A DNA stretch of 32,567 bases from Clostridia bacterium (GTDB lineage: Bacteria > Bacillota_A > Clostridia > Christensenellales > Aristaeellaceae), in the NCBI GenBank assembly GCA_017938645.1, contig JAGBBE010000007.1:1-32567 (forward strand), read 5' to 3'. The translations under genes were made by a program, and so were the position numbers. The notes below the pieces were generated by a model. The model worked only from the letters and a program-made list of their open reading frames with translations. It was not told the origin of the DNA and did no database searches. How positions within the stretch are numbered: position 1 is the stretch's first letter; the number at the start of each line of letters is the position of its first letter. Shown here in pieces: positions 1 to 32,567 of the stretch.

Positions 1-140
1 CATGGGTGAAGCTCAAATTCACTGCGCTTAATCTGAAAAAGCTCGCCATCCACAAGTGGATGCGCTTGCTTGTTTCTTCGATTTTTCACATGATTGAAGC
101 CACTTTGCTACACGGCAAAGTGGCTTCTTTGACAGTCTGA
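1..140 (+). CDS. IS1182-family transposase, C-terminal end (partial)
   Basis: An open frame enters from the left edge (first full codon at base 3) and stops with TGA at 138-140, leaving 46 residues. It reads W-V-K-L-K-F-T-A-L-N-L-K-K-L-A, which matches the K-F-x-x-x-N-L-K-K-L-A ending that closes the DDE transposases of IS1182-type elements; the remaining residues are a low-information tail encoded over a hairpin. The catalytic part lies outside the window, so whether the transposase is intact cannot be judged. No terminal inverted repeat could be confirmed, because the other element end is not visible. The family call rests on this short motif only. Confidence 0.6.
   Translation, partial: WVKLKFTALNLKKLAIHKWMRLLVSSIFHMIEATLLHGKVASLTV
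96..130 (+). terminator. 13-bp hairpin at transposase 3' end
   Basis: GAAGCCACTTTGC (96-108) and GCAAAGTGGCTTC (115-127) are perfect complements around a 6-base loop and are followed by TTT. The hairpin lies inside the transposase reading frame just before its stop, an arrangement common at insertion-sequence ends, where it blocks transcription through the element. It could also be part of the element's terminal structure. Confidence 0.5.
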
Positions 141-166
141 AGAAGCGCCCGAAGGCGCTTCTTTTC
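141..166 (+). terminator. Intrinsic terminator after the transposase
   Basis: AGAAGCGCC (141-149), loop CGAA, GGCGCTTCT (154-162), then a short T run. It directly follows the transposase stop and sits 2 bases beyond the stop of the convergent minus-strand gene. The T run is on the + strand, so the main direction is rightward. Confidence 0.65.
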
Positions 167-167
167 A

Positions 168-1592
168 TCAATCCTTCAAAACCAGCTCCATCTCCGCCGC
201 CTCAAACGCTTCCAGCGCCGGATGACCAGTCAGCATACGCGCAATGCGCCATCCAGCAGCATGCTTTTGCGCACTCTCCTGCGTTGGACGGAACCCAAAC
301 TCCAGATACAGCCGCACAGCCACCCACGTCACCGTCTGCGTGTGCAGGCAGGCACGCAGATCGCTGTGGGCACGCATCACTTCCAGCACTTTGGAAATCA
401 AGGGCCTTGCCAGACCGTTGCCCTGTTCCTCGCGGCGAATGGCCACCCAGTGCACCTGTCCAAGCCCGGGTTCTTCACCGGGATAAGCCGTGGCTGTTGC
501 AACCTTCTGCCCCTCAGCATTCACAATAAACAGCATCCGATCGTTAAGCAGATGCTCCACCGCTCCGTAATACTGCTGCCAGACTTCCAGCCCTTGCTCG
601 AAGCTCTTCAGCTCGCGCGCAGACTGCTCGATGGCAATCCACGCATCACGGTCGCCGGGCTGATAGAACGCAAAACGATATCCCTCCGGCAATTCATACT
701 TCGGAATGTCATCGAGGCTGTCCCGTTCCATCAGCAGATCAACGTAACGGATGCGAGAATCGTGGTTGTCAAAGTTGATGCGTCCGTCCAGCTCGATCTC
801 GTCCAGATCATCCGGCACGAAAAGCCGGCCGGAGTAGAACTGCTGTCCCTCGGCAGTGTACTGTTGCTTGCGCGTCTGGATGGTCTTGTCCTCGGTGTGC
901 CAGAGCACAAGGTTGGGAATGTGAAGTCCCTGCGCCAGCTCGCACGCCTCCTTTACGGTGGAGTGATGCTTTTCGTAGGGTTTGAAGCGCTCGCGGTCGC
1001 CGTAGAGACAGAAGGCCTCGCACAAAAGCCAGTCCGCGCCTTCCACGTAGGAATGACAGAGCGGATTGTAGGGCTCGTCGCCCAGACAGCAGAGCTTTCG
1101 TCCGCCGGAAAGAGGCATCACAAAACCGTGCTGCTGCATCTTGGTGGAACGGATGTCAAAGAAGATCACCTCGCGGCCGAGCATGGGTTCTTTGTGTCCG
1201 TCGCAGATTTCGTGGAAGAGGATGCGGTCGTTCAGCCGGTCGGTCATCTTTTTCTGCAGGGTGAACAGCGCCATCTGCGTAAGGGCCTCGCGTACGGCAG
1301 GAGAACAGTAGATATGCAGATCACCCTCGTATTTTCCGTTGTTCATGCGCGTGGAAATCATGCGCAGCACCCATACCGCACCCAGAAGGTGATCTGTGTG
1401 GGCGTGGGTGAGGATCAGGTGATGGATGCGTTCCCAGCCGATGTTTTTCTTCTCCAGCTGCTGTATGATGCCGTTGCCGCCGCCTGCGTCGCAAAGCAGC
1501 AGACCTTCGGCGGTTTCGATGATAAAACAGGTGTTATAGCAATGGGTCACGTTGGCATTGCCGGTCCCCAGCACGATCAGACGGTCGTTCAT
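168..1592 (-). CDS. RNase Z-like metallo-beta-lactamase fused to a GNAT acetyltransferase
   Basis: 474 residues from ATG at 1592, chosen because AGGAGG (1600-1605) lies 7 bases upstream; an in-frame upstream Met at 1661 has no such site. Residues 1-270 are a metallo-beta-lactamase fold: the zinc motif H-A-H-T-D-H at 63-68, a G-D at 171-172, H-S-T at 210-212 and a late W-H-T-E-D at 231-235, the arrangement seen in RNase Z-like hydrolases. Residues about 304-440 form a GNAT domain with an acetyl-CoA-binding motif A (R-x-x-x-Q-G-N-G-L-A, 387-395) and the closing Y-L-E-F-G-F segment. The first domain probably hydrolyses a phosphodiester or related bond and the second acetylates an amine; the substrates are unknown. 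The gene follows the lipoprotein gene on the same strand, separated by a terminator, and appears to be monocistronic. Confidence 0.8.
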   Translation of the reverse strand: MNDRLIVLGTGNANVTHCYNTCFIIETAEGLLLCDAGGGNGIIQQLEKKNIGWERIHHLILTHAHTDHLLGAVWVLRMISTRMNNGKYEGDLHIYCSPAVREALTQMALFTLQKKMTDRLNDRILFHEICDGHKEPMLGREVIFFDIRSTKMQQHGFVMPLSGGRKLCCLGDEPYNPLCHSYVEGADWLLCEAFCLYGDRERFKPYEKHHSTVKEACELAQGLHIPNLVLWHTEDKTIQTRKQQYTAEGQQFYSGRLFVPDDLDEIELDGRINFDNHDSRIRYVDLLMERDSLDDIPKYELPEGYRFAFYQPGDRDAWIAIEQSARELKSFEQGLEVWQQYYGAVEHLLNDRMLFIVNAEGQKVATATAYPGEEPGLGQVHWVAIRREEQGNGLARPLISKVLEVMRAHSDLRACLHTQTVTWVAVRLYLEFGFRPTQESAQKHAAGWRIARMLTGHPALEAFEAAEMELVLKD

Positions 1593-1652
1593 GAAGAAAC
1601 CTCCTGTTGGATGGATTGTATGTATCATAGCATGAATTGGCCCGAAAAGAAA

Positions 1653-1681
1653 GAAAAGCAAGGCACAAAGCCTTGCTTTTC
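1653..1681 (-). terminator. Intrinsic terminator of the lipoprotein gene
   Basis: GAAAAGCAAGGC (1653-1664) and GCCTTGCTTTTC (1670-1681) form a perfect 12-bp stem with a 5-base loop. Read on the minus strand it is followed by TTTCTTTTC. It separates the lipoprotein gene from the downstream fusion gene. Confidence 0.8.
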
Positions 1682-1694
1682 AGGAAAAATGATG

Positions 1695-2585
1695 TTACTG
1701 AATCTGCTTCATGCTGGAGCGAATCTCGCCGAATACGTCGATGAAGTCGCCCTTGAAGCCAAGCGGGAATTGGATTTCCAGACCGTAGAGGGTCTTGTCG
1801 ATGGAGACATAGTGGATGCGGCCGCCTACCTCGGTGCCGTCGGTGAGGGTGCCGGAATAGTTGGCATATACGCCTTCGGAGCCCATCATGTAACGGGTGG
1901 CCGTGAGACTGGGCTTCCACTCGTCAAAGTCCAGACCGCCGATGGTGTTGAGGCGCTGCTTGACATGGGTTTCCAGATCGCTCTGCTTGTAGGTGGCATT
2001 CACGGGTTCAGCAGACACCGTGATGATGCACTGCTGATTGTCCTTGATCTGGTTGACCGGCTCAGAGAGGATGAAAATGCCGGAATAGCTCTGATCCACC
2101 TGCCAGCTCACAGGAGCCTTGAAGGTGACGCCCACAGTGGAGGCGGTGTAATCGGCATAGGTGAAGCTCAGATCCGGACGCGGAGTGGGGGTGGGCATGT
2201 CGATGGGATTAAGCGGAATGGGCGTGCTGCCCGCATAGGGATACACGGTGCCCTCGGCCTTCAGGGAAGCCTCGTACAGGCTTTCCACGCCGTACTCAGG
2301 ATCGACATAGTCCTCTTCGCTGGCGGCCATGTTGGCAAGCATCTCTTCATCCACCATCACGTCGTAGGGATTGGCAGAGAAAATGCTCTCGCCGGAAGCG
2401 GTGCCGTCGGCGTTGTCCTGCGGAGCAGACTCGGGAACCGACACAGCCGTAGGCGCGGGCGTGCCCGTGGGGCCAATCGCCTGTGTGATATCCGGGAAGT
2501 CGTTGGGGTCGGGCTGAGAAGAGCAGGCGTTCAGCATCAGAAGCGCCATGAGCAGACAAAGCAGCAGTTTCCAGTTGCGTTTCAT
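1695..2585 (-). CDS. Putative lipoprotein of unknown function
   Basis: 296 residues from ATG at 2585, preceded by GGGAGGG. The N-terminus is a lipoprotein signal: Lys/Arg start, Leu-rich core, and lipobox L-N-A-C with Cys21 as the lipidated residue. Residues about 22-155 are low complexity, rich in Pro, Thr, Ala and acidic residues, and look like an extracellular linker; it includes a short P-T-P-T-P-R-P run. The C-terminal ~145 residues form a compact domain beginning near F-T-Y-A-D-Y and containing V-G-V-T-F-K-A-P-x-S-W, resembling the PsbP/Mog1-like folds found in many Firmicutes lipoproteins, although no family is identified with confidence. It has its own promoter overlapping the yhaM stop and its own terminator. 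Confidence 0.75.
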   Translation of the reverse strand: MKRNWKLLLCLLMALLMLNACSSQPDPNDFPDITQAIGPTGTPAPTAVSVPESAPQDNADGTASGESIFSANPYDVMVDEEMLANMAASEEDYVDPEYGVESLYEASLKAEGTVYPYAGSTPIPLNPIDMPTPTPRPDLSFTYADYTASTVGVTFKAPVSWQVDQSYSGIFILSEPVNQIKDNQQCIITVSAEPVNATYKQSDLETHVKQRLNTIGGLDFDEWKPSLTATRYMMGSEGVYANYSGTLTDGTEVGGRIHYVSIDKTLYGLEIQFPLGFKGDFIDVFGEIRSSMKQIQ

Positions 2586-2672
2586 ATTCGGATTCCCTCC
2601 CAAGGCGGCCACGCCGCAGCTTCATGTACATATCTACGAATCAAAGCGGGGAAAACTTCATTTCGTCATGAT

Positions 2673-2701
2673 ATTGTAACATTTTTGGAAGAATGCGTCA
2701 A
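2673..2701 (-). promoter_or_regulatory. Sigma-A type promoter for the lipoprotein gene
   Basis: On the minus strand, TTGACG (2701-2696), a 17-bp spacer and TACAAT (2678-2673). The -35 box overlaps the yhaM stop codon, so the lipoprotein gene can be transcribed independently of the upstream replication genes. Confidence 0.65.
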
Positions 2702-3666
2702 CAGTTCGGAGCGTTTTCTTCCAAAACATCGTACTGAGCGTGGTAGAGCCTGCGGTCCAGAGACCAGATCTTCTCTGAGAAGACGCCGGGCTTGAGCTTG
2801 CCAAGCGCCGTCTGCATCTCGTTCATGCGCGCGTCGAGCAGATCGACCCAGTGCAGAACCTCGGCTTCAGGGAACATGGGCTTGCGGGGACTGCCGAATT
2901 CGGCCTCGCCGTGGTGGCTGAGCATCATGTGCTGCAAAAGGACAACCGGTTCGCCAGTGATGCCCAGGTCGTTGGCCGCCTCCTGAATGCGCGTAACGCC
3001 CAGCACCAGGTGTCCCAGAAGCAGACCTTCCTTGCTGTAGTCGCGCACAACGCCCATCTGGTCAGAATCCATTTCCTCGGTTTTGCACAGGTCGTGCAGA
3101 ATCACGCCGGCATAGAGCAGATCGCTGTTGAGCCACGGATAGACGTCCAGAATCACCTTCGCGGTGCGAAGCATCCCTGTGGTGTGATGCAAAAGACCGC
3201 TGCGTTCAGCGTGATGAATGCGCTGAGCTGCCGGATAATACTGAAGCTTTTCATCGAAGCGGCGCAGCATTTCCTGCGTGATGCGGCGGATGGGTTCGCT
3301 CTTGAAACCTGCGATGGTGTTGTTGATCTGCTGAAGCATCTCATCAGGCGTTTCCGGCGCACAGGGCGTGAGCAGGGAAATATCCACATCATCCGAAGGA
3401 GCCATGTCGCGGATGCGTTCCACGCGCAGCTGCAGTCGACCGTTATATTCCAGCGTGCCGCCGCGGACCTTCACAATGGAGCCGGGGGCAGGCACGGGCA
3501 CATTGCCGTCCCACACCTTGGCATTGACTTCGCCGGTGCGGTCGGCCAGATTGAGATCCAGATACTTTGCACCGTTGCCGCCGGTGCGCTGATCAGACGA
3601 ACGAACCAGCAAAAAACCTTCAAAGCGCTGGTCCTTGACCAGATCGCAAACCTTCTGCTGAACCAA
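2698..3666 (-). CDS. yhaM: 3'-5' exoribonuclease YhaM family (OB fold + HD domain)
   Basis: 322 residues, close to the ~314 of Bacillus YhaM. The start is TTG at 3666, 9 bases downstream of AGGAGG; no ATG fits the homologous N-terminus. Residues 15-90 form an OB-fold nucleic-acid-binding domain (F-L-L-V-R-S... then K-Y-L-D-L-N-L-A-D-R-T-G-E). The HD phosphohydrolase domain follows: His residues at 151-152 and 160-161, the H-D pair at 191-192 (I-L-H-D-L-C-K) and the H-H-G-E-A-E-F-G-S-P signature at 251-260. The family degrades RNA and single-stranded DNA from the 3' end using a divalent metal in the cytoplasm. It lies downstream of dnaB on the same strand with a structured repeat between them, so it may be partly co-transcribed with the replication genes. 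Confidence 0.92.
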   Translation of the reverse strand: MVQQKVCDLVKDQRFEGFLLVRSSDQRTGGNGAKYLDLNLADRTGEVNAKVWDGNVPVPAPGSIVKVRGGTLEYNGRLQLRVERIRDMAPSDDVDISLLTPCAPETPDEMLQQINNTIAGFKSEPIRRITQEMLRRFDEKLQYYPAAQRIHHAERSGLLHHTTGMLRTAKVILDVYPWLNSDLLYAGVILHDLCKTEEMDSDQMGVVRDYSKEGLLLGHLVLGVTRIQEAANDLGITGEPVVLLQHMMLSHHGEAEFGSPRKPMFPEAEVLHWVDLLDARMNEMQTALGKLKPGVFSEKIWSLDRRLYHAQYDVLEENAPNC

Positions 3667-3697
3667 AAGAAAGTTCCTCCTAAAAAAGAATGGGATG

Positions 3698-3912
3698 CCA
3701 AAGGGTGAAGCCCTTTGGCCAGACTGTCGATAAACCCTTTGGGGTGGTATTGGAGGGGCCGCGGCCCCTCTGATTTTCAATCGTATCGACCGGCTTTGCC
3801 GGTCGGGCGGGGAGTTTTCGTGCTTGCACGAAAACATTCCACCAGTATTTGGCGAAAAAGATCGCCATAGGCGAGCTTTTTCGACACGCTGTCCCAAGGG
3901 TGAAGCCTTTGG
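3698..3912. repeat. Structured intergenic repeat, copy 1 (with outer hairpins)
   Basis: The core 3721-3891 matches 11610-11779 over its full length, in the same window orientation. It starts A-GACTGTCGATAAA and ends TTTTTCGACACGCTG, so TGTCGA (3725-3730) and TCGACA (3881-3886) form short terminal inverted repeats. Inside are four hairpins: GAGGGGCC/GGCCCCTC (3753-3770), CGACCGGC/GCCGGTCG, TTTTCGTG/CACGAAAA (3815-3834) and a nested CGAAAAAG...CTTTTTCG stem enclosing TCGCC/GGCGA. Outside the core, CCAAAGGGTGAAGCCCTTTGG (3698-3718, given here only as a hairpin of 8-bp arms) is repeated in near-identical form at 3893-3912. The copy lies between dnaB and yhaM, antisense to their transcription relative to copy 2. 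Confidence 0.85.
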
Positions 3913-3919
3913 CAGAGGT

Positions 3920-3938
3920 CAAGGAGGCAGCGCCTCCT
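3920..3938. repeat. Short hairpin after dnaB
   Basis: AGGAGGC and GCCTCCT flank a 3-base centre shortly downstream of the dnaB stop. There is no T run on the dnaB strand, so it is a weak terminator or an mRNA-stabilising hairpin at most. Confidence 0.4.
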
Positions 3939-3953
3939 CGCGTTCTCTTGCCG

Positions 3954-5348
3954 TCAACCTTCCACATACATCGCCACCCGTGTGCCGGGAAGGTTGGTGT
4001 ATCGGGCAAATTCGGCCTGCCATTCAACGTTGACCGTACCGACCGGGCCATTTCTCTGCTTGGCGATGATCACTTCGCCCTGGTTGTCGTCGGGCTTGGG
4101 ACCGTCGTTGTTTCCGGCGGTGGCGTAGTAGCCTTCGCGGTGCAGGAAGAGCACGACGTCGGCGTCCTGTTCGATGGAGCCGGAGTCGCGCAGGTCGCTC
4201 AAAAGCGGACGCTTGTCGGTACGGGCTGCGTTGGCGCGGCTGAGCTGTGCACAGGCCATAACGGGAATTTTGAGTTCGAGGGCGATGGCCTTGAGCTGAC
4301 GGGAAATCTCGCTGACTTCCAGCTGACGGTTTTCCACGCGCTTGTCAACGCCCATCAGGCCGAGGTAGTCGATGACGATGAGGTCGAGGCCCTGCTCCAT
4401 CATGAGCCTGCGGCAGCGGCTGCGCAGCTGGGAAGGCGTGAGGGAGGGCGTATCGTCGATGTAAATGCGGCACTGGGCCAGCTCGTTGATGGTGTCGCCG
4501 ATTTTGATCCATTCGTCATCGGTGAGCATGCCGCTGCGCACGCGCTGCATGTTGATGTTGGCAGCGGAACACAAAAGACGCAGGCCGATCTGCTCGCAGG
4601 GCATCTCCAGCGAGAAAATGGCTACGCAGCGCTTGGCGTCCACGCCCGCAAACTTGGCAACACCCAGCGCCATGGAGGTTTTACCCATGGCAGGGCGCGC
4701 GCCGACAAGCACCAGTTCGCCGCCGTGCAGGCCCGTGAGCATGCGGTCGAGATCGTACAGGCCGGTCGGCACACCGCCCAGACGGCCTTTCAGGCGGCTC
4801 AGCTCCTCGATCTGATCGAAGGTGGACATGAGCACACGGTTGAGCGGCTGCAGGGTTTCTGCGCCGGAACGCTTCATCACGATGTCAAAGATCAGGCGTT
4901 CGGCGTTATGCAGCACGTCCTGCAATGGATCGGACTGCTGGTAGCACTGCTGCTGAATCTGCTGGCTGGCGGAAATCAGCTTGCGCAGCGTGGATTTTTC
5001 CAGCACGATTTCCACATAGGTACGGGTGTTTGCGGTGGTGGGCACAAAACGGTAGGCCTGCAAAAGATAGGCCATGCCTCCTACGCTTTCCAGCGTGCCG
5101 CGCTTGGTGAGCTCGTTGGAAACCGTCATCATGTCGATGGGGCTGCCTGCGATATGCAAAGAACGCATGACTTCAAAAATCTCCCGGTGCTCGGCGGAGT
5201 AGAAATCCACCGGCATCAGGGTTTCAAAGGCAAGCGTGGCCGCGCCGGCATCCTGCAGCACAGCGCCGATCACCGAGCGTTCCGCGTCGATGCTGGAAGG
5301 CGGCAGAGCTGTCATGACCTGCTCGTTCAAGCTGATTCCGGTTTCCAT
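3954..5348 (-). CDS. dnaB: Replicative DNA helicase DnaB
   Basis: 464 residues, full length for the family. The start is ATG at 5348, 8 bases from AAGGAG; a GTG three codons upstream is too close to that site. The N-terminal domain (about 15-115) binds primase and opens with D-A-E-R-S-V-I-G-A-V-L. The RecA-like motor domain follows a linker: Walker A G-A-R-P-A-M-G-K-T at 216-224, the H1a segment F-S-L-E-M-P near 245-250, Walker B L-I-V-I-D-Y-L at 323-329, and the Q-L-S-R segment at 368-371. It forms the hexameric ring that unwinds DNA at the replication fork. Only 26 bases separate it from rplI, so the two form an operon, the usual Firmicutes order. Confidence 0.97.
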   Translation of the reverse strand: METGISLNEQVMTALPPSSIDAERSVIGAVLQDAGAATLAFETLMPVDFYSAEHREIFEVMRSLHIAGSPIDMMTVSNELTKRGTLESVGGMAYLLQAYRFVPTTANTRTYVEIVLEKSTLRKLISASQQIQQQCYQQSDPLQDVLHNAERLIFDIVMKRSGAETLQPLNRVLMSTFDQIEELSRLKGRLGGVPTGLYDLDRMLTGLHGGELVLVGARPAMGKTSMALGVAKFAGVDAKRCVAIFSLEMPCEQIGLRLLCSAANINMQRVRSGMLTDDEWIKIGDTINELAQCRIYIDDTPSLTPSQLRSRCRRLMMEQGLDLIVIDYLGLMGVDKRVENRQLEVSEISRQLKAIALELKIPVMACAQLSRANAARTDKRPLLSDLRDSGSIEQDADVVLFLHREGYYATAGNNDGPKPDDNQGEVIIAKQRNGPVGTVNVEWQAEFARYTNLPGTRVAMYVEG

Positions 5349-5374
5349 GCGGCTCACTCCTTTTGACGGATTGA

Positions 5375-5824
5375 TTACTTGGTGACGCCTTCAACATGCA
5401 CCTTCATGGGCGCCTTGATGCCGGTGTAAACCACGACGTTGATGTCCACGTCGCCCACCTGACGGATGGGATCGCATTCGATCTTGCGCTTGTCGATGTC
5501 CACGCCGTACTGTTCCTTGAGGCCGACAGCGACTTCCTGACTGGTGATGCTGCCATAGATACGGCCCTGGCTGCCACACTTGGCCTTGATGTTGATCACT
5601 TTGCCCTTAAGGCTCTTGGCGATTTCTTCGGCAGCAGCGCGGCGCTCGCGCTCGAGCTTTTCCTCGTTGGCGCGCTTGCGTTCGATTTCCTTCACGGCGC
5701 CGGGAGTGGCTTCCACCGCCCACTTGCGGGGAAACAGATAGTTGCGGGCAAAACCGTCTGATACGTTGATGATGTCGTCCTTCTTGCCGGAACCTTTGAC
5801 GTCGCACAGCAGAATAACCTTCAT
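5375..5824 (-). CDS. rplI: 50S ribosomal protein L9
   Basis: 149 residues. The N-terminus [15 protein letters not shown] and the [10 protein letters not shown] segment are the L9 signature. A long charged helix of Lys, Glu and Arg residues (about 45-75) connects the N-domain to a C-terminal RNA-binding domain ending in the G-V-T-K region. L9 sits at the base of the L1 stalk and binds 23S rRNA. AAAGGAGG precedes the ATG. It lies 15 bases after the membrane gene upstream and just before dnaB. Confidence 0.97.
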
Positions 5825-5839
5825 GAAAGATAACCTCCT

Positions 5840-6907
5840 TTATGATTCAGAGTCCTCGCGGACTTTATGGGTACGGAAATGAATGAAAGAATCGGCGATG
5901 CCGATCAAAAGGGGAACCGTGGGAAGCAGCGCATACACCAGACCGACAGCGCCGCCGATCAGCCTGAGCTGATCAGGATTGTGGCGCGCAAAGACGAATA
6001 CCATCACTGATGCGCCTACAAGCTGATAGCAGGTCAGGATGAACTGCGCGCCCATCAGCGCCAGCGTATGGCCCAGTCCGCCGGATGAAAGCAGCAGGAC
6101 GGACGCAAACATCAGCACTGCAAGCGCCACACGAAGCTGCGGCGGAAGCGTCAGCAGACGGAAGCCGGGCGGAGAGGTAACGTGTGTCTTGCGCTCGCCG
6201 GGATGATTGGGATCGATCGCCACCACCAGCATGACGCCGTTGAGATGCTCCACCCTCAGAGCGGTGAACAGTCCGATCAGGAGGCAGGCATGGGTGACGA
6301 GCATGGGAAACTCGTTGACCATGTACAATTCCACCGTACGCCGGAAAGACAAAAGCATCTGTTCAAGCATCACGGGCTGCATCAGAGGCGACAGCAGACT
6401 GCTTTGCTCGAACCCTTCAGGCAGATTCACGAGTCCCATCTGCGCCAGCTGGAACAGGAGCATCCCGGATGTCTCGCTTTCGGCCAGCTTTTCCGTTACC
6501 ACGTCAGGGAATGGCGTTGCTGCGCTATAGGAGGCAAATCCCAACACCAGCGCTGCGGACATGGCCGAAAGGCAGGTATACAGGACAATGCCGTTCAAAC
6601 CGGAAAGTTTTTTGGGATGCAGCTGACGCGTGGCCCACAGCGGAAGCATGCCCGGTACCAGCAGCACGGCCGCCAGCACAGGATCTCCGCCACGCAGCAG
6701 GCAGCCGATGGCCGGAAAGGCGCATGCTGCCCACGCGAGCTTTTCTTCCTTTTGATGTCTGGCCAAAGGACAGGCAAACAGAGGCAGAAGCATTGCGCAC
6801 AGACCGCTGACCAGCACAGAGGCCAGCGAGAGGCCGCACAAAATTCCCAGCGCGATGACATTGGTCATGACCTGCGCGCGCTTGGGCTTTACCGCTATGC
6901 TGTCCAC
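5840..6907 (-). CDS. YybS-like DUF2232 polytopic membrane protein
   Basis: 355 residues from GTG at 6907, preceded by AGGGAGA with 7-8 bases spacing. A longer frame reaches a Met at 6946 without a ribosome site. The protein has roughly eight to nine hydrophobic segments, with a first pair after the K-P-K-R-A-Q N-terminus, a cytoplasmic H-Q-K-E-E-K loop, and a C-terminal helical bundle ending R-T-H-K-V-R-E-D. Position (directly before rplI-dnaB), size and topology fit the DUF2232/YybS family, an uncharacterised integral membrane family resembling ECF transporter S components. The phosphodiesterase gene gdpP, which follows yybS in Bacillus, is absent here. Confidence 0.75.
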   Translation of the reverse strand: MDSIAVKPKRAQVMTNVIALGILCGLSLASVLVSGLCAMLLPLFACPLARHQKEEKLAWAACAFPAIGCLLRGGDPVLAAVLLVPGMLPLWATRQLHPKKLSGLNGIVLYTCLSAMSAALVLGFASYSAATPFPDVVTEKLAESETSGMLLFQLAQMGLVNLPEGFEQSSLLSPLMQPVMLEQMLLSFRRTVELYMVNEFPMLVTHACLLIGLFTALRVEHLNGVMLVVAIDPNHPGERKTHVTSPPGFRLLTLPPQLRVALAVLMFASVLLLSSGGLGHTLALMGAQFILTCYQLVGASVMVFVFARHNPDQLRLIGGAVGLVYALLPTVPLLIGIADSFIHFRTHKVREDSES

Positions 6908-6948
6908 TCCATGCTCTCCCTTCTGCAATGCACAATATACCAGCATTC

Positions 6949-6978
6949 ATTATACTGGACTGAGGGCGTGAAAGTCAA
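6949..6978 (-). promoter_or_regulatory. Promoter of the yybS-rplI-dnaB operon
   Basis: On the minus strand, TTGACT (6978-6973), an 18-bp spacer and a perfect TATAAT (6954-6949). It is back to back with the rightward promoter of the SGNH hydrolase gene. Confidence 0.7.
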
Positions 6979-6993
6979 CCGGAGGCTGGTGGA

Positions 6994-7023
6994 TTGACAA
7001 AAAGCACGTGAAAGATTTAAGAT
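6994..7023 (+). promoter_or_regulatory. Promoter of the SGNH hydrolase gene
   Basis: TTGACA (6994-6999) is a perfect -35 box. A weaker -10, TAAGAT (7018-7023), lies 18 bp away. The ATG at 7060 follows AAAGGTGA. Confidence 0.55.
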
Positions 7024-7059
7024 AGAAACACATATCGCATCAGAAAGGTGAGATCACAC

Positions 7060-7710
7060 ATGCGCCGCATTCTTTGCTATGGCGATTCCAATACCTGGGG
7101 CTACACCGCCGGAACCGGCGTAAGATATCCGCATGACGTGCGCTGGACAGGCGTGATGCAGCGCGAGCTTGGCGCGGAATATACCGTTTTGGAGGAAGGC
7201 CTGAATGGGCGTACCAGCGTGTTTGACAATCCGTTCAGCCCTTATCGCAGCGGCGTGGCTTACCTGCTGCCCTGCCTGCTTACCCACAAGCCGCTGGATG
7301 TGATTGTGGTGATGCTGGGCACCAATGACCTGCGCTGGACGACAGCCTTTGGAGCATCGGAAGGCGTGCGCCGCATTGTCAAGGAGATCAGACTGGCTGC
7401 GCATCTGGAGGAAAGCTCCTCCATCTTTGCTGATCGGACGCGAATCCTTGTCGTGTCGCCGATTCTGGCTCATCCCAGAATGGAGGGACCGGAGTTCAAC
7501 GAAGTGCATCGTCTCTATCCTGCGCGTTCCCGTGAGTTTGCTGCTCATTTTGCCAAAATGGCAGCCGAAACCGGATGCGACTTCCTTGATGCGGCTCAGT
7601 TTGCTGAACCGTCGGAGGTTGACGGTCTGCACATGACCCAAGAAAGCCATGCGCGCCTTGGCAAGGCCATCGCTGATAAAGTTCGGGAGATGCTTGAAAA
7701 GGAAAGATAA
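7060..7710 (+). CDS. SGNH/GDSL-type hydrolase
   Basis: 216 residues from ATG at 7060, with AAAGGTGA 9 bases upstream; the in-frame GTG at 7048 overlaps that site and was rejected. Block I is Y-G-D-S-N-T-W-G with nucleophile Ser10. Block III is G-T-N-D at 87-90, and the Asp/His of block V are Asp188 and His191 (D-G-L-H-M). The fold is a short serine hydrolase; relatives with the G-D-S-N-T-W-G motif act as arylesterases or acyl/acetyl-ester hydrolases. No signal peptide is visible, so it should be cytoplasmic. The substrate is not predictable from sequence. The gene is transcribed alone from its own promoter. Confidence 0.88.
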   Translation: MRRILCYGDSNTWGYTAGTGVRYPHDVRWTGVMQRELGAEYTVLEEGLNGRTSVFDNPFSPYRSGVAYLLPCLLTHKPLDVIVVMLGTNDLRWTTAFGASEGVRRIVKEIRLAAHLEESSSIFADRTRILVVSPILAHPRMEGPEFNEVHRLYPARSREFAAHFAKMAAETGCDFLDAAQFAEPSEVDGLHMTQESHARLGKAIADKVREMLEKER

Positions 7711-7723
7711 AAGAAGCGGGGGC

Positions 7724-8950
7724 TTAGGCTCCCGCTTCAATCATCCATTCAATATACAGCCCGTACCCCATGGTCGGATCATTGACAAACACATGCGTCA
7801 CCGCGCCGATCAGCCGTCCGTCCTGTATGATGGGACTGCCGGACATGCCCTGTACAATACCGCCGGTTTTTTCAAGCAGTTCTTCATCAGTCACCTTCAA
7901 AACAAGGCTGCGCTGGGCGGGCGCGGACTGGCGGCTGACCTCCACAATTTCAATGTCGTATTCCTTCATGCCCTCTGCACCGACGGTGCACAGAATCGTC
8001 GCCGGGCCGGTGTGGACGGCATCTTTGCGGCCGATGGGCAGGCCTTCGGGATAAATCGGATGCGCTGGCGGAGCGGTCATGCTGCCGTAGATGCCGAAGA
8101 TGCTGTTGCGCGAGATGGTTCCCATCACGCGATCCTCGCGCAGAAAGCTGCCTTTCAATTCTCCCGGCACGCCGGACTGTCCCTTCCGCACATCGACTAC
8201 GTCAGCCAGCATGACTTCTCCTGCGCCTACGGTCAGGATCTGCTGGGTATCGGTGTCGGTGATGGCGTGGCCGAGGGCACCGTAGCGCATGCCTTCGCCA
8301 GACTGAACCTCGCCGTAGAAGGAGAGCGTTCCAACACCGGCAGTGGAATCGCGTACCCATGCGCCGATGCGGATTTTGCCGCTCTGACCATCACGCTTTG
8401 GCGTGAGCGTCAGATGCAGTAAACTGCTGCCGCGCTGAATGGTCAGAGGAATCGGCACCTCGCCGCTGGCTTCCACCAGGGCGGTCAGCTCTTCGGCTGA
8501 ATCAATCTGTCTGCCGTCCGCCTCGGTAATCAGGTCGCCGGGCTTCACGCCTGCGGTGCGCGCCGGACTGTGCGCGCCGGTGAGGTCGCTGGTACCCACC
8601 ACCAGCACACCGGAGGTGTGCAGCGCTACGCCCACGGCCTGACCGCCGGGATAGAGGCGCAGGTCGTCGGCGATTTCGATTTCGACCTCGCGGATGGGAA
8701 AAAGGCCGAACAGGCTGATGGTCGCCCGGCTCGTTTTGCCGAGGGTTTCCGCTGTGGAAGCCGAGGCCTCAGCCACGCTGAAGGTGAGCGGATAGGGAGC
8801 ATCCAGCGCTGCGGGCTGTCCGCGGGCAATGCTCAGCGTGTCCGGCAGGGTGCGCAGGAGCTGCGCCTGTGGGGAAAAATGAAGGGTGAGAACCAGCAGA
8901 CTCAATAGCCAGCCGGTGATCCTGCGTGCACGGGCGGAGGATTTTCGCAT
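7724..8950 (-). CDS. spoIVB: SpoIVB sporulation peptidase (S55 family)
   Basis: 408 residues from ATG at 8950, with AGAGGCG 5-7 bases upstream. An N-terminal membrane anchor (about 11-30) is followed by a PDZ domain (about 95-185, with the G-V-K-P-G-D-L-I segment) and the S55 serine protease domain. The catalytic residues are His228 (G-A-L-G-H-A-I), Asp355 and Ser370 (Q-G-M-S-G-S-P), followed by the family ending M-G-Y-G-L-Y-I-E-W-M. In spore formers SpoIVB is made in the forespore, crosses into the intermembrane space and cleaves SpoIVFA, triggering sigma-K activation in the mother cell. It lies downstream of ispG, separated by a strong hairpin that also contains its ribosome site, which should strongly limit read-through expression. 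Confidence 0.95.
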   Translation of the reverse strand: MRKSSARARRITGWLLSLLVLTLHFSPQAQLLRTLPDTLSIARGQPAALDAPYPLTFSVAEASASTAETLGKTSRATISLFGLFPIREVEIEIADDLRLYPGGQAVGVALHTSGVLVVGTSDLTGAHSPARTAGVKPGDLITEADGRQIDSAEELTALVEASGEVPIPLTIQRGSSLLHLTLTPKRDGQSGKIRIGAWVRDSTAGVGTLSFYGEVQSGEGMRYGALGHAITDTDTQQILTVGAGEVMLADVVDVRKGQSGVPGELKGSFLREDRVMGTISRNSIFGIYGSMTAPPAHPIYPEGLPIGRKDAVHTGPATILCTVGAEGMKEYDIEIVEVSRQSAPAQRSLVLKVTDEELLEKTGGIVQGMSGSPIIQDGRLIGAVTHVFVNDPTMGYGLYIEWMIEAGA

Positions 8951-9008
8951 AAAAACGCCTCTTTCTGATGATGCTTCGCAAGGAAGTGTTTGCAGAAAGA
9001 GGCGTTTT
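8951..9008 (-). terminator. 16-bp hairpin: ispG terminator that also buries the spoIVB ribosome site
   Basis: On the minus strand the arm AAAACGCCTCTTTCTG (9008-8993) is perfectly complementary to CAGAAAGAGGCGTTTT (8967-8952), with a 25-base loop. A fifth T at 8951 is immediately followed by the spoIVB ATG. The 3' arm contains AGAGGCG, the only SD-like site of spoIVB. The structure is therefore both an intrinsic terminator for ispG transcripts and an SD-masking hairpin for any read-through message. Confidence 0.85.
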
Positions 9009-9053
9009 GCAACGTGGGAATTCCTGTTGTGCAGAAAAGAGAAAAACAGGGAT

Positions 9054-10157
9054 TTATCGGGATTTTTCCTGTGCCAGACGTTTTGCGCGCTCGATGAGAA
9101 TGCCTGCCAGATCGCCCTCCACACGCTCGGAAGGCTTTCCTTTTTCAAAGATAGCACCTACAGCGTAGCCGCTGCCTTCGCCGCCGGCCGCACCGCCTGC
9201 GCTGGACAATCCGCCGCCGGCCAGACCGATGTCGGCCTCGCGCGCTTCGCCCGGGCCGTTGACCACGCAGCCCATTACATCAACCGTCATGGGAACGCGG
9301 ATGTCCTTGAGCTCATCCTCCACGCGCTTTGCGATGGCGGCCACGTCGATGCCCGTACGTCCGCAGGTGGGGCAGGAAACGACATTGACAAAGCCCTTGC
9401 GAAGACCTACGGCACGCAGAATGTCGATGGCTGCGCCGGCCTCGGGAATGGGGCTGCCGGTGAGGGAGACGCGGATGGTGTCGCCGATGCCCTGAAGCAG
9501 CAGCGCACCGATGCCGATAGCGCTTTTGATGTTGCCGCTGCCGGGAAGACCAGCCTCGGTGACGCCGACATGCAGCGGATAATCCGTTTCCTTTGCGGCC
9601 AGCTGATAGGCTTCTACGGTAAGCGGCACATTGCTGGCCTTCAGGCTCAGAACGATGTCATGAAAGCCCGCTTCTTCCAGAAGCTTCGCATGCGCCAGAG
9701 CGCTGTCCACCATGCCGCGCGCGGTTACGCCGCCTTCACGGGCAAGGATGTCCTTTTCAATGCTGCCGGAATTCACGCCGATGCGGATGGGCACATGGTG
9801 CATTTTGGCGCAGTCGGCCACGCGGCGAACGTTGGCCATGCCGCCGATGTTGCCGGGATTGATGCGCACCTTGGCGATGCCGCGCTCCATTGCACCAACG
9901 GCCAGATCGGCGCGGTAATGGATGTCGGCCACCAGCGGTACAGGAGAGCCGCCGATGATTTCAGGCAGGGCGTCGAGGCAGGCCTCGTCATATACGGAAA
10001 GACGCACAATATCGCAGCCTGCAGCATGCAGCGCCTTGATCTGGTCAAGCGTCGCCTTTGCATCCCGGCTGTCGGTGTTGGTCATGCTCTGAACGGTTAC
10101 GGGCGCGCCGCCGCCGATGGGCAGCATGCCGATATGAAAAGCGCGGGTCTGGCGCAT
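9054..10157 (-). CDS. ispG: 4-hydroxy-3-methylbut-2-enyl diphosphate synthase
   Basis: 367 residues; the start ATG at 10157 follows AAAGGAGG. The enzyme carries out the reductive ring opening of methylerythritol cyclodiphosphate to HMBPP, the penultimate step of the MEP isoprenoid pathway. The N-terminal TIM barrel is recognisable (V-Q-S-M-T-N-T-D at about 22-29, V-R-I-N-P-G-N-I-G at 97-105). The C-terminal iron-sulfur domain has Cys262 and Cys265 (S-C-P-T-C-G-R) and Cys297 (M-G-C-V-V-N-G-P-G-E). Between A-G-G and the closing hydrophobic strand there is a Gly/Ala/Ser-rich stretch (about 314-332) longer than in typical family members. It is not beside dxr or rseP here and has its own promoter. 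Confidence 0.96.
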   Translation of the reverse strand: MRQTRAFHIGMLPIGGGAPVTVQSMTNTDSRDAKATLDQIKALHAAGCDIVRLSVYDEACLDALPEIIGGSPVPLVADIHYRADLAVGAMERGIAKVRINPGNIGGMANVRRVADCAKMHHVPIRIGVNSGSIEKDILAREGGVTARGMVDSALAHAKLLEEAGFHDIVLSLKASNVPLTVEAYQLAAKETDYPLHVGVTEAGLPGSGNIKSAIGIGALLLQGIGDTIRVSLTGSPIPEAGAAIDILRAVGLRKGFVNVVSCPTCGRTGIDVAAIAKRVEDELKDIRVPMTVDVMGCVVNGPGEAREADIGLAGGGLSSAGGAAGGEGSGYAVGAIFEKGKPSERVEGDLAGILIERAKRLAQEKSR

Positions 10158-10188
10158 GTGTCATTCCTCCTTTAAGAATGCTGCCCTC

Positions 10189-10217
10189 ATTATACCATCC
10201 CTTTTGGCTTCTGCAAA
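10189..10217 (-). promoter_or_regulatory. Promoter of ispG
   Basis: On the minus strand, TTTGCA (10217-10212), a 17-bp spacer and a perfect TATAAT (10194-10189). It diverges from the sugar transporter promoter 32 bp away. Confidence 0.65.
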
Positions 10218-10248
10218 GCGAAAACCTAACGAAAAAAGTTGTTTTGTA

Positions 10249-10278
10249 TTGACACATTCCTGCATGGAATGGTACTAT
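10249..10278 (+). promoter_or_regulatory. Sugar transporter promoter with operator-like palindrome in the spacer
   Basis: TTGACA (10249-10254), an 18-bp spacer and TACTAT (10273-10278). The spacer consists of CATTCC (10255-10260), TGCAT and GGAATG (10266-10271), an inverted repeat with perfect 6-bp arms. A dimeric repressor bound here would occlude RNA polymerase. No regulator gene is adjacent. Confidence 0.65.
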
Positions 10279-10340
10279 TAGCTCAACAAAAATGGAATAC
10301 GGCGAAGGATCGCCAACAAAAATCTAAGGAGGAAAAATCA

Positions 10341-11567
10341 ATGAAAAAGATCCTTTCTCTGGTTCTGGCTGTTCTGATGCTGCTGAGCTGCATGAGCTTT
10401 GCTGCCGCTGAAGAAAAGCCCACTCTCACCGTCTGGATTCCTGTGTATCAGTTTGGCGACGGCCCCTCTGATCTCGATTTCTGGACCAAGCATCTGCAGC
10501 CCTACGCTGATGCCAACAACTTCGACCTCATCATTGAAATCAAGCCCTGGACCGACTACTACACCAATGCCTACACCGCCCTGTCCGGCAGCGACGGCCC
10601 CGACGTAGTGTATGGCCCCACCTTTGACTTCATGAACAACGGCCTGCTCCTGCCCATCGGCGATTACTTCACCGCGGAAGAAAAGGACAACTACCTCTAC
10701 TGGGATATGGGCTTCCGTGATGCGGCCGGCAACCAGTACACCGTGCCCATGATGGTTGGCAACGCCTGCGTTACCTTCTACAACATGGACATCCTCAACG
10801 CTGCCGGCGTCACCGAGCTGCCCGCCACCTGGGAAGCTTTCCTGGAGATGTGCAAGGCCATTAAGGCTTCCAACCCCGATGTATTCCCCTACCTGCAGGG
10901 CTGGGGCGCTTCCACCGGCACCAGCGCTCTGCTGACCTGCTTCTGGCCCCAGTACTTCCAGGCCGGCGGCACCGTGCTGGATGAAAACGGCTATCCGGAC
11001 ATCAACAACGAAGCTGGTCTGAAGACCCTTGAGTACATCAAGAGCTTCATGGACGAAGGCATCTTCGACGAAACCATCGTTTCCATGAACGACGCTGTGG
11101 ATCGCTTTGTGAGCGGCGAGTGCGCCTCCATCGTTGCCGGCACCGGCAAGAACAAGTCCTTCTCCGAGATCAACTGGGATTTCAACCTGTCTCCCGCCGG
11201 TCCCGCTGGCGTGGCCACGCTGGTTCCCGCTGAAGGCATGGGCGTTTCCGCCAAGACCAAGTATCCCGAACTGGCTGTTGGCATCGTGAAGACCATGACC
11301 GGCGCTGCTGCGATGGACGACTTCCACACCAACGTGTACGCCATGCCCAAGATCTCCAAGGACTCCACCTTTGAAGATGCTCCCGCTTTCGAAACCATGT
11401 ACACCGAGCAGGCTGCGAACCTGTATGCTCTGCCCGGCTTCGAAGGCTCCGGTTCCTTTGAAGAGACCCTGCGCGGCAACATCCAGCTCATGCTCATGGG
11501 CGACATGACTCCCCAGGAAGTTCTGGACGAGACCATGGCTTACTACAACGACCAGATCAAGCAGTAA
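10341..11567 (+). CDS. ABC transporter extracellular sugar-binding protein (family 1)
   Basis: 408 residues from ATG at 10341, behind AAGGAGGAA. The N-terminus is an export signal (M-K-K, Leu/Val core, then S-C-M-S-F-A-A-A-E-E), with probable signal peptidase cleavage after A-A-A. A Cys lies in the core, but the context (L-L-S-C-M) is a poor lipobox, so a lipoprotein is possible but less likely. The mature part is a type 1 solute-binding protein: T-V-W-I-P near the N-terminus, G-P-D-V-V-Y-G-P, a hinge near T-V-P-M-M-V-G-N, and A-A-M-D-D-F near the C-terminus. It delivers an oligosaccharide or sugar derivative to the two permeases downstream. A structured repeat separates it from them, which may allow higher expression of the binding protein. 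Confidence 0.92.
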   Translation: MKKILSLVLAVLMLLSCMSFAAAEEKPTLTVWIPVYQFGDGPSDLDFWTKHLQPYADANNFDLIIEIKPWTDYYTNAYTALSGSDGPDVVYGPTFDFMNNGLLLPIGDYFTAEEKDNYLYWDMGFRDAAGNQYTVPMMVGNACVTFYNMDILNAAGVTELPATWEAFLEMCKAIKASNPDVFPYLQGWGASTGTSALLTCFWPQYFQAGGTVLDENGYPDINNEAGLKTLEYIKSFMDEGIFDETIVSMNDAVDRFVSGECASIVAGTGKNKSFSEINWDFNLSPAGPAGVATLVPAEGMGVSAKTKYPELAVGIVKTMTGAAAMDDFHTNVYAMPKISKDSTFEDAPAFETMYTEQAANLYALPGFEGSGSFEETLRGNIQLMLMGDMTPQEVLDETMAYYNDQIKQ

Positions 11568-11590
11568 TCAATTCACTTTTGCAGGTGGGA

Positions 11591-11797
11591 GAGCGGCGTC
11601 TCGCCGCTTAGACTGTCGATAAAATCCCTGGAAGGTATCGGAGGGATCGCAATCCCTCCGATTCTTGTTCGTATCGACCGGCTTTGCCGGTCGGGCGGGG
11701 AATTTTCACGCTTGCGTGAAAATATTCCGGCGGTATTTGGCGGAAAAGATCGCCAAAGGCGAGCTTTTTCGACATGCTGAGCGGCGTCTCGCCGCTC
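11591..11797. repeat. Structured intergenic repeat, copy 2 (with outer hairpins)
   Basis: The core 11610-11779 matches 3721-3891 and carries the same four hairpins. Two are compensated relative to copy 1: CGGAGGGAT/ATCCCTCCG, and TTTTCACG/CGTGAAAA (11703-11722). The C-G-A-C-C-G-G-C/G-C-C-G-G-T-C-G hairpin is unchanged. The core is bracketed by two copies of the hairpin GAGCGGCG-TCT-CGCCGCT (11591-11609 and 11779-11797), different in sequence from the outer hairpins of copy 1. It lies between the binding-protein and permease genes, in the direction of transcription, where such structures often protect or attenuate the message. Confidence 0.85.
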
Positions 11798-11825
11798 TCC
11801 CCTTGCTTATTACGGAGGGATTTGC

Positions 11826-12701
11826 GTGACCAGACAAAAGAAGCAGGCGCTGTACGGAACGCTGTACATCCTGCCAAGCTTTGTGCTGATGGCGGTGTTT
11901 ACCTTTATCCCCATCTTCATGACGATCTTATTCAGCTTTACCAAGTACAACCTCAGCATGCCGCCGGAATGGATCGGACTGCAGAATTATCAGAAGCTGA
12001 TCACCAATTCCTATTTGCATCAGGCGCTGCGCAACACTGTGCAGTATGTGGCGGTTACGGTTCCCTGCCAGACTTTTCTGGCGCTGGTGCTGGCGGCATT
12101 TCTGGCCGGATGGATGCGCAACCGGCTGGGCGGGCTTTTGCGCAGCATGATGTTTATTCCCGTGGTAGCGTCGCTGGTTGCCAGCGCTACCGTGTGGAAC
12201 GTGATTTACGAAAGCAATGGCGGTCTGCTCAACCAGCTGTTTGAGCTGGTGGGGCTGGAACCCTTCAACTGGCTTGGCCGCAAGAGCACGGCGCTCAACT
12301 GTGTGGCGGTTGTAGCCATCTGGAAGAACACCGGCTATTTCCTGGTCATTTTCTATGCCGGAATCATGAACATTTCCGTCGATATCAACGAGGCTGCCTG
12401 CGTGGACGGCGCAACGCCCATCCAGCGCTTCTTCTACATTACGCTGCCCATCCTCAAGCCCATCACCTACATGGTAGTTACGCTGGGCATTATCTGGTCG
12501 TTCCAGGTGTTTGACCTGGTATACAAGATGACTGCCGGAGGACCGGGCCGCGCGACCTACACCGTGGCCTATCTCATCTATTCCTATGCCTTCCAGGACA
12601 AACGCATCGGCTATGCGTGTGCGCTGGCTGTGTGCCTGCTGATTGTGATTCTGCTGATTCACGCCGTGCAGGATCTCTTCTTCAAGGAAAAGGACGCCTG
12701 A
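11826..12701 (+). CDS. ABC sugar transporter permease (MalF-like, CUT1)
   Basis: 291 residues from GTG at 11826, preceded by GGAGGG. It has six predicted membrane helices, the first after a short Lys/Arg-rich N-terminus (about 10-30, ending I-P-I-F-M-T-I). The cytoplasmic EAA loop that contacts the ATPase is E-A-A-C-V-D-G-A-T-P-I-Q-R-F-F near residues 189-203. This composition matches the MalF/UgpA side of carbohydrate uptake class 1 transporters. It pairs with the permease encoded 27 bases downstream. No ATPase gene is present locally, so energy is probably supplied by a shared MsmX-type ATPase encoded elsewhere. Confidence 0.93.
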   Translation: MTRQKKQALYGTLYILPSFVLMAVFTFIPIFMTILFSFTKYNLSMPPEWIGLQNYQKLITNSYLHQALRNTVQYVAVTVPCQTFLALVLAAFLAGWMRNRLGGLLRSMMFIPVVASLVASATVWNVIYESNGGLLNQLFELVGLEPFNWLGRKSTALNCVAVVAIWKNTGYFLVIFYAGIMNISVDINEAACVDGATPIQRFFYITLPILKPITYMVVTLGIIWSFQVFDLVYKMTAGGPGRATYTVAYLIYSYAFQDKRIGYACALAVCLLIVILLIHAVQDLFFKEKDA

Positions 12702-12728
12702 GAAATCTGCGAAAGGAATGGATGAATC

Positions 12729-13547
12729 ATGAAAAAACAGATAACCCCGGCCTATGTCATCGGCGTTGTGCTGTGCATCATCTTTGCGGTCATCTGCGTG
12801 CTGCCGCTGTGCTACATGGTGCTGATGTCCTTCACGCAGTCCACATCGCTGCGCATGCATATGGAAGATGTACGGCTGTTTGATTTCTCCAACTATATGT
12901 ACGCCATCGTCAACCGCGGCTTCGGCCCGGCGTTCTGGAACAGTATCATTGTAGTTGTAGGCTCCTGCCTGCTGGTGGACATCGTGTCCGCCATGGCGGC
13001 TTACGGCTTTGAAAAGAAGCCCGTACCCGGAAAGGAAACGCTGTTTCAGGTCTACCTGTCCACCATGATGGTCCCCGGTCAGGTGGCGCTGATTTCCATG
13101 TTTGTTATGGTCAACAAGCTCAACCTGTCCAACACCTATGCGGCGCTGATTCTGCCTATGGTGGGCGCGTTTGGCATCTTCCTGATGAGACAGTTCATGC
13201 AGGGCGTGCCCAATGAGCTTATTGAAGCGGCAGAAATTGACGGCAGCGGCGAAATCCGCACCTTCCTTACGATTGTGCTTCCGCTGATCCAGCCCGCCCT
13301 CATCACGCTGACGGTGTTCACCTTTACCTCAGCGTGGAACAACTTCCTCTGGCCGCTGATCATCACCACCCGCAGCTCCATGTTCACGCTGACTGTGGCC
13401 ATGTCCACGCTGAGCAGCATGAACGACACCAACTACGGCCTGGTCATGGCCGGTGCAACGCTTACTTTCATCTTCCCCTTCCTGCTCTACATTGTACTTC
13501 AGAAGCAGTTTGTGGAAGGCATTGCGCTGGGCGGCGTCAAGGGTTAA
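12729..13547 (+). CDS. ABC sugar transporter permease (MalG-like, CUT1)
   Basis: 272 residues from ATG at 12729, with GAAAGGAATGG as ribosome site. Six membrane helices are predicted. The EAA loop is I-E-A-A-E-I-D-G-S-G-E-I-R-T-F near residues 164-178, and the C-terminus Q-F-V-E-G-I-A-L-G-G-V-K-G is the classic MalG-type ending. It is the second half of the membrane channel and the last gene of the operon, followed by a strong terminator. Confidence 0.94.
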   Translation: MKKQITPAYVIGVVLCIIFAVICVLPLCYMVLMSFTQSTSLRMHMEDVRLFDFSNYMYAIVNRGFGPAFWNSIIVVVGSCLLVDIVSAMAAYGFEKKPVPGKETLFQVYLSTMMVPGQVALISMFVMVNKLNLSNTYAALILPMVGAFGIFLMRQFMQGVPNELIEAAEIDGSGEIRTFLTIVLPLIQPALITLTVFTFTSAWNNFLWPLIITTRSSMFTLTVAMSTLSSMNDTNYGLVMAGATLTFIFPFLLYIVLQKQFVEGIALGGVKG

Positions 13548-13554
13548 CCTGAAT

Positions 13555-13595
13555 GCATCCTCCCTGTATTTCCCAGCAGGGAGGATGCGTTTATT
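13555..13595 (+). terminator. Terminator of the sugar transporter operon
   Basis: GCATCCTCCCTG (13555-13566) and CAGGGAGGATGC (13577-13588) form a perfect 12-bp stem with a 10-base loop, followed by GTTTATT. Confidence 0.9.
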
Positions 13596-13607
13596 CTGTA
13601 TCAAATA

Positions 13608-13636
13608 TTGACACGGGTGCTGAAAAGGCATATCAT
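13608..13636 (+). promoter_or_regulatory. Promoter of the corA leader
   Basis: TTGACA (13608-13613), a 17-bp spacer and TATCAT (13631-13636). Transcription would start near 13643, giving a leader of about 195 nucleotides before the CorA start codon. Confidence 0.75.
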
Positions 13637-13677
13637 GAACAGGGATTGCACATAACGCTGATGAAAGGAGCCTCACC

Positions 13678-13758
13678 ATGGACGCGGACCCGTATAGTAA
13701 GACCATGAACAATTTCAAAGGCTCCGGGAGGAAGAATGTGCACTGGCCGGGCGCGTGA
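13678..13758 (+). CDS. 26-residue leader peptide upstream of corA
   Basis: ATG at 13678 lies 7 bases after AAAGGAG (13664-13670), a better ribosome site than that of corA itself. The frame runs 26 codons to TGA at 13756-13758. The product begins M-D-A-D-P-Y-S-K, continues through a basic Lys/Arg/Gly/Ser middle and ends H-W-P-G-A. The acidic and proline-containing N-terminus resembles the one known to destabilise ribosomes at low Mg2+ in the enterobacterial leader peptide MgtL. Its SD (GGAGCC, 13667-13672) can pair with GGCTCC (13720-13725) inside its own coding region, and its start codon with CCATG at 13703-13707. Function in attenuation of corA is inference; it could also be fortuitous. Confidence 0.5.
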   Translation: MDADPYSKTMNNFKGSGRKNVHWPGA

Positions 13759-13785
13759 GCCCCGCCGGGTGAACTGTATTGTTTT

Positions 13786-13835
13786 CCTGCCGTGAGCCAT
13801 GCTGCGCATGCAGTTTGACGAAAGGCAGGTTTTTT
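13786..13835 (+). terminator. Terminator-like hairpin masking the corA ribosome site
   Basis: CCTGCC (13786-13791) pairs with GGCAGG (13824-13829), followed by six T residues (13830-13835). A second small stem, CATGC/GCATG, lies between the arms. AGG in the 3' arm is the only SD-like sequence before the TTG start at 13838, so forming the stem would block both elongation and translation. Confidence 0.6.
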
Positions 13836-13837
13836 GT

Positions 13838-14770
13838 TTGAAAAGAATTTATCTCACGGTAGACGATCATCTCACCGAAATCAATACCCTGGAAAAAGGC
13901 TGCTGGGTGCATCTGCAGAATCCCACCCGCGAAGAAATTGACGGACTCAACGCGCGCTTTGCCCTCGACCCGACTTATCTGCAGGCCGCGCTGGACGAAG
14001 AAGAAAGCGCCCGTATTGAGCGCGATGGCGACCAGACGCTGATCATCGTCGATATTCCCTATGTCGAGCCTGATGGAAACGGCTATTCCTACACAACCAT
14101 TCCTATGGGCATTGTGATGGTGGACGATGTGATCATCACCGTATCCACCCGTGAGTCGACCATTATCACTGATTTTACCGAGGAACGTATCCGCGGCTTC
14201 TGGACCTTCAAGCGCACTCGCTTCCTGCTCCAGCTGCTGTACCGCAATGCATCCCGCTTCCTCAACTACCTCAAGCAAATCGAAAAAGCATCCGGCTTTG
14301 TGCAGGAACGCCTTCAGTCCACCATGCGCAATCAGGAGCTTCTGCAGATGATGAAGCTGGAGAAATCGCTGGTGTTCTTCTCCACCTCGCTCAAGAGCAA
14401 CGAGATGGTTTTGGAAAAAATGATGCGCATGGACATGCTGCGCAAGTATCCCGACGACAGCGACCTTCTTGAGGACGTTATCATTGAGAACAAGCAGGCC
14501 ATGGAGATGTGTTCCATCTACCGTGACATCACCTCCGGCACCATGGACGCATTTGCTTCCATCATTTCCAACAACCTCAACACCGTCATGAAGATCCTGA
14601 CCAGCTTCACCGTTGTTCTGGCCATTCCCACGATCTTCGCCTCTCTGTGGGGCATGAACGTAGGCGTGCCATTTGAGAACAATCCTTTTGGCTTCTGGAT
14701 TGTTCTTGGCATTGCCATTCTTGCCAGCATCGCCGTTTTCATCATCCTCTGGCGCAAAAAGATGTTCTGA
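13838..14770 (+). CDS. corA: CorA-family Mg2+/divalent cation channel
   Basis: 310 residues from TTG at 13838 (K-R-I-Y-L-T-V-D-D...), chosen because family members start about here. The frame is open back to an ATG at 13799, but that would place the terminator-like hairpin inside the gene. The large N-terminal cytoplasmic domain has the usual E-K-G-C-W-V-H-L-Q-N-P-T opening and long helices. The signature G-M-N is at 272-274 (L-W-G-M-N-V-G-V-P), at the end of the first of two C-terminal membrane helices, and the protein ends in the basic R-K-K-M-F. Pentameric CorA channels admit Mg2+ (sometimes Co2+ or Ni2+) down its gradient. The gene is monocistronic and has an unusually elaborate leader. 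Confidence 0.92.
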   Translation: MKRIYLTVDDHLTEINTLEKGCWVHLQNPTREEIDGLNARFALDPTYLQAALDEEESARIERDGDQTLIIVDIPYVEPDGNGYSYTTIPMGIVMVDDVIITVSTRESTIITDFTEERIRGFWTFKRTRFLLQLLYRNASRFLNYLKQIEKASGFVQERLQSTMRNQELLQMMKLEKSLVFFSTSLKSNEMVLEKMMRMDMLRKYPDDSDLLEDVIIENKQAMEMCSIYRDITSGTMDAFASIISNNLNTVMKILTSFTVVLAIPTIFASLWGMNVGVPFENNPFGFWIVLGIAILASIAVFIILWRKKMF

Positions 14771-14771
14771 G

Positions 14772-14882
14772 CAGGGCTTCGCCCTGGACCCGTGGACGGC
14801 GCGCCGCAGGCGCGCAGGGCTTGTGTGCCGGTGCTTGATGCAGACTTCTCAGACTGCCGCTCGGCGGAGAGCCTCGCGGCTC
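14772..14882. repeat. Cluster of four GC-rich hairpins
   Basis: Directly after the corA stop come CAGGGC/GCCCTG (14772-14786), a perfect GCGCGCC/GGCGCGC (14799-14815), CCGC/GCGG (14857-14867) and GAGCC/GGCTC (14869-14882). No T runs follow, so these are not ordinary terminators. The rest of the interval to 14921 contains only the SDR ribosome site; no clear promoter is visible. Confidence 0.55.
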
Positions 14883-14921
14883 GCTTGTGTGATCGGGAAA
14901 TGAAATAACGGGAGGAATAAT

Positions 14922-15638
14922 ATGCGTACTGCTCTTATCACTGGAGGAAGCAGGGGGATTGGCGCGCAGACGGTTCGCACGTTTGCGGCGGCGGGATACC
15001 GCACTGCGTTTTTTTACCGTTCCAGTGAAGAGGCAGCCAGAGCGTTGGCGGATGAAACAGGGGCTTGTGCCATTGGCTGCGATGTGTCGGACAGTGCGTC
15101 GGTGAAAGCGGCATGCAGCGAAGCGCAAAGGGTGCTTTCGCACATTGATGTGCTGGTGAACAACGCAGGAATCGCGCAGCAGAAGCTGTTTACCGACATT
15201 ACGGACGAGGACTGGCAGCGCATGCTGGGAGTGAATCTGTCCGGCGCGTTTTATGTTAGCCGCGAGGTGCTGCCGGGGATGATTTCGCGTCGGCACGGGC
15301 GGATTGTGAACGTCGGAAGCATCTGGGGACAGGTGGGCGCAAGCTGCGAGGTGCATTACTCAGCGGCGAAGGCGGGGCTGATTGGTCTGACAAAGGCGCT
15401 GGCCAAGGAGGTTGCGCCCAGCGGCGTCACGGTCAACTGCGTCTGTCCCGGTGTGATTGAAACCGATATGCTTTCCAGCTTTTCCAAGGAGGATCTGGGG
15501 GCGCTTACGGAGGAAACGCCCGTTGGCCGTTTGGGAACGCCCGAGGATGTAGCGGCCATGATTTTGTGGCTTTGTGATGAAAAAGCCGGCTTCGTCACCG
15601 GACAGGTAATCGGAGTCAACGGCGGTTTCGGCGAATAA
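14922..15638 (+). CDS. Short-chain dehydrogenase/reductase (FabG-like)
   Basis: 238 residues; the ATG at 14922 follows GGGAGGA. The Rossmann glycine motif is T-G-G-S-R-G-I-G at 7-14. N-N-A-G is at 80-83 and the catalytic residues are Asn105, Ser133, Tyr146 and Lys150 (Y-S-A-A-K). The C-terminus V-T-G-Q-V-I-G-V-N-G-G is typical of FabG-type ketoacyl reductases. It is NAD(P)H dependent and cytoplasmic. The gene is not in a fatty-acid operon, so the substrate is open; proteins of this shape in Firmicutes include the EF-P 5-aminopentanone reductase YmfI. The aldo/keto reductase gene starts 16 bases downstream, so the two are likely co-transcribed. Confidence 0.85.
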   Translation: MRTALITGGSRGIGAQTVRTFAAAGYRTAFFYRSSEEAARALADETGACAIGCDVSDSASVKAACSEAQRVLSHIDVLVNNAGIAQQKLFTDITDEDWQRMLGVNLSGAFYVSREVLPGMISRRHGRIVNVGSIWGQVGASCEVHYSAAKAGLIGLTKALAKEVAPSGVTVNCVCPGVIETDMLSSFSKEDLGALTEETPVGRLGTPEDVAAMILWLCDEKAGFVTGQVIGVNGGFGE

Positions 15639-15654
15639 CGAAAGGAGATCGAAA

Positions 15655-16566
15655 ATGATGAAGTACACCATTGGCGGTTTGACCGCATCTCCCATCGCAT
15701 TGGGCTGCATGCGCCTGAGTGGTCTGGACATTGCCCAGGCAGAGCGCGTGATTCTGAGCGCCGTAGAAAACGGCATTGACTTTTTCGATCACGCCGACAT
15801 TTATGGCGGCGGCAAGTCGGAGGAACTGTTTGGCGAGGTGCTGCGCCGTAATCCCGGTCTGCGCGAAAAGATTGTGGTGCAGGACAAATGCGGCATCTGC
15901 AAGGGTTATTACGACATGAGTGAGGAGCACATCCTCGAGGCGGTGGACGGCTCGCTCAAGCGTCTGGGTCTGGAGCAGATCGATGCGCTACTGCTGCACC
16001 GTCCGGACGCGCTGATGGAACCAGAAGAGGTTGCATCGGCCTTTGAAAAGCTCGAAAAAGCAGGCAAGGTGCGCGTTTTTGGCGTGAGCAACATGAATGC
16101 TGCGCAAATGGAGCTTTTGAGCCGTGAGATGCCCGGAAAGCTTATGATCAACCAGCTGCAGTTCGGCCCGGCCTTTACCGGGCTGGTGGACGAAGGCATC
16201 AATGTGAACACCGGCTACGATCAGGCCATCGTGCGCACCGGAGCGGTGCTGGATTACTGCAGGCTCAATGGCGTGACCATTCAGGCCTGGTCGCCGCTGC
16301 AGTACGGCTGCTTTGAAGGGCCCTTCATGCTGTGCGAAAAGTATGAAAAGCTGAATGCGCTGATTCACGAACTGGCGCTTCAGTACAACGTGGCTGACGA
16401 GGCCATTGCCTTTGCATGGATTCTGCGTCATCCGGCGAAGATTCAGGCGATTCTGGGATCGATGAATCCTGAGCGTATCCGTGCAGCCGCACAGGCCATG
16501 GATATCACGATCACCCGTCCGGAATGGTACAGGATGTATGCCGCTGCGGGCAATCCGATTCCGTAA
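15655..16566 (+). CDS. Aldo/keto reductase
   Basis: 303 residues; AAAGGAG precedes the double ATG at 15655. The fold is a TIM barrel with the tetrad Asp45, Tyr50, Lys78 and His115 (F-D-H-A-D-I-Y-G, V-Q-D-K, L-L-L-H-R-P). The C-terminal NADPH-binding segment is I-L-G-S-M-N-P-E-R-I. The sequence is closest in pattern to the YdhF-like oxidoreductases; the substrate is unknown. It follows the SDR gene on the same transcript, suggesting that two reductases act on carbonyls of one pathway or in detoxification. Confidence 0.9.
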   Translation: MMKYTIGGLTASPIALGCMRLSGLDIAQAERVILSAVENGIDFFDHADIYGGGKSEELFGEVLRRNPGLREKIVVQDKCGICKGYYDMSEEHILEAVDGSLKRLGLEQIDALLLHRPDALMEPEEVASAFEKLEKAGKVRVFGVSNMNAAQMELLSREMPGKLMINQLQFGPAFTGLVDEGINVNTGYDQAIVRTGAVLDYCRLNGVTIQAWSPLQYGCFEGPFMLCEKYEKLNALIHELALQYNVADEAIAFAWILRHPAKIQAILGSMNPERIRAAAQAMDITITRPEWYRMYAAAGNPIP

Positions 16567-16642
16567 AAAAGAGATCAGGCACACCATGGCGTTTAGGAAT
16601 GCTGTGGTGTGCTTTCGCATTGGTGTTGAAAGGCAGTATGTT

Positions 16643-17071
16643 ATGGAAGAGAACAGGTTTTCGAAATGCGGCATGCGTTGCGACCTGTGTCTGATTTATC
16701 GCTTCAATGTGGAGAAAGAGGACAGACGCGCAGAAATTTGCAATGTATGTAAGAAAATCTGGCCGGGATACGAAGTGAATTCTCATACGGTCATATGTGA
16801 TGGCTGCTGTTGTGAAAGTCAGGATGCGGTATTGTTCAGCCCAAAGTGCGAGACGCGAAAATGTGTGACACAGAAAGGTCTGGAGCATTGCGGATATTGT
16901 GATCAGTATCCGTGCGGGATTTTTCCTGCAGAGCCGACGCAGGAGGAACTCAAGGAAAAAATCGAAAAGAACAGGCAATGGACATGGGAAGAGGAAAAGC
17001 TGATGGACGCCTATGCCTGCAAAAAATATATGGATGAGTTCAGAAAGCGCAGATCTATTTTTGCCAAATAA
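16643..17071 (+). CDS. Cys-rich DUF3795 family protein
   Basis: 142 residues from ATG at 16643 (AAAGG about 10 bases upstream); the frame is open further upstream but overlaps the preceding gene. Cysteines occur in clusters: C-G-M-R-C-D-L-C near the start, C-N-V-C, C-D-G-C-C-C, and C-G-Y-C-D-Q-Y-P-C. This matches DUF3795, a small presumed metal- or zinc-binding family of unknown function that usually starts with a C-G-x-x-C-x-x-C motif. Its C-terminus is charged and helical. The codon and base composition is noticeably more A+T rich than its neighbours, which may indicate later acquisition. Confidence 0.8.
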   Translation: MEENRFSKCGMRCDLCLIYRFNVEKEDRRAEICNVCKKIWPGYEVNSHTVICDGCCCESQDAVLFSPKCETRKCVTQKGLEHCGYCDQYPCGIFPAEPTQEELKEKIEKNRQWTWEEEKLMDAYACKKYMDEFRKRRSIFAK

Positions 17072-17116
17072 AAATCGCCTCCGCACAGCCATCGGTTATG
17101 CGGAGGTGATTTTTTG
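17072..17116. terminator. Bidirectional terminator between the DUF3795 gene and pgsA
   Basis: AAAATC-GCCTCCGCA pairs with TGCGGAGGTGATTTTTT across a 13-base loop. A run of A on the left and T on the right lets it serve both the rightward DUF3795 gene and the leftward pgsA gene. Confidence 0.85.
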
Positions 17117-17128
17117 TTGAACCCGCAT

Positions 17129-17740
17129 TCAGCGGGCCTTTTTCGGTTTGATCAATCCCATTTCCTTGGCAACTGTGACACCCTGATTTACGTAAAATAC
17201 CAGCGCGCACAATGTAAGAATCACAGAGATCCACATCAGGATAAGGTCGGGCGTCATGAACCAGCCGGAGAAAGCGGCTGCGAACCAGTCGTGGAAATAG
17301 ACGGCCAGAAGGCTGGCGATGAAGCAGCACTGGGCGACCTTGCCGATCATGCTGGCGTAGACAACCACGCCGCTTTTGAGCAGCTTGCCGCTGCCGATCA
17401 CCATGATCAGCTCCTTGAGAAACAGCACGATTACCGCCGCCCATGGAATCACCTTGGGGATGCGGCTGTTGCCAATGGCCATGGAGAACATGGCGGTCAG
17501 CACCATCACCTTGTCAGCCAGCGGGTCCATCAGTTTGCCAAAGTCAGTGATGAGGTTGTATTTGCGTGCAATGCGGCCATCCAGCAGATCGGTAAAGCTT
17601 GCAACCAGAAACACCGTAAGCGCGGTATATTTTTCGCCCATGGCAAACACCACGATGTATACCGGAACCAAAAAAAGCCGGATCAGCGTGAGCAGGTTGG
17701 GCAGGTTCATATTGCTGCGGATATACTCCCTGACGGTCAA
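17129..17740 (-). CDS. pgsA: CDP-diacylglycerol-glycerol-3-phosphate 3-phosphatidyltransferase
   Basis: 203 residues from TTG at 17740, 9 bases after AAGGAGG. The alternative ATG at 17710 (193 residues, M-N-L-P-N-L-L-T-L-I-R) matches the usual family start but has only a distant ribosome site. The CDP-alcohol phosphotransferase motif D-G-x2-A-R-x8-G-x3-D-x3-D is complete: Asp54, Gly55, Ala58, Arg59, Gly68, Asp72 and Asp76. About six membrane helices follow the family layout. The enzyme makes phosphatidylglycerol phosphate, the committed step to phosphatidylglycerol. The gene appears monocistronic, between two terminators. Confidence 0.88.
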   Translation of the reverse strand: MTVREYIRSNMNLPNLLTLIRLFLVPVYIVVFAMGEKYTALTVFLVASFTDLLDGRIARKYNLITDFGKLMDPLADKVMVLTAMFSMAIGNSRIPKVIPWAAVIVLFLKELIMVIGSGKLLKSGVVVYASMIGKVAQCCFIASLLAVYFHDWFAAAFSGWFMTPDLILMWISVILTLCALVFYVNQGVTVAKEMGLIKPKKAR

Positions 17741-17774
17741 AACGGGTACCCTCCTTGTGAAAATCCACCAGTCC

Positions 17775-17803
17775 ATTATAGCACCCCTCCTGTCACAAAT
17801 CAA
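17775..17803 (-). promoter_or_regulatory. Promoter of pgsA
   Basis: On the minus strand, TTGATT (17803-17798), a 17-bp spacer and a perfect TATAAT (17780-17775). Confidence 0.7.
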
Positions 17804-17815
17804 CCATACACCTCA

Positions 17816-17841
17816 TCAGGAAAACGATTAGATTTTCCTGA
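17816..17841. repeat. Perfect 9-bp inverted repeat upstream of pgsA
   Basis: TCAGGAAAA (17816-17824) and TTTTCCTGA (17833-17841) surround an 8-base centre, 13 bp upstream of the pgsA -35 box. There is no T run in either direction, so an operator or cruciform is as plausible as a terminator. Confidence 0.45.
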
Positions 17842-17896
17842 GACATTCTGTTAGCCTGCCCGTGGCTGATGAAAACATCCAAAGCAGAAAAAGGAT

Positions 17897-17931
17897 AAAA
17901 AAAAGAACCCATCCCTTTTGGGGATGGGTTC
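17897..17931 (-). terminator. Terminator of the 5'-nucleotidase gene
   Basis: GAACCCATCCC (17905-17915) pairs with GGGATGGGTTC (17921-17931). Eight A residues at 17897-17904 give a U8 tract on the minus-strand transcript. Confidence 0.92.
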
Positions 17932-17945
17932 CGAAGCATCAAATC

Positions 17946-20156
17946 TTACTTGATGATGGTGATGCGGCCAGCGGGAGCAGCATAGTCAGCGCCGATGGTG
18001 CCGCCCAGAACGTTCTGGGTGTAGTTGATCAGAGCATCTTCCAGAGCCACGCCGGTCTTGTAGCCGGTCTGGGTGAAGGGATACTTGAACACATAGTAGG
18101 TGTCGCCGCCGGCAGCGGTGAAGTCGTTGGTAGCGATGGTGTACACAGCATCAGCAGCCCAGGGCTGGCCGTTCACGGTGGCGATGGTTACGCGGGCGCC
18201 GGGGTTGGCGGGAGCGTAGTAGGTGGAGTCGGGATACTGGGCGCCGTTTTCATAGGGCACGGTGGTATCCACGGTGAACTCGATGCCTGCAACCTGCGGG
18301 AAAGCGCCAGCGGATTCGGGAGCGGCGAAGGTGGCGGACTCGAGAGCCTCGAGCAGCTCAGCGCCGGTCACGGTGAGGGTGGCCACTTCGTTGCCGAAGG
18401 GGAACACGGTCTTCATCATCAGCATGTTCACGTCGCCGGCTTCGATGGAGGCGCGGATGCCGCCGCCATTGGTCAGAGCAGCCTGAACCTTGTCATCGCC
18501 GATGGCCTGCTTGGCAGCCCACAGGATGGCGTCAGCAGCGAAGTCGCCCAGGTTGGTTTCTTCAGTACGAACGATGCCCTTGGTGCCTTCCAGCAGCACT
18601 TCGGTCTTGGCGAAGGGCGTGGACCACAGAGCGTTGATTTCAGCGTCGATATCAGCAACCAGCTGAGCTACTTCGATGTCGGAGGTCAGGCCGCCGCCCA
18701 GAGCGAACTCGGCTTCGGCATTCTCTTCCACAGTGTACAGACCGGCGGTGCAGCCGTAGGACACGCCTTCTTCAGCTTCGGTCTTTTCGATGACCACGTA
18801 GCCGATGGAGCCGCTATGGCTGCCGGTGGAGGTCAGCAGGGTTTCGCCAACCAGCTCGCCGCCGTCGATGGTGGTGTGGCTGTGGCCGTCGATGAACAGG
18901 TCGATGCCGTTAACGTTGGAAAGAACGTCGATGGAGCGGTTGGTGATGCTTTCGTCATCCACGCCCAGGTGGCCGATGGCAACGATCACGTCGCAGCCGG
19001 CGGCAGTCAGTTCGTCAACCTGCTTCTGAGCGTCGGCATACAGAGCCTCGGCCTGAGAGAAGGTAACGCCCTTGACCTTGTCGGGATGAGCCTTGGTCAT
19101 GGTTTCGGGAGTGGCCAGACCGAACACGCCGATCTTGCCGATGGAGGTCTCGATGACCTTGTTGGCATCGAACACGAGGGTAGCGTCAGCAGTGCGGGTC
19201 AGGTTGGCGCACAGCACGGTGAACTCAGCGGTTTCGAGGTTCTGCAGCAGGTTGTCGCTGCCCCAGTCGAACTCATGGTTGCCAACGGTGGCGATGTCGT
19301 AACCGGCGGCGTTCATGAAAGCGACGGCGTTCTTGCCGTAGGTGCTGTTGACGATGGGAGTGCCCTGAGAATAGTCGCCAGCGTCCACGAGCAGCACTTC
19401 AGCACCCTGAGCAACGAGGTTCTTCTTCATCTGGGCGATGCGGGCATAGCCGAAAGCGTCTTCGGTGGCCTGGGCATTGCCATGGACGTCGTTGGTGTGC
19501 AGAATGATGACCTTGCCGGCGAGAGCATCGCTGGCAGCGGGAGCAGAAGCAACGATGGCAGCAGCCAGTTCAGCTTCCACGGCGGCAGCCTTGGATTCAG
19601 CATCAGCCTTGGCGGCTTCCAGCTCAGCGACCTTGGCTTCCGCTTCGGTCTTGGCAGCTTCCAGCTCAGCGATCTTGGCTTCGGCGTCGGCCTTGGCGGC
19701 TTCCAGCTCAGCGATCTTGGCGTCGGCATCAGCCTTGGCGGCTTCGGCAGCAGCGGTCAGCTCGGCGGCCTGGGTCTCAGCAGCAGCCTTGGCTTCCTCG
19801 GCAGCGGCGGTCAGCTCGGCAGCCTTGGTTTCGGCGGCAGCTTCAGTTTCAGCCAGCTTGGCTTCCACTTCGGCCTTGGCGGCTTCCAGCTCGGCCTGCT
19901 TGGCTTCGGCTTCGGCCTTGGCAGCTTCCAGATCAGCCTGAGCGGTGGTCAGCTCGGCGGTCTTGGCTTCCAAATCGGCAGCAGTGGTGTCGGCCTGGGT
20001 CTGCAGCTCGGTCAGGTAGGTAGACAGCTGCTCGTTGTAGTCCAGCACGGCGTTCTTGCCGTTGTTGGCGACCAGAGCAAGCACCAGCGCGAAGGCCAGC
20101 GCGACAGCCAGGATCACAACAGGCAGTTTCTTGGTGAAGTTCTTGTTGTTGGCCAT
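17946..20156 (-). CDS. Membrane-anchored 5'-nucleotidase (UshA-like) on a coiled-coil stalk
   Basis: 736 residues from ATG at 20156, behind AGGAGGG. A membrane helix (about 11-30) acts as signal anchor. Residues about 45-200 are an Ala/Glu/Lys-rich coiled coil, including four 14-residue units of the type K-A-D-A-E-A-K-I-A-E-L-E-A-A at 141-196. Then comes a calcineurin-like metallophosphatase domain: H-T-N-D-V-H-G at 220-226, D-A-G-D near 258-261, G-N-H-E-F-D-W-G and G-H-S-H-T. The last ~250 residues form the 5'-nucleotidase substrate-binding domain (N-G-G-G-I-R). Family members hydrolyse extracellular nucleotides or UDP-sugars. The stalk would hold the enzyme away from the membrane, perhaps across the cell wall. 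There is no LPxTG sorting signal. Confidence 0.92.
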   Translation of the reverse strand: MANNKNFTKKLPVVILAVALAFALVLALVANNGKNAVLDYNEQLSTYLTELQTQADTTAADLEAKTAELTTAQADLEAAKAEAEAKQAELEAAKAEVEAKLAETEAAAETKAAELTAAAEEAKAAAETQAAELTAAAEAAKADADAKIAELEAAKADAEAKIAELEAAKTEAEAKVAELEAAKADAESKAAAVEAELAAAIVASAPAASDALAGKVIILHTNDVHGNAQATEDAFGYARIAQMKKNLVAQGAEVLLVDAGDYSQGTPIVNSTYGKNAVAFMNAAGYDIATVGNHEFDWGSDNLLQNLETAEFTVLCANLTRTADATLVFDANKVIETSIGKIGVFGLATPETMTKAHPDKVKGVTFSQAEALYADAQKQVDELTAAGCDVIVAIGHLGVDDESITNRSIDVLSNVNGIDLFIDGHSHTTIDGGELVGETLLTSTGSHSGSIGYVVIEKTEAEEGVSYGCTAGLYTVEENAEAEFALGGGLTSDIEVAQLVADIDAEINALWSTPFAKTEVLLEGTKGIVRTEETNLGDFAADAILWAAKQAIGDDKVQAALTNGGGIRASIEAGDVNMLMMKTVFPFGNEVATLTVTGAELLEALESATFAAPESAGAFPQVAGIEFTVDTTVPYENGAQYPDSTYYAPANPGARVTIATVNGQPWAADAVYTIATNDFTAAGGDTYYVFKYPFTQTGYKTGVALEDALINYTQNVLGGTIGADYAAPAGRITIIK
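19569..19736 (-). repeat. Four tandem 42-bp repeats within the coiled coil
   Basis: Four adjacent 42-bp units encode 14-residue coiled-coil repeats (residues 141-196 of the nucleotidase). The first three are closely similar in protein and DNA and the fourth is diverged. Such units can expand or contract by slippage or recombination. Confidence 0.7.
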
Positions 20157-20199
20157 GGTAATCAAACCCTCCTAGAAGATTCCAGAATTCGGTTTTTCC

Positions 20200-20205
20200 A
20201 TTATA
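20200..20205 (-). promoter_or_regulatory. -10 box of the 5'-nucleotidase gene
   Basis: A perfect TATAAT on the minus strand (ATTATA at 20200-20205), 44 bp upstream of the start codon. No good -35 hexamer is found at the standard distance, so only the -10 is reported. Confidence 0.45.
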
Positions 20206-20229
20206 ACACAGGTTTGTTGGAAATGGAAT

Positions 20230-20281
20230 GGGGAAGACCAAATTCCCCGTGCTTGACATTGTGCTTTCCGGATGTTAATGT
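20230..20281 (+). promoter_or_regulatory. Promoter of the cysteine desulfidase gene with adjacent inverted repeat
   Basis: TTGACA (20253-20258), a 17-bp spacer and TAATGT (20276-20281). Just upstream, GGGGAA (20230-20235) and TTCCCC (20243-20248) form an inverted repeat around a 7-base centre, a possible activator or repressor site between the divergent promoters. Confidence 0.55.
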
Positions 20282-20318
20282 GAATACAGAAAAGAAATGT
20301 CATAAAGGAGCGACGGCC

Positions 20319-21599
20319 ATGCAAAAGACAGACCCGCGCTACACCGCTTATGTGGAAGTGCTCAAAAATCATCTGCGTCCGGCCATGGGCTGCACCGAGC
20401 CGATCGCCATTGCCTATGCATCTGCGGTTGCACGCCGCGCGCTGGGAACGGAGCCCGAACAGGCAAAGGTGTTTGTGAGCGGAAACATCATCAAGAATGC
20501 CAAGGCCGTCACCGTGCCCAATACCGGCGGTCGCAAGGGCATCGACGCAGCCTGCGCAGCCGGACTGATCGCAGGAAATCCCGACCGGGAACTTCAGGTG
20601 ATCGCCGACGTTACGCCTGAACAGCTGAAGGCCATCGACGCCTATCTGCAGAAAAAGACCATCAGCGTGGATATCAAGCCGGATGCGAGGCTGTTTGACA
20701 TTCTGGTGGAGGTGGAGGCGAACGGACGGCGCGCCAGCGCGCGCATTGCGGACCGTCACACCAACGTGACCGAGGTTGAGGTCGACGGACAGATGATCGA
20801 GCACAAGGCGCTGGGCGGAGAGAACGATGATTCCGATGAAAATGAGGCGCTTTTGTCCATTGAAGGCATTTTCGACTTTGCCAAAACCTGCGATGTAGCC
20901 GACGTGCAGGAGGTCATCGACCGTCAGATCGCCTGCAACACCGCCATTGCCGAAGAAGGCCTCACGGGACGCTGGGGCGCGAGCGTTGGACGGGTGATTC
21001 TGGATACCTACGGGGCGCATGACGTGCGCGTGCGTGCCAGAGCCTATGCAGCCGCCGGGTCGGATGCACGCATGTCCGGCTGTGAAATGCCAGTGATCAT
21101 CAATTCCGGCAGTGGCAACCAGGGTATCACGGTGTGTCTGCCTGTGGTGGAATATGCCAAGGAAATCGGCGCGGGGCAGGAACAGCTTTGCCGGGCACTG
21201 GTATTTGGCAATCTGGTGGCCATCCGGTTCAAAACCCTCATCGGCTGTCTGTCGGCCTACTGCGGCGCCATCAGTGCAGGCTGTGCGGCAGGCGCGGGAA
21301 TTGCGTTCCTCTGCGGAGGTGATCTGCATCTGATCAACCACACCATCGTCAATTCGCTGGCGATTCTCTCCGGCACCATCTGCGACGGCGCCAAGCCCTC
21401 CTGCGCTGCCAAGATCGCATCGGCTGTGGATGCGGCACTGCTGGGTTATCAGATGGCGCTTCACAACAAGGAATTCCGCGATGGCGAAGGCATCGTGAAA
21501 AAAGGTGTGGAAAACACCATTGTTAATGTCGGCAGGCTCGGCAAGGACGGCATGAAGCAGACCGACGAGGAAATCCTCAGGATCATGATCGGAAGATAA
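20319..21599 (+). CDS. cyuA: L-cysteine desulfidase family protein (UPF0597)
   Basis: 426 residues from ATG at 20319, 8 bases after AAAGGAG. The reading frame continues open far upstream, but that part is antisense to the coiled-coil gene and has no start signals. The N-terminal P-A-M-G-C-T-E-P-I-A-I-A-Y segment, with Cys25, is the hallmark of UPF0597/L-cysteine desulfidase proteins. Further cysteines at about 310, 315 and 322 (I-G-C-L-S-A-Y-C...G-C) could complete a 4Fe-4S cluster, as in the archaeal enzyme. The reaction is cysteine to pyruvate, ammonia and sulfide. The E. coli relative is CyuA; activity on serine or other substrates is possible. It is monocistronic with its own promoter and terminator. 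Confidence 0.85.
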   Translation: MQKTDPRYTAYVEVLKNHLRPAMGCTEPIAIAYASAVARRALGTEPEQAKVFVSGNIIKNAKAVTVPNTGGRKGIDAACAAGLIAGNPDRELQVIADVTPEQLKAIDAYLQKKTISVDIKPDARLFDILVEVEANGRRASARIADRHTNVTEVEVDGQMIEHKALGGENDDSDENEALLSIEGIFDFAKTCDVADVQEVIDRQIACNTAIAEEGLTGRWGASVGRVILDTYGAHDVRVRARAYAAAGSDARMSGCEMPVIINSGSGNQGITVCLPVVEYAKEIGAGQEQLCRALVFGNLVAIRFKTLIGCLSAYCGAISAGCAAGAGIAFLCGGDLHLINHTIVNSLAILSGTICDGAKPSCAAKIASAVDAALLGYQMALHNKEFRDGEGIVKKGVENTIVNVGRLGKDGMKQTDEEILRIMIGR

Positions 21600-21605
21600 A
21601 AAATA

Positions 21606-21629
21606 GCGCTCCGGCTGATGCCGGGGCGC
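21606..21629. terminator. Bidirectional terminator between cyuA and the phosphoesterase gene
   Basis: GCGCTCCGGC (21606-21615) pairs with GCCGGGGCGC (21620-21629), with one G-T wobble, across loop TGAT. A-rich sequence on the left gives a strong U tract to the leftward transcript; the rightward side has only TTAT. Confidence 0.7.
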
Positions 21630-21636
21630 TTATGCG

Positions 21637-22659
21637 TCAGAGAAGGAAGGCGTCGCTGCGTCCGTCGCCTTCAATCGGGGAAAGAGGGAGCTTTCTGGAA
21701 CGGATACAGGCGCACGGTTCGTGGAAGGAAGCAGAGGACGGCAGCCCCAGATCCTGCGGAGACGGACCTACAAACGTCGATTGCGTACCCTCGATCAGGA
21801 TGCCGCTGTCATCAATGGTGACCACGGCGTAAAGCGGGTCATAATACGGCGCGCATCCGCGGATGTGCGGATAAAGGTGTGAAATGGTCTCGCTGTAGCG
21901 CGTAGCAGCGTACTGCATGCCGATCCAGATGTTGGAGGCGCTGTTGATGCTGACAAAGGGCACGCCGCGTCGGATGGTCAGACCATCGACATGGTTGTGA
22001 CCATTGAAAGCTGCGATGACACGGCGCTTCTCATGATTGGCGCGGGAGATGATGTCCCAGATTTCGTGCATGTTGCGTACGTTTAGCAAATCATCCGCCA
22101 GCGAGGCGTGGCTGAGCAGCACGCACGGTTCGTCGGAGGACTGAATGGTTTCCTCCAGCCAGCGCAGCTGACCCGGTGGAATCTGGTGCAGCGCAGGTGC
22201 TTTATAATATTTGTAGTTGTTATAGGCAAAGTCCTCAAAACCGCTTTCGGTATGGATGAACTGGCTGTCCAGCGCGATGAAACGCACACCGCCTTCAACG
22301 AAGGAATAGTGCGCTGCAGGCAGGTTCCAGTAGCGGCAGGCAGTGGATTTGTCGCAGGAGTCCATGTCGTGATTGCCAAGCACGCCGTACAGCCTGAAGC
22401 CGGAAGCGGCAATCAGCTCTCGAATGGCCTGCTTTTCGTCATCACGCTCACACAGGAACCAGCTGTCCTCACGCCTTGCAAAGCCGTCCGGGTCGCATGC
22501 CTTCACGAAAGACGCCTCCGGGTACATGATATCGCCCAGATGCAGCAGAAAATCAACCTTGTGTTTATGCGCGGCGGAAAGAATGATTTCCATACGCGCG
22601 ACAGTGTCGTGCATGATATCCACATGCAGGTCGGCAAAAAGGAGAAATGTTGTTTTCAT
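21637..22659 (-). CDS. Calcineurin-like metallophosphoesterase
   Basis: 340 residues from ATG at 22659 (GCAGG 8 bases upstream); a longer frame to 22752 overlaps the ahcY promoter and was rejected. The metal-binding motifs are D-L-H at 10-12, G-D at 42-43, G-N-H-D at 95-98, a later L-L-S-H and G-H-N-H-V-D. The insert R-R-E-D-S-W-F-L-C-E-R-D-D is not part of the core fold. There is no signal peptide, so it acts in the cytoplasm. Possible substrates include cyclic nucleotides, phosphoproteins or other phosphoesters; nothing in the context decides between them. It diverges from ahcY. Confidence 0.88.
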   Translation of the reverse strand: MKTTFLLFADLHVDIMHDTVARMEIILSAAHKHKVDFLLHLGDIMYPEASFVKACDPDGFARREDSWFLCERDDEKQAIRELIAASGFRLYGVLGNHDMDSCDKSTACRYWNLPAAHYSFVEGGVRFIALDSQFIHTESGFEDFAYNNYKYYKAPALHQIPPGQLRWLEETIQSSDEPCVLLSHASLADDLLNVRNMHEIWDIISRANHEKRRVIAAFNGHNHVDGLTIRRGVPFVSINSASNIWIGMQYAATRYSETISHLYPHIRGCAPYYDPLYAVVTIDDSGILIEGTQSTFVGPSPQDLGLPSSASFHEPCACIRSRKLPLSPIEGDGRSDAFLL

Positions 22660-22730
22660 TTGAATGGCCTGCCTTTCAAGAATCATTGTATCACAGCTTT
22701 TTTCCATCGTCCATCCGGGGGTCTTCCAGG

Positions 22731-22759
22731 TTGAAAAGATTTTCAAAATCATGTATAAT
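22731..22759 (+). promoter_or_regulatory. ahcY promoter with palindrome over the -35 box
   Basis: TTGAAA (22731-22736), a 17-bp spacer and a perfect TATAAT (22754-22759). The -35 is part of a perfect inverted repeat, TTGAAAA-GA-TTTTCAA (22731-22746). A dimeric regulator there would compete with RNA polymerase. Confidence 0.7.
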
Positions 22760-22804
22760 TTTAGTGATCGTCTATGTCTTTACATCATCGGGAGGAGAAA
22801 GAAC

Positions 22805-24043
22805 ATGTCCAGAATTGCAGATATCAATCTCAAGGATGAGGGCCATCAGCGGATCGAATGGGTAGCTCAGCACATGCCTGTGCTCAATGCCATCGGCGAC
22901 CGCTTCGAAAAGGAAAAGCCTTTTGCGGGTCTTAAGATCGCGCTGAGCATCCATCTGGAGGCTAAAACGGCGTGGCTGGTCAAGACCCTTGCGCGCGGCG
23001 GCGCAGAGATGCATGTGTCCGGATCCAACGCTTTTTCCACGCAGGACTGCGTGTGCGCTGCGCTGGTGGACGACGGCATCACCGTCAACGCTATCCACGG
23101 CTCTGATCCGGAACTGACTGTTGAATTGTGGAAGGAGACCGTATCCTGCCATCCTGATATCGTGATTGACGACGGCTCCGACCTGATCAATCTGCTTTTG
23201 CATGAGTGCAAGGAATACGCCGACCGCTGTATGGGCGGCTGCGAGGAGACCACTTCCGGCGTGCAGCGCCTTTATGGCTGGGAGCGCGGCGGAGAACTTG
23301 CTTTCCCGTGCATGGCCGTTAACGACGCCTGCTGCAAGCACTATTTTGACAATACCTACGGCACCGGCCAGAGCGTGTGGGACGCCATCATGCGCACGAC
23401 CAACCTGCAGATGAACGGCAAGACCGTCGTTGTGGCCGGCTACGGCTACTGCGGCAAGGGAATCGCCGCTATCGCCCGTGGATTGAATGCTCAGGTCATT
23501 GTGACCGAGGTGGATCCCATCAAGTCCATTCTGGCTGTGATGGACGGCTACCGCGCCATGTCCATGAACGAAGCGGCAAAGCTGGGCGATGTGTTCATCA
23601 CCGCTACCTCCTGCTGCGACGTCATCCGCCCCGAGCACTTTGCTGTGATGAAGGACGGAGCCATCGTGGCCAATGCCGGTCATTTCAATATCGAGATTGA
23701 CGTTGAGGGTCTGGAAAAGATGGCCGTTTCCCGCAAGGAAATGCGCAAGAACCTCTACGGCTACCGCATGCCGGACGGACGTTTGATCTGCACCATGGCA
23801 GATGCAGCCATCGTTAACATCGCCGCTGCTGACGGCCATCCTGTGGAAATCATGGATATGTCCTTCGCGATGCAGGCCATTGCCGCCGAGTATATTCTCA
23901 AAAACCATAAGAACCTTGAAAACAAGGTATACAACATCCCTGATGAGCAGGACCGCTATGTTGCCGAACTCAAGCTCAAGTCCTTCGGCGGCAGCTTCGA
24001 TACGCTCAATGAAAAGCAGAAGGCCTATCTTGCGGGACACTGA
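22805..24043 (+). CDS. ahcY: S-adenosylhomocysteinase
   Basis: 412 residues; ATG at 22805 lies 7 bases after GGGAGGAG. The enzyme hydrolyses S-adenosylhomocysteine to adenosine and homocysteine with bound NAD+, relieving inhibition of methyltransferases. Visible signatures: S-I-H-L-E-A-K-T-A near residue 49, E-E-T-T-S-G-V-Q-R near 149, the NAD motif G-Y-G-Y-C-G-K-G at 212-219, and N-A-G-H-F-N-I-E-I-D near 297. The length and N-terminus (A-D-I-N-L-K-D-E-G) match the shorter archaeal/Thermotoga-like class rather than the longer proteobacterial and eukaryotic class. Many Firmicutes use Pfs/LuxS instead, so this choice is notable. The binding-protein gene downstream (54 bases away) may share the transcript. 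Confidence 0.95.
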   Translation: MSRIADINLKDEGHQRIEWVAQHMPVLNAIGDRFEKEKPFAGLKIALSIHLEAKTAWLVKTLARGGAEMHVSGSNAFSTQDCVCAALVDDGITVNAIHGSDPELTVELWKETVSCHPDIVIDDGSDLINLLLHECKEYADRCMGGCEETTSGVQRLYGWERGGELAFPCMAVNDACCKHYFDNTYGTGQSVWDAIMRTTNLQMNGKTVVVAGYGYCGKGIAAIARGLNAQVIVTEVDPIKSILAVMDGYRAMSMNEAAKLGDVFITATSCCDVIRPEHFAVMKDGAIVANAGHFNIEIDVEGLEKMAVSRKEMRKNLYGYRMPDGRLICTMADAAIVNIAAADGHPVEIMDMSFAMQAIAAEYILKNHKNLENKVYNIPDEQDRYVAELKLKSFGGSFDTLNEKQKAYLAGH

Positions 24044-24097
24044 ATCACGTTGTTTATGCGCGCAAGCGCGTAAAAATAAATGAAGGAGAGAATACAG

Positions 24098-25201
24098 ATG
24101 AAACGTTTCACCAAAGTCACCAGTCTGCTTCTGGCGCTGATCCTGCTGGTGTGCAGTATGAGCTTTGCCGTGGCCGAAACCACCGAAGCTCCCGAGATGC
24201 GCATTGTGTGCATGGCTCCCTCCATGGTTGAGTGCGTGTATGCGCTGGGCATGGGCGACAAGATCGTCGGCTGGTCCGCTTACACCGATTACCCCGTGGC
24301 TGCCACCACCAGCGGCGGCTATCAGCCCTACCAGTTCTACTACGACACCGATACGCAGGATTTCGATGTTGAATATGAACTGGGCAAGAAGCCCGGCGCT
24401 GACGGCGAGTACAAGGAAGTCGCCGTTGTGTCCAAGTTCTATGATTACAATCAGGCGATTCTGGATGGCCTGAATCCCACCATCGTCCTGTGCGAAGGCA
24501 CCGACCAGGCTACCTGGGTTGAAACCCTGAACGCTCAGGGCTATCCCACCTACTGCTGGGTGCCCGAAAGCATCGATGAGATCTACGCCATGATGATTGA
24601 AATCGGCGAGCTGCTGGGTGTGAAGGAAGTGGCTGAAGAGCTGGTTGCCGGCTACTATGCCCGCATTGAGGAGATCAAGGCCATCACCAAGGATCTGACT
24701 CCCATCCGCACCTATTTTGAAATCGCTCATCAGTCCGACTACGGCGAGTACGGCAAGTTCGGCCCCTATACCGAGGGCGGCAACACTCCCTTTGATCAGA
24801 TGATTCAGATCGCCGGCGGCGTGAACATCTTCAACGATGGCGAAGGCTACATGAACCTGTATGCCGGCTACGGCGAGGAAGCCTTTGCTGAGATCAGCAA
24901 GCGCAATCCCCAGGTCATTCTCAGCCCCTACTGGCCCGGTGCTTATGATTTCGAAGTGACCTCCCTGTACGAGATCATGACCCGTCCCACCTTCAACGAG
25001 ACCGAAGCTGTGCAGACCGGCCGCGTTGCCTACTACGATTCCAGCCTGATGAAGCGCTTTGGTCCCCGCACCATCAAGGCCATCGAGAAGCTGGCTTACC
25101 TGCTGCACCCCTACTACTTCGAGAATCCCGAAAACTCCGTGTCTCCCTGGGAACTGGGCAAGATCGACGTTGCCGAGAACTTCCCCGCTCCGCTGGATTG
25201 A
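24098..25201 (+). CDS. Periplasmic-type binding protein (BtuF/FecB-like), orphan
   Basis: 367 residues from ATG at 24098, 7 bases after GAAGGAGAG. The signal peptide (M-K-R-F-T-K, Leu core, C-S-M-S-F-A-V-A-E) is probably cleaved by signal peptidase I after A-V-A. The mature protein is a class III solute-binding protein of the cobalamin/iron-siderophore type: R-I-V-C-M-A-P-S-M-V-E-C-V-Y-A-L-G near the start, N-P-T-I-V-L-C-E-G, and N-P-Q-V-I-L-S-P-Y-W. No permease or ATPase is adjacent, so it must work with a transporter encoded elsewhere. Its position after ahcY invites a link to cobalamin and methionine recycling, but this is inference. A clear terminator follows. Confidence 0.88.
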   Translation: MKRFTKVTSLLLALILLVCSMSFAVAETTEAPEMRIVCMAPSMVECVYALGMGDKIVGWSAYTDYPVAATTSGGYQPYQFYYDTDTQDFDVEYELGKKPGADGEYKEVAVVSKFYDYNQAILDGLNPTIVLCEGTDQATWVETLNAQGYPTYCWVPESIDEIYAMMIEIGELLGVKEVAEELVAGYYARIEEIKAITKDLTPIRTYFEIAHQSDYGEYGKFGPYTEGGNTPFDQMIQIAGGVNIFNDGEGYMNLYAGYGEEAFAEISKRNPQVILSPYWPGAYDFEVTSLYEIMTRPTFNETEAVQTGRVAYYDSSLMKRFGPRTIKAIEKLAYLLHPYYFENPENSVSPWELGKIDVAENFPAPLD

Positions 25202-25216
25202 TTAACCTGTTTCCTG

Positions 25217-25249
25217 CCCCTTCCTTCGGGAAGGGGTTTTACTTTTTTT
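25217..25249 (+). terminator. Terminator after the BtuF-like gene
   Basis: CCCCTTCC (25217-25224), loop TTCG, GGAAGGGG (25229-25236), then TTTTACTTTTTTT. Confidence 0.95.
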
Positions 25250-25251
25250 CC

Positions 25252-25281
25252 TTGACCAAACAGCGCTTTTCGTTCTATAAT
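25252..25281 (+). promoter_or_regulatory. Promoter of glnS
   Basis: TTGACC (25252-25257), an 18-bp spacer and a perfect TATAAT (25276-25281). A short CAGCC/GGCTG hairpin lies in the ~60-base leader; no T-box-like sequence was seen. Confidence 0.75.
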
Positions 25282-25343
25282 AATCGTTACGACAGCCCCT
25301 GAGGCTGGCCGTGGAGATTGTAGAAAGGAAGGCGCTGTTTCAT

Positions 25344-27098
25344 ATGGAAAATGCCGTAACCAAAAGCAACTTTATCTGGGACGCCGTAGAAGAAGATTTA
25401 CGGAGCGGGCGCTATCAAAGCGTTCATACGCGCTTTCCGCCGGAACCCAATGGATATATGCATATCGGCCACTGCAAGGCCCTGATCATGGACTTCCTGA
25501 CCGCTGAAAAATATGGCGGACAGTGCAACCTGCGCTTTGACGATACCAACCCTGCCAAGGAGGATACCGAGTACGTCGAGGCCATCAAGCGCGACATCAA
25601 CTGGCTGGGCTTCCACTGGACCGGCGGACTGTACTATGCCAGCGATTACTATGACAAGTGCTATGAAATCGCCGAGGACTGGATCAAGCGCGGTCTGGCC
25701 TATGTGGATGAACTGAGCAAGGAAGAGATGCGCGAGTACCGCGGCACCCTCACCAAGCCCGGCAAGAACAGCCCGTGGCGCGACCGTCCTGCCGAGGAAA
25801 GCCTCGATCTGTTCCGCCGCATGCGCAACGGCGAGTTCGAAGAAGGCAAGTATACCCTGCGCGCCAAGATCGACATGGCTTCTCCCAACATCGTCATGCG
25901 CGATCCCGCCATGTACCGCATCCTCTACAAGGAGCACTGGCGCACCGGCAAGAAGTGGTGCATCTATCCCATGTACGACTTCGCGCATCCCATCGGCGAC
26001 GCGCTGGAGGGCATCAGCCACAGCCTGTGTTCTCTGGAGTACGAAATTCACCGTCCCCTGTACGACTGGGTGGTGGAAAAGAGCGCGGACATGCTGCCCG
26101 CCCGTCCCCGTCAGATCGAGTTTGCCCGCCTGAACATGACCCGCACCGTGATGAGCAAGCGCAAGCTGCGCGCTCTGGTGGAAGGCGGCTTCGTGCGCGG
26201 CTGGGACGATCCCCGTATGCCCACCCTCAGCGCTCTGCGCCGCCGCGGCTATACCGCCGCCGCCATCCGCGACTTCGTCAGCCGCATCGGTCTGAGCAAG
26301 GCCGACTCCACTGTTGACACCGCTTTGCTGGAAGCCTGCGTGCGCGACGATTTGGGCGCTCATGCTGCCCGCGCCATGGCCGTGCTCAAGCCCATCAAGG
26401 TGGTGCTGACCAACTGGCCTGAGGGCGAAACCAAGACCCTGACCATGGAAAACCATCCCGATCATCCTGAGATGGGTACGCATACCGTGACCTTCGGCCG
26501 CGAGCTCTACATCGACGCCGACGACTTCATGGAGGTTCCCGCCAAGAAGTTCCAGCGCATGTACCCCGGCTTTGAGGTTCGTCTCAAGGGCGCCTATATC
26601 GTCAAGTGTGAAGGCTGCACCAAGGACGAGGACGGCAACATCGTGGAAGTACAGTGCACCGTCGACTTCGACTCCGCCTCCGGCACTCCCGGCGCAGACC
26701 GCAAGATCAAGGGCAAGGTGCTGCACTGGGTGAGCGCCATCGACGCTGTGCCGTTTGAGGCCCGTCTGTATGAGCCGCTTCTGGCCGATGAAACCGCGCC
26801 CGAAGAAGAAGCCGTGGAAGAAGAGGTTGTGGAGATCGAAGCCGCCGAGGAAACCGAAGAGGCGGAGGAGACCCTCACCCGCAAGGATTATGACTTCCTC
26901 AAGACCCTCAATCCCAACAGCCTGACCATCTGCAACGGCTTTGTGGAGCCCTGCGTTGTGGACAGCGAAGCGGGAACGACCTATCAGTTCCTGCGCACCG
27001 GCTACTTCTGCAAGGATCCCGATTCCACCAGCGAAAAGCCTGTGTTCAACCGCACGGTTGGCCTGCGCGACACCTTTGCCAAGCAGGTGCAGAAGTAA
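25344..27098 (+). CDS. glnS: Glutaminyl-tRNA synthetase with acidic insert
   Basis: 584 residues from ATG at 25344, preceded by AAAGGAAGG; the in-frame GTG at 25311 lies ahead of that site and was rejected. Class I signatures are H-I-G-H at 40-43 (P-P-E-P-N-G-Y-M-H-I-G-H) and M-S-K-R at 270-273. The F-P-P-E-P-N-G opening and the R-F-D-D-T-N-P segment are typical of GlnRS, and the beta-barrel anticodon-binding domain follows. Residues about 482-509 form a strongly acidic stretch, mostly Glu with Ala and Val, placed between the P-L-L and Y-D-F-L-K-T-L-N-P-N-S-L segments, where ordinary GlnRS has a short loop. The enzyme charges tRNA-Gln directly; many Firmicutes instead use GatCAB, so the gene may have been acquired by an ancestor. 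Confidence 0.95.
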   Translation: MENAVTKSNFIWDAVEEDLRSGRYQSVHTRFPPEPNGYMHIGHCKALIMDFLTAEKYGGQCNLRFDDTNPAKEDTEYVEAIKRDINWLGFHWTGGLYYASDYYDKCYEIAEDWIKRGLAYVDELSKEEMREYRGTLTKPGKNSPWRDRPAEESLDLFRRMRNGEFEEGKYTLRAKIDMASPNIVMRDPAMYRILYKEHWRTGKKWCIYPMYDFAHPIGDALEGISHSLCSLEYEIHRPLYDWVVEKSADMLPARPRQIEFARLNMTRTVMSKRKLRALVEGGFVRGWDDPRMPTLSALRRRGYTAAAIRDFVSRIGLSKADSTVDTALLEACVRDDLGAHAARAMAVLKPIKVVLTNWPEGETKTLTMENHPDHPEMGTHTVTFGRELYIDADDFMEVPAKKFQRMYPGFEVRLKGAYIVKCEGCTKDEDGNIVEVQCTVDFDSASGTPGADRKIKGKVLHWVSAIDAVPFEARLYEPLLADETAPEEEAVEEEVVEIEAAEETEEAEETLTRKDYDFLKTLNPNSLTICNGFVEPCVVDSEAGTTYQFLRTGYFCKDPDSTSEKPVFNRTVGLRDTFAKQVQK

Positions 27099-27109
27099 AA
27101 TGCAATGAA

Positions 27110-27146
27110 GCCGGACAGGCTTGCGAGTCTGTCCGGCCTTTCCCTT
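27110..27146 (+). terminator. Terminator after glnS
   Basis: GCCGGACAG (27110-27118) pairs with CTGTCCGGC (27129-27137), followed by CTTTCCCTTTT. The membrane protein gene starts 27 bases after the stem, so partial read-through could serve it. Confidence 0.8.
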
Positions 27147-27163
27147 TTGCGAGGAGGTTTACG

Positions 27164-28438
27164 ATGTTCCGTCGTGAATGGATCAAACAGTACGCGCTGC
27201 TGTTTCTCTCCGTAACGATTGTGTGCACGGCGCTTTTGTATCTGGCAGGACTGGTTCCGCAGGATCGCGTTGCTGAAAACATCCGGCGTTCCAGCGAGCA
27301 GTTTGCAGACGAGGGCGAGTACCCGTATGTGTTTGACAGCTGGAGCGACGTATACCGGCTGGATGCCTTCAGCGAATCCCTGATTCTGAACCATTCCTTC
27401 TACATGGATTCCCGGGAAAAGCCTATCGAAATCATCGACAACTCCTGTTATCGGGACGGATGGCATCCTGTGACGTCCTTGATTGCGCTGGGAGAAGATC
27501 CCACCATTGAGGCCACCAGCGGACGCAGCCATTACTGGCTGGGCTTCCGCGCCGTTGTGAGGCCGCTGCTGGGGCTGATTCCCTACCAGAACATCCGCGG
27601 AGTTGTGAGCGCGGCGTTCTTTACGCTGTTTATGGCTGCGGCGCTGATGCTTCAGAAGAAGGCGAATACATTGTCAGCCATCTGCCTGATGCTGGCGGTG
27701 ATCTCCATGAATCCGGTCATTGTAAGCACGTCGTTGCAGTTCAGCTGCTGCTTCCTGATCGCCTTTGCGGGCATTATCGCCGTGTGCATGACGTACCGCA
27801 ATCAGAGGATTCTGCTGGGTGCGTTCCTGCTGCTGGGTCAGCTCACGATGTATTTTGATTTCTATACTTCGCCGTTGATTACATGGGGACTGCCCTTTAT
27901 CGCGCTGATGTCCATCCTGAGAACAACGGACAGGCCGGGACTGAAAAAGAGCCTGAAGCTTGCGGGACTGACACTGCTTCTGTGGGGTCTGGGCTATGCG
28001 GGCATGACGGTGATGAAGATGATCCTCACGACCGTCTTTACCGCCGCCAACGGCTTTGAAGCGGTGTTCAGCAGGCTTTTGCACTACACCGGCGTGGAAA
28101 CCGCCAACAAGGCGCAGGCAAGCTACACGGCATGGGGCGCGCTGTATAACTGCCTCAAAAACGTGTTCACCGTACCCAATCTCTTCTCGCTTGTCTGTGC
28201 GGCGCTGGCACTGGGTGTGAATCTGCTGGTGATGAACCGTCGTACCGGGCTCAGATTTGGCGGAAGAGGCATATGGGTCTACGTGCTGGCTGGAGCGCTT
28301 TCAGTGCTTTGGCTGATGGTGGCCAGTCAGGCATCCGGAAGGCACGCGTATTTCCAGTACCGTACGCTTGCTGTGATGGTTTATGCGGTGTTCTGCTTCG
28401 CTGCGCAGCTGTTCGAACCTGAGAAAAAACGTACATAA
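27164..28438 (+). CDS. Polytopic membrane protein of unknown function
   Basis: 424 residues; ATG at 27164 is 7 bases after GAGGAGG. A first membrane helix (about 9-30) is followed by an extracytoplasmic segment of roughly 100 residues (A-E-N-I-R-R-S-S-E-Q-F to W-L-G-F-R-A-V) and then about nine further helices, ending in a short basic tail E-P-E-K-K-R-T. One helix followed by a large soluble loop and a multi-helix bundle resembles GT-C glycosyltransferase-like or O-antigen/polymer-processing membrane proteins, but no family motif is recognised. There is no clear promoter of its own; it sits just behind the glnS terminator. Its product is not assigned. Confidence 0.75.
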   Translation: MFRREWIKQYALLFLSVTIVCTALLYLAGLVPQDRVAENIRRSSEQFADEGEYPYVFDSWSDVYRLDAFSESLILNHSFYMDSREKPIEIIDNSCYRDGWHPVTSLIALGEDPTIEATSGRSHYWLGFRAVVRPLLGLIPYQNIRGVVSAAFFTLFMAAALMLQKKANTLSAICLMLAVISMNPVIVSTSLQFSCCFLIAFAGIIAVCMTYRNQRILLGAFLLLGQLTMYFDFYTSPLITWGLPFIALMSILRTTDRPGLKKSLKLAGLTLLLWGLGYAGMTVMKMILTTVFTAANGFEAVFSRLLHYTGVETANKAQASYTAWGALYNCLKNVFTVPNLFSLVCAALALGVNLLVMNRRTGLRFGGRGIWVYVLAGALSVLWLMVASQASGRHAYFQYRTLAVMVYAVFCFAAQLFEPEKKRT

Positions 28439-28448
28439 GCATGAAAAT

Positions 28449-28484
28449 GCCGTTCCGATACAAAACCGGAACGGCGAATTTTTA
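28449..28484. terminator. Bidirectional terminator after the membrane protein gene
   Basis: GCCGTTCCG (28449-28457) pairs with CGGAACGGC (28467-28475), followed by GAATTTTTATT. The A-rich left side also serves the convergent DUF4127 gene. Confidence 0.9.
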
Positions 28485-29978
28485 TTCTTCCCAGTGAATG
28501 TCGAGGCCAACCTCGAAAATGCGCTTCCAGGGCATCCACACGTCGTCAATGACGATGTGACGGGCCACGCTGGTCAGCTTTTCCTGTACATAGGTGTTGA
28601 GACGATCACGAACGATCTCGCTGACTTCGCCGCGCATTCCGCCAGCGTCAAACCAGTTCAGACCGAGCTGAGGCAGCTCATTTTCGTTGACGTCGCCGCG
28701 CACGCAGCCGCAGTAACCCGCATCCTCCACCAGACGCAGCGCCATAAAGCTGCGATGCTCAGGCGTAAGGCCTTCCAGCAGTGCATGAGCTCCCATGGCG
28801 ATGGAGGTGCCCAAGGTGTTGGAGGAGGTATTCCAGCCGGCATAGCCCTGCAGCTTGTCCAGAATGCCCATTTCATTGAGCAGCGCAACCAGTTCCTGAT
28901 CCGCGCCATTGGCGTAGGCGATATCGGCGATGGTGACGATGCGGCCTTCGTTCAGGCAGTCCTGCACATAGAGCGCGAAGGCAATCAGCGTGCGCTCCAC
29001 TGTGTATTCGCGGTCGGTCACAGGCTGCGCGGCAGCTTCGCGCATGGGGCTGGCGGGGGCGTTGACGGCCAGAATGATATCCGCCTCAGGAGCCGATGAG
29101 ACAATGCGCATGCCTGCGGCAAGCAGCTGGTACTTGATGCTCTCACCCACGGAACGATCCTCATACAGCGGAATCACGGTAGGCGCGGTGGTGGCGGCAT
29201 AGTTGATGTACACGCCGGGACGCAGACCGGCAAAATGCAGCGCCATGCGGGTGGACAGTGTGAGGCCCAGCTCGTCTGCGCCGGGATACATATATACGCG
29301 CAGCCAAAGCTTCTTTTCGGCGATCACGGTGCGCACCTGCTTCTGATCAATGGCGGTGTAGCCGTAGGGCGCGGAATCATCCTGCGGGAAGATGAGGAAA
29401 TCGATTACGCCATCTTCAACCAGCGAGAGCGTATCCAGATTGCGCTTGAGGTTGAAGGCGCGGCGGCTTACAAAATCATTAAGCACATCGGCGGGAATCT
29501 TGGCACGCAGTTCCTCAGGATCGTTGCAGCTCAGGCCAAGGCTCTGGCGGTGCTGCGCCTCGCCCAGCAGGAACAGTTCGCGGCCATAGTGCTCGTAGTA
29601 ATCCGGCTCCTCGTCGGATGAACTGTACTGCGGACAGCGCATGATGCACTGGAAGGCGTAGATAGTGAGCTTGGGATTGGCCTTCTTCAATCCGCGCACC
29701 AGTGCCAAACGGGCCTGGGCTTCTTCTTCGGTCATGTAGTGCAGACGGGAGGGGATCAGGCCGCCGTAGAGCAGCATGTCCATCGACAGAACCAGTCCGT
29801 CAGCGTCGCGGCATTCTTCCACGAGGAATTTTTCAAGCTCGGCAAAAGAGGCGGGAGTCTTCTTTTCACCCAGCACAGAAGGCGTGGCGACGCGGATGCT
29901 TTTTCCGTTGAAGAGCATGGGCGCAAAGCGCGCATTGCAGGGCCGCTCATCCAGAGGCAGATAAACGAGTTTTTTCAT
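28482..29978 (-). CDS. DUF4127 family protein
   Basis: 498 residues; the ATG at 29978 lies 10 bases after GGAGG. The start M-K-K-L-V-Y-L-P-L-D-E-R-P-C-N is the hallmark of DUF4127, a family of unknown biochemical function in Firmicutes and Actinobacteria. Other conserved-looking blocks are D-M-L-L-Y-G-G-L-I-P-S-R near residue 67, D-F-L-I-F-P-Q-D-D-S-A-P-Y-G near 195, Y-P-G-A-D-E-L-G, I-A-Y-A-N-G-A-D and A-G-W-N-T-S-S-N-T-L-G-T. The acidic and His/Asn content suggests an enzyme with a polar active site. No signal peptide is visible. It has its own promoter just beyond the terminator of the neighbouring secreted-protein gene. Confidence 0.9.
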   Translation of the reverse strand: MKKLVYLPLDERPCNARFAPMLFNGKSIRVATPSVLGEKKTPASFAELEKFLVEECRDADGLVLSMDMLLYGGLIPSRLHYMTEEEAQARLALVRGLKKANPKLTIYAFQCIMRCPQYSSSDEEPDYYEHYGRELFLLGEAQHRQSLGLSCNDPEELRAKIPADVLNDFVSRRAFNLKRNLDTLSLVEDGVIDFLIFPQDDSAPYGYTAIDQKQVRTVIAEKKLWLRVYMYPGADELGLTLSTRMALHFAGLRPGVYINYAATTAPTVIPLYEDRSVGESIKYQLLAAGMRIVSSAPEADIILAVNAPASPMREAAAQPVTDREYTVERTLIAFALYVQDCLNEGRIVTIADIAYANGADQELVALLNEMGILDKLQGYAGWNTSSNTLGTSIAMGAHALLEGLTPEHRSFMALRLVEDAGYCGCVRGDVNENELPQLGLNWFDAGGMRGEVSEIVRDRLNTYVQEKLTSVARHIVIDDVWMPWKRIFEVGLDIHWEE

Positions 29979-29987
29979 ATGATCGGA

Positions 29988-30028
29988 ACCTCCATAGGAT
30001 ATGCTTGTTTAGGTGTATCCTCTGGAGG
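29988..30028 (-). promoter_or_regulatory. Inverted repeat pairing with the DUF4127 ribosome site
   Basis: On the minus strand, CCTCCA-GA-GGATA (30028-30016) is complementary to TATCC-TA-TGGAGG (near 30001-29989), and the second half contains the GGAGG ribosome site. The first half overlaps the expected transcription start, so it may be an operator rather than an RNA hairpin. Confidence 0.5.
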
Positions 30029-30029
30029 T

Positions 30030-30058
30030 ATGATAGCATTTTGCCTGTGTGCTGTCAA
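30030..30058 (-). promoter_or_regulatory. Promoter of the DUF4127 gene
   Basis: On the minus strand, a perfect TTGACA (30058-30053), a 17-bp spacer and TATCAT (30035-30030). Confidence 0.8.
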
Positions 30059-30060
30059 TG

Positions 30061-30086
30061 AAAAAAGCCCCGGACATTGCCGGGGC
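30061..30086 (-). terminator. Terminator of the secreted repeat protein gene
   Basis: GCCCCGG (30067-30073) pairs with CCGGGGC (30080-30086) across a 6-base loop, with six A residues at 30061-30066 giving U6 on the minus-strand transcript. Confidence 0.92.
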
Positions 30087-30094
30087 TTGCAGCC

Positions 30095-30937
30095 TTATCT
30101 GTGGATCATGATTTCGAGTGCCGTCAGCTGCGGGGGAATGGAGCGGGTGGAGGCGCCGTTGTAGTACACGGTAACGACGTCGCTGTCGGCCAACTCAATC
30201 ACAGCCTGATCCATGATGATTTCCTCAGTGAGCTCTTCCACAGCTTCGGAAGTCTCTTCGTCCTCTGTGACCAGCTCAGCTTCGTCCTCGAGAACGATCT
30301 CCTCTTCCGCTTCGGGCAAAAGCTCGCTCAGAATCGTTTCCTCGCTGAAGTGAATCTGCCAGGACTGACCGGCTTCGTCCGTCAGCAGGAAGCCCTCTTC
30401 GGTCAGCTCGCTGACTGTGCCGATGAGCTCAGGAACGATGATATGACGGGCGTTTGCCAGCGCAGGCAGGCTCAGGGACATCACGCCGTCGTAGTAGATG
30501 GTAACAGGCATTCCGGCATATACATGCTCAAAGCCACCTTCCATCTGTACGAATACCTCGCCGAAGGTCAGATCGTCCAGCAGGATCTGGCCGTCCTCAG
30601 TCATCTCCATCACAACGCCTTCCAGCATGTAGCAGCCAACGCGGTCGGCATGCGCCTGCGGGGGAAGGCTGAAGGTCATGCGGCCGTCGTAGTCCACAAA
30701 TACGTACTGGCCAACGCTCAGCTCCTGCTCCATCAGGATGCCGTCAAATACGGTATTCTCGCTGGTGTTGAGCATCACTTCGCCCATTTCGGCGTCTTCC
30801 AGTACAAAGCCTTCGTCCAGAATTTCCGTCACAAAGCCTTCCAGCTGAGTGTCCATCGCAGCCTCTTCTTCGGCCAGAGAAAGCGCAGGCACAATCGCCA
30901 TGCAAAGGGTGAGCATCCAAACCAGAATCTTTTTCAT
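30095..30937 (-). CDS. Secreted acidic protein with three internal repeats
   Basis: 280 residues from ATG at 30937, behind AAAGGAGAAC. The signal peptide ends S-L-A before E-E-E. The mature protein has three repeats of about 65 residues. Each begins L-(E/I)-G-x-V-x-E-(I/M/L)-x-E-x-G and ends in a V-x-V-x-Y-(D/N)-G-x-x-(T/S)-x-S-(I/L)-P segment (Y-D-G-R-M-T-F-S-L-P-P, Y-D-G-V-M-S-L-S-L-P, Y-N-G-A-S-T-R-S-I-P-P). The third repeat is interrupted by an acidic Glu/Asp-rich stretch of about 40 residues. Each unit looks like a small OB-like or beta-barrel domain. The function is unknown; extracellular metal binding or adhesion is speculation. It sits between terminators and is transcribed alone. Confidence 0.8.
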   Translation of the reverse strand: MKKILVWMLTLCMAIVPALSLAEEEAAMDTQLEGFVTEILDEGFVLEDAEMGEVMLNTSENTVFDGILMEQELSVGQYVFVDYDGRMTFSLPPQAHADRVGCYMLEGVVMEMTEDGQILLDDLTFGEVFVQMEGGFEHVYAGMPVTIYYDGVMSLSLPALANARHIIVPELIGTVSELTEEGFLLTDEAGQSWQIHFSEETILSELLPEAEEEIVLEDEAELVTEDEETSEAVEELTEEIIMDQAVIELADSDVVTVYYNGASTRSIPPQLTALEIMIHR

Positions 30938-31040
30938 CGTTTTCGTTCTCCTTTCGTGAAGGCGTTCAAAAATGCATTCGCCTTACATCATGAACAAACG
31001 AGAGAGAACGTGGTTTTGTTCCGCGCTTTTTTGAAAAAAG

Positions 31041-31075
31041 TCAAAAAAACGGGAACGTCCTCGCGGACGCTCCCG
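31041..31075 (-). terminator. Terminator of the mgl operon
   Basis: On the minus strand, CGGGAGCGTCC pairs with GGACGTTCCCG across loop GCGA (one G-T wobble), followed by a T7 run. The stem covers 31050-31075. Confidence 0.92.
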
Positions 31076-31083
31076 TGAAAGAA

Positions 31084-31269
31084 TCAATGTCCCTTGATAT
31101 ATCCGATGATCAGCGCGACAACCAGCGCAACGACCAGCGCAGCAATGATGCCGTCCAGCACCGGAATGGGCATGCGCAGCTTTTCGTAGAAACGCTCCTT
31201 GGCGTTCTGAGGACCTTCGGGTCCTTTTCCGTCGCCGCGCGATACCACGGTTTCTCTTTCGTCGGCCAT
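31084..31269 (-). CDS. Small single-span membrane protein coupled to mglC
   Basis: 61 residues. The ATG at 31269-31267 overlaps the mglC stop as TAATG, so translation is probably coupled. The first ~35 residues are polar and charged (A-D-E-R-E-T-V, then K-E-R-F-Y-E-K-L-R-M-P-I-P). One hydrophobic helix follows (about 38-57, rich in Ala, Val, Ile and Leu), and the protein ends I-K-G-H. It matches no family known to me. As the last gene of a galactose-type ABC transporter operon, it may be an accessory subunit or stabiliser of the transporter; this is inference. Confidence 0.75.
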   Translation of the reverse strand: MADERETVVSRGDGKGPEGPQNAKERFYEKLRMPIPVLDGIIAALVVALVVALIIGYIKGH

Positions 31270-32282
31270 TACTTCTTCACCAGATACTTGCGCAGGTCAA
31301 GAGCAACGGCGATGATGATCACCAGACCCTGCACGATGTAGGTGTAGCTGGTTTCGATGCCCATGAACTGCATAGCGATCTTGAGCAGTTCGAAGACCAG
31401 AACGCCGATGAGGATGCCGGAGATCTTGCCGACGCCGCCGTTGACGGAAACGCCGCCGATGGTACAGCCGGCGATGGCTTCGAGCTCGTAGCCCTGAGCG
31501 GTGTTAACCGAAGCGCCGCCGGACTTGGCAGCCATCAGGAAGCCGCACAGGCCGTAAAGAATGCCGGCCAGCATGTAGATCAGGATCTTGGTCTTGTTGC
31601 AGTTGACGCCGGCAACTTCAGCAGCATTTTCGTTGCCGCCGATGGCGTACATGTACTTGCCGTGACGGGTCTTGTTATACAGGAACCACATGAAGATGCC
31701 CACAGCCAAAGCAATCAGGAACACATAGGTGAACATACGGTTGCCCACGAAGCCGGTGGCCAGCTTGGTGTAGTCGCGGCGCAGACCGCCGATGGGCATA
31801 GCGCCGGTGTAGACCAGGCAGATGCCGTAAACCAGGGTCTGCATGCCCAGGGTGGCAATGAAGGGCGGAACCTTGAAGATGGAGATGATGGAACCGTTGA
31901 TCGCGCCGATGAAGCCGCAGATGGCCAGCACGCCGAGCAGCACCACGATGATGGGCAGTTCGCCGATGTTGGGGTAGAACTTATCAGCGTAGTCGCCCTT
32001 CTGCAGGAAGATGGCGCTCAGACAGGCGGCGAAGCCCGCAACGCGGCCGGCAGAAAGGTCGGTGCCCTTGGTGATCAAACAGCCGGAAACGCCCACAGCA
32101 ATGATGAAGCGAACGGCGGTGTTGCTGATGAGGTTACGGATATTGCCGATGGAGAAGAAGTTGGGGCGGGCAATACCTACCGCCAAAGAGATGAGGATGA
32201 TGCCCACGATGATGATGTTGTCGCGAAGCAAAGCCTTTACTTTCGCGGCAGAAAACTTGTTGGACTGAACCTGGGTCTGCAT
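31269..32282 (-). CDS. mglC: Galactose/methyl galactoside ABC transporter permease
   Basis: 337 residues from ATG at 32282, 8 bases after AGAGGAG; the in-frame GTG at 32288 is only 2 bases from that site. It is a ribose/galactose-type (CUT2) permease with eight to ten helices. Recognisable blocks are I-T-K-G-T-D-L-S-A-G-R, N-G-S-I-I-S-I-F-K-V-P-P-F-I-A-T-L-G-M, A-I-G-G-N-E-N-A-A-E-V-A-G-V and the late G-Y-E-L-E-A-I-A-G-C-T-I-G-G-V-S. The partial mglA gene lies immediately upstream on the same strand, which supports the galactose assignment, although related sugars are possible. Confidence 0.93.
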   Translation of the reverse strand: MQTQVQSNKFSAAKVKALLRDNIIIVGIILISLAVGIARPNFFSIGNIRNLISNTAVRFIIAVGVSGCLITKGTDLSAGRVAGFAACLSAIFLQKGDYADKFYPNIGELPIIVVLLGVLAICGFIGAINGSIISIFKVPPFIATLGMQTLVYGICLVYTGAMPIGGLRRDYTKLATGFVGNRMFTYVFLIALAVGIFMWFLYNKTRHGKYMYAIGGNENAAEVAGVNCNKTKILIYMLAGILYGLCGFLMAAKSGGASVNTAQGYELEAIAGCTIGGVSVNGGVGKISGILIGVLVFELLKIAMQFMGIETSYTYIVQGLVIIIAVALDLRKYLVKK

Positions 32283-32306
32283 AGTCACTGCTCCTCTCTA
32301 AGTTGA

Positions 32307-32567
32307 TCAGGCGGTGGCGCTGTTCTGCGCTGCCACTGCTCTGCTGCTGCCGGTTTCAAACTGGGTGGCCAGTTCCATGATGTTCTCCTGAGTGGCGTCC
32401 TTGCCATCCACAAAGCCGGTTACGCGGCCTTCGCACATGACCATGATGCGGTCGCTCATGCCGATGAGCTCGCCCATTTCGGAGGAAATCATGATAATCG
32501 ACTTGCCCTGCTTGGCAAGCTCGGCGATGATGCAGTAGATTTCGTACTTTGCACCGACGTCGATGCC
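32307..32567 (-). CDS. mglA: Sugar ABC transporter ATP-binding protein, C-terminal end (partial)
   Basis: 86 residues are present; the frame enters from the right edge without a start. It begins [11 protein letters not shown], the piece that follows the Walker B region in the second ATPase half of MglA/RbsA-type proteins. It continues through [11 protein letters not shown] and [14 protein letters not shown], and ends with a short Ala/Ser-rich tail. These proteins carry two fused ATPase domains and power CUT2 sugar permeases. The mglC start lies 25 bases downstream, so the two form an operon; the binding protein gene (mglB) is probably outside the window. Confidence 0.92.

Follow-up and report, generated by a model that had tools for sequence, protein, structure and literature searches.

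An acidic upstream reading frame and alternative leader helices point to probable ribosome-based Mg2+ sensing before corA in Clostridia

We analysed a stretch of 32,567 nucleotides from a Clostridia bacterium (hereafter the window), in which a corA gene with a TTG start occupies 13838..14770; the gene and all features of its leader described below lie on the forward strand. Its product matches PF01544 with 190.9 bits and contains a GMN stretch, which we take to be the CorA motif, while its TIGR00383 score (115.3 bits) lies under the cut-off of 200.75. The CorA matches of relatives start at the codon aligned with the TTG at 13838. An in-frame ATG at 13799, inside the leader hairpin described below, opens a 323-aa frame, and automatic annotation may place the corA start there, thereby hiding the terminator. 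Upstream, within 10344-13593, there is an ABC operon (a binding protein and two permeases) and, after it, a terminator-like hairpin (13550-13593), so that corA is probably its own transcription unit. A promoter-like site, TTGACA-17 nt-TATCAT, follows at 13608..13636 (TTGACA 13608-13613, TATCAT 13631-13636), and from the inferred transcription start the leader runs about 195 nt up to corA. An earlier note on this DNA had called this promoter strong: the site has 11 of 12 matches, but, as the single one within 13000-15000, its presence alone is not above chance (shuffle mean 1.3). All 22 close leaders also have a promoter-like pair 5' of the upstream reading frame, although the pattern used was permissive and had no control.

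The leader contains an upstream open reading frame (uORF) of 26 codons at 13678..13758 (stop codon 13756-13758), whose peptide, MDADPYSKTMNNFKGSGRKNVHWPGA, starts MDADPYS. Its Shine-Dalgarno sequence (SD), AAAGGAG (13664..13670), leaves 7 nt between GGAG and ATG, which confirms the near-ideal spacing claimed before. Four regions of the leader can pair in alternative ways. Region 1 (GGAGCCT, 13667..13673) overlaps the uORF SD and can form 7 bp with 13719-13725, with double changes in relatives. Region 2 (AGGCTCCGGGAGGAA, 13719..13733) lies within the uORF, in any frame in relatives, and is a partner either of region 1 or of region 3 (TTCCTGCCGTGAGCC, 13784..13798). Region 3 can pair instead with region 4 (GGCAGG, 13824..13829) via the complementary CCTGCC at 13786-13791. 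Region 4 is the 3' arm of the terminator and, judging from its position, contains or abuts the corA SD; it is followed by a T6 tract (13830..13835) ending 2 nt short of the corA start codon. The hairpin and T6 just before the TTG start are therefore where the earlier note had placed them. This hairpin is missing from the terminator scan because the scan takes loops of 3-8 only. The window has no Rfam match at gathering threshold, and four weak hits to microRNA and snoRNA families of eukaryotes (E 0.17-2.1) were discarded. A single stable fold of the whole leader is likewise not supported, its minimum free energy not being clearly lower than that of shuffled sequences (z -0.74).

By scanning genome contigs for CorA similarity and keeping 80 of 123 loci, we obtained, with the window added, a sample of 81 leaders. 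The closest CorA relatives among the kept loci belong to a Clostridia MAG (92%) and, among named taxa, to Candidatus Limiplasma (86-87%), a lineage of the Clostridia within the Bacillota. Using the pattern [ATG]TG followed by [DE]-x-[DEG]-P at most 450 nt upstream of corA, we found a uORF starting M[DE]x[DG]P in 43 of the 81 leaders, window included. The motif is present in 37 of the 39 first-listed loci (absent from L031 and L035) and in 5 of the 41 last-listed, so that the predicted conservation of a small ORF with an acidic, Pro-containing start upstream of related corA genes is borne out. The 38 leaders without the motif are chiefly the more distant ones, and the Methanoregula-type archaeal corA relatives have no uORF by this pattern. 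When an SD was required and the distance limited to 300 nt, 42 of 81 leaders still matched, compared with none on the reverse complement and a mean of 0.03 (maximum 1) in 100 shuffles. These controls, together with the genes that neighbour the motif in the blind scans reported below, rule out chance or artefact as the source of the uORF start.

The pattern itself leaves no choice at the first two positions of codons 2 and 5 and little at codon 4, so the evidence has to come from codon 3, from third bases and from how many loci carry the motif. Among the 42 SD-bearing uORFs, codon 3, which is free in the pattern, encodes Ala (27) or Gly (15) using seven different codons, and the third bases differ among members, above all at codon 5 (CCG 17, CCC 13, CCA 6, CCT 6). 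The restriction of codon 3 to Ala or Gly and the varied third bases indicate that the uORF start is kept as a peptide. Codon 2 is Asp in 39 and Glu in 3 of these uORFs, and codon 4 is Asp in 40 and Gly in 2, never Glu though the pattern permits it. In the set of 43 leaders, Gly at position 4 (L025, L038 and L039) leaves one acid fewer. In 33 of the 42 uORFs codon 7 encodes Ser, every time as AGT (13696-13698 in the window), and the next codon is CGA in 14. An internal -10 element behind this constant AGT was dropped by eye, the members reading CCCGGCAGT or CCGAGTAGT. Beyond about codon 7 the peptides diverge, which rules out conservation of the whole peptide. Thus, the codon-level conservation proposed as a check holds for the first codons, but the remainder of the uORF is kept as RNA. 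The same data bear on the possibility that the peptide itself is a small protein that regulates CorA in trans. The SD, the start and the codon pattern do point to translation, but with sequences that differ past about codon 7 and a region 2 that is read in different frames, we regard a trans-acting product as extremely unlikely.

Two genome-wide scans for an SD followed by M-D-[AG]-D-P, run without regard to the neighbouring gene, gave matches in 25 of 200 and 30 of 299 genomes; in the second scan, 30 of the 44 matches listed had a locus and were thus classified. First, 37 (22 + 15) of the 42 (24 + 18) classified frames of at most 70 aa sit 70-393 nt before Mg2+ genes, among which mgtE and the ABC system were recognised as such after the matches appeared. 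These short frames precede corA (27), mgtE (8) or an ABC permease (2), and five others (L092, L101, L118, which is cut by the contig end, L133 and L145) have no such placement. Second, longer frames precede such genes in 0 of 4 and 1 of 12 cases (1 of 16 in all). The scans overlap the corA sample: the seed genome of L010 turns up again, as do some of its loci (L023 and L024, for instance, as judged by match positions and peptides). In addition, some BLAST queries were drawn from the matches, and L134 and L203 are the same place. In L125 and L180 the MDADP frame is open further upstream, and its start is thus not fixed by a stop. MgtE was confirmed by Pfam in 7 of the 9 mgtE loci and by BLAST in the other two. 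CorA and MgtE are unrelated families that have Mg2+ in common. Separately, a 447-aa protein at position 1516 of L108, CorC/CNNM-like by eye, itself starts MDADPDPDG after an SD.

We also drew 61 genomes from across the phylum, from which 30 corA and 30 mgtE loci were fetched and 29 of each used. For ten second residues, uORFs located 60-250 nt upstream were counted and compared with 60 shuffles. Asp as the second residue was found before corA in 10 of 29 loci (shuffle mean 0.93, maximum 7) and before mgtE in 9 of 29 (mean 1.07, maximum 4), and Glu before mgtE in 7 (mean 1.37, maximum 4). These three counts, namely Asp for corA and both Asp and Glu for mgtE, exceed every shuffle. Thr before mgtE (4; mean 1.22, maximum 4) equals the shuffle maximum, and the remaining residues are not above shuffles. 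The stricter M[DE]x[DE] start occurs before mgtE in 8 of 29 loci (mean 0.33, maximum 3) and, more modestly, before corA in 4 of 29 (mean 0.41, maximum 3), one of which, L189 at -317, looks like chance. Starts in this draw include MDDP, MDSGP and MDGLP; the mgtE match MDRCHC looks like a chance one. In L197, L200, L204, L205, L206, L208, L209 and L210, corA is preceded at 89-151 nt by uORFs starting MDGLPS, MDDP, MDSGPS, MDSGDS, MDDAGGS or MDDHPD, which are perhaps variants of the same class. The presence of an MDADP-type start before corA and before unrelated Mg2+ transporters suggests that the ribosome could serve as a gauge of Mg2+.

The ABC system found by the blind scans comprises a 575-aa double permease and an ATPase with AAA_assoc_C (L178 2251-5840; also L184-L187). 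Searching 101 genomes, we found an M-box upstream of it in 5 of the 5 genomes that have it, two of which also carry the MDADP frame. Because an M-box precedes it, there is an independent sign of its Mg2+ control, and we consider this system a candidate Mg2+ transporter. We scanned 20 of the 30 MgtE loci for an M-box and found it in 8; of the 30 CorA loci 20 were scanned, with 1 M-box, and among 13 other loci 7 had one. An M-box (RF00380) and an acidic uORF share one leader in L146, L164, L169, L124, L126, L178, L184 and L200, the last with an MDDP uORF before corA; such leaders possibly hold two Mg2+ sensors in series. Matches to the c-di-GMP-II riboswitch were seen on the opposite strand near an mgtE leader (L126 1719-1801) and an ABC leader (L178 6104-6187). 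The M-box resembles the uORF in preceding mgtE and the ABC system in Bacillota genomes, and differs from it in being an RNA aptamer; RF00380 has no match in the window at gathering threshold. The M-box found beside the uORF in some mgtE and ABC leaders could be taken to mean that the corA leader RNA itself binds Mg2+, as a riboswitch, with the uORF merely coupling translation. Since the window has no Rfam match, the segment that separates regions 2 and 3 is variable in both length and sequence, and the uORF start is kept as a peptide, we find direct binding improbable.

The architecture of the leader was then compared among close relatives. Region 2 was found in 21 of 23 close leaders, and its stretch GGCTCCGGG is kept in the alignment of 22. 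Relative to the uORF it falls in frames 0, 1 and 2 in 6, 13 and 2 leaders, and since all three frames occur, it must be kept as RNA and not as peptide. It begins 34-65 nt past the uORF start in 21 of 22 leaders (25 in L018), and in all 22 the uORF stop codon comes after region 2 and before region 3. In the window, duplex energies are -14.1 kcal/mol for helix 1:2 (7 bp), -24.2 for 2:3 (13 bp with two interruptions) and -12.2 for 3:4. Helix 1:2 is paired in 87.9% of cells with 8 double-change cells, and helix 2:3 in 86.4% with 9; both cell counts were reached by 0 of 500 shuffles, a comparison that related sequences can pass even without structure. For helix 2:3, the number of double-change pairs (2) and of further pair types (6) was not above shuffles (325 and 467 of 500). 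In L017, L018 and L020, helix 1:2 is poorly formed or missing. Helix 3:4 shows standard pairs in 99.2% of cells over 22 leaders, being next to invariant, with no double changes in this set.

The hairpin followed by T residues, which the earlier note proposed to look for in relatives, recurs as far as the pairing goes, but the T run recurs only in part. T tracts follow the hairpin in close relatives, and the counts for L006, L017 and L020 in the folding survey (0, 1 and 0) take only T directly after region 4. In ten Fournierella-type leaders, region 1 and its partner are of other sequence and, by eye and with pairs uncounted, apparently complementary (for instance AAAGGC with GCCTTT, and CAGCATGG with CCATGCTG). 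These leaders retain the hairpin arm adjoining the corA start, and 7 of the 10 have no T run. With the arm kept and the T run missing in most of them, it is SD sequestration that seems to be constant, and termination would have been added in the window's clade.

Helices 1:2, 2:3 and 3:4 in alternation, with a uORF over regions 1 and 2, define the trp-type attenuator, and the leader shares this anatomy. It could accordingly be read as amino-acid attenuation, in which the uORF would sense charged tRNA-Asp or tRNA-Pro. The leader lacks, however, the repeated codons for the sensed amino acid: its conserved part has just two Asp codons and one Pro codon, at the extreme start, and in some members Asp is swapped for Glu or Gly. 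Given also that the controlled genes are Mg2+ transporters, amino-acid attenuation appears highly improbable to us.

We folded the 22 leaders with and without ribosome masks. In free RNA the mean probabilities of helices 2:3 and 3:4 were 0.23 and 0.53, and with a ribosome masked over the uORF start they became 0.41 and 0.31. Masking region 2 raised mean p(3:4) to 0.74, p(2:3) being 0.00 by construction. With the start masked, 3:4 was still preferred in 9 of 22 leaders, and L010 formed 2:3 in no state. In the window, the start-masked fold was about the same as the free RNA (2:3 0.67, 3:4 0.00).

Three enterobacterial leaders offer points of comparison. As described in the cited parts of PMC11282234, the EPDP at positions 2-5 of MgtL is a destabilising motif that causes drop-off at low Mg2+, and translation of the full uORF keeps mgtA off. 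In the E. coli K-12 record, MgtL has 17 residues and starts MEPDP, which has the same M-acid-x-acid-Pro order as MDADP. The comparison with MgtL made earlier is thus apt: both starts lie in the leader of a Mg2+ importer gene. Past the first five residues we saw no likeness. In addition, the MgtL leader of enterobacteria belongs to a P-type ATPase gene and relies on termination by Rho (PMC11282234, in the parts cited), whereas the clostridial corA is preceded by a hairpin with T6 that would also sequester its SD. Judging from the sequence, control here seems to be exerted by an intrinsic terminator, by hiding of the ribosome-binding site (RBS) or by both, rather than by Rho, which may still act in addition. 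More generally, early acidic residues abort translation and Mg2+ suppresses this abortion, according to the parts of PMC9718836 cited here.

MgtQ, a uORF between mgtC and mgtB of Salmonella, shares with our leader the early acids (Asp2 and Glu5) and a switch among stem-loops 1:2, 2:3 and 3:4 that frees the hidden mgtB RBS, as reported in the portions of PMC8092293 used. It differs in having 8 codons and in lying between two operon genes to control mgtB. CorL of E. coli and Salmonella is likewise a corA uORF, whose translation is inverse to that of corA and responds to Mg2+; it is reported to be poor in acidic residues and Pro (one Pro), to start with UUG and to act through Rho (PMC11552253, parts cited). 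Several features of the IRD type, the MgtL/MgtQ class, recur in the window: a Mg2+ transporter gene whose leader holds a short ORF, and acidic (and Pro) residues in the first five codons, kept as peptide. A further mark of the class, bL31-sensitive abortion of uORF translation when Mg2+ is low, is predicted for the window. Mutually exclusive structures set by the ribosome are found by comparison and folding, with nine of the 22 start-masked folds disagreeing. By analogy, the leader would join the peptide logic of MgtL to the RNA logic of MgtQ and add a terminator.

Taken together, we hold with good confidence that the corA leader is a Mg2+-responsive, ribosome-sensing attenuator. Sequence comparison establishes the uORF, its kept N-terminus, the alternative helices and the tie to Mg2+ transporters. 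We infer that Mg2+ is the signal, that translation aborts at the acidic residues, and in which direction control runs. When Mg2+ is sufficient, the ribosome would pass codons 2-5 and translate through region 2; with region 2 covered, or re-paired with region 1 after release, the 3:4 terminator would form and also hide the corA SD, so that corA would be shut off. When Mg2+ is scarce, ribosomes with just MDADP synthesised would become unstable and fall off or pause, leaving region 2 free to pair with region 3; the 3:4 hairpin would then be blocked, and corA transcribed and translated. Against this reading we count that the motif carries only two acids and one Pro.

One form of this attenuator would have the ribosome pause on MDADP-Y-S with no drop-off, keeping region 1 open and region 2 free, and corA on. 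Region 1 overlaps the uORF SD, so that an occupied start favours 2:3 on average, and AGT at codon 7 in 33 of 42 uORFs hints at a defined position. From the footprint size of a ribosome, region 2, which starts 34-65 nt downstream in 21 of 22 leaders, would be mostly outside a ribosome on codon 5. On the other hand, the free third bases speak against a codon-specific pause at codons 2-5. Moreover, MgtL toeprinting without EttA showed no stall, in the part of PMC11282234 cited. We therefore see pausing with no drop-off as possible but doubtful, within an attenuator that we otherwise favour.

In the cited papers, as far as the parts used go, the only leaders described as sensing Mg2+ through ribosome stability during translation are enterobacterial. 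The cited parts of further papers describe a gammaproteobacterial corA RNA motif (PMC6429828) and an mgtE motif of Thioalkalivibrio, a uORF with an M-box in mycobacteria and additional uORFs (PMC11109978, PMC12810186, PMC8632094), and give no account of a leader like the present one. Among the best 10-30 matches in the open-licence literature, none describes a leader of this kind in Gram-positive bacteria. Enterobacteria are the source of what is known of this mechanism class, while the carrier, the output and the transporter families are new compared with the literature searched. In its essentials the earlier reading holds as a prediction, and the finding extends further than the note had put forward, with mgtE, the ABC system and the 1:2/2:3/3:4 architecture added to it.

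We think it probable that these leaders represent a Bacillota phylum-wide class of ribosome-based Mg2+ sensors, in which uORFs starting with M-Asp and further acidic, Pro or Gly residues switch CorA, MgtE and the ABC system, in some cases with an M-box in tandem. This class would have an origin separate from that of the enterobacterial MgtL and CorL, and would have reached the same destabilising N-terminus by convergence. If so, the motif would serve as a sequence tag for Mg2+ transporters, having already pointed to the ABC system that was later found with an M-box. The natural variants MDADP, MDGDP, MEADP, MDAGP, MDDP and MDSGP would reveal which features of the peptide are needed. Finally, an independent Bacillota class acting on three transporter families would make the sensing of Mg2+ by the ribosome a general principle.
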